Positions 1 to 64,000 of a stretch of DNA of 64,000 nt are shown here, piece after piece. The first letter of the stretch is position 1. Each line of letters starts with the position of its first letter. The stretch covers positions 3,642,001-3,706,000 of the forward strand of contig NZ_CP099399.1 in assembly GCF_024721175.1 (NCBI RefSeq). The letters are read 5' to 3'. The position numbers were made by a program, and so were the translations under genes. Origin of the DNA: Rhizobium sp. Pop5. GTDB lineage: Bacteria > Pseudomonadota > Alphaproteobacteria > Rhizobiales > Rhizobiaceae. The notes under the pieces were generated by a model. That model was not told the DNA's origin. It did not search any database and worked only from the letters and a program-made list of their open reading frames with translations.

Positions 1-418
1 CCATATCTGCTATCACTTCGTCGACGACAAGCTGCTTTTTGCCGCCGATACGCTGTTTGCGCTCGGCTGCGGCCGCCTGTTCGAACGCCCCGCCGCCGAC
101 ATGTGGCATTCCCTGCAGAAGCTCGCCGTGCTGCCGGATGAGACCGCCGTGTATTTTGGCCACGAATATACGCTCTCCAACGCCCGTTTCGCGCTCACGG
201 TCGATCCCGACAATGAGCGCCTGAAGAGCCGGGCCGCCGAGATCGAGGCCCTGCGCGCCGAAGGCAAATTCACCATTCCGACGATGTTGGGCCTGGAAAA
301 GGAAACCAACCCGTTCCTGCGCGCCGGCGATCCGGTGATCCGCCGTAATCTGGTCATGGAAGGCAAGACGAACGAGGAGGTCTTTGCCGAGATCCGCAAG
401 CGCAAGGATAATTTCTGA
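1..418 (+). CDS. gloB: Hydroxyacylglutathione hydrolase (glyoxalase II), C-terminal part
   Basis: Open reading frame running in from the left edge (reading starts at base 2), 138 residues left of a protein that is usually about 255. It hydrolyses S-D-lactoylglutathione to D-lactate and glutathione, the second step of methylglyoxal detoxification in the cytoplasm. The N-terminal HxHxDH metal site lies outside the window. What remains shows the bridging aspartate in FAADTLF and the late metal histidine in FGHEYT, followed by the alpha-helical substrate-binding tail with RRNL. The stop codon overlaps the next ATG (TGATG), so the cupin gene downstream is probably translationally coupled. Family assignment is firm; the missing half cannot be judged. 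Confidence 0.93.
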
Positions 419-840
419 TGTCGCCGGAAGAGATCATCCGCGAACTCGGTATGCAGCCGCATCCGGAAGGGGGCTGGTACGTCCAGACCTTCCGCGATGT
501 CTCGGGCGGGGAGCGCGGCTATTCGACGGCGATCTATTACCTGCTGACCAAGGGACAACGCTCGCACTGGCATCGCGTCCATGACGCGGCCGAGGTCTGG
601 CACTATTACGCCGGCGCGCCGTTGGCGCTGCATCGTTCGGAAGACGGGAGGGCAAGCGAAATCCTGACACTCGGAACGAACCTTTCCGCCGGCGAGCGGC
701 CACAGGCGATCATTCCCGCCAATTGGTGGCAATCGGCAGAAACCCTCGGCGATTTCACCTTGGTCGGTTGCACCGTCTCTCCCGGCTTCGTATTTTCGAG
801 CTTCGAGATGGCCCCGCCGGATTGGAAGCCCGGCGGCTGA
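418..840 (+). CDS. Cupin-fold DUF985 family protein
   Basis: A 140-residue protein covering the whole DUF985 (YML079w-like) domain. Typical family features visible are the N-terminal HPEGGWY, the YYLL strand followed by SHWHRV, and the C-terminal GCTVSPGF strand with FEMAPP. The fold is a cupin beta-barrel; the biochemical role of the family is not established, although related structures have sugar- or nucleotide-like ligands modelled. It starts on an ATG overlapping the gloB stop by one base, so the two are likely co-transcribed. No signal peptide, so cytoplasmic. The product is recognised only at the family level. Confidence 0.85.
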   Translation: MSPEEIIRELGMQPHPEGGWYVQTFRDVSGGERGYSTAIYYLLTKGQRSHWHRVHDAAEVWHYYAGAPLALHRSEDGRASEILTLGTNLSAGERPQAIIPANWWQSAETLGDFTLVGCTVSPGFVFSSFEMAPPDWKPGG

Positions 841-843
841 GGG

Positions 844-1731
844 CTACGCCGCCGCAGACTGCGCCGGAATTTTGCGGCGGAACATTTCCTGGGCAGCCAG
901 CACCGCTCCACCGGTGACGAGCAGGCAGGCAAGAGCAATGCGCCAGCTCGGCTCGGCAAATCCGAACAGCGTCAGGATGAGCGTCGAAAGCAGCGGCGCG
1001 GCATAACTTGCCGCGCCGAGAATCTGGATATCGCCATTCTTGACGCCGTAATCCCAGGCATAGAAGGCCGCCCCGACAGGGAAGAGGCCGAGCCCGACGA
1101 CGGCGACCCATTCGACGCTGGTTTCCGGCCAGACGGTCGCCTCCAGGCCAAGATGGCTGAAGAAAGACAGGATGGAGGTCGCAAGGCAGAAGCCGGTGAC
1201 GACATCCGTGGAGACGGCCTCGAAACGCCGTGTCAGCAGCGAATAGCCCGACCATGTGAAGGCGCAGAGGAAGGCGGCGCCGTAACCGACCGCGTAAGCT
1301 CCATCGAAATCGATGCCGTTGCGACCGACGATCAGAAAGGTGCCGCAAAGCCCGGCAAGCGCGCCCGCCACGTGATACCAGCGCAGCCGCTCTCCCGGCA
1401 GAAGCGCCGAGCCGACGACGATCAGAAGCGGCCACAGATAGGAGATCAGCCCTGCCTCCACTGCGGGCGCGTTCCTGAGCGCGGTGAAGTAGAGGAAGTG
1501 ATAGCCGAAGAGACCCGCAATACCGGTGATCCAGACCCGGGCGGGCTGCTTCAGCAGCGCCCGCCGCGCGGGGTTGAGGATCAGCACGACAAGGCCCGGA
1601 ATGCTGCCGATCGCAAAGCAGATGGCCGAAAGCTGGAATGGCGGCATCTTGCCGGAAGAAGCCGTCAGGAGCGCCAGGAACGACCACATCAGAATGGCCG
1701 CAAAACCGATCGCCGTCGCGCGAAGCTTCAT
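844..1731 (-). CDS. EamA/DMT-family membrane transporter (YddG-like exporter)
   Basis: A 295-residue integral membrane protein with about ten hydrophobic helices arranged as two EamA repeats (roughly residues 5-135 and 145-285). The sequence resembles aromatic amino-acid exporters of the YddG type: early conserved MWSFLALLT, a mid-protein GYHFLYFTAL and a second-half WSGYSLLTRRF. It would export amino acids or other small metabolites across the inner membrane; the substrate is inference. It lies convergent to the cupin gene with only three bases between the stops. The ATG at 1731 opens directly on the first transmembrane helix, which supports it as the start. Confidence 0.85.
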   Translation of the reverse strand: MKLRATAIGFAAILMWSFLALLTASSGKMPPFQLSAICFAIGSIPGLVVLILNPARRALLKQPARVWITGIAGLFGYHFLYFTALRNAPAVEAGLISYLWPLLIVVGSALLPGERLRWYHVAGALAGLCGTFLIVGRNGIDFDGAYAVGYGAAFLCAFTWSGYSLLTRRFEAVSTDVVTGFCLATSILSFFSHLGLEATVWPETSVEWVAVVGLGLFPVGAAFYAWDYGVKNGDIQILGAASYAAPLLSTLILTLFGFAEPSWRIALACLLVTGGAVLAAQEMFRRKIPAQSAAA

Positions 1732-1761
1732 CTGTCCCCCTTCACGGAGGCGAAAGCTCCG

Positions 1762-2541
1762 TCAGCCGACACTGCCATATTTGACGGCCGTGATCGTCAC
1801 CATTCCATATTCCGTGGGAATGCGCACATAGACCGGAGCATATACATTGGCCGCCTCCGACTTGGCAAACCAGATTTCCATACGGTCGCTCTTGCTGAGA
1901 TAGTCGATGTCCTTGCGGCCCTTCTTGTAGCCGGACCGCGGCACGAAACGCACGCTGCAGACGACCGCCTTGCCCTTGAAGCCATCGGTCGAAAAATCCT
2001 CGTCGCCCTTCGGCGAAAGCACCAGATCCATGCGCGTCTCGCCATCGAAGATCGGCAGCGTCTGCGAGCAGACCTTGGTATCCCCGGTGAAGACAAGGCC
2101 GGAGATGGGATCGAGCACCGAACGCATGTCGCGCGGCGTGACGTCGATCCAGTTCTTCGGGCGCTTCGGCGGTGGTGTCGTCGTCGCTGAGATGATGTTG
2201 CCGTCGCGGTAGCTGACTTCGTAGACGCGGGCCTTCTTGCCGCTCTTGTAGTAAAGCGAATATTTCAGCGCCTGCAGCCTGTCGTTACGCACGACGCCGG
2301 TGACGCTGGTTTTTGCCTGGATCTTGGTGACGAGGTCGGCAAGGCCGGAGGAATTGATGTCGCCGGCGATCTTGTAGCTGTGATCGTCCTCGATCTGCGT
2401 CAGGAACGCTGCGCGCGCGATCGGCAGGCCGGCGAGCGCCACCCGATATTCCGTCCGATGCTGGATCTCGGCCGCCGATGCCGGTATGGCAAGAAGCGCG
2501 GCGACGGCCGAAATGAAAATTCGTCTGCCCGAATGAGCCAT
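1762..2541 (-). CDS. Secreted DUF3108 domain protein
   Basis: A 259-residue exported protein. The ATG at 2541 gives a typical signal peptide (SGRR followed by ISAVAALLAIPASAAE, cleavage expected after ASA); a TTG two codons upstream would only add two residues. The mature part matches DUF3108: RTEYRVALAGLPIARAAF at the start, a KSGKKARVYEVSYRDG stretch and a PIFDGETRMDL segment in the middle. Family members are periplasmic beta-rich proteins related in fold to lipoprotein carriers; no reaction is known. It lies alone on the minus strand, upstream of and divergent from rpmB, with about 240 bases between them. Confidence 0.8.
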   Translation of the reverse strand: MAHSGRRIFISAVAALLAIPASAAEIQHRTEYRVALAGLPIARAAFLTQIEDDHSYKIAGDINSSGLADLVTKIQAKTSVTGVVRNDRLQALKYSLYYKSGKKARVYEVSYRDGNIISATTTPPPKRPKNWIDVTPRDMRSVLDPISGLVFTGDTKVCSQTLPIFDGETRMDLVLSPKGDEDFSTDGFKGKAVVCSVRFVPRSGYKKGRKDIDYLSKSDRMEIWFAKSEAANVYAPVYVRIPTEYGMVTITAVKYGSVG

Positions 2542-2782
2542 GAACAAAGCCTTGTTTTACCGGGCGCAGGCAGCCCATGCTGAGCGCTCTATACTCCCGC
2601 CGTGAAGGGAAGAAAACAGCAGCTTTTTGACAGAATTGCGGGAAAGGCCAAGGTTTGGCTTGACGCGAGCAGGCTCTCTGACTATAGAACCGCAACTTTC
2701 CAATCATGCCTGTTGGATTGCGAGCCCGGTTTTGCCGGGAATGGCAATTCGATGGCCCGAGAAAAACAAGAATAGGTGTTCC

Positions 2783-3079
2783 ATGTCCCGCGTGTGCGAA
2801 TTGACCGGCAAGGCCGTCCTGACTGGTAACAATGTCAGCCATGCCAACAACAAGACCAAGCGCCGTTTCCTGCCGAACCTGTGCCAGGTCACGCTGATTT
2901 CCGACGCGCTGAACCAGCGTTATCGTCTTCGCGTTTCGGCTGCCGCTCTTCGCTCCGTCGAGCACCGTGGCGGCCTCGATGCCTTCTTGATCAAGGCAAG
3001 CGAGAACGAACTGTCGATGCGTGCGCGCCTGCTGCGCCGTCAGATCGTCAAGAAGACTGCCGAAGCCGCTGCTGCGTAA
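2783..3079 (+). CDS. rpmB: 50S ribosomal protein L28
   Basis: A 98-residue bL28 protein of normal alphaproteobacterial length. It begins [20 protein letters not shown], the diagnostic L28 start, continues with TKRRFLPNL and the basic [12 protein letters not shown] tail. It is a structural protein of the large ribosomal subunit. The ATG at 2783 was chosen because it gives the canonical N-terminus; the frame stays open upstream but that extension is not L28-like. It is a single gene with its own intrinsic terminator 27 bases beyond the stop. Confidence 0.98.
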
Positions 3080-3106
3080 GCTTCTGCCATTCTTTCATAC
3101 GGCTTC

Positions 3107-3142
3107 AAAAGGCTTGAACGGGTAATACCGGACAAGCCTTTT
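3107..3142 (+). terminator. Intrinsic terminator of rpmB
   Basis: Perfect 10-bp inverted repeat AAAAGGCTTG / CAAGCCTTTT, with a further CGG/CCG pairing inside the 16-nt loop, 27 bases after the rpmB stop. The A-rich left arm and T-rich right arm would allow it to work in both directions. It separates rpmB from the transporter gene downstream, so the latter probably has its own promoter or depends on read-through. Confidence 0.8.
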
Positions 3143-3162
3143 GCTTTGCCTGAGCACTCCAA

Positions 3163-3192
3163 CTGGTGGCATCACCCAGGATAAAAAAATGC
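3163..3192 (+). promoter_or_regulatory. Hairpin with A-rich tail overlapping the yhhQ start (possible preQ1-like riboswitch)
   Basis: Immediately before the transporter start the RNA can form CTGG(TG)-GCAT-(CA)C-CCAG followed by GATAAAAAAATGC. The loop GCAT (3169-3172) is exactly complementary to ATGC at 3189-3192, which contains the start codon, so an H-type pseudoknot with an A-rich strand in the groove is possible. That is the general architecture of class I preQ1 riboswitches, and the downstream gene belongs to the queuosine-precursor transporter family. The AGGA ribosome-binding site (3178-3181) lies in the 3' arm of the hairpin. The fold is seen in the sequence; the ligand is inference, and the consensus loop of known preQ1-I RNAs is not reproduced. 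Confidence 0.35.
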
Positions 3193-3824
3193 TGAAGACC
3201 CGCTATACCCTTGCCTATGTCGCGCTGATGACGCTCGTCGTCGTCGCTTCAAACTTCCTCGTCCAGTTCCCGCTGAACGCCGAAGTCGCCGGCATCAATC
3301 TCGCCGATATTCTGACCTGGGGCGCCTTCTCCTACCCGGTTGCCTTCCTGATCACCGATCTGACCAACCGCCAGTTCGGTCCGCAGGCCGCCCGCAAGGT
3401 CGTCTTTGCCGGCTTCGTCGTCGGCGTCACCCTCTCCTTCTTCACCTCGGCGCCGCGCATAGCGGTCGCCTCCGGCTCGGCCTATCTCGCCGGCCAGCTG
3501 CTCGATATCGCCGTCTTCAACCGCCTTCGTCGCCAGGCCTGGTGGCGCGCGCCGCTCGTCGGCTCGCTGATCGGCTCGGCGCTCGATACGGTGATGTTCT
3601 TCTCGCTTTCCTTTGCCGCGTTTTTCGTCTTCCTCGGTCCGAACGAGCCTTTCGCGCTCGAGTCGGCACCGATCCTCGGCGTTCTGGCTGCTGAAGCCCC
3701 ACGCTGGATTTCCTGGGCGATCGGCGATTTCGCCGTGAAGATGATCGTCGGCCTGGTCATGCTGCTGCCATACGGCGCGCTGATGAATGTGCTGCGGCCG
3801 ATGCAGGCCGCCCGCGCCAGCTAA
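3189..3824 (+). CDS. yhhQ: Queuosine precursor transporter (VUT/YhhQ family)
   Basis: A 211-residue inner-membrane protein with about six hydrophobic helices, matching the COG1738 family. Members import 7-cyano- or 7-aminomethyl-7-deazaguanine for queuosine modification of tRNA. Visible family marks are the early VVASNFLVQFPL, the LTWGAFSYPVAFLITDL segment, the NRQFGPQAARK loop, and late acidic and aromatic residues around PRWISWAIGDF. The ATG at 3189 is preferred over an upstream one at 3141 because it has an AGGA seven bases before it, and because the upstream 16 residues (positions 3141-3188) are hydrophilic and overlap the rpmB terminator. A structured leader sits right on the start codon. 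Confidence 0.85.
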   Translation: MLKTRYTLAYVALMTLVVVASNFLVQFPLNAEVAGINLADILTWGAFSYPVAFLITDLTNRQFGPQAARKVVFAGFVVGVTLSFFTSAPRIAVASGSAYLAGQLLDIAVFNRLRRQAWWRAPLVGSLIGSALDTVMFFSLSFAAFFVFLGPNEPFALESAPILGVLAAEAPRWISWAIGDFAVKMIVGLVMLLPYGALMNVLRPMQAARAS

Positions 3825-3825
3825 A

Positions 3826-4392
3826 TTATCGACGCCGCCGGACCGCACCGGCGGCGATTGCGGGATGCAGAAGCACCTCAGCGACCAGACCATCGATCTC
3901 TCGCGACGAGTCGAGGCGCAAGACCGGCGCGGTCTGCGTTTCCAGCCATTGCTCATGCGCAGTAAGACTGCGGCGTTCGGGACCTGATGTATCGTAACTT
4001 GCCGCCCATTCCATGAATTCCCCACTTTTGACTTCCATGTCGCCGCCAGGCCCGATCCTCTCTCCATATCGGGCGATCTCCCGCGCACGGATTCGCGCCA
4101 TCCGGAGGTCCGGCTCGATCCTCAGGAACACGATCAGGTCATAGAACGGCTCGATCTGCCTCCCCCATTTCAGCGCCGATCCGGAGAGCACCCACCCGTC
4201 ATACTGCGCCGCCGCCTCGAGGAGCAGCCGGATGCGTTCATCGGCATCCCTCGGCGTCGTGAACGGCGGGTCGGTCGGCAACCAGAAGAAATCGTCGGTG
4301 TCGAGATGGGCGATATCGAGCTTTTCGGCAAGCGCAAGGCCGAGCGATGTCGTGCCGGAGCCGGACGCGCCCATGACATGGATATGCACCAA
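3826..4392 (-). CDS. P-loop NTPase, adenylate-kinase/shikimate-kinase-like
   Basis: A 188-residue cytoplasmic protein with an N-terminal Walker A loop GASGSGTTSLG at residues 8-18 and a following HLDTDDFFW strand, the pattern of small nucleoside or metabolite kinases (AAA_17/FLAP-like topology). An arginine-rich lid-like part (RMARIRAREIARYGER) follows. In place of the usual lysine-threonine of GKT/S, the loop reads GTTS, an unusual substitution because the phosphate-binding lysine is absent; activity may therefore be altered. The stop lies one base from the yhhQ stop (convergent). The substrate cannot be deduced. Confidence 0.7.
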   Translation of the reverse strand: MVHIHVMGASGSGTTSLGLALAEKLDIAHLDTDDFFWLPTDPPFTTPRDADERIRLLLEAAAQYDGWVLSGSALKWGRQIEPFYDLIVFLRIEPDLRMARIRAREIARYGERIGPGGDMEVKSGEFMEWAASYDTSGPERRSLTAHEQWLETQTAPVLRLDSSREIDGLVAEVLLHPAIAAGAVRRRR

Positions 4393-4480
4393 GATTTCTC
4401 TCCGAATGCTGATTTTCCGATTTGCGGCTCATTCCGATAGCCAAGGCATATGACATCAGTCTGACGCATCGAGCGTCAAG

Positions 4481-5488
4481 CTATTCGGTCAGTCGAAATT
4501 CCAGCATCAGATTGCGCTGCAGGATCGAGTGATTGTCGTCCGACACCATGATGATGTGGGTCGTGCCGTCAGCTGCCTGGAAAGCGTCAAGTCCCTCCAT
4601 ATTGTCGATCTGCGAATTGAAATCGCCTTCGAGCAAAAGTTCGCCGTCAACGACGGCGCCGGGCCTGATATCGGCGCACTTGATGCGCCGAAGGCGCATT
4701 CCGATGCCTTCGGCCATGTTGAAACGGCGCTCCAGGAGCAGCAGATCGCCATTCGGCAGGAAGGCGCCATCCGTGGCGTCGAAGCTTCCGTCCCGCTTGA
4801 CTGAGAAAAGCCCTTTCAGCGGGCCACTGAGAATGGCCGCCATCCGGTTGCCCTCGCTGTCGAGACCGCGCTCGGAGACGATGACCACACCGCCCTTGAG
4901 TGGGCTGGTTTCAGGCGCGACGGCGATGGTTTCGATGCCGCGATTGTCGCTCAGCATCTTCCGAGGGATGAGGATCGGCAGGGTGCCGATCGCGCCCGAT
5001 TCGGCAAAACCTGGATCGGGATAGATATCGACGCGATGAATCTGCTCGAAAGAAACCAGGACCCGGTCTGCGTCGAATGCCAGGCCCTCCGCATCCATCT
5101 GACCCTTACCCTCAAAGCTGCGCCCGGAGCGGTTCTTCATCGGAGTGATTTCGACATTCGAAAGACCGGAAAGCCTGCTCTTGGCATCGCGTTCGATGCT
5201 GCCGGTCAGCCACTGGCCGGTATCGAGCACGACGACGAAATGTTTCTGGTCCGGGCGGAAGCGAATGGAGGAGAGCGAACCGAACAACGCCTTGCTGGAA
5301 ACCATTTCCAGTCCGCCGAGAAATTCCAGCGGGCCGAATTTCGTCTCGGACGAGCCGATCCTGAAATCCGAGATTTGCCGGCTAATGACCGGTATCTCGG
5401 CGCCGGCGCATGCCTTGGATGCGCCGGCCGCGATGGAAAGGACAACCGCCGCCGCGCGGCAAAGGCGCTTGGCAGTCATCCCATGCAT
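4481..5488 (-). CDS. Secreted esterase-like phytase-family protein
   Basis: A 335-residue exported protein with a signal peptide (LCRAAAVVLSIAAGASKACAG) and a beta-propeller-like body. It matches the family called esterase-like activity of phytase: LGGLEMVSS near the front, FRPDQKHFVVVLDTG, the middle MDAEGLAFDADRVLVSFE, IETIAVAPE, and the late DNMEGLDAF followed by DDNHSILQ. Members are periplasmic; phosphatase or esterase activity is annotated by similarity rather than shown. It follows cobT by 15 bases on the same strand and could be read from the cobST transcript. ATG codons at 5488 and 5479 are both possible; the first is used. Confidence 0.8.
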   Translation of the reverse strand: MHGMTAKRLCRAAAVVLSIAAGASKACAGAEIPVISRQISDFRIGSSETKFGPLEFLGGLEMVSSKALFGSLSSIRFRPDQKHFVVVLDTGQWLTGSIERDAKSRLSGLSNVEITPMKNRSGRSFEGKGQMDAEGLAFDADRVLVSFEQIHRVDIYPDPGFAESGAIGTLPILIPRKMLSDNRGIETIAVAPETSPLKGGVVIVSERGLDSEGNRMAAILSGPLKGLFSVKRDGSFDATDGAFLPNGDLLLLERRFNMAEGIGMRLRRIKCADIRPGAVVDGELLLEGDFNSQIDNMEGLDAFQAADGTTHIIMVSDDNHSILQRNLMLEFRLTE

Positions 5489-5503
5489 TCCCTTCCAGCG
5501 GCG

Positions 5504-7405
5504 TCAGCCGGCACGGCGTAGCCGGCCGCCGCGCGGCTGGGCGGATTGATCTTCGAAGAGAGAGGCAAGCTGCTCGGTCATAGCACCGGCCAGCTCGTCG
5601 GCATCGACGATCGTCACGGCGCGGCGATAATAGCGCGTCACGTCGTGACCGATACCGATCGCCAGCAGTTCCACAGGCGAACGAGTTTCGATCTGCTCGA
5701 TGACGGCGCGAAGGTGCCGCTCCAGATAGTTGCCCGGATTGACCGACAGCGTCGAATCGTCGACCGGCGCGCCATCCGAGATCATCATCAGGATGCGGCG
5801 CTGCTCGCGACGGGCGAGCAGGCGATTATGCGCCCAGATCAGCGCCTCTCCGTCGATATTTTCCTTGAGCAGGCCCTCGCGCATCATCAGCCCGAGATTG
5901 GAGCGTGCCCGCCGCCAGGGTGCGTCGGCCGATTTGTAGATGATGTGGCGCAGGTCGTTGAGGCGACCCGGCGTCTGCGGCTTGCCGCCGGCGAGCCAGG
6001 TTTCGCGCGCCTGCCCGCCCTTCCAGGCCTTCGTCGTGAAGCCGAGGATCTCGACCTTGACGCCGCAGCGCTCCAGCGTACGGGCGAGAATGTCGGCGCA
6101 GGTGGCGGCAACCGTGATCGGCCGGCCGCGCATCGAGCCGGAATTGTCGATGAGCAGGGTGACGACGGTATCGCGGAACTGCGTGTCGCGCTCCATCTTG
6201 AAGGAAAGCGCCTGCATCGGATCGATGATGATACGCTGCAACCGGGCCGGATCGAGATAGCCCTCCTCCAGGTCGAAATCCCACGAGCGGTTCTGCTGTG
6301 CCATCAGACGGCGCTGCAGCCGGTTGGCAAGACGACCGACCGCCCCTTGCAGATGCGCAAGCTGCTTGTCGAGGAAGGCGCGCAGGCGCTCCAGCTCGGC
6401 GGCATCGCAAAGCTCTTCGGCGGTGATGATCTCATCGAATTCTTCGGTATAGACGTGATAATCGACCTTCTCGTTGAAATCGGCGAAAGGCGTGTTCGGA
6501 CGGCGGGTCTCGCCCGGCGTTTCCGAATCGTCCTCACCCTCTTCCATCATGTCGTCGTCGGAGATTTCGGCGCCTTCGGTTTCGCCGTCCTCCATCTGCT
6601 CGTCGGAGACTTCGCTGTCCTCGACGGGGGCGGCATCGGTGCCGGCATCCTCGTCGACCTCGTCCTGGTCCTGCTCGTCGCCGTTCGGCTGGTCTTCCTG
6701 CTCCGACTGGTCGTCATTGTCGGCTTCGCTGTCGTCGTCGCCGTATTCCTCGGCCATCTCCATGGCCGACAGCATGTTGCGGATGACCTTGGCGAAGGCC
6801 TGCTGGTCGTTGATCGCATTCGTGAGGTTGTCGAGCTCCGGACCCGCCTTGTCCTCGATGAAGGAACGCCAGAGGTCGAGCACCTTGCCGGCGGTTTCAG
6901 GCGGCCGCTGGCCGGTCAGCTTCTCGCGCACCATCATGGCGACGGCTTCGCCGATCGGCGCGTCTTCCTGACGCTCGATGCCGGTGAAATTCGCCTTGGA
7001 ATATTTCTCTTCCGTCATGGAGCGCAGGTTCGCCGCCACGCCCTCCATGCGCAGCGTGCCGATCGATTCGACACGCGCCTGCTCGACCGCATCGAAGATC
7101 GCCCGGGCGTCCGAGCCCTGCGGCGCCATCGTCGTATGCACCTTTTCGTCATGACAGGCGAGGCGCAGCGCCATGGAATCGCCGAGCCCGCGGGTGACCG
7201 CCAGCTCGTGCGCCGTCGGCCGCTTGGAAAGCTCCGGCAGCCGAATGCGCTCGCCGGTCATACCCGGCCGTTCATTGGCGAAGGTCACCTCGACATCGCC
7301 GTCGCCGGCGATCGAGCGCACGCAACCTGAGATCGCCCGGCGCAGCGGCTCGACGTCGACGGGCGCACCGGGCTTTGCTTTCGAATTGTCACCGCGAGCT
7401 GCCAT
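5504..7405 (-). CDS. cobT: Cobaltochelatase subunit CobT
   Basis: A 633-residue subunit of the aerobic cobaltochelatase CobNST, which inserts cobalt into hydrogenobyrinic acid a,c-diamide during vitamin B12 synthesis. Order: an N-terminal CobT domain, a very acidic linker (about residues 219-298, mostly Asp/Glu), and a C-terminal von Willebrand A domain with the MIDAS metal motif DNSGS at residues 420-424. The ATG at 7405 gives the usual N-terminus [10 protein letters not shown]; an in-frame upstream start at 7447 would run back into the end of cobS. It lies 13 bases after cobS on the same strand and the two form an AAA+/MIDAS pair similar to BchI/BchD. Confidence 0.96.
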
Positions 7406-7418
7406 GATCGGTCGGGCC

Positions 7419-8414
7419 TCAGGCTCCGAGAACGATGTTGGCGGCACTTTCCTTCAGCTCGACGCCGAAGGCGCGCTGATAGTGCTCGGCCACCAGCGGG
7501 CGCTCCAGCTCGTCGCACTTGTTAAGGAAGGTGACGCGGAAGGCGAAGGCGAGGTCGCCGAAGATCTCGGCGTTTTCTGCCCAGGTAATGACCGTGCGCG
7601 GGCTCATGACGGTCGAGAGATCACCGTTCATGAAGGCGGCGCGTGTCAGGTCGGCGACCCTCACCATCTTGGAAACCGTCTCGCGGCCGTTCTTGTCCTT
7701 GCCGAAGCTCTTCACCTTGGCGGCGACGATATTCACTTCGTGATCATGCGGCAGGTAGTTTAGCGTCGTCACGATCGACCAGCGGTCCATCTGCGCCTGG
7801 TTGATCTGCTGCGTGCCATGGTAGAGGCCGGTCGTGTCGCCGAGACCGATCGTGTTCGCCGTCGCAAACAGACGGAACGCCGGGTGCGGCCGGATGACGC
7901 GGCTCTGATCGAGCAGCGTCAGGCGGCCGGAGGATTCCAGTACGCGCTGGATGACGAACATCACATCGGGGCGGCCGGCATCATACTCGTCGAAGACGAG
8001 CGCAACATTGTGCTGATAGGCCCAGGGCAGGATGCCGTCCTTGAATTCCGTGACCTGCAGCCCGTCCTTGACGACGATCGCATCTTTGCCGACGAGATCG
8101 ATACGGCTGACATGGCTGTCGAGGTTGATGCGCACGCACGGCCAGTTGAGGCGAGCCGCCACCTGCTCGATATGCGAGGACTTGCCCGTGCCGTGATAGC
8201 CGGAGATCATCACGCGGCGGTTATGCGCGAAGCCTGCGAGAATGGCGAGCGTCGTCTCGCGGTCGAACAGGTAGTCGGGGTCGAGGTCCGGCACATAGGC
8301 GTCGCCCTTGCTGTAGGCGGGAACGCGGATGTCGGAATCGATGCCGAAGGTTTCGCGGACCGAAACGGTAGTGTCGGGCAGTTGTGAAATATCGAGGTCG
8401 ATCTTGCTCATCAT
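7419..8414 (-). CDS. cobS: Cobaltochelatase subunit CobS (AAA+ ATPase)
   Basis: A 331-residue AAA+ ATPase that works with CobT to drive CobN-dependent cobalt insertion. Walker [10 protein letters not shown] is at residues 72-80 and Walker B LVFDEYD at 139-145; a sensor-like FATANTIG and the CobS-typical [14 protein letters not shown] follow. Length and sequence are those of rhizobial CobS. It is the first gene of a cobS-cobT unit; the ATGs at 8414 and 8411 are adjacent and either could be used. CobN and the rest of the B12 genes are not in this window. No cobalamin riboswitch is evident in the 300 bases upstream. Confidence 0.96.
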
Positions 8415-8718
8415 GTCTCCAAGGCGGGTGAAGCCACCCGGCCATACTGTCTCAGGCCATGTCGCAACCGTGACGCCGCGATTTTTCCGCGCCCGTCCAG
8501 GTCGGAACGTCGGCGATACTTCTCCGGGACTGAAACGAAACCTCGGCGGGATAATGACCGCTTGCGAGCATTCTTGAAAGAGTCCCGGACAAGAAACGCC
8601 GCGTCCGGAAGGTCGGCGGAGGCGATGTCAGGAGAACACGCAAATATGCGCCGCGTTTGCCTGCGGCCTCAGCCGATTTGGACCATACCCGATTGAAGCC
8701 CAAGAGCAAGGACGGGAA
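8415..8718. other. Intergenic region between the J-domain gene and cobS
   Basis: About 300 bases without a convincing gene. A minus-strand frame across it (8452-8709) has no recognisable domain. The right end holds the tail of the J-domain transcript and the left end the cobS leader. I see no riboswitch, palindrome or terminator with a clear T-run. Confidence 0.5.
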
Positions 8719-9339
8719 TTAACAAAAACCGTTCTGCTTCAACAATTGATAGGCCTGGATGACGGCGCGGAAGCGCTCCTCCGAGCCGCGGTCGCCGCCA
8801 TTGGCATCGGGATGGTGCTTCTTGACCAGTTCCTTGTAGCGGCTCTTGATCTCGGCCGACGTCGCATTGGCGTGAAGGCCCATCGTGTCGAAGGCCTTGC
8901 TCTCCAGCGATTTCAGCTTGCGCGCCTGGGGAAAACGCGGCCCGCTGCCCTTGCCGCCGCCTTCCTTCACGAAGCCGAAGGGATCGCGAACGCGCGAATA
9001 GGCGCCGGAACGGACTTCCGAATGCAGCGGGCTGTCCTTGGCTGACTTGTTGACGCCGACGGTCCATGTCGGCCGATGGCCGGTGATCGCCTCTTTCTGG
9101 TATCGGGCGATCTCTCCGTCCGAAAGGCCGGAGAAATAGTTGTAGCCCTTGTTGTATTCCTTGACATGCTCGAAGCAGAACAAGAAGAACTGGCCTTCCG
9201 CATTGCGCCCCACGGGAGCGCGATGCGCGCCTTTCTTGTCGCAGCCGTCCCACTGGCAGGTAGGCGGCGCCTGCTCTGCCTCCTGCTCGCGTTTGCGGCG
9301 TGTTCGGATGCGGTCGAAATATTTGGAATCGAGTCTCAT
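8719..9339 (-). CDS. J-domain (DnaJ-like) protein
   Basis: A 206-residue protein with a C-terminal J domain (residues about 149-204) containing the Hsp70-stimulating HPD motif at 176-178. The N-terminal half is specific to this alphaproteobacterial family: a charged start, a possible zinc knuckle with C28 and C33 (CQWDGC), then a conserved FCFEHVKEYNKGYNYF block. It would recruit DnaK to particular clients. The ATG at 9339 (MRLDSKYFDRIR) is chosen because the frame upstream overlaps bolA. It is divergent from bolA with about 100 bases between the starts; this J-protein/BolA neighbourhood is, to my knowledge, common in rhizobia. Confidence 0.87.
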   Translation of the reverse strand: MRLDSKYFDRIRTRRKREQEAEQAPPTCQWDGCDKKGAHRAPVGRNAEGQFFLFCFEHVKEYNKGYNYFSGLSDGEIARYQKEAITGHRPTWTVGVNKSAKDSPLHSEVRSGAYSRVRDPFGFVKEGGGKGSGPRFPQARKLKSLESKAFDTMGLHANATSAEIKSRYKELVKKHHPDANGGDRGSEERFRAVIQAYQLLKQNGFC

Positions 9340-9441
9340 GACGGCGCTAATTATGGGACTGTCGCGAAGCGACAACAAGAATTGACAAATGGAATTGTTG
9401 CTGGCTTGGTGGGAACCTTTTTCGCGAAGCAGCAAGACCGA

Positions 9442-9726
9442 ATGATGACCCTGCGGACCCGCATCGAAGAAAAACTTGTCGAAGCTTTCGCCCCCGAACG
9501 CCTGAGCGTCATCGACGAGAGCCATCTGCATGCCGGCCATCAGCCCGACATGACAGGCACCGGCGAAACCCACATGCGGGTAAGGATCGTTTCGGCAAAA
9601 TTCGCCGGCATGTCGCGGCTGGCGCGCCACCGGGCGATCACCGACCTGTTGAAACCCGAGCTTGATGCCGGACTGCATGCGCTCGCCGTCGAACCGGCAG
9701 CACCCGATGAACCGACCCGCTGGTAG
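9442..9726 (+). CDS. bolA: BolA family protein
   Basis: A 94-residue BolA-like protein. The family has a KH-like fold and pairs with monothiol glutaredoxins in iron-sulphur trafficking; in some bacteria it also acts as a regulator. Diagnostic parts are the early IEEKLVEAF, the DESHLHAGH histidine segment, and the FAGMSRLARHRAI loop leading into the ALAVEP end. ATGs at 9442 and 9445 are adjacent. A much longer frame opens upstream but would run across the J-domain gene and is not BolA-like. Confidence 0.92.
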   Translation: MMTLRTRIEEKLVEAFAPERLSVIDESHLHAGHQPDMTGTGETHMRVRIVSAKFAGMSRLARHRAITDLLKPELDAGLHALAVEPAAPDEPTRW

Positions 9727-9771
9727 CGGCACAGCCTATATGGATATCGGCCGCCCGCAATCCAAGCGAGG

Positions 9772-11085
9772 TCAGCCGGATTTCGTGTCGTCTTCCTGCG
9801 CAGGGCGGATGCGCAGCTTGGTGATGCGGTTCTTCTCCCGCTTCATGACGACGAAACGCTTGCCGTAAAAGGTGAAGGCCTGGCGTTCTTCGGGAATGGT
9901 CATGGATTCGTGAATGACAAGGCCGGCGATCGTCGTTGCCTCCTCGTCGGGCAGGTTCCAGTCGAGCGCGCGGTTCAGGTCACGGATCGGCACGCCGCCA
10001 TCAACGACGACCGAGCCGTCCGCCTCCTGGCGCACGCCCTGCATCTCGATATCGTGTTCGTCGGAAATATCGCCGACGATTTCTTCGAGAATATCCTCCA
10101 GTGTCACGATGCCCTGCACCTCGCCATATTCGTCGACGACGACGGCGAAATGCTGCTTGCGGCGCAAGAAAGCGTTGAGCTGGTCTTCGAGGTTGGTGCT
10201 GTCTGGCACGAACCACGGCTTCTGCGCGATCTTCACGATATCGAGGTTCTGCGGCTCCATGTTCGGCTCGGCAAGCGCCCGCAGGAGATCCTTGGCGTGG
10301 ACGACGCCGATGATGTTGTCGATCGTGCCGCGCCACAGCGGCATGCGCGTGTAAGGGCTTTCGAGGATGGCGCGCACCACCGCTTCCGGCGGATCGTCGG
10401 CGTTGATCGCCCGCATCGCGGTGCGGTGGACCATGATGTCGGAGAGCTCAAGCTCGCCGAGATCGAGCACGCCGCCCAGACGGTCCCGGTCGGCCTTCAC
10501 GACCGAGCCCTCGCGGTGCAGGAGATCCACGGCGCCGCGCAGCTCCTCATGCGCCGTCAACATCGACACCTCCCGCGACAGATTGATGCCGAACAGCGAA
10601 AGAATCTGCCGCACGATCGCATTGACGAAGGAGGAGACCGGGCCGACGACGGCAACGAAGAGCCTGGCCGGAAATGCCACTGCAAGCGCAAAACGGTCAG
10701 GCGTCGAAATCGCCCAGCTCTTCGGCAGCACTTCCGCGAAGATGACCAGGATGACGGTCATCGCCAGCGTCGCCAGCGCCACGCCGGAATTGCCGAACAG
10801 TCCGAGAAAAAGGCTGGTGGCGATCGAGGAGGAAAGGATGTTGGCGAGATTGTTGCCGATGAGCAGCGCGCCGATCAGCCGGTCACGCCGCTCGATCAGC
10901 TGCCGGACGAGGCCGGCGCGCTCGTCGCCGTTTGCCTCCAGCGTATGGATGCGGCTGCGCGAAACGGCCGTCAGCGCGGTCTCGGAGCCGGAAAAAAAAG
11001 CGGACATCAGAACGAGCGCCGTGATCGAAAGAATCTCCGGCCAATATGCCGCTAGAAATGCCAGAGCGCCTTCGATTGTCGTCAA
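9772..11085 (-). CDS. CBS-pair membrane protein of the CNNM/CorC (hemolysin C-like) family
   Basis: A 437-residue inner-membrane protein. Order: DUF21/CNNM transmembrane domain (about residues 15-190, with SGSETALTAVSR), a pair of CBS domains (about 210-330, including the DEYGEVQGIVTLEDILEE stretch), and a C-terminal CorC_HlyC domain. Related proteins act in magnesium or cobalt efflux; the hemolysin name is historical. The start is a TTG at 11085: its last bases overlap the aroB stop (TTGA), and no nearby ATG gives a sensible first membrane segment. It is the third gene of an aroK-aroB-CBS protein operon joined by two four-base overlaps. Confidence 0.9.
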   Translation of the reverse strand: MTTIEGALAFLAAYWPEILSITALVLMSAFFSGSETALTAVSRSRIHTLEANGDERAGLVRQLIERRDRLIGALLIGNNLANILSSSIATSLFLGLFGNSGVALATLAMTVILVIFAEVLPKSWAISTPDRFALAVAFPARLFVAVVGPVSSFVNAIVRQILSLFGINLSREVSMLTAHEELRGAVDLLHREGSVVKADRDRLGGVLDLGELELSDIMVHRTAMRAINADDPPEAVVRAILESPYTRMPLWRGTIDNIIGVVHAKDLLRALAEPNMEPQNLDIVKIAQKPWFVPDSTNLEDQLNAFLRRKQHFAVVVDEYGEVQGIVTLEDILEEIVGDISDEHDIEMQGVRQEADGSVVVDGGVPIRDLNRALDWNLPDEEATTIAGLVIHESMTIPEERQAFTFYGKRFVVMKREKNRITKLRIRPAQEDDTKSG

Positions 11086-12212
11086 GGATGTTTTTCCCGG
11101 AGAAAGCTGATCACTTCGGAGGCAGGAACGTCGTCGGCGACGAAGGACTGGCCGATGCCGCGCGTCAGGATGAAGGTGAGCTTGCCACTCTTGACTTTCT
11201 TGTCCTGGGCAATCGCGTCCATCAGCGTTTCGGCGGGCGGCAGGTCGCCCGGAATCTCGGACATGCGGGTCGGAAGGCCGACGTCCTTCAGATGTTTTTC
11301 GACGCGCCGCGCGTCGTCGGGGCTTGCGAGGTTCATCCGGGCGGAGAATTCATGCGCCAGCACCATGCCGATCGAAACGCCTTCGCCATGCACCAGGCGG
11401 CGGCTGTCATAGGCGGTCGCCGCTTCCAGCGCGTGGCCGAACGTATGACCGAGATTGAGCAGCGCCCGCTGGCCGTTCTCGCGCTCGTCGGCGACGACGA
11501 CGTCTGCCTTTGCCTGGCAACTGGTGGCAATCGCCTCGATCCGCGCGGAGCCGCCCGCAAAAACCGCCTTCCAGTTGGCTTCCAGCCAGGCGAAAAAGTC
11601 AGGCTTGTCGATCAGCCCGTATTTCGCGACCTCGGCGTAGCCGGCACGGAATTCCCGCTCGCTGAGCGAATTCAGCACATCCGTATCGGCAAGAACCAGA
11701 TCCGGCTGATGGAAGACGCCGATCAGGTTCTTGCCGTGGCGGGAGTTGATGCCGGTTTTGCCGCCGACGGAGGAATCGACCTGCGACAGCAGCGAAGTCG
11801 GCATCTGCACGAAGCGCACGCCGCGCCGCACGATGCCGGCCGCAAATCCCGAGAGGTCGCCGATGACGCCACCGCCGAGCGCAATGACGCAATCGTTACG
11901 CTCGACGCGGGCCTCGAGCACCTTGTCGCAGACATTGACCAGATGTTCGAAGCTCTTGGTCTTCTCGCCGGCCGGCAGGACGACTTCGGCAGAAACGATG
12001 CCAGCTGCATCGAGGCTCGCGACGAGAGCGTCGAGGTAGAACGGCGCCACATTCTCGTCGGTGATAACAGCCGCCTTGCGGCCTTTGAGACGGGAGGCGA
12101 TCTCGGCGCCGGCGCGCGCGATCAGCCCCGGCCCGATCAGGATATCGTAGGCGCGCTCGCCGAGCGGCACATGCACCGTCTGGGCGGCGGGGGCGGAGGG
12201 TATCGCATTCAT
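11082..12212 (-). CDS. aroB: 3-dehydroquinate synthase
   Basis: A 376-residue enzyme converting DAHP to 3-dehydroquinate, step two of the shikimate pathway to aromatic amino acids. It has the NAD-binding GGGVIGDLSGFAA segment, the PTSLLSQVDSSVGGKTG loop, and the metal-site region LNLGHTFGHALE followed by HGEGVSIGM. Length is normal. The ATG overlaps the aroK stop by four bases (ATGA), so the two shikimate genes are translationally coupled, and its own stop overlaps the start of the CBS-domain gene. Cytoplasmic; metal- and NAD-dependent by family. Confidence 0.97.
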   Translation of the reverse strand: MNAIPSAPAAQTVHVPLGERAYDILIGPGLIARAGAEIASRLKGRKAAVITDENVAPFYLDALVASLDAAGIVSAEVVLPAGEKTKSFEHLVNVCDKVLEARVERNDCVIALGGGVIGDLSGFAAGIVRRGVRFVQMPTSLLSQVDSSVGGKTGINSRHGKNLIGVFHQPDLVLADTDVLNSLSEREFRAGYAEVAKYGLIDKPDFFAWLEANWKAVFAGGSARIEAIATSCQAKADVVVADERENGQRALLNLGHTFGHALEAATAYDSRRLVHGEGVSIGMVLAHEFSARMNLASPDDARRVEKHLKDVGLPTRMSEIPGDLPPAETLMDAIAQDKKVKSGKLTFILTRGIGQSFVADDVPASEVISFLREKHP

Positions 12213-12799
12213 GACGCTGCACTTTCCTTCTGAGCTTCGATCACGGCCTTCAGCACCTCGTCGGCCATGATTTCCTTGCGCACGTCGCGCGAGAGCACGG
12301 TGATATCAGCCTGCGCGTAGATCGGATAACGCGCAGTCATCAGGTTTTCGAGCGTCTGCTTCGGGTTTTCGGTCTTGAGCAGCGGCCGCGTGTCGCGCTT
12401 GTTGACCCGCTCCCAGAGCACCTCCAGATCCGCCTTCAGCCAGACGGAAAGGCCGCCCTTCTTGATATGCTTGCGCGTCCGCTCGTTGATGAAGGCGCCC
12501 CCGCCTGTGGAGACGACGCGCGGCCCGCTTTTCAGGAGCCGTTTCATCACCCGCGTCTCCAGCGCCCGGAACTCTTCCTCACCATAGGCCGCGAAAAGTT
12601 CGGCGATCGTCATGCGCGAAACACGCTCGATTTCGTGATCGCTGTCGATGAAGGGAATGCCGAGCTGGCTGGCAACGATGCGCCCGACGGCGGATTTTCC
12701 AGCACCCATCAGGCCGACGAGGATCAGATTGCGTGAACCGAGCGCAGCGCGAACTCTGTCTTTCAGGCTGTCGGCAACGGTCAGCAGTGGGTCACTCAT
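12209..12799 (-). CDS. aroK: Shikimate kinase
   Basis: A 196-residue kinase that phosphorylates shikimate at the 3-hydroxyl using ATP. Walker A GLMGAGKSAVG is at residues 29-39, the substrate-binding DSDHEIE follows (the Asp and Glu that hold shikimate), then FRALE and STGGGAF, and an LID arginine in RDTRPLL. The ATG at 12799 has a GGA seven bases upstream; a GTG at 12811 would add four residues. First gene of the aroK-aroB operon, and divergent from a short gene and xerD. Confidence 0.96.
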   Translation of the reverse strand: MSDPLLTVADSLKDRVRAALGSRNLILVGLMGAGKSAVGRIVASQLGIPFIDSDHEIERVSRMTIAELFAAYGEEEFRALETRVMKRLLKSGPRVVSTGGGAFINERTRKHIKKGGLSVWLKADLEVLWERVNKRDTRPLLKTENPKQTLENLMTARYPIYAQADITVLSRDVRKEIMADEVLKAVIEAQKESAAS

Positions 12800-12947
12800 C
12801 GGTCCATTCACACTTTGTTTGCAAACCGTATCGACAAATGCAGGTGGAGCGTCAAGTCGCGGACAAGGGAATCATGGCTTGAAGAGCGCTTCTTGCACTT
12901 GCGAATACGCTTCTTATAACAGAACCAGAGCATGAAGGAGTTGCCGG

Positions 12948-13124
12948 ATGCCGACCCTGTTCCGTTTCCTGTTCTTCTGCGCGATCCTCGCCGGAACGGT
13001 CTACGGAGCGATGTGGGCGCTTGTCACCTTCGTCGAACCGCGGCAGCGCGACGTGACGATCCGCATCCCGTCGGAGCGAGTCAACCCGCCTGCGACGGGC
13101 ACGATCGACGCGACGAGGAAGTGA
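12948..13124 (+). CDS. Small single-pass membrane protein (58 aa) upstream of xerD
   Basis: A 58-residue frame beginning [20 protein letters not shown], one transmembrane helix (about residues 4-28) followed by a hydrophilic tail with [17 protein letters not shown]. The ATG has GGAG about ten bases before it, and the stop lies four bases from the xerD start, so it is very probably co-transcribed with xerD. Codon use matches the neighbours. I recognise it only as a short protein of the type found next to xerD in rhizobia; I can assign no function. Confidence 0.72.
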
Positions 13125-13128
13125 GGAT

Positions 13129-14082
13129 ATGAGGGATCTCGGCCGCATCCACGTGGAATCCTTCCTGGAAATGATGAGCGCCGAACGCGGCGCGGCCGCC
13201 AACACGCTGCAATCCTACGAGCGCGATCTCGAAGACGTCCTCTCCTTCCTGAACGGCCGCAGCATAAGGCTCATCGAAGCCGCCTCCGCCGATCTTTCTG
13301 CCTATCTCTCCTCGCTCGCCCGCCAGGGCTTCAAACCCTCCTCGCAGGCGCGCCGGCTTGCGGCCATGCGCCAATTCTACAAGTTCCTCTATGCCGAAGG
13401 CATTCGCACCGACGATCCCACAGGCATTCTCGACGCGCCGAAGAAGGGACGCCCCCTGCCGAAGACGATGGGCGTGGAGGAAGTGAGCCGGTTGCTTTCG
13501 CAGGCCGAGGCTGAGGCAGACGATCCGGCGCCCGGCCAGCTGCAGCGCCTGCGCATGCTGGCGCTTCTGGAACTGCTCTATGCCACCGGCATGCGCGTCA
13601 GCGAACTCGTTTCGCTTCCCGCCCGCGTGCTCGATCAGGAGGGCCGCTTCCTGATGATCCGAGGCAAGGGCAACAAGGAGCGGCTGGTGCCGCTGTCGCA
13701 ATCGGCGATATCGGCTCTCAAATCCTACGGGCGCTTGCTGGCGGCGGAAAACGCAGCGGCCAAGGAACCGCGGGAAAGCCCCTGGCTGTTTCCCGCCGCC
13801 TCCAAGGAGGGCTACCTTCCGCGCCAGGTTTTCGCCCGGGACCTCAAGAACCTTGCGATCCGCGCCGGCCTGACGCCGTCGCTGATTTCGCCGCACGTCA
13901 TGCGTCACGCCTTTGCAAGCCACCTGCTTGCCAATGGTGCCGATCTGCGCGTCGTGCAGGAACTCCTCGGCCATTCGGACATTTCGACCACTCAGATCTA
14001 CACACATGTCCTCGAAGAGAGGCTGCAGCAGCTCGTCCAGATGCATCACCCCCTTGCCAAACAGGCGAAAAAGCACGAATAG
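13129..14082 (+). CDS. xerD: Tyrosine site-specific recombinase XerD
   Basis: A 317-residue tyrosine recombinase. With XerC it resolves chromosome dimers at the dif site during division. Order: N-terminal SAM-like core-binding domain (about 5-90) and catalytic domain with R156 (TGMRVSEL), K180 (RGKGNKE), H256 and R259 (HVMRH), H282 (LGHSD) and nucleophile Y291 (QIYTH). All catalytic residues are present. The setting beside accA and aroKB, and the XerD-like sequence, argue for the housekeeping recombinase rather than an integrase from a mobile element. Confidence 0.94.
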
Positions 14083-14144
14083 GACCGGCGACATGGGGCG
14101 GAGCCAGGAAAACGCCCCGGGCACAAGGAACGGAAACGCACCTC

Positions 14145-15098
14145 ATGCACAATTATCTCGACTTCGAAAAGCCGATCTCCGACCTCGAAGGCAAGATCAT
14201 CGAGCTGAAGAAGCTCGCAACGGAAGACGAGAGCATCGACACCACCGATGAAATCGGCAGGCTGGAGGTTCGCGTCCGTGAGGCGATCGTCGAGATCTAT
14301 TCCAAGCTGAACGCCTGGCAGAAGACGCAGGTCGCCCGCCATCCGCAGCGCCCGCATTTCGTCGACTACGCCAAGACGCTGTTCCAGGAATTCACGCCGC
14401 TCGCCGGCGACCGGAAGTTTTCCGAGGATGCCGCGATCCAGGCGGGCCTTGCCCGCTTCCGCGGCCAGCCCGTCGCCGTCATCGGCCAGGAAAAGGGCAA
14501 CGACACCAAGACCCGCCTGAAGCACAATTTCGGCAGCCCCCGCCCGGAAGGCTACCGCAAGGCGATCCGCATCCTTGAAATGGCCGACCGTTTCGGCCTG
14601 CCCGTCATTTCGCTGGTGGATACGGCAGGCGCCTATCCAGGCGTCGGCGCCGAGGAGCGCGGCCAAGCCGAGGCGATCGCCCGCTCGACGGAAATGTGCC
14701 TTGGCGTCAAGGTTCCCCTCGTTTCCGTCGTCATCGGCGAAGGCGGCTCGGGCGGCGCGATCGCGATCGCCACCGGCAACCGGGTCTACATGCTCGAGCA
14801 TTCGATCTACAGCGTCATCTCGCCGGAAGGCGCAGCCTCGATCCTCTGGCGCGATTCCACCCGCGCCCGCGAAGCGGCGACCAACATGAAGATCACTGCC
14901 GAAGACCTGAAATCGCTCGGCGTCATCGACGGCATCATTTCCGAGCCGCTCGGCGGCGCGCATCGCGATCCCGACAGCGTGATTGCGGCAACCGGCGATG
15001 TGATCGCCAATGCGCTCGGCGAAATGGCATCGCGTTCCGGCGAGCAATTGCGCAACGAACGGCGCCAGAAATTCCTCAACATGGGCCGCAATCTCTAG
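14145..15098 (+). CDS. accA: Acetyl-CoA carboxylase carboxyltransferase subunit alpha
   Basis: A 317-residue alpha subunit of the carboxyltransferase that moves CO2 from carboxybiotin to acetyl-CoA, the committed step in fatty-acid synthesis. It starts [18 protein letters not shown], typical of AccA, and has the crotonase-fold core with DTAGAYPG and the oxyanion-hole loop [11 protein letters not shown], then [14 protein letters not shown]. It pairs with AccD, not in this window. It begins 62 bases after xerD on the same strand; its stop is followed by about 200 bases without a gene. Confidence 0.97.
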
Positions 15099-15296
15099 GA
15101 TAAGACCGCGCCCCTTGGGGATTGAGGCCAAACCTTGGCCACATTAATGTTATCTCTAACATTTGCGCTTGCGGGGGCGTTCCTGACACGTCATAGGCTG
15201 GTAAGGATTTGTGAAGTATAAGCCGCTTATGATTCCGCTTCGTGCCCGGACTCGATAGGCGGACCGGGGTAGCATAATCTTTACGGGCTAGTTTGG

Positions 15297-16523
15297 ATGC
15301 GCATACGTCATTTTGCCTATGTTTCGCTCATGGCGCTGGCACTTTCCGGCTGCAACGATGCGTTGGAAACCGCACAGGTCGATCTCTCCACCGTCAAGAA
15401 CAAGGTCGAGCAGCCGCTTCCGGCCCATATTCTTGCCGACATCGCCGCCAAGGGCATGGACCGCAATTCGCCGATCATGATCCGCATCTTCAAGGAAGAA
15501 GGCGCGCTCGAGATCTGGAAGGCGAAGACCGACAACCGTTTCGACAAGATCGCCGGCTACAAGATCTGTGCCTGGTCGGGCCGTCTCGGTCCCAAGGTCA
15601 AGACCGGCGACCGGCAGGCGCCGGAAGGCTTCTACGAGCTGACGCGTGCCAACCTGAACCCCAATTCGAAATATTATCTGGCGATCAACACCGGCTTCCC
15701 GAACCGCTACGACGCGGTGAACGGCCGCACGGGCTCCGATCTGATGATTCATGGCGCCTGCTCGTCGTCGGGCTGCTATTCGATGACCGACCAGCAGGTG
15801 CTCGAAATCTATGCTTTCGCCCGCGACGCCTTCAAGGGCGGCCAGTCGACAGTGCAGCTGCAGGCCTTCCCGTTCCGCATGACGGCGGAAAACATGGTCA
15901 AGCATCGCCTCGATCCGAGCTACGACTTCTGGAAGATGCTGAAGGTCGGCTACGACAATTTCGAAGTGACGAAGCGCCCGCCAGAGGTGAACGTCTGCGA
16001 GAAGAAATACGTCTTCAACCAGCAGGCAACCGATGGCGGCGCCTTCAACGCCGGCGGCAAGTGCCCGGCCATGTCGACGCCCCCGGCGCTGACGGCCGCC
16101 CTTGCCTCCTACGGCAAGACCTATGATGCAGACTATGCCAAGGCGATGAGCAAATTCGACGGCATGGCCTGGTACGATCCCAGCGAAGCCGAGCGCAAAG
16201 CCGTGGTCGCCAAGACACGCAAGGGCCGCGAGCTCGCCTTCGCGCCGACCGGCACGTCGCTCGAAGCCGGCCGCATGGTCAAGGTCGCCGAACTCGAAGA
16301 CCTGATGGCCAAGCGCACCGCCCAGAGCCTCACGACCAAGGCCGCCGCGGGCGCCACCCCCGCAGCGCCTGCCGAACCGCCAGCAATGGCAGTCGCTGCC
16401 GCAACACCTGCCGTTGTGCCGGTGCCGCAACAGAACCCGCTGGCCTTTGCGGCGCCCGAACCGCAGGAAACAGCCGAAGCCGCGGCAAAGAAGCCGTTCT
16501 GGAAGTTCTGGGCGCGGAACTGA
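15297..16523 (+). CDS. Lipoprotein L,D-transpeptidase (YkuD/YafK-like)
   Basis: A 408-residue envelope protein. It has a lipoprotein signal peptide with lipobox LSGC (Cys19), a YkuD catalytic domain (about residues 60-195), and a long C-terminal extension rich in Ala and Pro ending KPFWKFWARN. The catalytic pair is visible: H152 in MIHGA and C160 in SSGC. L,D-transpeptidases form 3-3 crosslinks in peptidoglycan or attach proteins to it; the closest pattern is murein YafK, which has been reported to cut rather than make such links, so the direction is uncertain. The gene has its own upstream region of about 200 bases. Confidence 0.88.
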   Translation: MRIRHFAYVSLMALALSGCNDALETAQVDLSTVKNKVEQPLPAHILADIAAKGMDRNSPIMIRIFKEEGALEIWKAKTDNRFDKIAGYKICAWSGRLGPKVKTGDRQAPEGFYELTRANLNPNSKYYLAINTGFPNRYDAVNGRTGSDLMIHGACSSSGCYSMTDQQVLEIYAFARDAFKGGQSTVQLQAFPFRMTAENMVKHRLDPSYDFWKMLKVGYDNFEVTKRPPEVNVCEKKYVFNQQATDGGAFNAGGKCPAMSTPPALTAALASYGKTYDADYAKAMSKFDGMAWYDPSEAERKAVVAKTRKGRELAFAPTGTSLEAGRMVKVAELEDLMAKRTAQSLTTKAAAGATPAAPAEPPAMAVAAATPAVVPVPQQNPLAFAAPEPQETAEAAAKKPFWKFWARN

Positions 16524-16528
16524 ACGGT

Positions 16529-16753
16529 TTGAACCCCGTTCTCTACGATCTTCGCGGCCTGAAATGCCCCCTCCCTGTCATGAAGACGCGCAGGAAGCTT
16601 GCCGACTTGGCGAGCGGCACGCTCATCCTCGTCGATACCAGCGATCCGCTAGCGGTGATCGACATGCCGCATTTCTGCAATGAAGACGGTCACGAACTGG
16701 TCGAAACGGAAAAGACCGAAAACGGCCACCGCTTCCTGATCCGTAAGGGCTAA
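16529..16753 (+). CDS. TusA-family sulphur-carrier protein
   Basis: A 74-residue protein with the TusA signature CPLPVMKTRR near the N-terminus; the cysteine carries a persulphide in characterised members. The fold is a small alpha/beta IF3-C-like domain. It starts on TTG (TTG AAC CCC), five bases after the L,D-transpeptidase stop, and is probably co-translated with it. Family members pass sulphur to tRNA thiolation, molybdenum cofactor or other pathways; which of these applies is unknown. Its last four bases overlap the end of the CobW-like gene on the other strand. Confidence 0.85.
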   Translation: MNPVLYDLRGLKCPLPVMKTRRKLADLASGTLILVDTSDPLAVIDMPHFCNEDGHELVETEKTENGHRFLIRKG

Positions 16754-17913
16754 ATTCGTAATCCCGGGATGGCAAGCGGATTATCTGACAGCGCCTGGCG
16801 ATCCGGCCTGTCGATACGGGGCTTGCCGAGAAAGGCGTCGAAAAGGTCCTTCACGAAGGCTTCGGGCAGGTCCTTGGTGATCAGCACCATGCGCGTGCGC
16901 CGGTCTTGCGGGTCTGGCCAGGCCGGCAGCCGCACCGGCGGATGAAAGATGCTCTGGACACCGTGCAGCACCAGCGGCCGCTCCGGCCGGTCGGAGACGG
17001 AAACGATCGCCTTCATCCGGAGCAGCTTTTCGCCATGGGCCGAGCGCAGGAGATCGACGAACATGTCGAGCGCCATCGGATCGATCGGCTTCTCTTCGAT
17101 AATGGAGAAGGACCGGATCGAGGCATCGTGCCGGTTGACGTCGTGCGGATCCTGATCCGAATGATGATGATGGTGGTGGTGATGACCATGGTGATCGTGA
17201 TGTCCATCATGACCGTGGTCGTGATTGTGATGCGCCTCATGCGCATCCTCATCCTGCAGCCAGCGGCCGACATCGGCGATCTTCGTCGCGGGGTCGTAGA
17301 GCCCGTTCACCAGCACTGCAGCGCTGCCCGCCTCGGCGCCGTCGGCATCCATCATCGCGGCGCGCGGATTGAGCGCGCGGAGGCGTTTTTCCAGGGCATC
17401 CGTTTGCCCGGCCATCGACTTTTTCGAGATGATCAGCCGGTCGGCCACCGCGGCCTGTTTGCGCGCTTCCTCATGATTGTCGAGCGTCTGCAGACCATTC
17501 ACCGCGTCGACGACCGTGACGACGCCGTCGAGTTCGAAATTCTGCGCGATCACAGGATTTCCCATGATCGCCTGCATGACCGGGGCGGGATCGGCGAGCC
17601 CCGTCGTCTCGATGACGACCCGCTTCACCGCTTTGACACGGCCTGTCTGCACGGCATCCATCAGGTTCGCCAGCGTATCCACAAGCTCGCCGCGCACCGT
17701 GCAGCAGAGGCAGCCGTCCGACAGCTCGATGATCAGATCGCCTGAGCTTTCGACCAGCAGATGGTCGATGCCGACATCACCGAACTCGTTGATGATAACG
17801 GCCGCGTCCTTCATGACAGGGTCTTTGAGGACGCGGTTGAGCAGCGTCGATTTTCCGGCGCCGAGAAAGCCGGTCAGGATGGTGACCGGAATTCTGTCGT
17901 TGAGCGCGCTCAT
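16750..17913 (-). CDS. CobW/COG0523 G3E GTPase with His-rich metal loop
   Basis: A 387-residue metal-chaperone GTPase. Walker A GFLGAGKST is at residues 15-23, the putative metal motif CLCC at 68-71, ETTGLADP at 103-110, and a C-terminal CobW domain follows. Between them a loop at about residues 225-262 holds roughly 20 histidines in 38 positions, as in zinc-handling family members. It could load zinc or cobalt into target proteins; the His-rich loop favours zinc by analogy with ZigA and YciC. It is not next to the B12 genes, which are 8 kb away. Cytoplasmic. No Zur box was recognised upstream, where the D-alanine carboxypeptidase gene ends 13 bases away. Confidence 0.9.
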   Translation of the reverse strand: MSALNDRIPVTILTGFLGAGKSTLLNRVLKDPVMKDAAVIINEFGDVGIDHLLVESSGDLIIELSDGCLCCTVRGELVDTLANLMDAVQTGRVKAVKRVVIETTGLADPAPVMQAIMGNPVIAQNFELDGVVTVVDAVNGLQTLDNHEEARKQAAVADRLIISKKSMAGQTDALEKRLRALNPRAAMMDADGAEAGSAAVLVNGLYDPATKIADVGRWLQDEDAHEAHHNHDHGHDGHHDHHGHHHHHHHHSDQDPHDVNRHDASIRSFSIIEEKPIDPMALDMFVDLLRSAHGEKLLRMKAIVSVSDRPERPLVLHGVQSIFHPPVRLPAWPDPQDRRTRMVLITKDLPEAFVKDLFDAFLGKPRIDRPDRQALSDNPLAIPGLRI

Positions 17914-17925
17914 GTCGATTTTACC

Positions 17926-19059
17926 TTAGAAAGCTGTCGGGCGCGGCAACGGCACCGGCACGTTGGCGATCGTTCCTGCCGTATCGCCGCCCGCCACTTT
18001 TTCCGGCTGCGGAGCCGGCTGCGGATCCTGGCCCGGAATGAGGCCGGCAAAGACGAATTGCGGCTCGTGATCCATTTCCTGGATGTAGGGCGACTGAATC
18101 TTCATGCGGCCGACTTCGTCGCGCGTTTCGCTGCGTATCTTGGCGCCCTTGGCGCTGCAGATATCGGCGGTAATATCAGCGACCTGATCCCGTCCCTGCC
18201 CGTAAGGCTTCAGCGAACCGAGCGTATCACCCGCGGTGGGCTGCGTGGTAAAGCCCTTCTGCAAGAGGTTCGCGGTGGCATCGGCGCGCGCAGCCAGGCT
18301 GTCCGTGCCGAGCACGACCGAGACGAGGGTGCGGCCGTTGCGCGTCGCAGAACCGATCTGGTTGAAGCCCGAGGCGCAGATGAAACCGGTCTTCATGCCG
18401 TCAGCACCGGCGAAACGGCCGATCAGCAGATTGAGGCTCGGCACGTTCTGCTGGCCTGTCGTGAAGCCCTCCAGCGAGAAATAGCCGGCATACTGCGGAA
18501 AATCACGGCGTAGCGCCACCGTCAGCACCGCCAGGTCGCGCGCCGTCGTATACTGCCCCTTGCCGGGCAGGCCGTTGGGATTGATGAAATGCGAATCCGT
18601 CATGCCGAGCTTCAGCGCCGCGCCGTTCATCCGCGTGACGAAAGCTTCCTGCGTGCCGCCGACGGCTTCGGCGACCGCGACGGCTATGTCGTTGGCCGAC
18701 TTCACCATCAGGATCTTCAGGGCGCTGTCGAGCGTCAGCTTCTGGCCCGGCTTGAAATACATCTTGGCGGCCGGCTGCGCGGCAGCGCGCTTGCTCATGA
18801 CGATAGGCGTATCGAGGCTGATCTGACCGGCGCGGATCGCATCGAACACCGTATAGACGGTCATCAGCTTGGTGAGCGAGGCCGGATACCATTTGCGGAA
18901 GGCTTCTTCATGTTCCAGCACGCGGCCGGACTGCACGTCGACGAGAATATGCGGATTGGCCTGGGCGAGCGGGACGGAGGCAAGAAAACCGGCAGTCGCG
19001 GCAACTATGAAGCTAAGCTGCCGCGAAGCGGCAAATAAACCAAAGTGGCTCGTCGGCAC
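17926..19059 (-). CDS. D-alanyl-D-alanine carboxypeptidase (class A PBP)
   Basis: A 377-residue periplasmic enzyme that trims the terminal D-Ala from peptidoglycan pentapeptides. The three serine-penicillin-binding motifs are all present: SLTK with the nucleophile S61 and K64, SAN at 121-123, and KTG at 223-225. An N-terminal signal segment ending LAQANP precedes the catalytic domain; the C-terminal part is Pro-rich (PAPQPEKV) and ends PVPLPRPTAF. It fits the DacF/DacC group. It is upstream of the CobW-like gene on the same strand with a 13-base gap, and divergent from the amidohydrolase gene. Confidence 0.92.
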   Translation of the reverse strand: MPTSHFGLFAASRQLSFIVAATAGFLASVPLAQANPHILVDVQSGRVLEHEEAFRKWYPASLTKLMTVYTVFDAIRAGQISLDTPIVMSKRAAAQPAAKMYFKPGQKLTLDSALKILMVKSANDIAVAVAEAVGGTQEAFVTRMNGAALKLGMTDSHFINPNGLPGKGQYTTARDLAVLTVALRRDFPQYAGYFSLEGFTTGQQNVPSLNLLIGRFAGADGMKTGFICASGFNQIGSATRNGRTLVSVVLGTDSLAARADATANLLQKGFTTQPTAGDTLGSLKPYGQGRDQVADITADICSAKGAKIRSETRDEVGRMKIQSPYIQEMDHEPQFVFAGLIPGQDPQPAPQPEKVAGGDTAGTIANVPVPLPRPTAF

Positions 19060-19234
19060 GGCTCATCCTTCAGATATCAGGAAATCTCGAAAGCTTCATC
19101 TATCTAGCCTATATGGCTATGACATGGCAAAGGTCATTGACGAAGTAATTTGCATGAGCCTCACGCCCTTGTGAAGCGATCAACGATTGCCAGGATTCCG
19201 TAACAGGAATGTATTTGATAACAGGAACGCCGAT

Positions 19235-20398
19235 ATGCCGATTTTGAACAGAGCCGCCGAACTGCAGGACGAAGTCGCCGAATGGCGCCGCCATATTCAC
19301 GCGCGGCCCGAACTTCTCTTCGCGGTGGAAAACACGGCCGCTTTCGTCGCTGAAAAACTCAAGGAATTCGGCGTCGACGAAATCGTCACCGGCATCGGCC
19401 GCACCGGCGTCGTCGGCCTGATCAAGGGCAAGGGCGAAGGCAGCCGCACGATCGGGCTGCGCGCCGATATGGACGCCTTGCCGCTGACGGAGATCACCGG
19501 CAAGCCGTGGGCCTCGAAGACACCAGGCAAGATGCATGCCTGCGGTCATGACGGCCATACCGCCATGCTGCTTGGCGCGGCGAAATACCTGACCGAGACC
19601 CGCAATTTCAACGGCAATATCGCCGTCATCTTTCAGCCTGCCGAAGAGGGCGGCGGCGGCGGCAATCTGATGGTCAAGGACGGCATGATGGAGCGCTTCG
19701 GCATCGAAGAGGTTTATGGCATGCACAACTTGCCGGGCCTGCCCGTGGGACAGTTTGCTATTCGCAAGGGCGCGATCATGGCGGCGACCGACGAATTCAC
19801 CGTCACCATCAAGGGTCGCGGCGGCCACGCCGCCCAGCCGCACCGCACCATCGACCCGATCGTCATCGGCGCCCAGATCGTCGCCAATCTGCAGATGATC
19901 GCTTCGCGCACCGCCGATCCGCTGCGCTCGGTCGTCGTCTCGGTGACTAAGTTCAATGCGGGTTTCGCCCATAACGTCATTCCGAACGACGCCACCTTCG
20001 CCGGCACCGTCCGCACCCTCGACCCCGAAGTGCGCACGCTGGCTGAAACGCGGTTCCGGCAAATTGTCGAGGGCCTGGTCGCGGCCCACGGCGCTGAGGC
20101 CGAGATCAGCTTCCACCGCAACTATCCCGTCACCGTCAACCATCCCGACGAGACCGAACATGCGGTCGCCGTCGCAAGCGCCATCGCCGGCGAGGGCAAC
20201 GTCAATCCCGAGATCGATCCGATGATGGGCGGCGAGGATTTCTCCTACATGCTGAACGCCCGTCCCGGCGCCTTCATCTTCATCGGCAATGGCGATAGCG
20301 CCGGCCTGCACAACCCGGCCTACGACTTCAACGACGACGTCATCGCGCACGGCATCTCCTACTGGGTCCGCCTCGCCGAACAACGCCTCGGCCTCTGA
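19235..20398 (+). CDS. M20-family amidohydrolase (hippurate/N-acyl amino acid hydrolase)
   Basis: A 387-residue zinc peptidase of the M20D group. It removes acyl groups from N-acyl amino acids; the exact substrate (hippurate, N-acetyl amino acids or auxin conjugates) cannot be read from sequence. Metal-site segments are GLRADMDALP, MHACGHDGHTA and the PAEEGGGGG loop with its glutamate pair; a late GGEDFSYM supplies another ligand. The ATG at 19235 is preferred over one at 19187 because an AGGAA precedes it and the shorter form matches normal length. An intrinsic terminator follows at once. Confidence 0.88.
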   Translation: MPILNRAAELQDEVAEWRRHIHARPELLFAVENTAAFVAEKLKEFGVDEIVTGIGRTGVVGLIKGKGEGSRTIGLRADMDALPLTEITGKPWASKTPGKMHACGHDGHTAMLLGAAKYLTETRNFNGNIAVIFQPAEEGGGGGNLMVKDGMMERFGIEEVYGMHNLPGLPVGQFAIRKGAIMAATDEFTVTIKGRGGHAAQPHRTIDPIVIGAQIVANLQMIASRTADPLRSVVVSVTKFNAGFAHNVIPNDATFAGTVRTLDPEVRTLAETRFRQIVEGLVAAHGAEAEISFHRNYPVTVNHPDETEHAVAVASAIAGEGNVNPEIDPMMGGEDFSYMLNARPGAFIFIGNGDSAGLHNPAYDFNDDVIAHGISYWVRLAEQRLGL

Positions 20399-20406
20399 CA
20401 AGAATT

Positions 20407-20433
20407 AAGGCTTGGCTTCGCGCCAAGCCTTTT
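20407..20433 (+). terminator. Intrinsic terminator after the amidohydrolase gene
   Basis: Ten-bp perfect stem AAGGCTTGGC / GCCAAGCCTT with a five-base loop and a short T-run, nine bases after the stop codon and about 20 bases before the tRNA gene. Confidence 0.82.
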
Positions 20434-20451
20434 GTATGCATGGCGTCCAGT

Positions 20452-20528
20452 GGTCCCGTAGCTCAGCAGGATAGAGCACCAGATTCCTAATCTGGGGGTC
20501 GCGCGTTCGAATCGCGCCGGGATCACCA
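20452..20528 (+). tRNA. tRNA-Arg (anticodon CCU)
   Basis: A complete 77-base cloverleaf with encoded CCA. The acceptor stem is GGTCCCG / CGGGATC (one G-U), the D-arm contains GCTCAGCAGGATAGAGC, the anticodon stem-loop CCAGA-TTCCTAA-TCTGG places anticodon CCT at 20486-20488, and the T-arm is GCGCG-TTCGAAT-CGCGC. It reads AGG. Such tRNA genes are frequent integration sites, but I see no integrase or repeated 3' end in this window. Confidence 0.96.
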
Positions 20529-20619
20529 TTTTTTCAGCGCCTCACCTGAGCAGATGGGAACTCGACGTCGGCGTGCGCCGCGCAAACCAGGCGGCAGAAG
20601 CCAGTCGAGGCGTCTTCTC

Positions 20620-20865
20620 TCATTCCTTGATCGGAATTCCTGCTTCAATCGCAGCCTCTATGAATGCCTGCCGCGCCTCCTCTCGGCTTCGCTTTCCAGA
20701 CATGACATCCGCGCAGACGGCGCAAGCTCGATCCAGGGCGGGACCTTCATCTGTCGGCCAGTCTTCAATCAGCGCCCAGGTCGCAGCCTGGGTGGTCTGA
20801 ATCACCACCCATTGATCCGGCCCTTCAAGGGCGATCGTCACCGGCTTTTTCCAAATGGTTTGCAT
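20620..20865 (-). CDS. DUF982 family protein
   Basis: An 81-residue cytoplasmic protein. It starts MQTIWKKPVTIAL and contains the family pattern of a QWVVIQTTQAATWALIEDWP strand-helix, then a charged helix with SREEARQAFIEAAIEAG. DUF982 genes are numerous in rhizobia and short; none has an established role. The ATG at 20865 is chosen because the longer frame (to 20943) adds a region without family similarity. Single gene, between the tRNA and a membrane protein gene. Confidence 0.78.
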   Translation of the reverse strand: MQTIWKKPVTIALEGPDQWVVIQTTQAATWALIEDWPTDEGPALDRACAVCADVMSGKRSREEARQAFIEAAIEAGIPIKE

Positions 20866-20959
20866 TGTCCTTGGCCTTCCTCGCGTGCTGCGGGAGTAGT
20901 TAGAATGACCAGTCTCGTTTTGCAAATCGGCACCGAGCCACATTGTCTTTCGTGTTGAC

Positions 20960-21478
20960 TTACAGCACCTGACGAAGGGCTCGTCGTCCTCTCACAACCC
21001 ACCGCGTTCCCAATCCCAGCACCGCTGCGACAACCCATCCACCGATAAAGCCGATCGCACCCCAGACAAGACCCGCAAAGCTCACCGGCACACCGGGCAC
21101 GAAATCGCGCCAGGTATTGGCGAACACCACATCGTCCGCATTCCCCACCAGCACGAAAGGCTTGGCGACGGGAGCCGCTGTGCCGAGTTTCTGCTGCTGC
21201 GACAGCAGCGTCTCGTAGCGAGTAATCGTGCTCTGCATCGAGACGCCGCGGTCGCGCAGGAAGTCGTCCGAGGATTGCGCATAGGCGTTCAGCGCCTCCT
21301 GGCGGTCGAGATGGTGTGTGGCGGCCTGCTGGCTGAAATCCTCGACGATGACGCGCAGTTCGTCGATCGCCCCGCCGATGCGCTGGCGGTATTGCTGGGC
21401 AAATTCCGGCGCCTGCGAGAAGACCATCCCGCCCACAACTCCGGCTGCGACGGCGATGATCCTTGCAATCGGTCTCAT
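20960..21478 (-). CDS. DUF2937 family membrane protein
   Basis: A 172-residue protein with an N-terminal hydrophobic segment (ARIIAVAAGVVGGMVFS), a helical periplasmic part containing FAQQYRQRIGGAIDEL and a predicted coiled coil over RYETLLSQQQKL, and one or two C-terminal transmembrane helices (LVWGAIGFIGGWVVAAVLGL). This layout matches DUF2937. Function unknown; an envelope role is inferred only from topology. A RIME-like palindromic repeat lies upstream. Confidence 0.75.
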   Translation of the reverse strand: MRPIARIIAVAAGVVGGMVFSQAPEFAQQYRQRIGGAIDELRVIVEDFSQQAATHHLDRQEALNAYAQSSDDFLRDRGVSMQSTITRYETLLSQQQKLGTAAPVAKPFVLVGNADDVVFANTWRDFVPGVPVSFAGLVWGAIGFIGGWVVAAVLGLGTRWVVRGRRALRQVL

Positions 21479-21509
21479 GATCGATGCCTCCGGCTGTCCA
21501 CCTGCGCTA

Positions 21510-21612
21510 GCGCATCGGCCCGAAAGCGGAATCGATTTTCGGAAAGCTCGATGCGCAGTTTCAAAGTGTTAGAGCGTCCTTTGTGCGTCCGAAAGAACCC
21601 ATGGCGCTCTAA
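21510..21612. repeat. RIME-like palindromic intergenic repeat
   Basis: Two adjacent palindromes with spacing typical of rhizobial intergenic mosaic elements. First: GCGCATCG (21510-21517) pairs with CGATGCGC (21549-21556), with an inner CCGAAA/TTTCGG. Second: TTAGAGCG (21569-21576) pairs with CGCTCTAA (21605-21612). The sequence resembles the dispersed RIME elements of Rhizobium and Sinorhizobium, from memory rather than from a search. Confidence 0.6.
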
Positions 21613-21726
21613 CGAGCAGGCGCGGCAAAGGTTTCCACCTTCGACACAATCGGTAACGCTATGTGATTGAACGACAAGGCTTCGGTCGAGTTGAGACTAT
21701 GACCAACTCAGAAAGAGAGAGCCGTC

Positions 21727-22011
21727 ATGAAACAGTTTATCCTCGCCTGCACGCTCGCCGCAGCGTCCGTCTTTTCCACAATGCCGTCCCAGGCGGCGAG
21801 CGTCACCATCACCACGGATAACGCACGTCCTTATTACGGCGATCCGGAACGTTCCTACTACCGCGATTCGGAACGTCCCTATTACCGCTACAGCCCCTAT
21901 TACCGTCATCACATGATGTCGCGCCGCGTCTCGGAGGAGTGCTTCACCAAGACGGAAAGGATCCGCCGCCATGGCCATACGGTCATCAAGGAAACCCGAA
22001 TCTGCCGATAA
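21727..22011 (+). CDS. Small secreted Tyr/Arg-rich protein
   Basis: A 94-residue protein with a clear signal peptide (MKQFILACTLAAASVFSTMPSQAAS). The mature part has a short imperfect repeat DPERSYYRD / DSERPYYRY around residues 39-55, then YYRHH, and ends with a cysteine-containing segment SEECFTKTERI...ICR that could form one disulphide. AGAGAG lies before the ATG. It belongs to no family that I can name. Such short, Tyr-rich exported proteins are common in rhizobia. Confidence 0.65.
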   Translation: MKQFILACTLAAASVFSTMPSQAASVTITTDNARPYYGDPERSYYRDSERPYYRYSPYYRHHMMSRRVSEECFTKTERIRRHGHTVIKETRICR

Positions 22012-22128
22012 GGGAATGCACATATGAAACGCTCGGCCGATCCTCCCCGGCCGGGCTTTCCGTCTGATTTCGCCATGAGGAACTTCGCAATATCAGCCGC
22101 GTTTACCCGCGAAACAGGAGGATTCATC

Positions 22129-22281
22129 ATGCGTATCAAGATGACTCTTTTGGCGATCGCCTATGTCGCCGTCAGCGCCCTGCTGCTTGCCATAGCCCAT
22201 CAGCCGCAGGGGCCGGTTACCACCGGGAAGACGGATCGCCTGGCGGGCTCTTCCTTCCTGGTCGAGCGCTTCGCCGGTTGA
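22129..22281 (+). CDS. Small membrane-anchored peptide (50 aa)
   Basis: A 50-residue frame, MRIKMTLLAIAYVAVSALLL followed by a short hydrophilic tail. The start at 22129 has a strong AGGAGG seven bases upstream, so it was preferred over a longer frame from 22024 that lacks such a site. One transmembrane helix or uncleaved signal is predicted for residues 5-23. No family recognised. It sits 117 bases after the Tyr-rich secreted protein gene. Confidence 0.5.
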   Translation: MRIKMTLLAIAYVAVSALLLAIAHQPQGPVTTGKTDRLAGSSFLVERFAG

Positions 22282-22326
22282 TGAACGCGCATTCCGCACG
22301 CACATCTCGGGCGTGTGCTTCGGCGG

Positions 22327-22617
22327 TCAATGCGCGTCGCTGATCCCAGCTCCGCCAAGCAGAATCCGGTTGTGCACCGATTGCACGCCTTCGACAGCCC
22401 TGGCGACGACAGTTGCCCGCTCGATTTCGCCCACCGTGCCGACGGTGCCGGTCAGCACGATCTGGCTTTCCTCCATCGTCACCTCCACATCCGAGGCATC
22501 GATACCGCCGGCGATCGCCAGCGCATTGGCAACGGCAGCCTCGAGCGATGCACGATTGGCGATTTCCGCGTCTATCTCAGGCTCGAGCCCGTGAAATGTC
22601 TGTTCCTTGAAAACCAT
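22327..22617 (-). CDS. BON domain protein
   Basis: A 96-residue protein made of a single BON domain (about residues 22-90): a helix with LEAAVANALAIAGGIDASDVEV, then ESQIVLTGTVGTVGEIERAT and the closing VEGVQSVHNRI. BON domains bind membranes or lipids and are often found in envelope stress proteins such as OsmY. There is no signal peptide, so this one may be cytoplasmic. The ATG at 22617 has AGCGG upstream. Single gene. Confidence 0.82.
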   Translation of the reverse strand: MVFKEQTFHGLEPEIDAEIANRASLEAAVANALAIAGGIDASDVEVTMEESQIVLTGTVGTVGEIERATVVARAVEGVQSVHNRILLGGAGISDAH

Positions 22618-22680
22618 GATCCGCTTCTCCGTGAAATCTGCTTAGCAAACGCCGTTCGACGGAGTTTGGTTTCAGTGCCG

Positions 22681-23331
22681 CTACCACTGCACGCGATAAC
22701 GCAGATTGACGCTGCCGGCCTCGCCTCCCGAAAACGGATTATTCACCGAGGCATCGAGATTGAGGTTCGGCAAAATGGCCTGGCTGACCGCCACCGTACT
22801 CGAGAAGTCGCCGCCGGCGTTGCTGACGCCCGTTCCCGCCGAAAGCGAAGTTCCCGTCCAGGGATGGATGAGCTTCAGCGCCTGCGACGCCGTTACCGAA
22901 GCCTGCCGCGCATCGACGGTGTCATATTGGACACTGATGGACCGGCTCGACTGCATGTCGAGCGACTCCGAGAGGATCCAGCTGCGTGAGCGGCTGAGGA
23001 TCAGCGCGCCGCTGCCGCGCAACGTATCGACCCTGACACTCGCGCCCTCCTGCGATTGGCCTGCCGGGGTGACGGTCGTCTTACTGATCTTGCCCCAAAG
23101 CATGGCTTGTCCGGATTCGGGCAGCGGCGCCCCGCCTTTGGTCGAGGCAAGACCGATATCGGCGCCGGCGCTCGTTTCCCACTCTGCCGGCAGGCGAAAA
23201 CCCATCGTCGCCTTGTAGGACCGCTCCGAAAGCTTGGCCGGAGACCAGATCAACAGGTCGTCCGCCTTTGCGTCCGGCACCGCCGAAGGCAGGATGGCGA
23301 AAAGAATGCATGCTGTTTTGAATATCTTCAT
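22681..23331 (-). CDS. Secreted beta-rich protein of unknown function
   Basis: A 216-residue protein with a signal peptide (MKIFKTACILFAILPSAVPDAKA). The mature part is rich in alternating polar and hydrophobic residues, Ser and Thr, and ends in a strand with RYRVQW, an aromatic C-terminus like that of outer-membrane beta barrels. I recognise no named family. The start at 23331 is chosen because the 100 residues upstream in the frame are compositionally odd and have no signal. It may be an outer-membrane protein; that is inference from pattern alone. Confidence 0.55.
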   Translation of the reverse strand: MKIFKTACILFAILPSAVPDAKADDLLIWSPAKLSERSYKATMGFRLPAEWETSAGADIGLASTKGGAPLPESGQAMLWGKISKTTVTPAGQSQEGASVRVDTLRGSGALILSRSRSWILSESLDMQSSRSISVQYDTVDARQASVTASQALKLIHPWTGTSLSAGTGVSNAGGDFSSTVAVSQAILPNLNLDASVNNPFSGGEAGSVNLRYRVQW

Positions 23332-23703
23332 GAGATCCGATCGTTTTGACCTGACACTGACGGCGGCGCCGAAACCGGCGCGCGGTTTATGGGAAAGCGC
23401 TCGCAACGCGCACGGGCGGGATTGCGGCCAAGCCGTCCATCCCGGTTTCATCCTCGATTTAATGTTGGCCGGAGGCCTATGACACTGACGTGCCTTTGAC
23501 GGACGCCGCAGCGCCCCCGATATCCTGACGGCCGTGACGACCGCTGGGAAGCTCGATTCCCTTGGGAATGCTGTAAGGATCACATCCAGCCGGCGCTCTG
23601 TAAACCCCTTGGCGGTTGAAATCTGCTGCACCGCACACTTGCCGCTCCCTCCAAAGCCTAGTAGAGCCTGAGCCTACGAGAGCAATTTTTCGCGAAATTC
23701 TAA
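23332..23703. other. Intergenic region upstream of dxr
   Basis: About 370 bases between two divergent genes. No convincing reading frame and no RNA gene seen. The last bases before dxr are AT-rich with AATTTTTCGCGAAATT, a short imperfect palindrome. Promoters for both neighbours should lie here, but I cannot place them with confidence. Confidence 0.45.
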
Positions 23704-24894
23704 ATGATGACCGGCAACACCGCGCCGCGGCGCCTCAGCATCTTCGGCTCGACCGGCTCGATTGGCCGCAACACCCTCAATGTCGTCGAACATCTGGGCG
23801 GACGGGAGAAATTCGAAATCTCCGTGCTGACCGGCAACGGCAACGTGGAGCTGCTTGCCCGCCAGGCCAGATCCTTCGGCGCAGGGCTGGCGGTTACCGC
23901 GAACGACCGGCATTACGAATCCCTGAAATATGAACTCTCAGGCAGCGGCATTGCCGTCGCATCCGGAAAATCCGGCCTCATGGAAGCGGCTGACCGCGAA
24001 GCGGACTGGGTGATGGCGGCAATCGTCGGCACGGCGGGTCTGGCGCCGACCCTCGCGGCCGCGCGCCGCGGCGCCGATATCGCCCTTGCCAACAAGGAAT
24101 GCCTGGTCTCGGCGGGCGATCTCTTCATCAAGGCGATCCATCAAGGCGGCGGCAGGCTGCTTCCTGTCGATAGCGAGCACAATGCGATTTTCCAGGTGCT
24201 GGAAGAAAACCAACGCCCCGCCATCGAGCGCGTGATCCTGACCGCATCGGGCGGCCCCTTCCGCACCGCATCTCTGGAGGAGATGGCCGGCGTGACGGTG
24301 GAAACGGCGCGCGCCCATCCGAACTGGTCGATGGGATTGAAGATCTCGATCGACAGCGCCTCGATGTTCAATAAGGCGCTTGAGATGATCGAGGCCCGGC
24401 ACCTTTTCGGGCTCAAGCCCGAACAGATCGAGGTGATTTTCCACCCGCAGTCGATCATTCATTCCATGGTCGGCTATACCGACGGCTCGGTTCTGGCGCA
24501 GCTCGGCGCCCCCGACATGCGCACAGCCATCGGTTATGCGCTCTCCTTTCCGCGCCGGCCGAACCTGCCGGTCGAGCGGCTGGATTTTGCCAAGCTTGCG
24601 CGGCTCGATTTCGAGGCGCCGGACGAGCGGCGCTTTCCGGCTCTGCGGCTTGCACGGCTTGCAATGACACGCGGCGGCGTTCAGGGCGCGGTTCTGAACG
24701 GCGCGAAGGAAGTGGCGCTCGAGGCCTTCATCGAGAGGCGGCTATCCTTCCTTGCCATGGCCGACATCACCGAAAAGGTCATGGATGATCTCGCCCACCT
24801 GCCGGCGGCATCCGGCATGGACGATGTCTTCGCTGCCGACAGGCAGGCCCGGCACAGGGCCGCCGAGCTAATGAGGCTCGATGCCGCCAGCTGA
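23704..24894 (+). CDS. dxr: 1-deoxy-D-xylulose 5-phosphate reductoisomerase
   Basis: A 396-residue enzyme that rearranges and reduces DXP to MEP with NADPH, the second step of the non-mevalonate isoprenoid pathway. The NADPH-binding GSTGSIG is at residues 15-21, ANKECLVSAG and PVDSEHNAIFQ are the metal and substrate loops, and SIDSASMFNKALE and HPQSIIHSMV follow. The gene stands alone, not beside uppS, cdsA and rseP as in many proteobacteria. ATGs at 23704 and 23707 are both possible. No key residue is missing, so it should be active. Confidence 0.95.
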   Translation: MMTGNTAPRRLSIFGSTGSIGRNTLNVVEHLGGREKFEISVLTGNGNVELLARQARSFGAGLAVTANDRHYESLKYELSGSGIAVASGKSGLMEAADREADWVMAAIVGTAGLAPTLAAARRGADIALANKECLVSAGDLFIKAIHQGGGRLLPVDSEHNAIFQVLEENQRPAIERVILTASGGPFRTASLEEMAGVTVETARAHPNWSMGLKISIDSASMFNKALEMIEARHLFGLKPEQIEVIFHPQSIIHSMVGYTDGSVLAQLGAPDMRTAIGYALSFPRRPNLPVERLDFAKLARLDFEAPDERRFPALRLARLAMTRGGVQGAVLNGAKEVALEAFIERRLSFLAMADITEKVMDDLAHLPAASGMDDVFAADRQARHRAAELMRLDAAS

Positions 24895-24914
24895 AGCTTT
24901 CGGACGCGCGATGA

Positions 24915-26000
24915 TTACCGCAGCCGTTTGCCGCCCTCATCGAACAACCTGCAATCCGATGGCTCGAACAGCAGGCTGACCTCTTCTCCTGCGGCGATGC
25001 TGACCGGTGAACGGTGCTCGACAGTCAGCGACTGACCATCGGCCAGCTGGCAATAGAGATATTGCGTTCCCCCGAGATATTCCGAGAAATCGACGGTCGC
25101 CGTCAGTTTACCCGAACGGTCGGACGCCACCTTCAGATGCTCCGGCCGCAGGCCGAGCGTCAACGCGTTTCCGGCCGGCCCGTCTGTCCTGCTTAAGCCG
25201 CTCTCGATACGAGAGCCGGCGACGTCCACGAGGCCTCTCTCGCCCCAGCGGGCGTTCAGGAGGTTCATCCGAGGTGAGCCGATGAAGCCCGCCACGAAAG
25301 TATTGGCTGGGTCCTCGTAGATTTCCCGCGGCGTTCCGGCCTGCTCGACGCGTCCGTCGCGCAGCACCACGATCTTGTCGGCGAGCGTCATCGCTTCCGT
25401 CTGGTCATGAGTGACATAGATCATCGTGTTGCCGAGTTCGCGGTGAAGACGGGCGATCTCGATGCGCATGGAAACGCGCAGTTCCGCATCGAGATTGGAG
25501 AGTGGCTCGTCGAACAGGAAGACGTCAGGCTTGCGCACGATCGCCCGGCCGATCGCCACGCGCTGGCGCTGGCCGCCGGAGAGCTGTCCGGGCCGCCGGT
25601 CGATAAGATGGTCGATCTTCAGGATTGCGGAAGCGGCCTTGACGCGGGTCTCTATGTCGGCGGGACTGGTGCGCGCCATCTTCAGCCCGAAGGCCAGGTT
25701 GTCGCGCACGCTCATATGCGGGTAGAGCGCGTAGGACTGGAAGACCATGGCGATGCCGCGCTCGGATGGATCGAGATCGGTGACGAGGCGCCCCTTGATC
25801 TCTATCTCTCCGTCGGTGACGTCCTCGAGGCCCGCGATCATACGAAGCAGCGTCGATTTTCCGCAGCCGGACGGGCCGACGAAGACGACGAATTCGCCTT
25901 CCGCAATCGTCAGATCGATCCCGTGGACCACCTGAAGACTGCCATAGCTTTTCCGCACGTCCTGGAGCACGACGCTCTTGTTACCCATACCGTTCGTCAT
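24915..26000 (-). CDS. ABC importer ATPase, UgpC/MalK type
   Basis: A 361-residue ATPase that powers a sugar importer. It has Walker A (GPSGCGKST), the Q-loop, signature LSGGQRQRVAIGRA, Walker B and a C-terminal TOBE/OB regulatory domain (about residues 240-360). Starts at 26000 (MTNGMGNKSVV) and 25988 (MGNKSVV) are both possible. Last gene of an operon on the minus strand with a solute-binding protein, two permeases and a GH127 hydrolase; only 11 bases separate it from the hydrolase. It should serve this importer, although such ATPases are sometimes shared. Confidence 0.9.
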   Translation of the reverse strand: MTNGMGNKSVVLQDVRKSYGSLQVVHGIDLTIAEGEFVVFVGPSGCGKSTLLRMIAGLEDVTDGEIEIKGRLVTDLDPSERGIAMVFQSYALYPHMSVRDNLAFGLKMARTSPADIETRVKAASAILKIDHLIDRRPGQLSGGQRQRVAIGRAIVRKPDVFLFDEPLSNLDAELRVSMRIEIARLHRELGNTMIYVTHDQTEAMTLADKIVVLRDGRVEQAGTPREIYEDPANTFVAGFIGSPRMNLLNARWGERGLVDVAGSRIESGLSRTDGPAGNALTLGLRPEHLKVASDRSGKLTATVDFSEYLGGTQYLYCQLADGQSLTVEHRSPVSIAAGEEVSLLFEPSDCRLFDEGGKRLR

Positions 26001-26011
26001 CCCCAAGCGAC

Positions 26012-27934
26012 CTATTTGCCCGACTGGACCCAGACGAGCATCTCTCCGGGCGCGCGGTTGTCCCAGAGATGATAGGGCACGAAACGCGCCGTGGCGACCT
26101 GCCTTTCGGCCGGAGCCTTGCGATAAAGCGGCCTGCCCCAATCGGATGTTTCTTCGCGCTCGACCTTGAGATCGAGAGCGACGGCATCGTTAAGGTCCTT
26201 CAGCACGACCGTTTCGGCGGCCGGCAGTTCACGGGGTAGCACGATGGCGTTGAGATCTGCGCCATTGTCCGTTGTTTCCACGCAATAGACGAGCGGGCCG
26301 CGCATCAAGGCGACGCGGCCGGCATCCTGGCGCACCTTCGGGTTTGCATATTGCGGGCGAAGCGCAAGCGGCAGGTAGAGGGCGACGCGGTCGCCATCCG
26401 CCCACTCGCGATTGATCCTCGCATAGCCGTCGCGAACATGCGCACCGAGGTCGAGCATCGCCCCGTTGACGCTGAGCGTCGCACCTTCCGCCCAATCCGG
26501 AATGCGCAGCGACAGCGCGAATCGAGCTGGCTTCGTCAGCCTGGTGGTGAAGGCGACAGCGCCGTCCCACGGATAGTTGGTGGCCTGCTCCAGCTCCACC
26601 TCGGCACCGTTGGCAAGCTTCAGCCGGGCGGTGCTTTCGCCGTAGAGATGCACGGCGATCTCATCGTCGGCAACGGCGTACATATAGGAGCCGATTGACG
26701 TCACCAGCCGGGCGATGTTGGGCGGGCAGCAGGGGCAATGGTGCCATTTCCACCGGTGGTGCTTGCCGGCACTTTCGAGCGGGTTGTCATAGAAGAAGGT
26801 CTTGCCATCGGTGGAAAGGCCAGGCAGCGCGCCATTGTAAAGCGCCTGCTCCATGATGTCGGCGTAGCGTCGGTCCGGCCCGCGTCCGAGCATGCGGCTC
26901 GCCCAGAAAACCAGGCCCACCGAAGCGCAGGTCTCGGCATAGGCGGTGGCGTTTGGCAGGTCGTAATAATCGGTGAAACCTTCATTGGATGCAGCCGGCC
27001 CGATGCCGCCGGTGATATACATCTGCTTGGTCGTCAGATCGTCCCAGAGCGTTTCCAGCGCTGCCGTCAGGCTGTCGTCCTTGTATTCGGTGGCGATGTC
27101 GGCCATCCCAGAATAGAGATACATCGCCCGCACGGCATGGCCGACGACCTTTGTCTGCTCGCGCACCGGCTGATGCGCCTGCGCATATTCATAGGTCTTC
27201 TGATGATACTCCGAGAGCGCGCGGCCGTCGCGCGCGGCCTCCGCCGTGAAGAAATGAGGCTCGGTGCCGCGTTCGTCGATGAAATATTTCGAAAGTTCGA
27301 GATATTTCTTCTCCCCGGTGACGCGGGCAAGCTTGACCAGCGCAAGCTCGACTTCCTCATGGCCGCAATAGCCTGGGATCTGGCCTTCGCTGTGTCCGAA
27401 AATCTTGATCAAGTAATCGGCAAAGCGGCACATGATATCGAGCAGCTTGCGCTTGCCGGTCGCCTGATAATAGGCGACGGCCGCTTCCATCAGATGGCCG
27501 GCGCAATAGAGTTCGTGATGGTCGCGCAGGTTGGTCCAGCGGCGGCTTGGCTCCACGCGCTGGAACCAGGCGTTCAGATAGCCGTCCTCGTCCTGCATCT
27601 TCTCATACATGTCGATGATCTCATCGGCCCGCGCCTCCAGCTTCGGGTTCGGCCGGCGATAGAGCGAATAGGCGATGGTCTCGATCGATTTGCCGAGGTC
27701 GGAATCCCAGAACATCTGCGTCGTCCCGCCCCATGGCTGAATGGGAATGACGACGCCGGGGCTTGGCTGGCTGACGTCGATCGCCTTGAGCATGCCGGCC
27801 TCGACGCAGCGGTCGAGCAGGGTCTCGGCGGTCGAATTGCAGACGGCATCCTGCCATTTGCCCCAGAACCCGCCGAGTTCGACATCGGGAACGGCGACGG
27901 GACGGAACTGGCGGTCATTGCTTGGCATGGTCAT
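26012..27934 (-). CDS. GH127 beta-L-arabinofuranosidase (DUF1680)
   Basis: A 640-residue glycoside hydrolase without a signal peptide, so cytoplasmic. GH127 enzymes release beta-L-arabinofuranose, for example from plant hydroxyproline-rich glycoproteins, with a cysteine nucleophile held on a zinc site. The expected ligands are present: E334-T-C336 (AYAETCASVG) and C402-C403 within HHCPCCPPN. The toroid-forming helices fill the first two thirds, followed by beta-sandwich domains. Start: ATG at 27934; 27928 has better GGAG spacing and 27958 overlaps the permease stop (ATGA). The setting indicates that oligosaccharides are imported first and hydrolysed inside. Confidence 0.88.
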   Translation of the reverse strand: MTMPSNDRQFRPVAVPDVELGGFWGKWQDAVCNSTAETLLDRCVEAGMLKAIDVSQPSPGVVIPIQPWGGTTQMFWDSDLGKSIETIAYSLYRRPNPKLEARADEIIDMYEKMQDEDGYLNAWFQRVEPSRRWTNLRDHHELYCAGHLMEAAVAYYQATGKRKLLDIMCRFADYLIKIFGHSEGQIPGYCGHEEVELALVKLARVTGEKKYLELSKYFIDERGTEPHFFTAEAARDGRALSEYHQKTYEYAQAHQPVREQTKVVGHAVRAMYLYSGMADIATEYKDDSLTAALETLWDDLTTKQMYITGGIGPAASNEGFTDYYDLPNATAYAETCASVGLVFWASRMLGRGPDRRYADIMEQALYNGALPGLSTDGKTFFYDNPLESAGKHHRWKWHHCPCCPPNIARLVTSIGSYMYAVADDEIAVHLYGESTARLKLANGAEVELEQATNYPWDGAVAFTTRLTKPARFALSLRIPDWAEGATLSVNGAMLDLGAHVRDGYARINREWADGDRVALYLPLALRPQYANPKVRQDAGRVALMRGPLVYCVETTDNGADLNAIVLPRELPAAETVVLKDLNDAVALDLKVEREETSDWGRPLYRKAPAERQVATARFVPYHLWDNRAPGEMLVWVQSGK

Positions 27935-27954
27935 GGGCTCCACTTTCCCTAAGA

Positions 27955-28818
27955 TCATTTCACGGCGCCGGCCATCAGCCCGCGCATATAGTAGCGTTGC
28001 AAGAGTAGGAAGACGATCAGGCAGGGGATCGTCATGACGACGACGCCGGCCTGCACCGCTCCCCAGTTGATGGCGCCGAGCCGTCCGGCGCGAACCGCCG
28101 TCATCAGCACTGGCAGGGTGTATTTCTCATTGCTGGAGAGCAGGACGAGTGCGGCGAGAAACTCGTTCCAGGCATTGAGGAAGGCAAAGATCGCGACCGT
28201 CGCCACGCCTGGAAGCACCAGCGGCAGGAGAACGCGCGCGAGAAGCCTCAGATCGCGCGCCCCGTCGATGCGCGCCGCCTCCTCGATTTCCTTCGGCACG
28301 GCGTCAAAGGCGTTGCGCATCATGAAGACGGAGAAGGGCAGCTGCAGCGTCACATAGACGAGCGTCAGGCCGAGCAGCGAATTGTTGAGGCCGAGCTTTG
28401 CCAGGATGATGAAGAGCGGCGTCAGGATCGACTGGAACGGGATCATCAGCGTCGCGATGATCAGCACGAAAAGCGCATTCTTCATCGGGAACCGGTAACG
28501 TGAGAAGCCGTAACCGGCGAGCAGGCTGACGACGACGGTCAGCACCACCGTGGCGACCGAGACGAACAGTGAATTGATCATGTGCTGCCAGATGCCGGCA
28601 CCGAACGTGTCGAGCAAGGCATAGGCATCGAAGCTGACGCCGGATGTTGGCCATGGGGGCAGGGGCGGCTGGCTGGCTTCGGTCCCCCGCCGGAACGAGG
28701 CGAGCAGTGTCACCGCGAAGGGCGCAAGGAAGAAGATCGAGATCGCCATGCCGGTGAGATGATAGGCCGATTTCGCGCGGATGGCCTTGCGTGTGCGGCG
28801 CTCCCTTGAGGTGGTCAT
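27955..28818 (-). CDS. Sugar ABC importer permease, MalG type
   Basis: A 287-residue membrane protein with about six helices and the EAA loop that contacts the ATPase (EIEEAARIDGARDLRLLARVLLPL). It pairs with the MalF-type permease encoded just upstream, whose stop overlaps its start by four bases. Family CUT1 (di- and oligosaccharides, polyols). The stop overlaps an upstream in-frame ATG of the GH127 gene, so the whole cluster is tightly packed. Confidence 0.9.
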   Translation of the reverse strand: MTTSRERRTRKAIRAKSAYHLTGMAISIFFLAPFAVTLLASFRRGTEASQPPLPPWPTSGVSFDAYALLDTFGAGIWQHMINSLFVSVATVVLTVVVSLLAGYGFSRYRFPMKNALFVLIIATLMIPFQSILTPLFIILAKLGLNNSLLGLTLVYVTLQLPFSVFMMRNAFDAVPKEIEEAARIDGARDLRLLARVLLPLVLPGVATVAIFAFLNAWNEFLAALVLLSSNEKYTLPVLMTAVRAGRLGAINWGAVQAGVVVMTIPCLIVFLLLQRYYMRGLMAGAVK

Positions 28819-29747
28819 GGGCGCTCCTCTCCGACGCGAAGCAGCCAGAGCTGCACGATGCTGATGGCGACAAGGATGGCGAGAAGGGCGATCGAGAGCG
28901 CTGCGCCGTAGCCAAGGTTGAAGGAAACGAAGGACTGGTTGAAGATGTAATAGACCACCGAGATCATTTTGTTCTGCGGCCCGCCCGACGTCATGATGTA
29001 GAACTGGTCGAAAGCGAGGATCGAGCCGGTGACGGAGACGATCAGCGCCAGCGCGATCGTCTTGCGCATCAGCGGCAGCGTCAGATGCCGGAAGCGCTGC
29101 CAGCGGCCGGCGCCGTCGATGCGGGCGGCCTCCGTCAGCTCGGACGGAATGGCCTGAAGTCCGGTCAGAAGAATGATCATGGTGAAACCGGCGATCTTCC
29201 AGACGACCATCACAATGATCGTCAGAAACGCGGTGTCGAAGGTTGCAAGCAGGTTGGGGCTCTTTTCCAGAAGACCGAGCGCTTTCAAGGCCGGACCGAT
29301 AAAGCCGCTGTCGACATTGGCGAGCCAGACCCAGAGCAGTGAGGCCGTGGCAAGACCGACGACCACGGGCAGGAAGATGATCGTGCGGTAGGCGCTGACG
29401 AACTGCCGTTCCTTTTCGACGAAGATCGCCAGCGGAAAGGCGACGGCGAAGATCGCGATGGTAACGATCACGGTGTAATAGGCCGTGAAATTCAGTGCCG
29501 CCATGAAGCGGCTATCGTTCACCATGCGGAAATAGTTGTTGAAGCCGATCCAGCGCGATGCCCCCATCAGCGGCCAGTTATGAAGGCTCATCCATCCCGT
29601 GAAGAGAACCGGCATGACGAAGAAGACGATGACCAGCGCCATGGCCGGTGCGATGTAGAGAGGGCCGCGCCAGTTCGATCTGCGCCGTCGCTCGCGTCGA
29701 GGCAATAGGGTGTTCGAACCGGAACCGGTCATCGAAACGCTCCGCAT
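28815..29747 (-). CDS. Sugar ABC importer permease, MalF type
   Basis: A 310-residue inner-membrane permease with about six helices, an early basic stretch (PRRERRRRSNWRG) before the first helix and an EAA loop (ELTEAARIDGAGRWQRFRHLTLP). Partner of the MalG-type permease in a CUT1 importer. ATGs at 29747 and 29732 are possible starts. It lies 60 bases after the binding-protein gene. Confidence 0.9.
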   Translation of the reverse strand: MRSVSMTGSGSNTLLPRRERRRRSNWRGPLYIAPAMALVIVFFVMPVLFTGWMSLHNWPLMGASRWIGFNNYFRMVNDSRFMAALNFTAYYTVIVTIAIFAVAFPLAIFVEKERQFVSAYRTIIFLPVVVGLATASLLWVWLANVDSGFIGPALKALGLLEKSPNLLATFDTAFLTIIVMVVWKIAGFTMIILLTGLQAIPSELTEAARIDGAGRWQRFRHLTLPLMRKTIALALIVSVTGSILAFDQFYIMTSGGPQNKMISVVYYIFNQSFVSFNLGYGAALSIALLAILVAISIVQLWLLRVGEERP

Positions 29748-29807
29748 CTGTCAAATTGAAATAGGCCGGGAAGCTGCCACCGCTCCCCGGCCGCGGCCTT
29801 GGGAGAG

Positions 29808-31046
29808 TTATTGGCCGCTGTCGATGATCGATTGCATTTCCGACTGGGCGCTCGAAAACGCACCACCGACATCGTCGCCGAAGATCGCTGCGTTGGTGAA
29901 GCTTGCCCACGGGCCGTTGGCGCTGTTGATCAGGTCGTTGAACTGCAGCGTATAGGGCGTCTTGGCCACACTGATCGCCTTGAGACCGACCTGCAAGCGC
30001 GGATCGAGGCCATCCAGCACCTTGTCGGCGATATCGCCGCGCGTCGGCAGGCTACCGTATTTCGCCATGATCTTCTGGCCGTCCATCGAATAGATATATT
30101 CGAGGAACTCCTTCACCGCGTCGATCCTCTTCGTGCCCTTGGTGATGACGAAATTGTCGCCGCCGGCGAACGACGAAGGCTTCCCGTCGACACCCGGGAT
30201 GAGCGTCACGCCGAAATTGATGTCCGGATGCTGGGTGACCAGCGTTCCGATGGCGAACGCACCGAGGCTCTGCTGGCCGATCTTGCCGTTGGTGAAGGTC
30301 AGGAAGTTGGCGCCGGTGTCGCTGGCCGCACCCGCCGGCACGAGGTCCTTTTTGACCATGTTGCGGTAGATGTCGACGGCCTTGCGCATCTGAGGCGTAT
30401 CGAGCGTCGCCGTCTTGCTGTCGGCCGACAGGATGTCGGCGCCCGCGCCCCAGACGAGCGGCGTGAAAGTGAAGATCATGCAGCCGCCGCAGCCGCCGCC
30501 GGAGAAATAGAAACCGTAGGTATCGTCACCCAATGCGCGGATCTTCTCGGCATTGGCGGTGATTTCGTCCCAGCTCGCCGGCGCCTTCTCCGGGTCGAGG
30601 CCGGCCTTTTTGTAGAGATCCTTGTTCCAGGCGAAGACTGACGTTTCCACAGAAAGCGGCAGGCCGTAGACCCGATCCTGGTAGGTGCCGAGGCGAACAT
30701 GCGAGGGCGAAAGCGAATTGAAATAGGGAAGCGATTTCGCCCAGTCCGTCAGGTCTTCCAGCTGGCCGGCCGCGGCAAAAGCGGGATTGTAGATCAGGTC
30801 CATCGACAGTGCGTCCGGCGCCTGCCCGCCGGCAATCGCCGTCGCATATTTCTGCACGAGTTCGGAGAACGGCACTTCGGTCACCACGACCTTGTTGTCG
30901 TGGCTGGTATTATAGGCTTCGACGACCTTCTTGAAAGCGTCGCCGATGCCCGTGCGAACCCACATTTCGACGTTTTCGGCGGCTGATGCGGCCGACACCA
31001 GACACAAGGTAGCGATGCCGGTCGCCGCCAATAGACGCTTGATCAT
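29808..31046 (-). CDS. Sugar ABC importer solute-binding protein
   Basis: A 412-residue periplasmic binding protein of the family 1 sugar type. It has a signal peptide MIKRLLAATGIATLCLVSAASAAE and a body with EVPFSELVQKYATAIAGGQAPD (opening lobe), GNTSL-like YDRVYGLPLSV and the FAGGDNFVITKGTK segment. The ATG at 31046 has GGGAGGA eight bases upstream; one eight codons earlier would lengthen the signal. A glycine- and cysteine-rich GGGCGGCMIF stretch in the middle is unusual. First structural gene of the importer operon, 70 bases after a LacI-type regulator gene. Confidence 0.88.
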   Translation of the reverse strand: MIKRLLAATGIATLCLVSAASAAENVEMWVRTGIGDAFKKVVEAYNTSHDNKVVVTEVPFSELVQKYATAIAGGQAPDALSMDLIYNPAFAAAGQLEDLTDWAKSLPYFNSLSPSHVRLGTYQDRVYGLPLSVETSVFAWNKDLYKKAGLDPEKAPASWDEITANAEKIRALGDDTYGFYFSGGGCGGCMIFTFTPLVWGAGADILSADSKTATLDTPQMRKAVDIYRNMVKKDLVPAGAASDTGANFLTFTNGKIGQQSLGAFAIGTLVTQHPDINFGVTLIPGVDGKPSSFAGGDNFVITKGTKRIDAVKEFLEYIYSMDGQKIMAKYGSLPTRGDIADKVLDGLDPRLQVGLKAISVAKTPYTLQFNDLINSANGPWASFTNAAIFGDDVGGAFSSAQSEMQSIIDSGQ

Positions 31047-31116
31047 GACATTCCTCCCGATATGGCGCATCTCCCTGCGCCTTTGTTCATTCCCTTATTC
31101 CCATTCCTTGGGGGCC

Positions 31117-32217
31117 TCACCCCCCGCATGACTGCCGGACGATCAGCCGGCAGGGCAATTTCCGCACACCCGGTTCGACAGGCCGGCCTTCCGCGAGCGC
31201 CAGAACCGTCAATCCGGCCTGCCGCCCGAGCTCTTTCAACTCCATATCCACCGTCGTCAGCGGCGGCCGCGTCTGGGCCGCGACAATCTCCCAATTGTCG
31301 AAACCGATCACGGAGACGTCCTGCGGCACCTTGACGCCGCGCTCGCGCAAGGCATCCACCGCGCCGCGCGCGATCTGGTCGTTGCCGCAGAAGATCGCGT
31401 CCGGTTTTTCTCCGGGCCGCTTCCAAAGCTGCTCGATCGCTTCATGGCCCCAGCTTTCCGACCAGACGCCGTAGAGCACCGGCTCACGGTGACCTGCTAC
31501 CTGATGATAGGCGCCGGCACGCTCCCGCACCGAAAAGAAGTCCTCCGGCCCGGTGATATGCGCAATCCGCCGCCGCCCGATCTTCATGAGCCATTCGACG
31601 GCCAGTCTCGCACCCTGTTCGTCGTCCGAACGAAACGTCACGCTGTCCTGCGTCCCCTCCGTAAAGGCGTAGACGACGGGCACATTCAAGTTCGACAGGT
31701 CGACGGGCAGACGCCTGTCCAGGCGCTTTCCCGTCGCGATGATGCCGTCGACCTGCTTGTCCAGCATCGCATCGACATGGGTCTGGGCGAGCGCCGGATC
31801 GTCTTCGATGGCGCACAGGAAAACCGAAACCCCGTGATCGACGAGAGCGTCCGAAATACCCGCCATCACAGGTAGGGTGAAACGCCCGTAGGTGTCGTTC
31901 GTCAGCAGCCCGACGGTGAAGCTGCGCTTGCTGAGAAGACCCCTCGCCAGCGCATTCGGCCGATATCCGATTTCGCCGGCGATCCGCTTCACCCGCTCGC
32001 GCGTTTCCGCTCCCATTCGGCCGGTATCGTTGAGCGCCTTCGACGCCGTCGAGATGCTCACCCCGGCAGCCGACGCCACCTCATGTATGGTGATCCTGCC
32101 TCTTTTTCCTCCCGATATGTTCAGACCTTCCTCCTTTTGAAGTGGTCTGAGAAAAGCTTTTACCAAGCTTTCTGTCAAGTGAGAAAAGGTTTTCTCATGC
32201 AATTCGGCAGACATCAA
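31117..32217 (-). CDS. LacI-family transcriptional regulator
   Basis: A LacI-family repressor with an N-terminal helix-turn-helix (ITIHEVASAAGVSISTASKALN) and a periplasmic-binding-protein-like sensor domain. The longest ATG frame (366 residues) is shown, but the true start is probably further in: the first 31 residues lie over two palindromic sites, and AAGGAGG (32132-32138) stands five bases before a CTG at 32124, which would give LNISGGKRGRITIHEV, a normal LacI start. By position it should control the downstream importer and GH127 operon, and its own gene, with an arabinose-containing sugar as inducer (inference). Confidence 0.88.
   Translation of the reverse strand: MMSAELHEKTFSHLTESLVKAFLRPLQKEEGLNISGGKRGRITIHEVASAAGVSISTASKALNDTGRMGAETRERVKRIAGEIGYRPNALARGLLSKRSFTVGLLTNDTYGRFTLPVMAGISDALVDHGVSVFLCAIEDDPALAQTHVDAMLDKQVDGIIATGKRLDRRLPVDLSNLNVPVVYAFTEGTQDSVTFRSDDEQGARLAVEWLMKIGRRRIAHITGPEDFFSVRERAGAYHQVAGHREPVLYGVWSESWGHEAIEQLWKRPGEKPDAIFCGNDQIARGAVDALRERGVKVPQDVSVIGFDNWEIVAAQTRPPLTTVDMELKELGRQAGLTVLALAEGRPVEPGVRKLPCRLIVRQSCGG
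32148..32165. promoter_or_regulatory. LacI-type operator-like site 1
   Basis: TGAGAAAAGCTTTTACCA: an AAAAGCTTTT core, perfectly palindromic over ten bases, sharing its left arm TGAGAAAAG with the site 15 bases away. Upstream of the proposed CTG start of the LacI gene. Confidence 0.5.
32180..32197. promoter_or_regulatory. LacI-type operator-like site 2
   Basis: TGAGAAAA-GG-TTTTCTCA, a perfect 16-base inverted repeat around a two-base centre, the size and style of LacI-family operators. It would overlap the LacI promoter and is the strongest palindrome in this intergenic area. Confidence 0.6.
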
Positions 32218-32378
32218 AGGATGTGTGGGCTGCGGGAAGGAGGCGTGGGAGAAGACCGATCCAAATCGTTCAGACCGAATTGCAATGCGTCATCTCTCCG
32301 TGGAGCCGACACAGATGCCTGCGCGACGCACTGGATAACCTTACTCGGCTAAAAGAACGAGGAAACAAACGATGATGC

Positions 32379-32423
32379 TCGGGACCTCTGATGGAGGTCC
32401 CGATTCCTGGATTCAAACCCAGG
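32379..32423 (-). terminator. Double hairpin downstream of hemA
   Basis: Two consecutive hairpins just past the hemA stop: CCTGG/CCAGG (32406-32423) and TCGGGACCTC/GAGGTCCCGA (32379-32403, ten perfect base pairs with a five-base loop). There is no clean T-run, so intrinsic termination is uncertain; they may stabilise the 3' end instead. On the plus strand the first hairpin superficially resembles a tRNA T-arm, but no tRNA can be folded. Confidence 0.35.
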
Positions 32424-32437
32424 CGATTGCGGGAAAA

Positions 32438-33652
32438 TCAGGCGACATGCCGTGCCAGCGCGCAGCGCGACCAGAGGGAATGCAGCGCCTCGACCAGATT
32501 GGCGATATCGGCGTCGGAATGCAGCGGCGTCGGCGTGATGCGCAGCCGCTCGGTCTTCTTCGGCACTGTCGGATAGTTGATCGGCTGGACATAGACGCCG
32601 CAATTATCGAGCAGCAGGTCGGAGATCCACTTGCACTTCGCCGCATCGCCGACCAGCACCGGCACGATATGGCTCGGATTGGGCACATGCGGAATGCCGT
32701 TCTGATCGAGCAGCGAGCGCAGCTTGCGCACCCGGTCCTGATGGCGGGCGCGCTCGAACTGGCTGACCTTCAGATGCTGGATCGAGGCGACCGCACCGGC
32801 GGCCAGCGCCGGCGGCAGTGCCGTGGTGAAGATGAAGCCGGAGGCAAACGAACGGATGAAGTCGCAAAGCGCCGTCGACGCGGCGATATAGCCGCCCATC
32901 ACCCCGAAGGCCTTGCCGAGCGTGCCCTCGATGACCGTCAACCGGTCCATCAGCCCCTCGCGCTCGGCAATGCCGCCGCCGCGCGGGCCGTACATGCCGA
33001 CGGCATGCACCTCGTCGAGATAGGTCATCGCGCCGTATTTGTCGGCGAGATCGCAGATCTCCTTGATCGGGGCGATATCGCCGTCCATCGAATAGACACT
33101 CTCAAAGGCGATCAGCTTCGGCGCCTTCGGATCGGCGGCGGCAAGCTTGGCTTCGAGATCGGCGATGTCATTGTGCTTCCAGATCACCTTGTCGCACTTG
33201 GCGTAACGAATGCCCTCGATCATCGAGGCATGGTTCAGCGCATCGGAGAAGATGATCAGGCCGGGGATCTTCGCACCGAGCGTGCCGAGTGCTGCCCAGT
33301 TGGAGACATAGCCCGAGGTGAAGATCAGCGCTGCTTCCTTGCCGTGCAGGTCGGCGAGCTCACGCTCGAGCAGGACGTGGTAATGGTTGGTGCCAGAAAT
33401 ATTCCGGGTGCCTCCCGCACCGGCGCCACAGTGATCGATGGCGTTCTTCATCGCCTCGATCACCTTCGGGTTCTGACCCATGCCGAGATAGTCGTTGGAG
33501 CACCAGACCGTGACTTCCTTTTCGCCATCGGCCGTATGGCGCGTCGCGCGCGGGAAGTGGCCGCGGTGACGTTCGAGATCGGCAAAAACGCGGTAACGGC
33601 CCTCGGCATGAAGCCCGTCCAGCTCGTTTTTGAAAAACGCTTCGAAATCCAT
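32438..33652 (-). CDS. hemA: 5-aminolevulinate synthase
   Basis: A 404-residue PLP enzyme joining glycine and succinyl-CoA to 5-aminolevulinate, the first step of haem synthesis in alphaproteobacteria and the feeder of the B12 pathway served by cobST. It starts [11 protein letters not shown] as in other rhizobial HemA; K247 in GTLGKAFG is the PLP lysine, and [13 protein letters not shown] and [12 protein letters not shown] are fold-type I landmarks. ATG 33652 is preferred over the adjacent 33655 because GGAG then lies six bases away. Single gene with a 326-base upstream region shared with a divergent lipoprotein gene. Confidence 0.96.
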
Positions 33653-33978
33653 CATATGCTCCAGTATCACGCGATCGTTCTTGCTGATCGAACGTCCGCG
33701 CGTCAATGCTTACCCCTTTGCTTTAACATCAACTGCGGCAAAAGGCCCAGATTTTTGAATGATTCCAGATAAAAAATATGCGCGTGATAATCCATAAGTT
33801 TGATGGACGGAAGGCGATCGAAATTCGCGGAACCGCATGCCACACCCTCGCGCCAGTCCTGCAAAAAAATCGTGTCGATAGTGGACAACCCTTTCTTCCG
33901 ACATAGTTTTCGAGCTAGCCTGACAAAAAACGATAGGGACGGCCTAAGCCCAATGGGCGATAACCCAGGAGAAATGGA
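33653..33978. other. Divergent promoter region hemA / glycine-zipper lipoprotein
   Basis: About 326 bases without a gene. It holds the leaders and promoters of both neighbours. I searched by eye for FixK/FNR boxes and iron-regulator sites that control hemA in related species and found none convincing. Several A/T runs (GATAAAAAATATG, TGCAAAAAAATCG) occur. Confidence 0.4.
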
Positions 33979-34236
33979 ATGAAGAAAGCTGTCATACTCG
34001 CATTGATCGGTCTGTCGATTGCAAGCTGCACGCCGACCCAGCAGGGTGCAGGCATCGGCGCTGCATCCGGCGCCGTGATCGGCGGTGCGGTTACCGGCAA
34101 TGTCCGTGGCGCGGCGGTCGGTGCCGCTATCGGCGGCGTGTCCGGCGCCCTCATCGGCAGCGTCGCCGAACAGCCCGGCCAGTGCTACTACCGTGACCGC
34201 TACGGCCGCCGCTACATCGACACTTGCCCGCGCTGA
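33979..34236 (+). CDS. Glycine-zipper lipoprotein
   Basis: An 85-residue envelope protein. The lipobox LSIASC places lipid on Cys17. The mature part is a glycine-zipper helix pair (GAGIGAASGAVIGGAVTGN and AAVGAAIGGVSGALIGS) like that of outer-membrane lipoproteins related to OmpA-glycine-zipper proteins, then a short YYRDRYGRRY tail with one cysteine. GGAG stands before the ATG. Followed by a strong intrinsic terminator, so it is a monocistronic gene. Confidence 0.85.
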   Translation: MKKAVILALIGLSIASCTPTQQGAGIGAASGAVIGGAVTGNVRGAAVGAAIGGVSGALIGSVAEQPGQCYYRDRYGRRYIDTCPR

Positions 34237-34264
34237 GAGTACTCGCAAACCGGTAAGATCAGGG

Positions 34265-34292
34265 AATCCCGGACACACGTCCGGGATTTTTT
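34265..34292 (+). terminator. Intrinsic terminator of the glycine-zipper gene
   Basis: Ten-bp perfect stem AATCCCGGAC / GTCCGGGATT, four-base loop ACAC, followed by a T-run. It starts 28 bases after the stop codon. Confidence 0.88.
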
Positions 34293-34405
34293 GTGCTAAA
34301 TTAGTGCGTTGGCAATTTAAAATGGTACACCCCGCACGATTTTGCCGCTAAACTGTTCATGGCTGGGCAACGAAGCTTCATGTAGGCGTAAACCAAAAGC
34401 GGCGG

Positions 34406-36334
34406 ATGCGGATCAGAGGGACAGGCCCGAAAACAGGTACTGCGTATCGGCGAACAGGCACCATGATGGTGGTCGCAGCGGCGGCTGCGTTCTCACCGGT
34501 CCTGATCGGCGACGCTTACGCCTTCAAGCTTTTCGGCATCACCATCTTCGGCAAGGATAAAGACGAAGGCGAACAGGTACCCGATCCTGTGCGCTATCAG
34601 GTCGATCTCAAAGCGGATACCGCCGATCCCGACCTGAAAGAAGCGCTGGAGAACAGCTCCCGCCTTGTCAGCGACCAGAAACAGCCGGTCTCCGGCGATC
34701 TCGGCATCGTCGTCAAGGCGCGTGACGACCGTGAACGGCTGATCGCCGCCTTGTACGAAAAGGCCCGCTATGGCGGCGTGGTTGCGATCACCATCGACGG
34801 CAAGAATATCGACGACCTGCCGCCCAACCCGACATTCGATCGCTCGGGTCCGATCCCCGTTACCGTCGAGGTCACTCTAGGCCCGGTTTTCAAAGTTCAC
34901 GAGGTCCAGTTCGGCGGCGATGCCGCGGATCGCAACCCGGCCGACTACGATCTCGCCCCAGGCGCTGAGGCCGGCTCGCTCGCCATCATCAAGGCCGGCG
35001 ACAAGATCGTCGAGCAGCTGAAGAGCCAAGGCCGGCCCTTCGCCAAACTGACCGAGCGCAAGGTTGTCGCCGATCACAAGAGCAATACGGTCGACATCGT
35101 GCTTGCTGCCGAAGGCGGTCCTGTCGCCCCGATCGGCGATGTCGGCGTCACCGGCGAAAAAACCGTCAAACCTGGGTTCATCCAGCGCTATTCCCGGCTG
35201 AACAAGGGCGAGGCCTATTCCCCGGAGGCGCTGAAGAAGGCCGGCGAACGGCTTCGCGCCCTCGGCGTCTTTTCGAGCGTCACCATTCACCAGGGCGATA
35301 CGCTGGCGCCTGATGGTACGCTGCCGATGACGATAGAGGTCTCGGAAGGCAAGAGGCGCTATTTCGGTGTCGGCGCGCAATATTCCACCACGGACGGCCT
35401 CGGCATTCAGGGTTATTGGGGCCACCGCAACCTGTTCGGTGAAGCCGAGACGCTGAGGATCGAGGGTTCGGTCTCGCGGCTCGGCGAGACGACGGACGTC
35501 GGCAGCCTCGATTATTCCGCCGGCATCCTCTTCACCAAGCCCGGCGCCTTCTTCCCTGCCGCCACGCTGAAAGCCGGCATCATCGCCAAGACCGAAAATC
35601 CGGATGCCTATAATGCGAAGCTCGTCACCGCCTCGCTCGGTCTTTCCTACGAACTGACCGACCAGGACACCATCTCGGCGAGCGGCGAAATCAGTTGGGA
35701 GCGTGACGACGACGCCTTTGGCCAAAATGACCACCTGACCTTCACCCTGCCGATCCAATATGACCGCGACGCGCGCGACGACAAGTTCAACCCGACGGAA
35801 GGTTATCGCGCGACCCTCTCGGCAAAGCCCGGCTACGAGATTTTCAACGCCACGCCCTATGCGGCATTCGAGGGGTCGATCTCCGGCTATCTGCCGTTCG
35901 GTGCCGAGGACGGCCTGGTGCTTGCCGGCAAGCTCGCAGCCGGCGTCCTGATCGGCGGCGATGGCATCGAGGATATTCCCGCCACGCAGCGTTTCTTTGC
36001 TGGCGGCGGCGGCTCGGTGCGCGGATACGGCTTTCAGGAAATCTCGCCCTATAACGACGCCGGCGATGCGACCGGTGGCCGCTCTTATGTGACCAGTTCG
36101 CTGGAGGCGCGCATCAAGATCACCGATACGATCGGCATCGTGCCCTTTATCGACGTCGGTACGGTATCGGACAGCACCTTTCCCGGTTTTTCCGATATCC
36201 GCGCCGGCGCCGGCGCCGGGATACGATATGCCACGCCGTTCGGCCCGCTGCGACTTGATTTTGCCGTGCCGCTGAACAAGTACGAAAATGGCACAGATTA
36301 TGGAATCTATGCCGGTATCGGCCAATCCTTCTAG
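34406..36334 (+). CDS. tamA: TamA, Omp85-family outer-membrane assembly factor
   Basis: A 642-residue outer-membrane protein. After a signal region (cleavage expected near GDAYAFKL) come POTRA-like domains (about residues 60-290) and a C-terminal 16-stranded barrel with the Omp85 lid-lock motif VRGY near residue 538 and a terminal IGQSF. With TamB it moves or inserts proteins, and possibly lipids, across the envelope. ATG 34406 gives a long positively charged n-region; M20 at 34463 is an alternative. The tamB gene follows 54 bases on, as in most proteobacteria. Confidence 0.92.
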   Translation: MRIRGTGPKTGTAYRRTGTMMVVAAAAAFSPVLIGDAYAFKLFGITIFGKDKDEGEQVPDPVRYQVDLKADTADPDLKEALENSSRLVSDQKQPVSGDLGIVVKARDDRERLIAALYEKARYGGVVAITIDGKNIDDLPPNPTFDRSGPIPVTVEVTLGPVFKVHEVQFGGDAADRNPADYDLAPGAEAGSLAIIKAGDKIVEQLKSQGRPFAKLTERKVVADHKSNTVDIVLAAEGGPVAPIGDVGVTGEKTVKPGFIQRYSRLNKGEAYSPEALKKAGERLRALGVFSSVTIHQGDTLAPDGTLPMTIEVSEGKRRYFGVGAQYSTTDGLGIQGYWGHRNLFGEAETLRIEGSVSRLGETTDVGSLDYSAGILFTKPGAFFPAATLKAGIIAKTENPDAYNAKLVTASLGLSYELTDQDTISASGEISWERDDDAFGQNDHLTFTLPIQYDRDARDDKFNPTEGYRATLSAKPGYEIFNATPYAAFEGSISGYLPFGAEDGLVLAGKLAAGVLIGGDGIEDIPATQRFFAGGGGSVRGYGFQEISPYNDAGDATGGRSYVTSSLEARIKITDTIGIVPFIDVGTVSDSTFPGFSDIRAGAGAGIRYATPFGPLRLDFAVPLNKYENGTDYGIYAGIGQSF

Positions 36335-36388
36335 AGTCGTCGATACCGCCATATTGTCCGATCTGTAAGCCGTCATAAAAACGGGGTA

Positions 36389-39300
36389 GTGTCCGCGCCG
36401 ATGCAAATGCTGGCAAAAATCGTCAACTGGATCATACGGCTCACCGGCTATGCCCTGGGCGCCATTTTGATTCTCGCCGTCATTGCACTTGCGATCTTCG
36501 GCTTCACGACTTTCGGCGCCCGCATCGTCACGGAAAGGATCGCTTCCACCCTTTCCAACCGGGACATGACGATCACGGTGCGCGAACCGGAAGGCCTGCT
36601 GACCGGCGGGCTTCGCGCCGCCGAAATATCGCTTTCCGATACCAGAGGCATCTTCGCCGAAATTCACGGCATTGCGATCGACTGGAACCCGCTTGCGCTG
36701 CTGACGGGGACCTTCCACGCCAAACGCTTCGAGATCGCTGCGATAGACGTGCTGCGCAAGCCGGTGCGCACTCTGCCGTCGCGGCCCGGAGCCGAAAATT
36801 CCGGCGGTTTCAGCCTTCCGATCAAGGTCGATGTAGACCGCATCGAGCTGCCCGACATTGAACTTGCCGCACCCTTTGCCGGGCGCGCTTTTACACTGGC
36901 CGCCCAAGGAAATCTGTCGGCAAACAGCAACGGCGGCGAAGCCGTCGTCAATGTCAGCCGTCACGAGGTTCCCGATGCCCGGCTCACCGCCGACATCGCC
37001 TATAGGCCGGCCGAAAACCGACTGCGGCTGAAAGCTGAGCTTTCCGAGCCGAAAGGCGGGCTGCTCGCCGGCCTTCTCGGCCTGCCCGACAGTCCCGCCG
37101 TCAATATCGATCTCGATGGAGAAGGGCCGATCTCCGACTGGAAAGGCAAGTTGCAGGCCGCCCTCGACGGACAGCAGCGCGCCGCGATCGAAGGCCGGCA
37201 TGCGATCACCGCGGATGGGGTGCACCATCTCGACCTCAAAGGCGGCGGCGACCTGAGCTCGCTTCTCCCATCGGCATTCCGGCCGCTTTTTGCCGGCCAG
37301 ACCAATATCGACCTTGCCGCGACCTTCGACAATCGCGGCAAGATCGACATCCAGACCGGCAATCTCGCCACCGGCAGCGTCGTGATCGCCGCGTCGGGCA
37401 CGCTCGATCCAGCCGGCAACAACAGCCTGAACGCCAATCTGCTCGGCACATCCGGTCCGGTCGATTTCCGCTGGCCGCTTGCCGACGGCGAAGCGCGCTT
37501 CCTGATATCGGGCCTCAACCTTGCTCTGACAGGCGATGCGCAGGCTGCCCGGCTGAATGTCAGCGGTTCGCTCGATTCCGCGACCCTGCCCCAAGCCGAT
37601 ATCGGCAACGCCAAGCTGACGGCAAAGAGCGACGCCTTCAATCTCGCCGGCCGTTCCGGCAACGTCCAGCTGCGCCTCGTTGCGGGCGAAGTGACCTTTA
37701 CCGAACCGAACCTCAATCGCGCCGTCAAAGGTCCGGTGACGATCGCCTCGCCGCTGCAGATTTCGCCCGCCGGAATCGGCTTCAACGGCACCACCGTCGA
37801 AAGCGCCAATATCAACGGCAGCCTCAACGGCTCCTATCGGATGGCGGACCAGGCGCTGACTGGCAACGTCAAGCTCACCGTTGAGCCGGCTGCCCTGCCG
37901 GTTGCTGTGACAGGCAAGTTCGACGGGCCGATCTCCCTCGAAAGCCAGGTGGCCGGGACCATCCCGTCGAAATTCGCATTCAGCAATATCGTCCTGACAT
38001 CGGGCACGCTCGAAGCCGCCGGTAATGTGGCGCTCGACGGCTCGATGTTGAACGCCGATCTCTCCGGCCGGCTTCCCGATGTCGGCAAGCTCATAGCGGG
38101 CGCCAGCGGCGGGGCCGGTTATGCAGTGAGGGTCGGGGGCGAACTGCCGGCAATCTCCGTGACGGCCAATCTCAAGGCTGCCAGCCTTGAGGTGGCCGAT
38201 CGCGCGCTCGCCAATGTGAATATCGACCTGTCCGGCATCGCCGATCCCAAGGCACCGCAGGGCAAGGTCGCCGCCACCGGGACCATCGACGGCCAGCCGA
38301 TCGGCATCAATGGCGATATCCTTTCACTGGACGGCAAAACGAGCATTCCGGCGCTGACCGCCGATATCGGCGGCAACCGGCTGACCGGCAATCTCGAATT
38401 GTCGCCGTCCCTGGAGCCGACAGGCGCGCTGACCTTCGATTTCCCCAATATCGGCCTGCTCGCCGCCCTCGGCGGGCAGAAAGCCGAAGGTGATCTGAAG
38501 GGATCGCTCGGCATCAGCGGCGACGGCGGCAAAATCGCGTTGAAGCTGCTGGCATCAGGTGGCGCGATCCGCCGCGACACGATTGCGATCGTCAAGCCGG
38601 TTATCGATGTTACTATCAGCGATCTCGGCGCGCTCGCGGCAAACGGCACGATCAAGGCTGACGAGCTGAATGCCGGAACGAACAAGCTTGGCGGCCTTTC
38701 GCTCGGCTTCGCCAAGCAGCACAACAATACCCACTTCGATTTCTATGCCGCCTATGACGGCAATCCCGTGCTGGCGAACGGCAGCATCGAGACGGCTGAC
38801 GGTGAGGTCGACCTGAACCTCGATCGGCTCTCGGCTAGCCCCCGCAACATTCCTATCGAGCTCGCAGCACCGACGCGGGTCACGGTCACCGGCGGTGTCG
38901 CCAACCTGAACGGACTGACGCTGAAGACCGGCACCGGTTCGGTCTCCGTCACCGGCTCTGCTGGTGAGACATTAAAGCTCGATGCCGATATCCACGAGCT
39001 GCCTGCGGCCCTCGCGAACGGCTTCGTACCGAACCTTTCGGCAGGCGGCACGATTTCCGGAAAGATTGCCGTAACGGGAACGCCGGCCGCGCCCATCGCC
39101 GACTTCAAGCTCGACTGGAAGGATGCGACGACGGGGCAGACCAAAGGAGCAGGCCTCGCGCCGCTCGGTATCACCGCCGGCGGCAAATTCGCCGACAAGA
39201 GGCTCGATTTCGACACGACGGTCAACAGCGGTGATGGCCTCTCGCTCAAGGCAGCCGGCAATGTCGGGCTCGCCGATCCGAAGGCGCCAATGGTTGATGT

Positions 39301-42300
39301 CAGGGCCGAGATCCTTAACCTGCCCGCCCGTATCGCCAATGGCTTCGTTCCTGACCTCGCCGCCGAAGGTGCGATAACGGGAAGAGTGGCCGCCTCCGGC
39401 TCCCTTGGTGCGCCAACCGCCGTTTTTGATCTCGATTGGAAGGGCGCTGCGACAAGCCACACCCGGCGCGCCGGTCTTGCCGATCTCGCCGTAAAGGCCT
39501 CGGGAAGGTTCGCCGACAGCAAGCTTAATTTCGACGCGGGAATCGCCGGCGCCGATAATTTCTCATTGAAGGCAAACGGCAATGTCGCGGTGACCGGTAC
39601 GACGATCGGCAACGTCAAGGTCGATGCAGCACTGGCAAACGTCCCGGCAAGCATCGCAAACAGCTTCGTTCCCGATCTCGCCGCCGAAGGCATGATCTCG
39701 GGAAAGCTCTCGGCCAGCGGCTCTCTTTCCGCTCCGACCGCTGATTTCGATATCGATTGGAAGAATGCCGCAACAAGCCATACCAAGCGCGCCGGGCTCG
39801 CGGATATCGCAGTGAAGGCCTCGGGAAAGTTCGCTGACAACAAGCTCGATTTCGACGCGGCTGTATCAGGCGCACGCGACCTTTCGCTGAAAGCAACCGG
39901 CAATCTCGCCGTGACAGGCACGACGATCGATAACGTCAAGGTCGACGCGGCGCTGGCCAATGTTCCGGCAAGCATCGCAAACAGTTTCGTTCCCGATCTC
40001 GCCGCCGAAGGCGTGGTCTCAGGCAAGCTCTCGGCCATGGGCTCCCTTTCCGCGCCCGCTGCCAATTTCGAACTTGATTGGAAAAACGCCGCGGTAGGCC
40101 ACACGAGACGCGCAGGCATCGCCGGCCTCGGCGTGAACGCGTCAGGAAAATTCGCCGACAACAAGCTGGATTTCAACGTGGCGGTCGGCGGCGACAAGGG
40201 GCTCTCCCTAAAGACCACGGGCAATGTCGCTCTTGCCGGCACGGCGATCGACAACATGAAGGTCGATGCCGAAATCGCCAATCTTCCGGCCAGTCTCGCA
40301 AACGCCTTTGTTCTGGATCTTGCCGCCGGCGGTACGATATCGGGCACCTTATCGGCGGCTGGAAAACCCGCCGCACCGACAGCCGACTTCAAGCTCGACT
40401 GGAAGGATGCCGCAACCAGCCACACCAGAAGCGCTCATCTCTCGGGCCTCGCTCTTGCTGCATCGGGGCGTTTCGCCGGCAACCGTCTCGATTTCGATGC
40501 CAATCTCGGCGGCGAAGCCGGTCTCTCCCTCAAGGCCGTGGGCGATGTCGCGATAGAAGGCACGTCGGTGCGCAACCTCGACGTCAAGGCCGATCTCGCC
40601 AATCTGCCCGCAGCACTCGCCAATGGTTTCGTGCCGGGCCTTGCGGCGGAAGGCACAGTGTCGGGAACGGCATCCGCCTCCGGCGCGCTTCCGAAACCCG
40701 CCGTCGATTTCAAGCTTGACTGGAAGAATGCCGCAACCGCGCAGACCAGAAGCAGCGGCCTCTCTGGCCTCAGCGCTGCGGCATCCGGCAAATTCGCCAA
40801 TGACAGGGTCGATTTCGATGCCAACCTTGCCGGTAAGGACGGCGTGCTGGCCAAGGCGACGGGCGGCGTGACGATTGCCGGAACGGCGATCCGCGATCTT
40901 TCGGTCGATGCAAATATCCCTGCCCTGCCGGCAAATATAGCAAATGCCTTCGTCCCCGGTCTCGGCGCCGAAGGCACGCTTTCGGCAAGCGCCGTCACCT
41001 CCGGCACACCAACCAATCCGATCGTCGATTTCAAGTTCGACTGGAAGGACGCCGCGACCAGCCATACCAAGGCCGCCGGCATCCCCCGCCTCGCGCTGGC
41101 GGCGACGGGAAAATATGCCGGCGACAGACTCGATTTCGATGCCGATCTGAGCGGCAGCGGCGGCATTGCCCTGAAAGCCGCCGGCAATCTCGCCATCGCA
41201 GGCACCTCGATCCGCTCGGTCGATGTTACGGCGAACGCCACCAATGTTCCGGCCGCCATCGCCAACGGCTTCGTTCCCGGTCTTGCAGCCGAAGGCGCCG
41301 TCTCGGCGACCGCGAAGGCCACCGGCGCGTTATCGGCGCCCTCCGTCGACTTCAAGGTCGACTGGAAGAACGCGGCGACCAGCCAGACGAAAGGCGCGGG
41401 ACTGTCGCCGTTTAGCATCGACGCTTCAGGCAAGCTTGCCGAAAACAGGCTGACGGTCGACACCAGCCTCGCCGGGGACGCCGGCATGTCGTTGAAAGGC
41501 GGCGGCAGCATCGTGATTTCAGGCAATCGCGCCATCGACATGCACTTCAACGGCAATCTTCCCTTCGCCGTGCTCGGCGCGCCACTGGCTGAACAGGGCT
41601 TCGTCGCCGATGGTGTCGCAACCGTCGATCTGAGGATCGGTGGAACGGCCGCCGCGCCCGTCATCAATGGCACGGTCGCCACCAATGGCGCCAAACTCGT
41701 CGATGTCCGGCGCAATCTTGCGGTCAACAATCTGGCGGCGACGGTGACCTTCAACGGCAGCCAGGCGGTGATCTCGCGCCTCAGCGGCAACCTCGGCGGC
41801 GGCGGTACGATCTCGGCAAGCGGCACGATCGGCATTCAGCCGGCCGGCGGCTTTCCCGCCGATATTTCGATCAAGCTCGACAAGGCGGTTTATGTCGATG
41901 GAACCCTCGTCGTCTCCACAGTCAGCGGCACGCTCGGCCTGCGCGGGCCGATCATGAGTGCCACGCTGAACGGCAAGCTTCAGCTGGAAAAGACCTCGAT
42001 CACCGTTCCGGAAAAATTGCCGACCTCGCTACGGGAACTCGACATCAAACATAAGAATGCGCCGCGGGCGGTGCTTGCGCAGTTGCGCGATGAGGGCGAG
42101 CGGAAGCCGGGCGAGAAATCCTCGGTGATGACCCTCGATCTCGAGATCGATGCACCCTCGCACATCTTCGTGCGCGGCCGCGGCATCGATGCCGAACTCG
42201 GCGGCCGCGTGACGATCCGTGGAACGGCGGCAGTCCCTGTCGTGACCGGCGGCTTCACCATGCGTCGCGGCCGGCTGACCATTCTCAACCGCCGTCTGGA

Positions 42301-42823
42301 TTTCTCCGACAAGAGCAGGATCACCTTTGCCGGCGACCTGACGCCGGCACTCGACATGGAAGCGACCTCGGCCTCCGGCACGACGACGCTGACCGTCGAT
42401 GTTGCGGGCCTCGCTACCGATCCGTCGATCACCTTCTCCTCCTCGCCCGAACTGCCGCAGGACGAGGTGCTGGCACAGCTGATCTTTGGCCAGTCGATGT
42501 CGAAGCTCTCGCCGGTACAGATCGCCCAGCTCGCCGACGCCGTCAGCCAACTGGCCGGCAACCGCTCCACCTCGTTGTTCGAAGGCCTGCGCAACCAGCT
42601 CGGCGTCGACGATTTCGATGTCAGCACCGATTCCAAGGGCCAGACGAGCGTCAGTGTCGGCCGCTATCTCAACGACCGCACCTATTTCGAACTCCAGCAG
42701 GGCGGATCGGCAGGCGCCAAGGCCATCATCAACCTCGATGTCGGCCGCGGCGTCAAACTGCGCGGCGGAGCCGGCGGCAACGGCGAGGGTGAAGCGGGCA
42801 TCGTCTACGAACGGGAATATTAA
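36389..42823 (+). CDS. tamB: TamB, translocation and assembly module inner-membrane subunit, repeat-expanded
   Basis: A 2144-residue AsmA-like bridge protein. It has one N-terminal membrane helix (about residues 15-40), a very long beta-rich groove, and a C-terminal TamB/DUF490 domain (about residues 1790-2144, with GGRVTIRGTAAVPVVTGGF and LPQDEVLAQLIFG). It spans the periplasm and works with TamA. It is much longer than E. coli TamB (about 1260 residues); the extra length is largely eight copies of a 107-residue unit at residues 909-1764. The start is GTG at 36389; ATG 36401 is possible. It forms an operon with tamA and meets an Lrp gene end to end. Confidence 0.92.
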   Translation: MSAPMQMLAKIVNWIIRLTGYALGAILILAVIALAIFGFTTFGARIVTERIASTLSNRDMTITVREPEGLLTGGLRAAEISLSDTRGIFAEIHGIAIDWNPLALLTGTFHAKRFEIAAIDVLRKPVRTLPSRPGAENSGGFSLPIKVDVDRIELPDIELAAPFAGRAFTLAAQGNLSANSNGGEAVVNVSRHEVPDARLTADIAYRPAENRLRLKAELSEPKGGLLAGLLGLPDSPAVNIDLDGEGPISDWKGKLQAALDGQQRAAIEGRHAITADGVHHLDLKGGGDLSSLLPSAFRPLFAGQTNIDLAATFDNRGKIDIQTGNLATGSVVIAASGTLDPAGNNSLNANLLGTSGPVDFRWPLADGEARFLISGLNLALTGDAQAARLNVSGSLDSATLPQADIGNAKLTAKSDAFNLAGRSGNVQLRLVAGEVTFTEPNLNRAVKGPVTIASPLQISPAGIGFNGTTVESANINGSLNGSYRMADQALTGNVKLTVEPAALPVAVTGKFDGPISLESQVAGTIPSKFAFSNIVLTSGTLEAAGNVALDGSMLNADLSGRLPDVGKLIAGASGGAGYAVRVGGELPAISVTANLKAASLEVADRALANVNIDLSGIADPKAPQGKVAATGTIDGQPIGINGDILSLDGKTSIPALTADIGGNRLTGNLELSPSLEPTGALTFDFPNIGLLAALGGQKAEGDLKGSLGISGDGGKIALKLLASGGAIRRDTIAIVKPVIDVTISDLGALAANGTIKADELNAGTNKLGGLSLGFAKQHNNTHFDFYAAYDGNPVLANGSIETADGEVDLNLDRLSASPRNIPIELAAPTRVTVTGGVANLNGLTLKTGTGSVSVTGSAGETLKLDADIHELPAALANGFVPNLSAGGTISGKIAVTGTPAAPIADFKLDWKDATTGQTKGAGLAPLGITAGGKFADKRLDFDTTVNSGDGLSLKAAGNVGLADPKAPMVDVRAEILNLPARIANGFVPDLAAEGAITGRVAASGSLGAPTAVFDLDWKGAATSHTRRAGLADLAVKASGRFADSKLNFDAGIAGADNFSLKANGNVAVTGTTIGNVKVDAALANVPASIANSFVPDLAAEGMISGKLSASGSLSAPTADFDIDWKNAATSHTKRAGLADIAVKASGKFADNKLDFDAAVSGARDLSLKATGNLAVTGTTIDNVKVDAALANVPASIANSFVPDLAAEGVVSGKLSAMGSLSAPAANFELDWKNAAVGHTRRAGIAGLGVNASGKFADNKLDFNVAVGGDKGLSLKTTGNVALAGTAIDNMKVDAEIANLPASLANAFVLDLAAGGTISGTLSAAGKPAAPTADFKLDWKDAATSHTRSAHLSGLALAASGRFAGNRLDFDANLGGEAGLSLKAVGDVAIEGTSVRNLDVKADLANLPAALANGFVPGLAAEGTVSGTASASGALPKPAVDFKLDWKNAATAQTRSSGLSGLSAAASGKFANDRVDFDANLAGKDGVLAKATGGVTIAGTAIRDLSVDANIPALPANIANAFVPGLGAEGTLSASAVTSGTPTNPIVDFKFDWKDAATSHTKAAGIPRLALAATGKYAGDRLDFDADLSGSGGIALKAAGNLAIAGTSIRSVDVTANATNVPAAIANGFVPGLAAEGAVSATAKATGALSAPSVDFKVDWKNAATSQTKGAGLSPFSIDASGKLAENRLTVDTSLAGDAGMSLKGGGSIVISGNRAIDMHFNGNLPFAVLGAPLAEQGFVADGVATVDLRIGGTAAAPVINGTVATNGAKLVDVRRNLAVNNLAATVTFNGSQAVISRLSGNLGGGGTISASGTIGIQPAGGFPADISIKLDKAVYVDGTLVVSTVSGTLGLRGPIMSATLNGKLQLEKTSITVPEKLPTSLRELDIKHKNAPRAVLAQLRDEGERKPGEKSSVMTLDLEIDAPSHIFVRGRGIDAELGGRVTIRGTAAVPVVTGGFTMRRGRLTILNRRLDFSDKSRITFAGDLTPALDMEATSASGTTTLTVDVAGLATDPSITFSSSPELPQDEVLAQLIFGQSMSKLSPVQIAQLADAVSQLAGNRSTSLFEGLRNQLGVDDFDVSTDSKGQTSVSVGRYLNDRTYFELQQGGSAGAKAIINLDVGRGVKLRGGAGGNGEGEAGIVYEREY
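39113..41680 (+). repeat. Eight in-frame tandem repeats of 321 bp within tamB
   Basis: The motif DWK(D/N/G)A occurs at 39113, 39434, 39755, 40076, 40397, 40718, 41039 and 41360: eight positions exactly 321 bases (107 codons) apart, without a single insertion or deletion. A half-unit precedes the first (from about 38,948) and the last degenerates in its second half. Units 2 to 4 are the closest to each other, with most base differences at third positions, which points to selection on the protein after duplication. Confidence 0.9.
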
Positions 42824-42829
42824 GGCGGC

Positions 42830-43267
42830 TTAGAAACCTGTCTTGCTCGTCTTGAGAAGGATATTCGTCTCGGTCGAATTGATGCCATTGATCAGCCGGA
42901 TACGGCGCAGCGTCTCGTCGAAAGAGGCAAGATCGCGATCCTCGAGTTCGGCGACGAAATCCCATTTGCCGTTGGTGCTGTGGAGCGCACGCACCTGCGG
43001 CAAGCCCCTGAGCTGATCGGCCACTCTGTCTGCGAGCTTGCCGAGCACCTCGATCATGACGATCGCGCGCACGCCGGCGGAGCGCGTCTCATGACTGGTG
43101 CGAACGGTAAAACCGACGATGGTGCCGCTGGCGACAAGCCGGTCGATTCGGGCGGCAACCGTCGCCCGCGATGCGCCAGTCATCGCGGCCAGCGAGGAGA
43201 CGGAAATCCGGGCATTGTGGCGAAGCGCGCTCAAAAGTTCGATGTCGAGATCGTCCACGCTGATCAC
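42830..43267 (-). CDS. Lrp/AsnC-family regulator
   Basis: A 145-residue regulator with an N-terminal winged helix (LDIELLSALRHNARISVSSLAAMTG then SRATVAARIDRL) and a C-terminal RAM/Lrp ligand domain. It is divergent from the arginase gene across 121 AT-rich bases, so it is the likely local regulator of arginine and ornithine catabolism, with an amino acid as effector. The stop lies six bases after the tamB stop (convergent). Confidence 0.9.
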   Translation of the reverse strand: MISVDDLDIELLSALRHNARISVSSLAAMTGASRATVAARIDRLVASGTIVGFTVRTSHETRSAGVRAIVMIEVLGKLADRVADQLRGLPQVRALHSTNGKWDFVAELEDRDLASFDETLRRIRLINGINSTETNILLKTSKTGF

Positions 43268-43388
43268 TTTGTCAAAATAGCTTTATCAATCTGCGCAATC
43301 ATATTCCATTTCTGGCATTTTTCCATCTTTTTGCTGCCAGCCCTTTATCACACTATCGGCCGAAACAGGCCTCAACAGGAGCCCTCGA

Positions 43389-44324
43389 ATGAACGCTCAA
43401 TCGCGATCCGTCACCCTCATCGGTGCACCCTTGGAAGAAGGCTCCGGCCGCAGAGGTGCGGCCATGGGCCCTGCTGCGCTACGCATTGCCGGCATCGACC
43501 AGACACTGATCGAACTCGGCCATGACGTTGCCGATAATGGCGATCTCAACATCGTGCCGGCGATGGACCTGCCGGTTCATCCGAAAGCTCATAATCTGAG
43601 GATCGTCGGTGCCTTCACGCGCGCGCTCGAAAGCAGTGTCTACGATGTTGCCGCTTCCGGTCGTTTCCCGCTAATTCTCGGCGGCGACCATAGCCTTTCC
43701 ATGGGTAGCGTCTCCGGCATGGCCCGCTATGCCGCCAGCAAGGGCCGCCCGCTCTTCGTGCTTTGGCTCGATGCCCATGCCGATTTTAACTCTCCCGCCA
43801 CGTCGCCCTCGGGCAATATTCACGGCATGCCCGTCGCCTTCTTCTGCGGCGAGGCGGAGTTCGCGGAGATTCTCCCGAAGGACCGTCCGTTCGTCGACCC
43901 GAAGAATGTCTTTCAAGTCGGCATCCGTTCGGTCGATGCGCGCGAGCGCGAGGAAATCCACGAACACGGCGTCAACGTCTTCGACATGCGCGCGATCGAC
44001 GAGCAGGGTATCGGCGCGATCATGCGCCATATTCTCGATGTCGTCGCCAAGACGAACGGCCTGCTGCATGTCAGCCTTGACCTCGATTTCCTCGATCCCG
44101 ATATCGCCCCCGGCGTCGGCACGACGGTGCCCGGCGGCGCGACCTTCCGCGAGGCGCATCTCGTCATGGAAATGCTTTCCGACAGCGGCCTCGTCTCGTC
44201 GCTCGATCTCGTCGAACTCAATCCGTTTCTCGACGATCGCGGCAAGAGCGCCCGCATTCTGGTGGAACTGACGGCAAGCCTCTTCGGCCGCCGCATCTTC
44301 GATCGTCCGACACGCGCAGCCTAG
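43389..44324 (+). CDS. rocF: Arginase
   Basis: A 311-residue enzyme that cuts arginine to ornithine and urea. The manganese ligands are all present: H101 (GGDHS), D128, H130 and D132 (WLDAHADFN), and D231 and D233 (SLDLDFLDP). A CAGGAGC sequence stands before the ATG. First gene of a rocF-rocD operon controlled by position by the divergent Lrp-type regulator. In rhizobia arginase supports use of arginine as nitrogen source. Confidence 0.95.
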   Translation: MNAQSRSVTLIGAPLEEGSGRRGAAMGPAALRIAGIDQTLIELGHDVADNGDLNIVPAMDLPVHPKAHNLRIVGAFTRALESSVYDVAASGRFPLILGGDHSLSMGSVSGMARYAASKGRPLFVLWLDAHADFNSPATSPSGNIHGMPVAFFCGEAEFAEILPKDRPFVDPKNVFQVGIRSVDAREREEIHEHGVNVFDMRAIDEQGIGAIMRHILDVVAKTNGLLHVSLDLDFLDPDIAPGVGTTVPGGATFREAHLVMEMLSDSGLVSSLDLVELNPFLDDRGKSARILVELTASLFGRRIFDRPTRAA

Positions 44325-44366
44325 AACATTCGATTTGAGGCCGACCGGCCTGAGGAGGAGAAGGTC

Positions 44367-45566
44367 ATGAACACTTCGGAAAAACTGATCGCCACGGAAC
44401 AGCGGCTCGGTGCCCACAATTACAAGCCGCTCGACGTGGTGCTGACGCGCGGCGAAGGCGTTCATGTCTGGGATACCGACGGCAATCGCTATCTCGATTG
44501 CCTTTCGGCCTATTCGGCCGTCAACCAGGGCCATTGCCACCCGAAGATCCTCGCCGCCATGGTCGAGCAGGCGGGGAGATTGACGCTCACCTCCCGCGCC
44601 TTCCGCAACGACCAACTCGCCTATCTCTATGAAGAGCTGGCGGCGCTGACCGGCTCTCACAAGATCCTGCCGATGAACTCAGGCGCCGAAGCGGTGGAAA
44701 CCGCCATCAAGGCGGTGCGCAAATGGGGATACGAGGTCAAAGGCGTGCCGGAAGGCAAGGCGGAAATCATCGTCTGCGCCGACAATTTCCACGGCCGGAC
44801 GCTGAGCATCGTCAGTTTCTCCACCGATCCCGATGCCCGCACCGGCTTCGGCCCCTATACGCCGGGCTTCCGCACCGTCCCCTTCGGCGATGCCGAGGCA
44901 TTCGAGGCCGCGATCAACGGCAATACCGTGGCTGCCCTGATCGAACCGATCCAGGGCGAAGCCGGCGTCATCATTCCGCCGGCCGGTTATTTCACCCGCA
45001 TCCGTCAACTCTGCACCGATAACAACGTCACGCTCATCCTCGACGAAATCCAGACCGGCCTCGGCCGCACCGGCAAGCTGCTGGCCGAGGAGCATGAAGG
45101 CATCGAGGCCGACGTGACGCTGATCGGCAAGGCACTATCAGGCGGCTTCTATCCCGTATCGGCCGTGCTTTCGAATTCCGAAGTGCTGGGCGTGCTGAAA
45201 CCAGGCCAGCACGGCTCGACCTTCGGCGGCAATCCGCTCGCCTGCGCGGTGGCGCGCACCGCCCTCAAGGTACTCGTGGAAGAAGGCATGATCGAGAACG
45301 CCGCCGTTATGGGCGACTATTTCCTCGAAGGCCTGAGGTCGATCCGCTCGAACATCGTCCGCGACGTGCGCGGCCGCGGCCTGATGATGGCGATCGAACT
45401 GGAGCCCGAGGCCGGCGGCGCGCGGCAATATTGCCATGCGTTGAAAGAGCGCGGCCTTCTCGCCAAGGATACCCATGACAACACGATTCGCCTCGCTCCG
45501 CCATTGGTCATAACGAGGGAGCAGGTCGATTGGGCCGTCTCGCAGATCGAAAAGACGATCAGCTGA
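44367..45566 (+). CDS. rocD: Ornithine aminotransferase
   Basis: A 399-residue class III aminotransferase turning ornithine and 2-oxoglutarate into glutamate semialdehyde and glutamate. PLP lysine K255 lies in GKALSGG, with [11 protein letters not shown] before it, and the family N-terminus [13 protein letters not shown] is typical of ornithine rather than acetylornithine aminotransferase. It begins 42 bases after rocF with GAGGAGAAGG upstream, forming the arginine-to-glutamate route. Confidence 0.94.
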
Positions 45567-45763
45567 AGTAAATCGAGATCGAAAACCTTCGCAATCCGGT
45601 TCCCGATTTAGATTTGGGCAACACTCTTCCGCTAATGTCGTCGATAACCGTAACGATGCTTCGCCGAGCGCAAAGCCATCGCGTGGTGTGAAGGCAAAGC
45701 TCGTCCGCGCCAATGGTGGCGCATCCGCTTCTGCCCTGGCTTACGACAGTTGGGAAGAATTTT

Positions 45764-46240
45764 ATGGCCACGATCAATTCCACTAGCTTCAGCGGCGATA
45801 CGCTCGAGATCATTGCCTTCCGCCTGCATGATCAGGAATTCTGCGTCAAGACCACGACCATCCGCGAAATCCGTGGCTGGGCGCCTTCGACGCCGATCCC
45901 CCATGCGCCGGCCGATGTGATCGGCGTCATGAACCTGCGCGGCTCGGTCATCCCGATCATCGATCTCGCCTACAAACTCGGGATGAAGAGCACTGTTGCC
46001 AACGAGCGCAGTGCCATCGTCGTCGCCGAAGTCCACAGCATGGTCATCGGCATGCTCGTGGACCGCGTCTCTGATATTCTCACCATCTCCTCCAGCCAGG
46101 TCCAGCCGGTGCCCGAAGTAACCGCTTCCTTCGACCGCGCTTATTGCGAAGGCATTATCGCTTCGGAAAATGGTATGATCTGCTTCCTGAACCTCGCCAA
46201 GATGTTCAAGGAAAACGAGACGGATGAATTGGCAGCGTGA
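45764..46240 (+). CDS. cheW: Chemotaxis adaptor CheW
   Basis: A 158-residue CheW: SH3-like double barrel with IIAFRLHDQEFCVKTTTIREI at the start, VMNLRGSVIPIIDLAYKLG and the MLVDRVSDIL segment. It links chemoreceptors to the kinase CheA. The ATG at 45764 gives the normal N-terminus; a longer frame from 45713 is unlikely. It is away from any che operon in the window but 300 bases before a soluble chemoreceptor gene. Confidence 0.93.
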   Translation: MATINSTSFSGDTLEIIAFRLHDQEFCVKTTTIREIRGWAPSTPIPHAPADVIGVMNLRGSVIPIIDLAYKLGMKSTVANERSAIVVAEVHSMVIGMLVDRVSDILTISSSQVQPVPEVTASFDRAYCEGIIASENGMICFLNLAKMFKENETDELAA

Positions 46241-46262
46241 TTCGATGCTGGTTTGAATTTCG

Positions 46263-46288
46263 AAAAGCCGCCTTCGGGCGGTTTTTTA
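46263..46288 (+). terminator. Intrinsic terminator of cheW
   Basis: Stem AAAAGCCGCC / GGCGGTTTTT with the tetraloop TTCG and a long T-run, 22 bases after the cheW stop. It shows that the chemoreceptor gene downstream has its own promoter. Confidence 0.88.
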
Positions 46289-46541
46289 TTGTGCATTACA
46301 CGCCTCTTACTTGCCAACCTTCACTTTTTTCAACAATCGCGAATATAAGCGATGTCTTTTATATCAAAAATTAACCACCAGCCTATCAACATGATTGCGA
46401 AGCATGAGGGTGATACGCCTTCTGGTAGGCAGGATACGACAAACGATTAACGGTTTGTATCCGAGCGCCGACGTTCCTCGCCCGAATTGCCTCGAGGCAA
46501 GACCGAAGCAGCGAAAGCTCAACATTTCAGAGGGACAGGAA
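46289..46541. other. Upstream region of the chemoreceptor gene
   Basis: The cheW-to-receptor gap is 301 bases, including the cheW terminator. The remainder is unusually AT-rich to about 46,390 (for instance CTTTTATATCAAAAATTAACC), which suggests a promoter; a frame opening at 46395 is in phase with the receptor but lacks domain similarity and a binding site, so it was not used as start. Confidence 0.45.
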
Positions 46542-48287
46542 ATGTTTAGTCTATCTTCCGATTCGAAATATATTCTTGACGCCATCTCCAGATCGCAGGC
46601 AATCATCGAATTCGATCTCAAGGGAAACATCCTGACGGCGAACGAGAATTTCTGCAAAGTGCTCGGTTACAACCTGAGCGAGATCATCGGCAAGCATCAC
46701 AGCATGTTCTGCGAACCGGCCTATACGGCAACGCAGGAGTATCGTGAATTCTGGGCCCGCCTCGGACGCGGCGAATATGACGCCGGTTCCTACAAGCGTT
46801 TTGCCAAGGGCAGCAGGGAAATCTGGATCCAGGCGTCCTATAATCCTGTATTCAAGGGCGGAAAGCCGTTCAAGGTCGTCAAGTTTGCGGCTGACATCAC
46901 CGCGGCGAAAAAGAAGGCGGTGGAGGATTCCGGCAAGCTGGAAGCGATCTCGCGGTCGCAGGCGGTCATCGAGTTTACCCCGACAGGCGAGATCCTGACC
47001 GCAAACACCAATTTCTGCAGCGCCATGGGATATTCGCTTGCCGAGGTGACCGGCAGGCACCACAGCATGTTCTGCGATCCTGCCTATGCCAAGACGGAGG
47101 ACTACGCCAACTTCTGGAAGCGGCTGGCGCAGGGCGAATTCATCGCCAACGAATTTGTCCGCTTCGGCAAGGGCGGCCGACAGATCTGGATCCAGGCTGC
47201 CTATAACCCGATCCTTGATGCCGACGGCAAGGTTTACAAGGTCGTGAAATTTGCCACCGACGTCACGGAGCGCATGAGCGCCATTTCCATGCTCGGCACG
47301 GCGCTCCGCCTTCTCTCCGAAGGCGATCTGACAAGGACGGTGGATACGCCTTTCGTCCCGTCGATGGAACAGCTGCGCCACGATTTCAACACCGCCATCG
47401 GCGACCTTGCCGAGACGATGAGAACGATTGGCGAGAATGCCAGTGCGATCGCCACAGGCTCGAGTGAGATCGGCGCATCGGCTGATTCCTTCTCCAAACG
47501 GACGGAACAGCAGGCCGCATCGATCGAAGAGACGGCGGCCGCGCTGGAAGAGATCACCACGACGGTCAACGATTCCAGCCGCCGGGCCGGCGAAGCCGGT
47601 CGCCTCGTGGCCAAGACAAAGCAGGGCGCCGAGCATTCCGGCACCGTGGTCCGCAATGCGGTCGCCGCCATGGACCAGATCGAGCAGTCCTCGCGTGAAA
47701 TCAACAACATCATCGGCGTCATCGACGACATCGCCTTCCAGACCAATCTCCTGGCGCTGAACGCCGGCGTCGAAGCGGCCCGTGCCGGTGAGGCCGGCAA
47801 GGGCTTTGCAGTCGTCGCCCAAGAGGTCCGTGAACTCGCCCAGCGCTCCGCCAAGGCCGCCAAGGAGATCAAGGCGCTCATCAACACCTCGAGCGACCTC
47901 GTCAAGAACGGCGTCAGCCTCGTCGGCGAGACCGGTAGGGCGCTCGAGGAGATCGTCACGCAGGTCGGCGATATCAACGTCAATGTCGAGGCGATCGTCG
48001 AGGCATCGAAAGAACAGGCAACCGGGCTCAAGGAAATCAATCAGGCGGTCAACACGCTTGATCAGGCAACCCAGCAGAATGCCGCGATGGTCGAAGAGAG
48101 CACCGCCGCCAGCCACAGCCTTGCGAGGGAAGCCGAAACGCTGCGTGTCCTGCTGGCGAGATTCCGCCTGCCGGGCGCGGTCGCCGCCGTGAGGCAGCAG
48201 TCAAGTTCACCGGCGCTGCATATCGTTCCGCGTGTCACAGGCATGCGCGGCGCTGCCGCGGTCAATGGGAGCTGGGAAGAATTCTGA
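46542..48287 (+). CDS. Soluble double-PAS methyl-accepting chemotaxis protein
   Basis: A 581-residue chemoreceptor without transmembrane helices, so cytoplasmic. Two PAS domains in tandem (about residues 15-120 and 135-245) share the sequence HHSMFC and IWIQA(S/A)YNP, indicating internal duplication; such PAS pairs often bind haem or flavin. The signalling domain (about 330-545) has the conserved hairpin tip [19 protein letters not shown]. The C-terminus SWEEF is a CheR-tethering pentapeptide. ATG 46542 has AGGGACAGGAA upstream. It likely senses redox or energy state and works with the neighbouring CheW. Confidence 0.93.
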
Positions 48288-48319
48288 TTTAAACTCTGCC
48301 CGTCTATTCGCACGGTATG

Positions 48320-48353
48320 AAGCGCGCCGCGGAAAACCAGCGGCGCGCTTTTG
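48320..48353 (+). terminator. Intrinsic terminator of the chemoreceptor gene
   Basis: An 11-bp perfect stem AAGCGCGCCGC / GCGGCGCGCTT, nine-base loop and short T-run, about 30 bases after the stop. It also lies just beyond the end of the formate dehydrogenase operon and may serve both strands. Confidence 0.8.
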
Positions 48354-48360
48354 TGGTTGA

Positions 48361-48606
48361 TTACCGGACCTGGCTTGCTTCAGCCTCCGGTTTGCGGATC
48401 AGGGGCGCGGCCTGAAGCACCAGCGCATCCAGGCCGTTTTCGTCCTTTTCCAGAATTTCGAACAATTGCCGCCGCATGCGCGGCTCCCAGAATTTGTTGA
48501 TATGGGTGGCAACACCCTCCACAGCCTCGCTGGCCGGCTGGCTTTTGAAGAAGGTGGCGATCTGGTTCGCCATATAGACGAGCTTGGTCTTGGTATCATG
48601 CGACAT
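48361..48606 (-). CDS. fdsD: Formate dehydrogenase subunit delta
   Basis: An 81-residue protein of the FdsD family: KLVYMANQIATFFKSQP and HINKFWEPRMRRQL are the conserved helices. It is the small subunit of soluble NAD-dependent formate dehydrogenases and appears to aid stability or maturation of the molybdenum enzyme. Its start lies 11 bases inside the end of fdhD. Last gene of the fds operon. Confidence 0.9.
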   Translation of the reverse strand: MSHDTKTKLVYMANQIATFFKSQPASEAVEGVATHINKFWEPRMRRQLFEILEKDENGLDALVLQAAPLIRKPEAEASQVR

Positions 48607-49420
48607 CGGCGATACTTCCGGGCGAGATGCGGTGGGGGTGAGTAAAAATCTCGAAGTCCTCGCCGCGCACCAGCGCGACGAGGGTCATGCCGGCCTCTTC
48701 GGCCGTACGGATGGCAAGCGCTGTCGGCGCTGAAATGGCAATGAGCACCGGGCTGCCGAGGATCGCCGCCTTCTGCACCATTTCGACGGAGAGCCGGCTG
48801 GTGACGACGACGGCGCCTTCCGCGCCTCTTTCATCGGCGCGGATGACCGCGCCGCAAAGCTTGTCCAGCGCATTGTGCCGGCCGACATCTTCGCGCACCG
48901 CAGTCAGTCCCTTGTCGGGTCGATAGAAACCGGCGCCGTGCACCGCTCGTGTCTCCCGATGCAACGGCTGTGCTTCGTTGAGAAGCGCAACGGCGCGCAC
49001 GATTTCCGCATGCGATAGCGCCAACAGAGATGCCGAGACGTCGGGCACCAGCCGCACCGCCTGCTCGATCGATTCGATGCCGCAGAGCCCGCAGCCGACT
49101 GGCCCGGCCATGCTGCGGCGGCGTGCCCGCAGCCTGTCGGCGACGTCGTCGGCAAGGCTCACCTGCACGTCGATGCCCTGCTCGCCCTCGACAATCTCGA
49201 CACCCGAAACCTCCGCCCGCTCGGTGATGATGCCTTCGGTCAGACTAAACCCGACGGCAAAATCCTCGAGATCATCAGGCGTTGCCATCATCACCGCATG
49301 CGTACTGCCGCCATAGGAAAAGGCGATTGGCACTTCCTCGGGCACGATGCGCGAACCGGCCTGCACAATGCCATTGCGGCGGGCGGTTTCGGCAGCACGG
49401 GCGGTGATCGTGAAGGTCAT
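48596..49420 (-). CDS. fdhD: Sulphur carrier protein FdhD (formate dehydrogenase maturation)
   Basis: A 274-residue accessory protein that passes sulphur from a cysteine desulphurase to the molybdenum cofactor of formate dehydrogenase. The persulphide loop CGLCG is visible (GPVGCGLCGIES), as are the front EEVPIAFSYGG and EDVGRHNALDK. ATG 49420 (MTFTITARA) is chosen over the longer frame to 49516, which overlaps the gap after fdsA. Also called fdsC when encoded in fds operons. It is between fdsA and fdsD. Confidence 0.92.
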   Translation of the reverse strand: MTFTITARAAETARRNGIVQAGSRIVPEEVPIAFSYGGSTHAVMMATPDDLEDFAVGFSLTEGIITERAEVSGVEIVEGEQGIDVQVSLADDVADRLRARRRSMAGPVGCGLCGIESIEQAVRLVPDVSASLLALSHAEIVRAVALLNEAQPLHRETRAVHGAGFYRPDKGLTAVREDVGRHNALDKLCGAVIRADERGAEGAVVVTSRLSVEMVQKAAILGSPVLIAISAPTALAIRTAEEAGMTLVALVRGEDFEIFTHPHRISPGSIADVA

Positions 49421-49457
49421 GATGCATGCTCTCCCCTGCCAGACCGCCCCAGCATCG

Positions 49458-52337
49458 TCACTCCGCCGCTTCCAGCTTGCCGGCGATGCGACGCGATTGC
49501 CGCGCCTGCTCGTCATATTCGCGCTGCCAGTCGCTCGGCCCGTTGGAGGGCGAGACTTGCACCGCCGTCACTTTATACTCAGGGCAATTCGTCGCCCAGT
49601 CGGAGTAGTCGGTGGTGATCACGTTCGCCTGCGTGCCGGGATGATGGAAGGTCGTGTAGACGACACCGGGCGCAACGCGATCGGTAATCAGAGCCCGAAG
49701 CGTGGTGTCGCCGGAGCGGCTGACGAGCTTCACCCAGTCGCCGTCTCGAATGCCGCGCTGCTCGGCATCATGCGCGTGAATTTCCAGCCGGTCTTCCGCA
49801 TGCCAGGCGACATTCTCGGTCCGTCGCGTCTGCGCGCCGACATTGTAGTGACTGAGGATGCGCCCGGTGGTGAGCAGCAGCGGGAAGCGCGGGCCGGTGC
49901 GCTCGTCGGTCGCCACATATTCCGTGCGGATGAACTTGCCCTTCCCGCGCACGAAGCCGTTCACATGCATGATCGGCGAGCCGAGCGGGTTCTTTTCGTT
50001 ACAGGGCCACTGCACCGACCCCATTTTTTCGAGATAGTCGTAGGAAACAAGCGCGAAACTCGGCGTCGTCGCGGCAATCTCGTCCATGATCTCGGAGGGA
50101 TGCGCATAATTCCAGTCGAGCCCCATCGCCTGGGCGAGCTTTTGCGTCACCTCCCAGTCGCCATAGCCGTTGCGCGGCGACATCACCTTGCGCACGCGGT
50201 TGATGCGCCGCTCCGCATTGGTGAAGGTGCCGTCCTTCTCGAGGAAGGTCGAGCCGGGCAGGAAGACATGGGCGTAATTGGCGGTCTCGTTCAGGAAGAG
50301 GTCCTGCACGACGACGCATTCCATGGCGGCAAGACCGGCTGCGACATGCTTGGTATCGGGGTCGGACTGGAGAATATCCTCGCCCTGGATATAGAGGCCT
50401 TTGAACGAGCCGTCGACCGCCGCATCCAGCATGTTCGGTATGCGCAGGCCCGGCTCGTTGTTGAGCTTCACGCCCCAGAGCTTTTCGAAGATATCGCGCG
50501 TCGCATCGTCGGAAATGTGCCGGTAGCCCGGCAGCTCGTGCGGGAAGGAGCCCATGTCGCAGGAGCCCTGCACGTTGTTCTGGCCACGCAGCGGGTTCAC
50601 GCCCACACCCGGGCGGCCGATATTGCCGGTCGCCATCGCGAGGTTGGCGATCGCCATGACGGTGGTCGAGCCCTGGCTATGTTCGGTGACCCCGAGGCCG
50701 TAATAGATCGCGCCGTTACCACCCTTGGCGTAGAGCCTCGCCGCGCCGCGCAGATCCGCCGCCGGCACGCCGGTGAACATCTCGGTCTGCTCGGGGCTGT
50801 GCTGCGGCTCAGCGACGAAGGCCGCCCAGTCTTCAAACTCCGACCAGTCGCAGCGCTCGCGAATGAACCTCTCGTCGTAAAGCCCTTCGGTGACGATCAC
50901 ATGTGCCAGCGCCGTCATGACGGCGACATTGGTCCCCGGCTTCAGAGGCAGGTGGTAGGAGGCCTCAACATGCGGCGAGCGGACGATGTCGGTGCGGCGC
51001 GGATCGATGACGATGAGCTTGGCGCCCTGGCGCAGCCGCTTCTTCAGCCGCGAGCCGAACACCGGATGTCCGTCCGTCGGATTGGCGCCGATGATGACGA
51101 CGACATCGGACTGTTCGACGCTGTCGAAATCCTGCGTGCCCGCCGACGTGCCGAACGCCTGGCCGAGGCCATAGCCGGTCGGCGAATGGCAGACCCGGGC
51201 GCAGGTATCGACGTTGTTGTTGCCGAAACCGGCACGGACCAGCTTCTGCACCAGATAGGTTTCTTCATTGGTGCAGCGTGAGGAGGTGATGCCGCCGATC
51301 GCCTCGCGGCCGTGTTGATACTGGATGCGGCGGAATTCCGACGCCACATGCGCGAAAGCTTCGTCCCAGCTTACCTCCCGCCAGGGATCGCTGACCTTTT
51401 CGCGGATCATCGGATTGAGGATGCGGTCCTTATGGGTGGAATAACCGTAGGCGAAACGGCCTTTGACGCAGGAATGCCCGCGATTGGCCTGGCCGTCCTT
51501 CCACGGCACCATGCGCACCAGTTCTTCGCCGCGCATTTCCGCCTTGAAGGAGCAGCCAACGCCGCAATAGGCGCAGGTGGTGACGGCCGAATGCTCCGGC
51601 TGGCCGATCTGGATGACCGACTTTTCCGTCAGTGTCGCCGTCGGACAGGCCTGAACGCAGGCGCCGCAGGAAACGCATTCGGAATCGATGAACTGCTCGT
51701 GCATGCCCGATGAAACGCGCGAGCCGAAACCACGCCCCTCGATCGTCAGCGCGAAGGTGCCCTGCACTTCCTCGCAGGCGCGCACGCAGAGCGAACAGAC
51801 GATGCACTTGGAAGGATCATAGGTGAAATAGGGATTGGACTCGTCCTTCGGCAGCCATTTCAGATTGATGTCGCCGTTGTTGCGGGCCTTGACGTGATTG
51901 TCGCCCTCATAGCCGTAGCGCACGTCGCGAAGGCCGACGGCGCCCGCCATGTCCTGCAATTGGCAATCGCCGTTGGCAGCGCAGGTAAGACAGTCGAGCG
52001 GATGGTCGGAGATATAGAGCTCCATCACGCCGCGGCGGATATCCTTGAGCCGCCCCGTCTGCGTGTGTACCACCATGTTTGCCGCCACTGGCGTCGTGCA
52101 GGAGGCAGGCGTGCCGGCACGGCCCTCGATCTCGACGAGACAAAGCCGGCAGGAACCGAAGGCATCGACCATATCGGTGGCGCAGAGCTTCGGCACCTCA
52201 ATGCCCGCCTCCATCGAGGCGCGCATGACGGAGGTTCCCTCAGGCACGCTGATCTGCTGTCCGTCGATGGTGAGCGTCACCATGGTCTCGGATTTCGAAG
52301 CGGGAGTGCCGTAGTCGATTTCATGGATGAGAGACAT
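49458..52337 (-). CDS. fdsA: Formate dehydrogenase alpha subunit (molybdenum, NAD-dependent)
   Basis: A 959-residue catalytic subunit oxidising formate to CO2. Order: N-terminal [2Fe-2S] ferredoxin-like domain with CRLCLVEIEG, a [4Fe-4S] NuoG-like Cys/His cluster region, two ferredoxin clusters (CIVCSLCVRAC and CVSCGACVQAC), then the bis-MGD molybdopterin domain beginning CAYCGVGC. The molybdenum ligand is a cysteine (RVCHSPTGYG, near residue 383), not selenocysteine. ATG 52337 gives MSLIHEIDYG. It is O2-tolerant by family. Operon: fdsG-fdsB-fdsA-fdhD-fdsD. Confidence 0.95.
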   Translation of the reverse strand: MSLIHEIDYGTPASKSETMVTLTIDGQQISVPEGTSVMRASMEAGIEVPKLCATDMVDAFGSCRLCLVEIEGRAGTPASCTTPVAANMVVHTQTGRLKDIRRGVMELYISDHPLDCLTCAANGDCQLQDMAGAVGLRDVRYGYEGDNHVKARNNGDINLKWLPKDESNPYFTYDPSKCIVCSLCVRACEEVQGTFALTIEGRGFGSRVSSGMHEQFIDSECVSCGACVQACPTATLTEKSVIQIGQPEHSAVTTCAYCGVGCSFKAEMRGEELVRMVPWKDGQANRGHSCVKGRFAYGYSTHKDRILNPMIREKVSDPWREVSWDEAFAHVASEFRRIQYQHGREAIGGITSSRCTNEETYLVQKLVRAGFGNNNVDTCARVCHSPTGYGLGQAFGTSAGTQDFDSVEQSDVVVIIGANPTDGHPVFGSRLKKRLRQGAKLIVIDPRRTDIVRSPHVEASYHLPLKPGTNVAVMTALAHVIVTEGLYDERFIRERCDWSEFEDWAAFVAEPQHSPEQTEMFTGVPAADLRGAARLYAKGGNGAIYYGLGVTEHSQGSTTVMAIANLAMATGNIGRPGVGVNPLRGQNNVQGSCDMGSFPHELPGYRHISDDATRDIFEKLWGVKLNNEPGLRIPNMLDAAVDGSFKGLYIQGEDILQSDPDTKHVAAGLAAMECVVVQDLFLNETANYAHVFLPGSTFLEKDGTFTNAERRINRVRKVMSPRNGYGDWEVTQKLAQAMGLDWNYAHPSEIMDEIAATTPSFALVSYDYLEKMGSVQWPCNEKNPLGSPIMHVNGFVRGKGKFIRTEYVATDERTGPRFPLLLTTGRILSHYNVGAQTRRTENVAWHAEDRLEIHAHDAEQRGIRDGDWVKLVSRSGDTTLRALITDRVAPGVVYTTFHHPGTQANVITTDYSDWATNCPEYKVTAVQVSPSNGPSDWQREYDEQARQSRRIAGKLEAAE

Positions 52338-52388
52338 GGTCGGCCTCCTGTATGGAAATGGAATTGAGCAAGTCACGCCAGAACGATG

Positions 52389-53945
52389 TCATTCGGCGGC
52401 CTCCACGATCGGCGCCGGAGAAAAATCCTCCGGAAAATGCGTCATGGCGCTTACGACGGGATAGGGCGTGAAACCGCCCAGCGCGCAGAGCGAGCCGAAC
52501 TTCATCGTGTTGCAGAGATCGGCAAGCAGCACCCGGTTCTTCTCCGGCTCGATGCCTTGAGCAATCTTGTCCACCGTCTCCACCCCGCGCGTCGATCCGA
52601 TACGGCAGGGCGTGCACTTGCCGCAGCTTTCGACGGCGCAGAATTCCATGGCGAAACGCGCCTGCTTCAGCATGTCGGCCGTATCGTCAAAAACGACGAG
52701 GCCGGCATGACCGATGAGCCCGTCTTTGGCGGCGAAAGCTTCGTAATCGAAAGGCGTGTCGAACAGCGCCCGCGGGAAATAGGCGCCGAGCGGCCCGCCG
52801 ACCTGCACGGCCTTGACCGGCCGGCCCGTCGCGGTGCCGCCGCCAATCCGATCGACGATATCGCCGAGCGAAAGACCGAATGCCGTCTCGTAAAGCCCGC
52901 CGTACCGGACATTGCCGGCAATCTGCAGCGGGATCGTGCCGCGCGAGCGGCCCATGCCGAAATCGCGGTAGAAGGCGGCGCCCTTTTCCATGATGACGGG
53001 CACGGAGGCGAGCGAGATCACGTTATTGATGACGGTCGGACAGTCAAACAGCCCCTTATGCGCCGGCAAGGGCGGCTTGGCGCGCACGATGCCGCGCTTG
53101 CCTTCGAGACTGTTCAGCAGGGCAGTTTCCTCGCCGCAGACATAGGCGCCGGCGCCGGTGCGGACCTCCATATCGAAGGCGCGGCCCGAGCCGAGCACCG
53201 AGAGGCCGAGAATACCGGCCTGCCGGGCGATGCCGATGGCCGCCGTCATCGCCGCGATCGCATGCGGATATTCCGAACGTGTATAGACGAAGCCCTTGGT
53301 CGCTCCGGTCGCGAGCCCGGCGATCGCCATGCCCTCGATCAGCACGAAGGGATCGCCTTCCATGATCATTCTGTCGGCAAAGGTGCCGCTGTCGCCCTCA
53401 TCGGCATTGCAGACGATATATTTGCGGTCCCCGGCGGCATCGAGAACGGTTTTCCACTTGATGCCCGTCGGGAAGCCCGCGCCGCCGCGTCCGCGAAGGC
53501 CCGAATCGGTGACTTCCTTGACGACTTCGGCTGGCGTCATCGAAACGGCGCGGCGAAGGCCGGCAAGGCCGCCATGCGCTTCATAGTCCACGAGCGAAAG
53601 CGGATCGGTGATGCCGCAGCGGGCGAAGGTCAGGCGGGTCTGTTCCTTCAGGAACGGGAGGTCTTCAACCTCCCCGAGACAGAGTGAATGGCCGCCGCCG
53701 CTCATCATCCCGGCGTCGAACAAGGCGGGCACGTCTTTCGCCTTCACCGGGCCGTAGCCGATGCGCTTGCCGGCAACCTCGACTTCAACAAGCGGTTCCA
53801 GCCAGAACATTCCGCGCGAGCCGTTGCGCACGATCTCGGCATCGAAGCCGCGGGCGGCGATCTCCTGGGCAATCGCCTTTGCCACCTTTTCGGCTCCGAG
53901 CGCCAGCGCAGCGGCGTCGCGCGGAACATAAATCTTGATTGTCAT
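52389..53945 (-). CDS. fdsB: Formate dehydrogenase beta subunit (FMN, NAD site)
   Basis: A 518-residue NuoF-like subunit passing electrons from the iron-sulphur chain to NAD. The N-terminal 120 residues are a thioredoxin-like domain without the cluster cysteines, then the FMN/NADH domain (GLRGRGGAGFPTG and NADEGDSGTFADR) and a [4Fe-4S] motif SCGKCTPCRIG near the end. ATG 53945 overlaps the fdsG stop by four bases. A 51-base gap separates it from fdsA. Confidence 0.94.
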   Translation of the reverse strand: MTIKIYVPRDAAALALGAEKVAKAIAQEIAARGFDAEIVRNGSRGMFWLEPLVEVEVAGKRIGYGPVKAKDVPALFDAGMMSGGGHSLCLGEVEDLPFLKEQTRLTFARCGITDPLSLVDYEAHGGLAGLRRAVSMTPAEVVKEVTDSGLRGRGGAGFPTGIKWKTVLDAAGDRKYIVCNADEGDSGTFADRMIMEGDPFVLIEGMAIAGLATGATKGFVYTRSEYPHAIAAMTAAIGIARQAGILGLSVLGSGRAFDMEVRTGAGAYVCGEETALLNSLEGKRGIVRAKPPLPAHKGLFDCPTVINNVISLASVPVIMEKGAAFYRDFGMGRSRGTIPLQIAGNVRYGGLYETAFGLSLGDIVDRIGGGTATGRPVKAVQVGGPLGAYFPRALFDTPFDYEAFAAKDGLIGHAGLVVFDDTADMLKQARFAMEFCAVESCGKCTPCRIGSTRGVETVDKIAQGIEPEKNRVLLADLCNTMKFGSLCALGGFTPYPVVSAMTHFPEDFSPAPIVEAAE

Positions 53946-54421
53946 CGGCGAACCTCCGCGACGAGTTCTGCCGCAACCTGATCGTCCACCCGGCCGTAAA
54001 CCTCGCCGTCCAGCATCGCCGACGGGGCGCAGGCGCAAAGCCCGAGACAATAGACCGGTTCCAGCGTGACGCTGCCGTCGAGCGTCGTCTGATGAAAATC
54101 GATACCGAGCAGCGTCTTGACGCGCTCGGCAACCGCATCACCGCCCATCGACTGACAGGCTTCGGCGCGACAGAGCTTCAGCACATGCCGCCCGGCGGGA
54201 TGATCGCGATAATCGTGATAGAAGGTCATCACGCCATGGACCTCGGCGCGAGAGAGGTTCAGCTCCTCTGCAATCACAGGCAAGGCTTCCTGCGGCACAT
54301 AGCCGAATTCTTCTTGAACTCCGTGCAGAATCGGAAGCAGCGGCCCTTCGAGGTAGCGCAAATCGGCCACGATGGCACGAGTGCGCGTTGCAATATCGCC
54401 TTCGGCGATATGAATGGTCAT
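53942..54421 (-). CDS. fdsG: Formate dehydrogenase gamma subunit (NuoE-like)
   Basis: A 159-residue [2Fe-2S] protein. The cluster cysteines are in LCRAEACQSMG and CLGLCACAP; an N-terminal helical part (LPILHGVQEEFGYVPQEALP) is as in NuoE. First gene of the operon; ATG 54421 is chosen because upstream residues of the longer frame are not NuoE-like. A LysR-type regulator gene lies 134 bases further upstream on the same strand. Confidence 0.93.
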   Translation of the reverse strand: MTIHIAEGDIATRTRAIVADLRYLEGPLLPILHGVQEEFGYVPQEALPVIAEELNLSRAEVHGVMTFYHDYRDHPAGRHVLKLCRAEACQSMGGDAVAERVKTLLGIDFHQTTLDGSVTLEPVYCLGLCACAPSAMLDGEVYGRVDDQVAAELVAEVRR

Positions 54422-54540
54422 AAGGCAGCCCTCCCGACGGCTTGCTCGTTGCGGAATGGCGGACCTCCCCAGCCGAGTGCATTCCTCGGCGAAGCATGGC
54501 AAGGAAGCCGCTGACGATCAATAAAGCTGTTCTGTTGGTC

Positions 54541-54557
54541 GATAGTTTTTTTCTATC
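54541..54557. promoter_or_regulatory. LysR-type box upstream of fdsG
   Basis: GATAG-N7-CTATC, a 17-base perfect dyad whose inner T and A are 11 bases apart, as expected of the T-N11-A sites used by LysR regulators. It overlaps the stop of the LysR gene and lies about 120 bases before the fdsG start. Confidence 0.5.
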
Positions 54558-55449
54558 AAAGTTCCTCGTCCTGTACGAGCACCCTCGCTTCGTGCAGCAG
54601 CGCCGACACAAGCGGCGTGAAAGGTTCGCGATAGGAGGCGACAAGACCAACCAGATGATGCGCCTCCGGTTCGACGATCGGGATCATGCGGATTTCCACC
54701 GGAAATCCAAAGGACTTGGCGACGTTGCGCGGCATAATACTCGCCCAGCGCCCCGTCCTGACATGCGAGAACAGCACGATCATCGAATTGGATTCCAGCG
54801 TCGGATGCACAGCGGCGCCGGCCTCCGTCAGGTGGCGGTTGATGATGCGGCGATTCTGCATGTCGGCCGTCAATAGACAAAGCCGAAGATCGCCAACCTC
54901 CTTCCAGGTCACATTGTCGCGATCGGAGAGCGGGCTGCCCGCGGCCGTAATCAGATGGTAGCGCTCCGCATAGAGGGGAACGGTCGTGACGCGGCCGAGC
55001 GGCTCGTTTTCGAGATAGGTGATGCCGGCATCGATTTCGAGATTCTCGAGCATGCTCAGCACCTGCAGCGAATTTCGCGACACGATCGAGAAGGTGACAC
55101 CGGGATGGCGTTCCTGGAAGGGCGTGGTGATGCGCGACAGCATGGCGAGCGCCGTTGGAATTGCGGCGAGGCGGATGTGGCCGGAAAGGCCTCGGCGCGC
55201 CGCGCGCATCTCCTCGCGCATGGTGCGGGCGTCGCCGACGATGCGCCGGGCCCATTCGAGCACCCGCTGCCCCTCCGGTGTCAGCCCCTGGAACCTCGAA
55301 CCACGCTGCACCAGCATGACGCCCAGCTGATCTTCGAGTTGCCGGATGGCGGCCGAAAGCGTCGGCTGCGAGATCCCGCACTCCTCCGCGGCGCGGCCGA
55401 AATGCTTTTCATTGGCAAGGGCGATAAAGAATTCCAGCTTGTCGATCAT
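54556..55449 (-). CDS. LysR-family regulator, probably of the formate dehydrogenase operon
   Basis: A 297-residue LysR-type regulator: N-terminal winged helix (FIALANEKHFGRAAEECGISQPTLSAAIRQLE) and a two-lobe effector domain. It is read in the same direction as fdsGBA with 134 bases between, an arrangement seen in other alphaproteobacterial fds clusters. It may activate fds in response to formate or a related metabolite; this is inference from position and the nearby T-N11-A dyad. Confidence 0.88.
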   Translation of the reverse strand: MIDKLEFFIALANEKHFGRAAEECGISQPTLSAAIRQLEDQLGVMLVQRGSRFQGLTPEGQRVLEWARRIVGDARTMREEMRAARRGLSGHIRLAAIPTALAMLSRITTPFQERHPGVTFSIVSRNSLQVLSMLENLEIDAGITYLENEPLGRVTTVPLYAERYHLITAAGSPLSDRDNVTWKEVGDLRLCLLTADMQNRRIINRHLTEAGAAVHPTLESNSMIVLFSHVRTGRWASIMPRNVAKSFGFPVEIRMIPIVEPEAHHLVGLVASYREPFTPLVSALLHEARVLVQDEEL

Positions 55450-55519
55450 TCGGGCTCCCGCGACATTTCGCGTCAGAGCTTATCTTCGACATAGCGGCCG
55501 CGCTCCGCAAGGGCGGGTG

Positions 55520-55861
55520 CTAACTGTTTTCCGCAGCCGGAAAAAGATCGAACAGCGATTCGAGAAAAGCAAGGACGCTGACGTTGCCGATGCTGTAATA
55601 GATCAGCCTGCCGTCGCGGCGCGTATTGACCAGCCCTTCCAGCCTGAGACGCGCAAGCTGCTGCGAGACCATCGCCTGCTGTATGCCCAGAATATTCTCG
55701 ATTTCGCTTACCGTCCGCTCCTCACTCGCCAAGATGCAGAGGATCAGAAGTCTGGTCTGATGCGCCAGCGCTTTCAGAAGATGACTCGCTTCGTGGGCTT
55801 TTTCAGCGAGCTTATGCAAGTCCTGGCCGGTCATCCCCGGCTCCGGTTTAGGCAACGGCAT
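55520..55861 (-). CDS. ArsR/SmtB-family regulator
   Basis: A 113-residue winged-helix repressor: LLKALAHQTRLLILCILASEERTV, then IQQAMVSQQLARLRLEGLVNTRRDGRLIYY. The sequence is closest in style to the sulphide/persulphide sensors BigR and SqrR. Cys42 in LILC matches their first redox cysteine, but the second near the C-terminus is absent, so a disulphide switch of that type is not possible. ATG 55861 chosen; ATG 55834 is nearly as good. Target unknown; the adjacent SDR gene lies 103 bases upstream on the same strand. Confidence 0.85.
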   Translation of the reverse strand: MPLPKPEPGMTGQDLHKLAEKAHEASHLLKALAHQTRLLILCILASEERTVSEIENILGIQQAMVSQQLARLRLEGLVNTRRDGRLIYYSIGNVSVLAFLESLFDLFPAAENS

Positions 55862-55964
55862 ACGAAATCTCGGAAGGGAGGCGATGAGGTAGATCAGCAC
55901 AGTAGCATATTCGCAGAAGCGAATTGGCCAAAAGTGATGAAATGCCAAAAAAAGTCCAAACAAA

Positions 55965-56735
55965 TCAGCAGATAAGCTGACCGCCATTGATCTCGATCAC
56001 CTGGCCAGTGATGTATCCCGAAAGCGAAGGAGCGGCCAGGAACAGATAAGCCGGCGCACAATCTTCCGCCGTGCCGAGCCGCTGCAGCGGGATCGATTTT
56101 CTGGTCTGCTCCAGCTTCTCACGGGAAGAATAACGCTCATGGAAGTCGGTCTCGATCGTTCCCGGCGAAACGCAGTTGACGCGGATCGCGTCCGGCGCAA
56201 GCTCGCGGGCAAGTGCCTTGGAATAGGTCGCGACGAAAGCTTTCGAGGCCGAATAGATCGAAGAACCCGGGCTGCCGCCGGTCAGCGCCGAAATCGAAAC
56301 CGTATTGACGATGGCAGCCCCTTGAGCCGCCTTCAATGCCGGCAGCAATGCCCGCGTCAGCGCCACCACCGACGTCTGATTGAGCCGCACGACCGCCTCG
56401 TAATCCGCATCGGTCAGCACGTCGGCAGGAAAACGGCCTAGCATGGTGCCGGCATTGTTGACGAGCACATGCAGCTCGTCGAAGAAAGCCAGAGCATCCT
56501 CCGCAAATCCGGCCGCCCCGCCCGGAGCGGAAAAATCGGCATGCAGCAGCAGTGCCCGTCTTTCCGATTCCGCCGTCAGCAGGAAATCCGGCAGGTCGCG
56601 ACCGGGCTTCCGCCCAGTATGAACGATCACCTTCGCGCCGCAGTCCAGAAATTGCCGGGCCACTTCGAGGCCGATGCCGCGGCCGGCGCCGGTCACGACG
56701 ACATTGCGATTTTCAAACAGTCTGGGGTGGAACAC
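55965..56735 (-). CDS. Short-chain dehydrogenase/reductase
   Basis: A 256-residue classical SDR: TGAGRGIG cofactor loop, NNAG, the catalytic Ser with YSASK (Tyr and Lys), and a C-terminal ITGQVIEINGGQ. Start is GTG 56735: GAGGAGG precedes it by eight bases and gives normal length; the ORF continues upstream to 56972 without similarity. NADP preference is suggested by a Gly-Arg pair (HTGRK) after the second strand. Substrate unknown. It follows soxR on the same strand after 139 bases and could belong to the redox response. Confidence 0.84.
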   Translation of the reverse strand: MFHPRLFENRNVVVTGAGRGIGLEVARQFLDCGAKVIVHTGRKPGRDLPDFLLTAESERRALLLHADFSAPGGAAGFAEDALAFFDELHVLVNNAGTMLGRFPADVLTDADYEAVVRLNQTSVVALTRALLPALKAAQGAAIVNTVSISALTGGSPGSSIYSASKAFVATYSKALARELAPDAIRVNCVSPGTIETDFHERYSSREKLEQTRKSIPLQRLGTAEDCAPAYLFLAAPSLSGYITGQVIEINGGQLIC

Positions 56736-56874
56736 GAAGCCGTCCTCCTCGCGGACCAGGCCGCCGGTTGCGTCATGTGCCCTAACATATGAGCACGCCC
56801 ACCGAAAGGAAGGCGCGCATCGATCTTTCCCGAGAGATTTGGTCTTTCCGGAGAGAAGTTGCGTCCCGGGCGGA

Positions 56875-57339
56875 CTAGCTTTCGGCCTGGAGGAGCCGCG
56901 CCCCCGGCCCTTCCTTGCCGAGCCGGTCGCCGGGATTGCGCAGCGGACAGCTCTCGACCGACAGGCAGCCACAGCCGATGCAGCCGGTCAGGCGGTCGCG
57001 CAACAGGCTAAGCTGCCTGATTCGCTCATCGAGATCGTCCTTCCAAAGGCCCGACAGGATCTGCCAGTCGATAGCCGTCGGCGTGCGTCCCTGCGGCAGG
57101 GATTCGAACGCCGCCTGGATCTCCGAAAGCGGAATGCCGACCCGCTGCGCCACCTTGATGATGCCAAGCCGGCGAAGCACGTCACGCCCGTAACGACGCT
57201 GGTTGCCGCGGCTGCGAATGCTGGAGATCAGCCCCTTGGTTTCGTAAAAATGCAGCGCCGAAACGGCAAGGCCGCTACGCTCCGCCACTTCGCCGACCGT
57301 CAGGAGCTTGCCAAGCGCGGTTGTCGGAATCCTATCCAT
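56875..57339 (-). CDS. soxR: Redox-sensitive transcriptional activator SoxR
   Basis: A 154-residue MerR-family protein. N-terminal winged helix ([26 protein letters not shown]), a dimer coiled coil, and the [2Fe-2S] cysteines C120, C123, C125 and C131 (CIGCGC...C), spaced as in E. coli SoxR. The cluster is oxidised by superoxide-generating or redox-cycling compounds. There is no soxS in the window; in non-enteric bacteria SoxR acts directly on target promoters. A perfect SoxR box lies 11 bases upstream in the divergent promoter. Confidence 0.95.
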
Positions 57340-57345
57340 TGCCCC

Positions 57346-57376
57346 TTGACCTCAATATTAGTTGAGGTTTTATAAG
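57346..57376 (+). promoter_or_regulatory. SoxR-type promoter reading away from soxR
   Basis: TTGACC (57346-57351), 19-base spacer and TATAAG (57371-57376). The overlong 19-bp spacer is the mark of MerR-family activated promoters. The spacer holds CCTCAATATTAGTTGAGG (57350-57367), with perfect six-base arms and very close to the E. coli SoxR box. Transcription should start near 57383 and run to the right, into the short ORF at 57423. Confidence 0.85.
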
Positions 57377-57422
57377 CCTTGCTCCATCAGTCGTAAAGCC
57401 CAATCGCGCGAAGGAGCGACGC

Positions 57423-57512
57423 ATGAAAACACGTCTGGATGACGGCGAGGCCGGACGGCCTGCGCTCGTCATTGCTCGCGTCAATCGTCTCGATGCTGAG
57501 ATGGCCGCCTGA
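57423..57512 (+). CDS. 29-residue ORF downstream of the SoxR promoter
   Basis: MKTRLDDGEAGRPALVIARV followed by nine residues ending EMAA. GGAG lies eight bases before the ATG, and the reading frame is the first after the SoxR-type promoter, about 40 bases from the predicted transcript start. The RNA ends in an intrinsic terminator 75 bases after the stop. It is soluble and charged, with no run of one amino acid as in amino-acid attenuators. It could be a regulatory leader peptide, a small stress protein, or part of a small RNA. I recognise no homologue. Confidence 0.5.
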   Translation: MKTRLDDGEAGRPALVIARVNRLDAEMAA

Positions 57513-57525
57513 GGCGGAAGGCTCC

Positions 57526-57552
57526 GGTTCCGTTCCCGGCAGGTACGGAACC
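57526..57552 (+). ncRNA. Hairpin between the small ORF and the terminator
   Basis: GGTTCCGT / ACGGAACC, eight perfect pairs with an 11-base loop, 13 bases past the small-ORF stop and eight bases before the terminator stem. Its loop contains CCCGG, which can also pair with the terminator's left arm. Confidence 0.6.
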
Positions 57553-57559
57553 CTGGGAG

Positions 57560-57590
57560 CACCCGGGCAGGCCGTCCGCCCGGGTGTTTT
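57560..57590 (+). terminator. Intrinsic terminator of the SoxR-driven transcript
   Basis: CACCCGGGC / GCCCGGGTG, nine perfect pairs with a nine-base loop and four Ts. Bases 57567-57578 (loop and part of the stem) are a perfect complement of 57452-57463 inside the small ORF, so an alternative fold that would disrupt the terminator exists. Confidence 0.8.
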
Positions 57591-57614
57591 CCCATCTCTC
57601 AGCACATCCCACCA

Positions 57615-57630
57615 TGCGGACATGTCCGCA
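57615..57630. promoter_or_regulatory. 16-base perfect palindrome upstream of the thi promoter
   Basis: TGCGGACATGTCCGCA, a perfect 16-base palindrome followed by ATTTT, ten bases before the proposed -35 of the thiamin operon. It may be an operator or a short hairpin. No known binding protein is recognised. Confidence 0.45.
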
Positions 57631-57639
57631 ATTTTGCGG

Positions 57640-57668
57640 TTGCAGGACGAAAACCCCGGTGATAATTT
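57640..57668 (+). promoter_or_regulatory. Proposed promoter of the thi operon
   Basis: TTGCAG, 17-base spacer, TAATTT. The predicted start near 57675 falls just before the TPP riboswitch, which supports it. Confidence 0.45.
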
Positions 57669-57679
57669 CCGGGCCGATT

Positions 57680-57773
57680 AACAGGGGAGCTCCGTGTCGC
57701 CGGGGCTGAGATGCGAGGCACGAGCTTCCGGACCCTTCAAAGCTGATCTGGGTAATGCCAGCGGAGCGAGGTC
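57680..57773 (+). promoter_or_regulatory. TPP riboswitch (THI element)
   Basis: The conserved blocks are all present in order: GGGGCTGAGATGC, then ACCCTTCAA, GCTGATCTGGGTAATGCCAGCGGAG. These form the pyrimidine- and pyrophosphate-sensing helices of the thiamin pyrophosphate riboswitch. It ends four bases before an ATG, with the GAGG ribosome-binding site at its 3' edge, consistent with translational repression by TPP. Confidence 0.95.
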
Positions 57774-57776
57774 CAC

Positions 57777-57971
57777 ATGTTTTCAGGCGCACAAGTGTCA
57801 CTCTATCCGATGTCCGGCAATTTCGTCGGCTTCGTCCTCGATGCCGTAAAGGCGCTCGATCCCTTCTTTGCCGCTATACGTACCGGCACCTCTGACCGCT
57901 CCAGGAATTTCTGCACCACGCTGGGTGGCGACGCCGGCGCCGTCTTCGCCAACGGCCCGACGAAAGCCTGA
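57777..57971 (+). pseudogene. Truncated YkoF-type HMP/thiamin-binding protein
   Basis: A 64-residue frame directly behind the TPP riboswitch. The first 30 residues (FSGAQVSLYPMSGNFVGFVL and on to KALDPF) match the N-terminal end of YkoF-type thiamin or hydroxymethylpyrimidine binding proteins, which are usually about 200 residues. From about residue 33 the similarity stops and the frame ends early. It appears to be the remnant of a full ykoF gene, as found at the head of related thi operons. Whether the short product has a role, or only keeps translation running into the permease gene 12 bases on, is unknown. Confidence 0.6.
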
Positions 57972-57983
57972 AACCGAACGCTG

Positions 57984-58790
57984 ATGAGATCGTCGCACCC
58001 ATCGGATTCGCGCCTTTCCGCTCTCGGCAACGCCCTGCACCGGGGAATGCCCGCATTGCTGGCCGGTTGCGCCTTTCTGGCGGCATGGGAGCTTTATGTC
58101 GCTCTTTCCGGCATCAAGCCTGCCATCCTGCCGGCACCTTCCCGCATCCTTCTCCAGGGTTGGCTCAATCGCGACACGCTGATCGCCAACACCTGGCCGA
58201 CGCTCGGCGCCACGCTCGGCGGCTTCGCCCTGTCGCTTGCCTTCGCTTTCGTCTCGTCGATCCTCATGGATTTCGTGCCCTTCATGCGCCGGGCATTGCT
58301 GCCGATCTTCATCGCCAGCCAGACCTTGCCGCTGGTGGCGATCGCCCCGCTCGTCGTCCTCTGGTTCGGTTTCGGCCTGTTGCCGAAGGTCCTGCTCGTG
58401 GCGCTCGTCACCTTCTTCCCGCTGCTCGTCGCCCTTCTGCAGGGCTATGAATCAACCGACCGCGACATTGCCGAACTGCTGAATTCGATGAAGGCGAGCC
58501 GCTGGCGGATCTTCTGCCTGGCCCGGCTCCCCTCCTCGCTACCCTATTTTTTTGCTGGCCTCAGGATTTCGATCACCTATGCCGTCGTCGGCGCGATCTT
58601 TGCCGAATATGCCGGAGCGGCAAGCGGCCTCGGCATCTATATTCTCAACGCGAAGAACAATTTCCGTCCCGATCTCGTGCTCGCAGCCGTCGTCGTCAGC
58701 GCCCTGTTGACACTCTGCCTTTTCGGCTTGACGCTCATCGTCCAGCGCCTCGTCATGCCTTGGCAGTCATCCAAGGAGGGCCGCCGATGA
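57984..58790 (+). CDS. thiX: ABC importer permease for thiamin pyrimidine precursor (ThiX)
   Basis: A 268-residue BPD-type permease with about six helices, of the TauC/SsuC group; the EAA-like loop is around LLNSMKASRWRIFCLARLPSSLPY. The TPP riboswitch upstream and the ThiY-type binding protein downstream assign it to the thiXYZ importer of hydroxymethylpyrimidine or formylaminopyrimidine, thiamin salvage precursors. ATG at 57984; the stop overlaps the ATPase start (ATGA). Confidence 0.88.
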   Translation: MRSSHPSDSRLSALGNALHRGMPALLAGCAFLAAWELYVALSGIKPAILPAPSRILLQGWLNRDTLIANTWPTLGATLGGFALSLAFAFVSSILMDFVPFMRRALLPIFIASQTLPLVAIAPLVVLWFGFGLLPKVLLVALVTFFPLLVALLQGYESTDRDIAELLNSMKASRWRIFCLARLPSSLPYFFAGLRISITYAVVGAIFAEYAGAASGLGIYILNAKNNFRPDLVLAAVVVSALLTLCLFGLTLIVQRLVMPWQSSKEGRR

Positions 58791-59545
58791 CCGACGGAAT
58801 GGTGGAACTGCGCAACATCTCGAAATCCTTCGACGGCATGAAGGTTCTCGGCGATATTTCGCTCGGTGTTACAAGCGGCGAGTTCGTTTCGATCGTCGGC
58901 CCGTCCGGCTCGGGAAAATCGACGGTGCTGCGATTGCTGACACAGGCGCTTCGGCCCGATTCCGGCACGATGCTTTTCAACGGTACGCCACTGGAACAGA
59001 CGCCGCATTCCTTCGCCTTCATGCCGCAGCGCGATGCGCTGATGCCCTGGCGGCGTATCATCGACAATGCAGCGCTCGGCCTGGAGGTAAAGGGCATAAG
59101 CCGGCGGGTGGCCCGCGCCACCGTCGCGCCCCTGTTCGAACGTTTCGGCCTTGCTGGCTTCGAACGCCACTACCCTTCCGAACTGTCAGGCGGCATGCGC
59201 CAGCGCGCGGCACTCCTGCGCACCGTCATTCAGAGCCAGGACATGCTGCTGCTCGACGAGCCTTTCGGCGCGCTCGATGCGCTGACGCGGACGCAGATCC
59301 AGGAGTGGCTGCAGGGCATGTGGACCGAACACCGCTGGACGGCGCTGCTGATCACCCACGATGTGCGCGAGGCCGTGTTTCTTTCCGACCGGATCTATGT
59401 GCTCTCCGCCCGTCCGGCGCGCATCATCCGCGAATTCCGCGTTCCCCTGCCCCGTCCGAGAACCATTGCCGATCTCGGCTCGCCGGCGGCTCAGGCGATC
59501 GAGACTGAAATCCTGCAAACCCTGCTTCACCCTCACGAGACCTGA
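58787..59545 (+). CDS. thiZ: ABC importer ATPase (ThiZ)
   Basis: A 252-residue ATPase of the SsuB/TauB group: Walker A GPSGSGKST, signature LSGGMRQRAALLR and Walker B LLLDEPFGALD. It begins on an ATG overlapping the permease stop by four bases, giving MTDGMVELRN. Energises the thiamin-precursor importer. Confidence 0.9.
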   Translation: MTDGMVELRNISKSFDGMKVLGDISLGVTSGEFVSIVGPSGSGKSTVLRLLTQALRPDSGTMLFNGTPLEQTPHSFAFMPQRDALMPWRRIIDNAALGLEVKGISRRVARATVAPLFERFGLAGFERHYPSELSGGMRQRAALLRTVIQSQDMLLLDEPFGALDALTRTQIQEWLQGMWTEHRWTALLITHDVREAVFLSDRIYVLSARPARIIREFRVPLPRPRTIADLGSPAAQAIETEILQTLLHPHET

Positions 59546-59555
59546 GGAGGTCACC

Positions 59556-60566
59556 ATGCTGCTTCTTACCCGCCGTCAGACGATCTTCGCCGCCATCGCG
59601 GCAAGCCTTGCCGGCCGCCCCGCCTTCGCCCAATCGGCACCCGCGAAGGTTCGCATCGCGCTCGACTGGACACCCAACACCAATCACATCGGCATCTATG
59701 TGGCCCAAGCGAAGGGCTTCTATGCCGCCGCCGGCCTTGATGTCCAGATTCTGCCCTTTGCCGATACCAGCGCCGGAACGCTGGTATCCAACAGCGTCGC
59801 CGACTTCGGCATCTCCAGCGAAATTGAGGCTCTCATGCAGCGCGCCGCCGGCGGCGACGTGAAAATGGTCTACGGTATCGTCCAGACCGAAACCGCACGG
59901 CTAATCTTTAAGGGCGGGCGCGATGACATCAAGAGCGCTAAGGATCTCGACGGCAAGACCTATGGCGGCTTTGGCGGGACCTGGGAAAGCGCACTGATCT
60001 CCTCGATGATCCGCAACGACGGCGGCAAGGGCGAGTTTAAGACGGTGACGCTCGGCACTTCCGCTTACGAGGCGCTGGACAATGGCTCGATCGATTTCAC
60101 GCTGGAGATCTATACTTGGGAAGGCGTCGCCGCCGAACTGGAAAATCGAAAGATTGCCCGCTTCCACTATGCCGACTACGGCGTTCCCGACGAGCAGACG
60201 ACCGTCATCGTCTCCAGCGACGCCTATCTCTCCGCAAATCGGGAGAACGCCCGCGCCTTCATCCAGGCGACGCGCCAGGGCTATGCCTACTCCGTAGACC
60301 ACCCTGAGGAAGCCTGCGACCTGCTGATATCAGGAAGCAACGGCGCATTGATGAACACGGCACTGGTGAAGGCCTCGCAGAAAGCACTGATCGACGGTCA
60401 CTATCTCAAATCGGAAACCGGTGTGATCGGCACGCTTGATCCGGCAAAGGCCGCCGCCCTCGGCAGTTTCATGGTCGAGAACGGCATCCTGGCCGATGCC
60501 AATGGCGCCACGCTCAAGGAGAAGCCGGACTTTTCCACCTACTACACCAACGAACTCCTCGGCTGA
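59556..60566 (+). CDS. thiY: ABC importer binding protein for thiamin pyrimidine precursor (ThiY)
   Basis: A 336-residue periplasmic protein of the NMT1/THI5-like family. The N-terminus LLTRRQTIFAAIAASLAGRPAFAQ is a twin-arginine-type signal. The mature body starts VRIALDWTPNTNHIGIYVAQAKGFY, with the WTPNTNH loop typical of ThiY proteins that bind formylamino-pyrimidine. GAGGAGGTC stands before ATG 59556. Last gene of the operon. Confidence 0.9.
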   Translation: MLLLTRRQTIFAAIAASLAGRPAFAQSAPAKVRIALDWTPNTNHIGIYVAQAKGFYAAAGLDVQILPFADTSAGTLVSNSVADFGISSEIEALMQRAAGGDVKMVYGIVQTETARLIFKGGRDDIKSAKDLDGKTYGGFGGTWESALISSMIRNDGGKGEFKTVTLGTSAYEALDNGSIDFTLEIYTWEGVAAELENRKIARFHYADYGVPDEQTTVIVSSDAYLSANRENARAFIQATRQGYAYSVDHPEEACDLLISGSNGALMNTALVKASQKALIDGHYLKSETGVIGTLDPAKAAALGSFMVENGILADANGATLKEKPDFSTYYTNELLG

Positions 60567-60637
60567 GTTCGCCCTGACGCATGTCACTCAAGACCGTGCA
60601 GCAGTTTGCGGTCACGGCATGCGGAATGCAAAGACCG

Positions 60638-60676
60638 AAAGCGCGCAAGCGAATCTGAAAGATCGTGACGCGCTTT
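60638..60676. repeat. RIME-like palindromic repeat
   Basis: AAAGCGCG (60638-60645) and CGCGCTTT (60669-60676), perfect eight-base arms around 23 bases with CAAGCGAATCTGAAAGATCG, a sequence I recall as a common rhizobial intergenic repeat. An additional CGCATG...CATGCG pair surrounds 60578-60622. Confidence 0.5.
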
Positions 60677-60678
60677 AG

Positions 60679-60727
60679 CCTTGCCCGCTGCGGTTTTACG
60701 CGGCAAAATCGCGCGGGCAAGGGGAGG
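60679..60727 (+). promoter_or_regulatory. Long hairpin occluding the acyltransferase ribosome-binding site
   Basis: CCTTGCCCGC (60679-60688) pairs perfectly with GCGGGCAAGG (60713-60722), and inside it GCGGTTTT pairs with AAAATCGC (one G-U). In total about 18 pairs with a seven-base loop. Its 3' arm runs into GGGGAGG (60721-60727), the ribosome-binding site of the gene starting at 60732. Confidence 0.6.
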
Positions 60728-60731
60728 CAAG

Positions 60732-61952
60732 ATGCAACAAGACAAGAGACTGGCCGGAGCGGACTTCCTACGCGCGACCGCCTGTCTTCTGGTGCTTGCC
60801 CACCATCTCGTGCTCCGGTTGGATATGCGCAGGATCCCGGACGAGCTGGCGCCAACCGCGCACATTGTCCGCTTCGGCAATTTCGGCGTCGCCATCTTCT
60901 TCGTGTTGAGCGGTTTCCTTCTCGCCCATCCCTTCTGGCGAGCGCTCGACGGCGGCGAAGAGATGCCGAGCCTCCGGCATTATACGATCCGCCGGGCGGC
61001 GCGCATCGCTCCGGGTTTCTGGTTCGCCGCCACCGTCGGCTTCATCCTCAGCCTGACGCTGCTCGGCTTGCCGCTGACGCCCGAGCTTATGCTCCGCTAC
61101 CTCTCCGGACTGCTGTTCATGAGCCAGTGGCATTGGCGCACGCTTTTTCCCGTTGAAGTCGGCGGGCCGCTCTGGTCCATTCCTTTCGAAGTCACCTGCT
61201 ATGTGCTGCTGCCGGTCTGCTTTCTTCTGCTGTTTCGTCTGCCGGCGCTCAGGCGGCATCCGTTGCTTGCCCGCTTCGCCTGGCTTTGTGTCATCGGCAG
61301 CATACTCTTCGCCCATGTGTTGATCGTGTCCTTCTTTGCGCTCGACGACATCGGGCGCGGCTGGGAATACGGCCTGCAGGGCGGAGCAAAGGAATGGATG
61401 CCGCGATTCAATCCGGTCGGCTTCTTCGCTGTCTTCGCGATCGGCGCGCTTGCCGCCGGCATCGAGATCATGCTGCGCCCAAGGCGATCCGCCTGGTTCG
61501 ATGCCGCAGCAGTTCTAGCCCTCGCCGCCGGCGCCTATCGCCTCGTCATATCGCCCGGCGGCACCCCCGAAGCTTTCGGCTGGCTCGATATCCCCTATGG
61601 CTTTCCAGCCTTTCCGCTGGCAGTGGCAACAGCGCTCGTTTCGCTCAGCCATTCCAGGCACCTGGGCCGGCTACTGGACAATCCTCCGGTCCGCTACATC
61701 GCAAAGATCTCCTTCGGGATCTATATCTGGCAGGAGATCATCCTGATATCGATCCAGAGACTTGACCCAGGCTCGTTCGGCGTCTCCTCGGAAAATGTCA
61801 TCACCGGCTGGCTCCAGTCTTGCGGACTTGCGGTCGCACTCACCCTCCTCGTCGCAAGCCTCAGCTACTACCTGCTGGAAAAGCCGGCGATCGGTTTTGG
61901 CAACCAACTGACGCGGCGCTCACCCGATCGGGCTACTCCTTTCAAAGTATAA
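60732..61952 (+). CDS. Acyltransferase family 3 (OafA/YrhL-like)
   Basis: A 406-residue integral membrane acyltransferase with about ten helices. The N-terminal GADFLRATACLLVLAHH has the conserved Arg and the catalytic-type His pair, and FFVLSGFLLAHPFW is the family's second helix. Such proteins transfer acetyl or succinyl groups to cell-surface polysaccharides or lipids. ATG 60732 with GGGGAGG upstream was chosen over the longer frame from 60681. With the sugar transferase gene downstream it suggests exopolysaccharide decoration; that is inference. Confidence 0.87.
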   Translation: MQQDKRLAGADFLRATACLLVLAHHLVLRLDMRRIPDELAPTAHIVRFGNFGVAIFFVLSGFLLAHPFWRALDGGEEMPSLRHYTIRRAARIAPGFWFAATVGFILSLTLLGLPLTPELMLRYLSGLLFMSQWHWRTLFPVEVGGPLWSIPFEVTCYVLLPVCFLLLFRLPALRRHPLLARFAWLCVIGSILFAHVLIVSFFALDDIGRGWEYGLQGGAKEWMPRFNPVGFFAVFAIGALAAGIEIMLRPRRSAWFDAAAVLALAAGAYRLVISPGGTPEAFGWLDIPYGFPAFPLAVATALVSLSHSRHLGRLLDNPPVRYIAKISFGIYIWQEIILISIQRLDPGSFGVSSENVITGWLQSCGLAVALTLLVASLSYYLLEKPAIGFGNQLTRRSPDRATPFKV

Positions 61953-62119
61953 ATTCCCCGACGCCTCAACTAGAGGCATTAAGGTTAACGGGAAATACTC
62001 CCAATTTTGGCGTCTTCATAGTTACTGATTTATTATGTATACCGATGACAAATCGTGTTCGAGCATGTATTTGTCCCGATACGATTCAGAGTCATGCATA
62101 AACTTGTGGGCCTCGCGTA

Positions 62120-62857
62120 ATGAATGCTTTTACTTCGAAGAGGAATTCGCGCTTCGATGTCTCTCAACGTCAGAACAAAAACAAGGCACTCGTTGTAGCG
62201 AACTCCAACATTCGCCAGCCGGAAAGTTTTTCCGGTGAGGAAAGAAAGATGGCCCTGCGGTTAGTCGTCAAGCGGCTGATCGACATTATCGGTTCGGCCA
62301 GCGCTCTCATCGTGCTGGCGCCGCTCTTTCTGGCAATCGCCCTTTTCATCAAACTGGACGATGGCGGCCCGGTGTTCTTCCGCCAGATCCGCTGGGGGCT
62401 GAACGGCCGGAAGATTACGGTCTTCAAGTTCCGCTCGATGCGCGCGGAAGCCTGCGATCCGTCGGGCATTCAACAGACAATCAAGGGCGACAGCCGGGTG
62501 ACGGGCATCGGCGCCGTGCTCCGCAAGACCAATGTCGACGAATTGCCGCAGCTTCTGAACGTTCTTAAGGGTGACATGTCGCTGGTCGGTCCGCGCTGCC
62601 ACGCCATCAACATGCAGGCAGCCGGCCGGCTCTACGAGGAGCTCGTTCCGGACTACCATCGCCGTCACATCATGCGCCCCGGCATTACCGGTCTTGCCCA
62701 GACGCGCGGCTGGCGCGGCCCGACGGCGCGGCCATTGCAGGCCCGCGCCCGCATTGCCAGCGATATCTATTACGTCAGAAATTTCAGCCTGCTGCTCGAC
62801 ATGAAGATTCTGCTCAATACACTGGTCATCGAGCTGCGCGGCGGCACCGGCTTCTGA
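62120..62857 (+). CDS. Undecaprenyl-phosphate sugar transferase, ExoY/PssA type
   Basis: A 245-residue bacterial sugar transferase. An N-terminal extension of about 45 polar residues precedes one membrane segment (residues about 55-77), then [21 protein letters not shown] and LVGPR, the core of the family. It puts the first sugar phosphate (galactose in ExoY, glucose in PssA) on the lipid carrier to start exopolysaccharide. A 167-base AT-rich stretch upstream (TTTATTATGTATACCG) suggests regulation. Probably the PssA-type initiator of rhizobial exopolysaccharide; the sugar cannot be read from sequence. Confidence 0.88.
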
Positions 62858-62971
62858 GGCGCTCCGCAATCGCGGCGCACCAAACAGCCATGACGGGCCG
62901 TTTTTTCATTTCAAGCCATATATAATATGCCGGGATCATTTCCCGAATGCATGCAGTGCAGCTAGAAACAA

Positions 62972-62998
62972 AAAAAGCGGCCGTTCAGGCCGCTTTTT
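62972..62998. terminator. Bidirectional intrinsic terminator between the sugar transferase and atpC
   Basis: AAAAAGCGGCC / GGCCGCTTTTT, 11 perfect pairs, five-base loop, A-run on one side and T-run on the other. It can end the sugar-transferase transcript from the left and the atp operon from the right (atpC stop 20 bases away). Confidence 0.9.
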
Positions 62999-63017
62999 AT
63001 TGAGGCTGTCGCCGCAA

Positions 63018-63425
63018 TCAGTCCTGACCGACCATGCCCTGCAGATGGGTCATCTCCATGATGAAGTGCTCAAGCTTGGACTTGTGCTCGTGATGCACGA
63101 CATCCTCAAGTTCCCTCTTCGCAGCTTCGATGCGGCGAGTGAGTTCGTCCTTGTTGAGCTCTTCGACTGGCACGGCGGATTCGGCAAGCAGCGTGCAGCC
63201 GGTCGGCAGGATATCGGCAAAGCCGCCGAACACGACGTAGTCCTGCTTCGAGCCGGAAGAGGAGCGAACGCTGACGAGGCCCGGCTTGATGGTCGTCATC
63301 GTCGGGGCATGGTGCGCCATAACGGTCATCTCGCCTTCGGTGGCGGGAATGACGACCTCGGTCACCATTTCCGACAGCAGCAGGCGCTCCGGCGAAACGA
63401 GCTCAAAGTTGAAATTGTCAGCCAT
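63018..63425 (-). CDS. atpC: ATP synthase subunit epsilon
   Basis: A 135-residue F1 epsilon subunit: an N-terminal beta-sandwich (FELVSPERLLLSEMVTEVVIPATEGEMTVM) and the two-helix C-terminal regulator. Last gene of the atpIBEF/HAGDC-type operon. Its ATG overlaps the stop of the small gene before it by one base (TGATG). Confidence 0.97.
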   Translation of the reverse strand: MADNFNFELVSPERLLLSEMVTEVVIPATEGEMTVMAHHAPTMTTIKPGLVSVRSSSGSKQDYVVFGGFADILPTGCTLLAESAVPVEELNKDELTRRIEAAKRELEDVVHHEHKSKLEHFIMEMTHLQGMVGQD

Positions 63426-63663
63426 CAGTGACTTACCTTCTCGGCTAAGGCTTTTGCATCTTGCAATTTGGTCCCGCAGAACGGGCAGTGCATTACCGCC
63501 TGGTCGAGATAACCGAGACCTTCCTCGGTCTGAACCAGCCCGACGACCATCATCAGCACGCCGTTATCGGCCCGGTAGATGGTCGGCGCCGCCGGTTCAG
63601 GAAGCTCTGCCACGGCTCCCTTGAGGGAGTCGCAGCAGAATCTCTCGTCCTGAGCGTCGCTCA

Positions 63664-63664
<1 letters not shown>
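63425..63664 (-). CDS. Small zinc-ribbon-like protein inside the atp operon
   Basis: A 79-residue protein between atpD and atpC, with a C-terminal CPFCGTKL zinc-knuckle half and a FCCDSL near the front that could supply the other two ligands. No membrane segment. The start ATG overlaps the atpD stop by one base and its stop overlaps the atpC start by one base, so it is made together with both. In most bacteria atpD and atpC are adjacent. I know no function; a role in ATP synthase assembly or regulation is conjecture from position. Confidence 0.72.

Positions 63665-64000
<336 letters not shown>

Follow-up and report, generated by a model that had tools for sequence, protein, structure and literature searches.

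A SoxR-type promoter in Rhizobium that probably drives a regulatory RNA derived from the 3' UTR of a flavin reductase mRNA

OxyS is a stress RNA of E. coli and enteric bacteria and is said, in an account attributed to Krieger et al. 2022, to have evolved from the mRNA of a peroxidase. Other bacterial small RNAs (sRNAs) are reportedly derived from the 3' UTRs of mRNAs, with Hoyos 2020 and Miyakoshi 2015 as references, and in A. tumefaciens both soxR itself and a target gene are reportedly under soxR control. The OxyS RNA is described in PMC11975290 as adjoining oxyR, and the SoxR regulon of S. coelicolor is given in PMC4146615 as six genes, coding for enzymes and a pump. Among the open-licence papers searched, none with a SoxR-regulated small RNA was found.

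The window analysed here (the whole stretch of 64,000 nucleotides from Rhizobium sp. Pop5) carries soxR, coding for a redox-sensing MerR-family activator, on the minus strand (56875..57339; TIGR01950, 224 bits with a cut-off of 116.9) and, divergent from it, a short unit for which a preliminary description had offered three options: a stress peptide, a small regulatory RNA or a leader. Of these, the comparisons below best support the regulatory RNA and speak against the other two. The unit begins with a SoxR-type promoter (57346..57376, plus strand, read from the sequence), in which the -35 element TTGACC (57346-57351) and the -10 element TATAAG (57371-57376) are separated by an overlong spacer of 19 bp (57352-57370) with a SoxR box (CCTCAATATTAGTTGAGG, 57350..57367) centred within it, as in SoxR-regulated promoters and in agreement with the perfect box in a 19-bp spacer promoter described earlier. 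A genome-wide pattern scan found one perfect box in the 6.74-Mb genome, the window copy, and 11 other sites with one mismatch; since this copy is the sole perfect one and the pattern has 12 places in all versus 5 for a reversed control pattern, the box is not a chance occurrence. A second SoxR-type promoter is present in the same genome (L276, 1495-1882; G000:C2 near 2678882), comprising TTGACC, a one-mismatch box, a 19-bp spacer and TATCAA, with a 106-aa protein containing an antibiotic-biosynthesis-monooxygenase (ABM) domain beginning 43 bp past the box. On the minus strand of the window, TTTACG (57397-57392), 17 bp and TATAAA (57374-57369) form a probable soxR promoter (57369..57397), assigned by its sequence, which overlaps the box. 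As the box has probably been kept under selection for soxR autoregulation too, conservation of the promoter alone is weak proof.

A transcript of about 210 nt is predicted from the promoter and the terminator (57383..57592, plus strand), starting about 7 nt past the -10 element and ending at an intrinsic terminator (57555..57592, plus strand) recognized by sequence, folding and comparison of loci, with its stem within 57555-57591 and TTTT at 57587-57590; the terminator-bounded unit of roughly 210 bases noticed earlier is borne out. The terminator stem folds by itself, and a folding energy of -42.9 kcal/mol (z = -3.7) was obtained for the stretch 57518-57592. A generic promoter and terminator scan listed neither the SoxR promoter nor the terminator of the unit because its rules accept spacers of 16-18 bp and loops of 3-8. 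The terminator loop (ACCUCC, similar to an anti-SD sequence) was considered as the active part of the RNA and set aside, its sequence being variable (GCCGUCC in the window), and conservation of the terminator can be explained by shielding of the thi unit that follows. This neighbouring unit includes a TPP riboswitch (57673..57786, plus strand; RF00059, 57.4 bits), 80 bp past the end of the SoxR unit and in the same direction, followed by an ABC transporter (permease, ATPase and NMT1/THI5-like binding protein) that would fit transport of a thiamine precursor. The two units had rightly been described as distinct, and the terminator lies between them. In the window, ykoF (PF07615, 57777-57971) has been shortened to 64 codons by an internal deletion; the short form occurs in several other loci and the two-domain form is kept in L031, L032, L034 and others, a distribution that does not follow the reductase loss described below.

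The 29-codon ORF with a good ribosome-binding site that had been noted is present (57423..57512, plus strand; ATG at 57423, AAGGAG 6 nt upstream of it), and comparison with relatives identifies it as the fused start and tail of a lost reductase gene. When relatives were searched with the DNA, the matches were split by extra sequence of about 490 bp (G026) or about 590 bp (G011), and both genomes encode a protein of about 191 aa behind the same promoter. This protein is an NADPH-dependent FMN reductase (PF03358, 129.9 bits for the L050 copy; NCBIfam matches to ArsH and SsuE stay under their cut-offs), an oxidoreductase consistent with the SoxR outputs that the preliminary description had listed. 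Alignment with the reductase loci showed that the window retains the reductase ribosome-binding site, the ATG and the first codons, up to 57431, as well as the last codons to the stop; the ribosome-binding site and first three codons (ATGAAAACA, 57411..57431, plus strand) have identical bases in L057 and L050. The distance from promoter to hairpin is 180 in the window versus 666 in L050 and L057, indicating a deletion of about 490 bp. At the window locus no intact PF03358 coding sequence is present, start and tail alone being left, and the window's genome (G000) lacks an orthologue of the reductase, the nearest paralogue being 38% identical. Compensation by this other reductase was considered and rejected, as the carriers G026 and G011 also have a 39% one. 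The 29-codon frame is shared by the window and its sister species L031 only, with 12 of the 29 residues differing, so that the codon-level conservation suggested earlier as a check was not found; its dN/dS is 0.71 (0.235/0.330; a rough value over 29 codons), whereas soxR and thiX in this pair have values of 0.10 and 0.16. At the old reductase start of L039 lies another remnant ORF, which has 28 codons and differs from that of the window.

One hundred loci were fetched from the 127 of 148 genus genomes with a SoxR match, making 101 with the window; genomes outside these 100 loci were searched with the RNA model only. The reductase is encoded directly behind the same promoter in 64 of the 101 loci (broken in one, L088), 29 loci, window included, have no reductase but carry the box, TTGACC and the hairpin, and 8 have neither reductase nor hairpin. 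In some loci (L066, L048) nothing but the promoter, a short leader, the hairpin and the terminator is left, and stretches of 99 nt and 109 nt there, which take in most of the predicted RNA, have folding energies lower than those of shuffled sequences (z -3.8 and -3.0). Lacking an intact ORF and lying divergent from an activator gene, the ORF-less units thus have the arrangement of an OxyS-like sRNA. Old reductase tail codons can still be recognized in several other ORF-less loci, L066 and L108 contain no remnant, and 16 of the 29 have no ORF of at least 8 codons. In 26 of the 29, all except L061, L062 and L108, the hairpin is followed by a stem of at least 11 pairs with at least three T at its end (an automatic tally that takes only T beyond the stem gives 3). 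In L088 (G098, 538-1052 of the oriented locus) the reductase is split into two pieces that lie in different frames, part of the gene is missing and the hairpin is intact; from its sequence, this locus looks like a reductase loss in progress.

TTGACC is present in all 29 ORF-less hairpin loci, in 61 of the 64 reductase loci (the other three are those that gave no box under the pattern used) and in none of the 8 loci with neither; the corresponding counts for CGTAAAG, an element of the soxR promoter, are 26 of 29, 60 of 64 and 0 of 8. These 8 loci (L087, L092, L095, L097, L102, L103, L106 and L107) form one clade with a SoxR box before soxR, no reductase or hairpin and an altered upstream region, and they are no clean control for the RNA, because the forward promoter and the soxR element both differ there. 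G034 is a better single case of a promoter kept without soxR: the gene is absent beside the box and its -35 element has decayed (CGTAAAG to CATTAAG), and the box, the forward TTGACC, TATAAC and the hairpin are all intact, another SoxR, 62% identical, being encoded elsewhere in the genome. At this locus (L125, G034:C29, box at 616 of the oriented locus) a short-chain dehydrogenase frame adjoins the promoter in place of soxR.

The hairpin (GGUUCCGU-UCCCGGCAGGU-ACGGAACC, 57526..57552, plus strand; model match 56.9 bits, single copy) follows the ORF in the window, as had been noticed, and occurs in all 93 loci of the first two classes (L099 by eye, the other 92 by the covariance model at E <= 0.001). 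It sits behind the reductase stop in the 64 reductase loci, of which the model recognized 63 at that threshold, L099 being the remaining one. Together with the intrinsic terminator at the end of the unit in the window and, in clear form, in 26 of the 29 ORF-less loci, this placement in a 3' UTR is that of a 3' UTR-derived sRNA. Pairs were counted in 60 of about 75 distinct hairpins, with 14 omitted as near-copies or (L062 and L104) despite having one stem base fewer, and L099 omitted for its shifted hairpin, omissions that slightly favour structure. Of the 480 cells of the 8-pair core stem, 96.7% are paired and 61 are changed on both sides, a number that none of 500 shuffles reached (18.5, sd 3.0) and that slid alignments, with no more than 28, did not approach; 26 are G-U, as expected for an RNA stem rather than a DNA palindrome. 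A 12-pair version of the stem gave 98 double-changed cells, compared with 38.9 for shuffled sequences and no more than 50 for slid alignments. Covariation hence exceeds both shuffled and slid controls, as expected for a conserved RNA structure, with the qualification that the shuffles ignore relatedness among the 60 hairpins. Stricter measures were weaker, with 6 pairs varying on both sides versus a shuffled mean of 4.2 (reached in 14 of 500) and 14 further pair types (reached in 12 of 500). Within the loop, which contains GGCAGG, the bases C and GCAGG are invariant in the 60 sequences.

A single match to the covariance model was found in each of 110 of the 148 genus genomes, which rules out a repeat element, and 109 of the 110 matches lie 60-812 bp from soxR, so that the conserved synteny with soxR proposed earlier as a check holds in the relatives for the hairpin RNA. 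The tally of distances took in 123 genomes with SoxR, leaving aside 4 with a SoxR of only about 50% identity; the 13 without a match are the 8 RNA-less ones, G016 (L099) and 4 with a SoxR of only 61-63% identity. A search of 247 family genomes, at least 4 of which belong to the genus, gave five weak matches outside it (E 0.0017-0.0086), and the stretches fetched for these contained no match to SoxR or the reductase; judged by these model searches, both run with strict filters that can miss weak matches, the RNA appears confined to one genus. No Rfam family matches 57330-57620 at E <= 1, so that no homology to a known sRNA family was found at this threshold. The loop complement ACCTGCC was considered as a guide to targets and occurs in the window too often to be informative; L276 contains none. 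One genome of the survey, G009, is presumably that of R. etli CFN42. If G009 is indeed the strain concerned, none of the 18 R. etli RNA regions (heat, salt) in Table 1 of PMC4167512 lies near G009:C2:4094454.

On a soxR plus thiX tree of 66 loci the reductase state changes 9 times (bootstraps 8-9; 6 changes forced by well-supported branches). A soxR-only tree of 100 loci gave 7 changes of the RNA-only label (5 forced) and 8 for the three states together, with the 8 loci lacking both reductase and RNA falling into one clade. Changes on a tree alone cannot tell loss from gain; that they were losses is suggested by the remnants in the window, L031 and L039 and by reductase tail codons surviving in several other loci. 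Once the ORF is gone, no part of the locus is more constrained than the hairpin (gaps counted as differences, L076 dropped as a near-copy, at most 25 random pairs per set). In one clade, with 13 ORF-less loci, the mean identities are 97.6% for the hairpin, 98.8% for its loop, 93.7% for the promoter and 90.8% for the terminator, versus 79.4% for the spacer, 66.2% for the scar and 82.8% for third positions of thiX. A second ORF-less clade of 5 loci gave 100% for the hairpin, 46% for the scar, 66% for the spacer and 85.5% for thiX third positions, and for the pair of window and L031 the values are 100%, 78.5%, 76.7% and 76.7%, the scar in this pair being no less similar than the spacer. In two sets of reductase loci the hairpin is 98.8% and 92.0% identical.

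Could the unit be a non-functional relic, in which the reductase was lost, the box serves soxR autoregulation, the terminator shields the thi unit and the hairpin is a passenger? The probable soxR promoter overlapping the box, the decaying remnant ORF (dN/dS about 0.7) and the clade of 8 that dropped reductase and hairpin alike would all agree with this. We nevertheless consider it unlikely, as the hairpin stays 97.6-100% identical while scar and spacer fall to 46-79%, its stem covaries around a nearly invariant loop, and it was retained in every one of the 29 ORF-less loci examined beyond that clade, at loci without thi matches and in G034, where soxR is gone. Scarcely different in probability, and if anything a shade lower, is a cis-acting 3' module that stabilises the transcript 3' end or aids termination and has no target in trans. 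The position of the hairpin just before the terminator and its presence in the 64 reductase loci are what would be expected of a 3' UTR stabiliser, but where the ORF is missing, as in L066 and L048, there is nothing to stabilise, the terminator stem folds without the hairpin, and stability does not require a conserved GGCAGG loop.

The two remaining options of the preliminary description fare far worse. That the 29-codon ORF is a SoxR-induced stress peptide seems highly improbable: the good ribosome-binding site and the ATG, which together with the retention of the frame in L031 are the points in its favour, belong to the lost reductase, the frame is otherwise found nowhere but in the window and differs from that of L031 in 12 of its 29 residues, and more than half of the ORF-less loci (16 of 29) lack any ORF of at least 8 codons there. 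Equally little probability attaches to a role as leader or attenuator for the thi transport operon that follows. The short distance to the TPP riboswitch and the common direction would suit such a role, but a terminator intervenes, and the hairpin is also present at loci with no ykoF or thiX match in the fetched 2.7 kb (e.g. L078-L084 and L109-L123).

We therefore favour, with reasonable though far from complete confidence, a SoxR-activated RNA gene derived from the 3' UTR of a reductase mRNA and acting most likely in trans. Ancestrally, the SoxR promoter divergent from soxR would have transcribed the NADPH-dependent FMN reductase, with a 3' UTR containing a structured RNA, namely the hairpin with its GGCAGG loop followed by the terminator. 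The coding sequence would then have been deleted in the window species and many relatives, with promoter, short leader, hairpin and terminator remaining. Redox-cycling compounds would oxidise SoxR and thereby switch on the RNA, which would end at its own terminator and exert its effect by way of the conserved loop of the hairpin, most likely in trans by pairing with mRNAs or binding a protein. Transcription and redox induction of the predicted RNA are what promoter, box and terminator lead us to expect, and trans action is suggested by its persistence without the ORF and by the conserved loop. The chances are about even for a wider reading, in which the SoxR-controlled RNA is a counterpart of OxyS for redox cyclers that originated in the 3' UTR of the mRNA for a flavin reductase, with the coding part discarded in about 5-9 lineages and the RNA and promoter kept (one 8-locus clade lost both reductase and RNA); these independent losses would reflect that the RNA is the more constrained product.

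If true, SoxR would gain an RNA output, which is without precedent in the open-licence literature searched, and the genus would offer several recent, parallel cases in which an mRNA became a stand-alone regulatory RNA, and with them a natural series of transitions from mRNA to sRNA. As sister species with and without the reductase display the states before and after the change, the origin of stress sRNAs would become directly testable.

Compared with the known systems, the locus resembles OxyS in that a short predicted RNA lies beside the gene of a redox-sensing activator and the enzyme coding sequence is gone. It differs in that the activator is SoxR and not OxyR and the enzyme a flavin reductase and not a peroxidase, in that no sequence relation was found, and in that the states before and after and several parallel changes are visible within one genus; the likeness is one of analogy only. 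With the 3' UTR-derived sRNAs of bacteria it shares a structured 3' UTR ending in an intrinsic terminator, which could be released from the mRNA, whereas the Rhizobium element exists both as a 3' UTR and as a stand-alone unit in one genus. Redox enzymes under SoxR control, as in the S. coelicolor regulon, are matched by the reductase of the relatives, a PF03358 family member that supplied both ends of the remnant ORF and has no orthologue in the window's genome, and by the ABM-domain protein at the second site of that genome; unlike in S. coelicolor, the soxR-linked output of the window species contains no intact protein gene.
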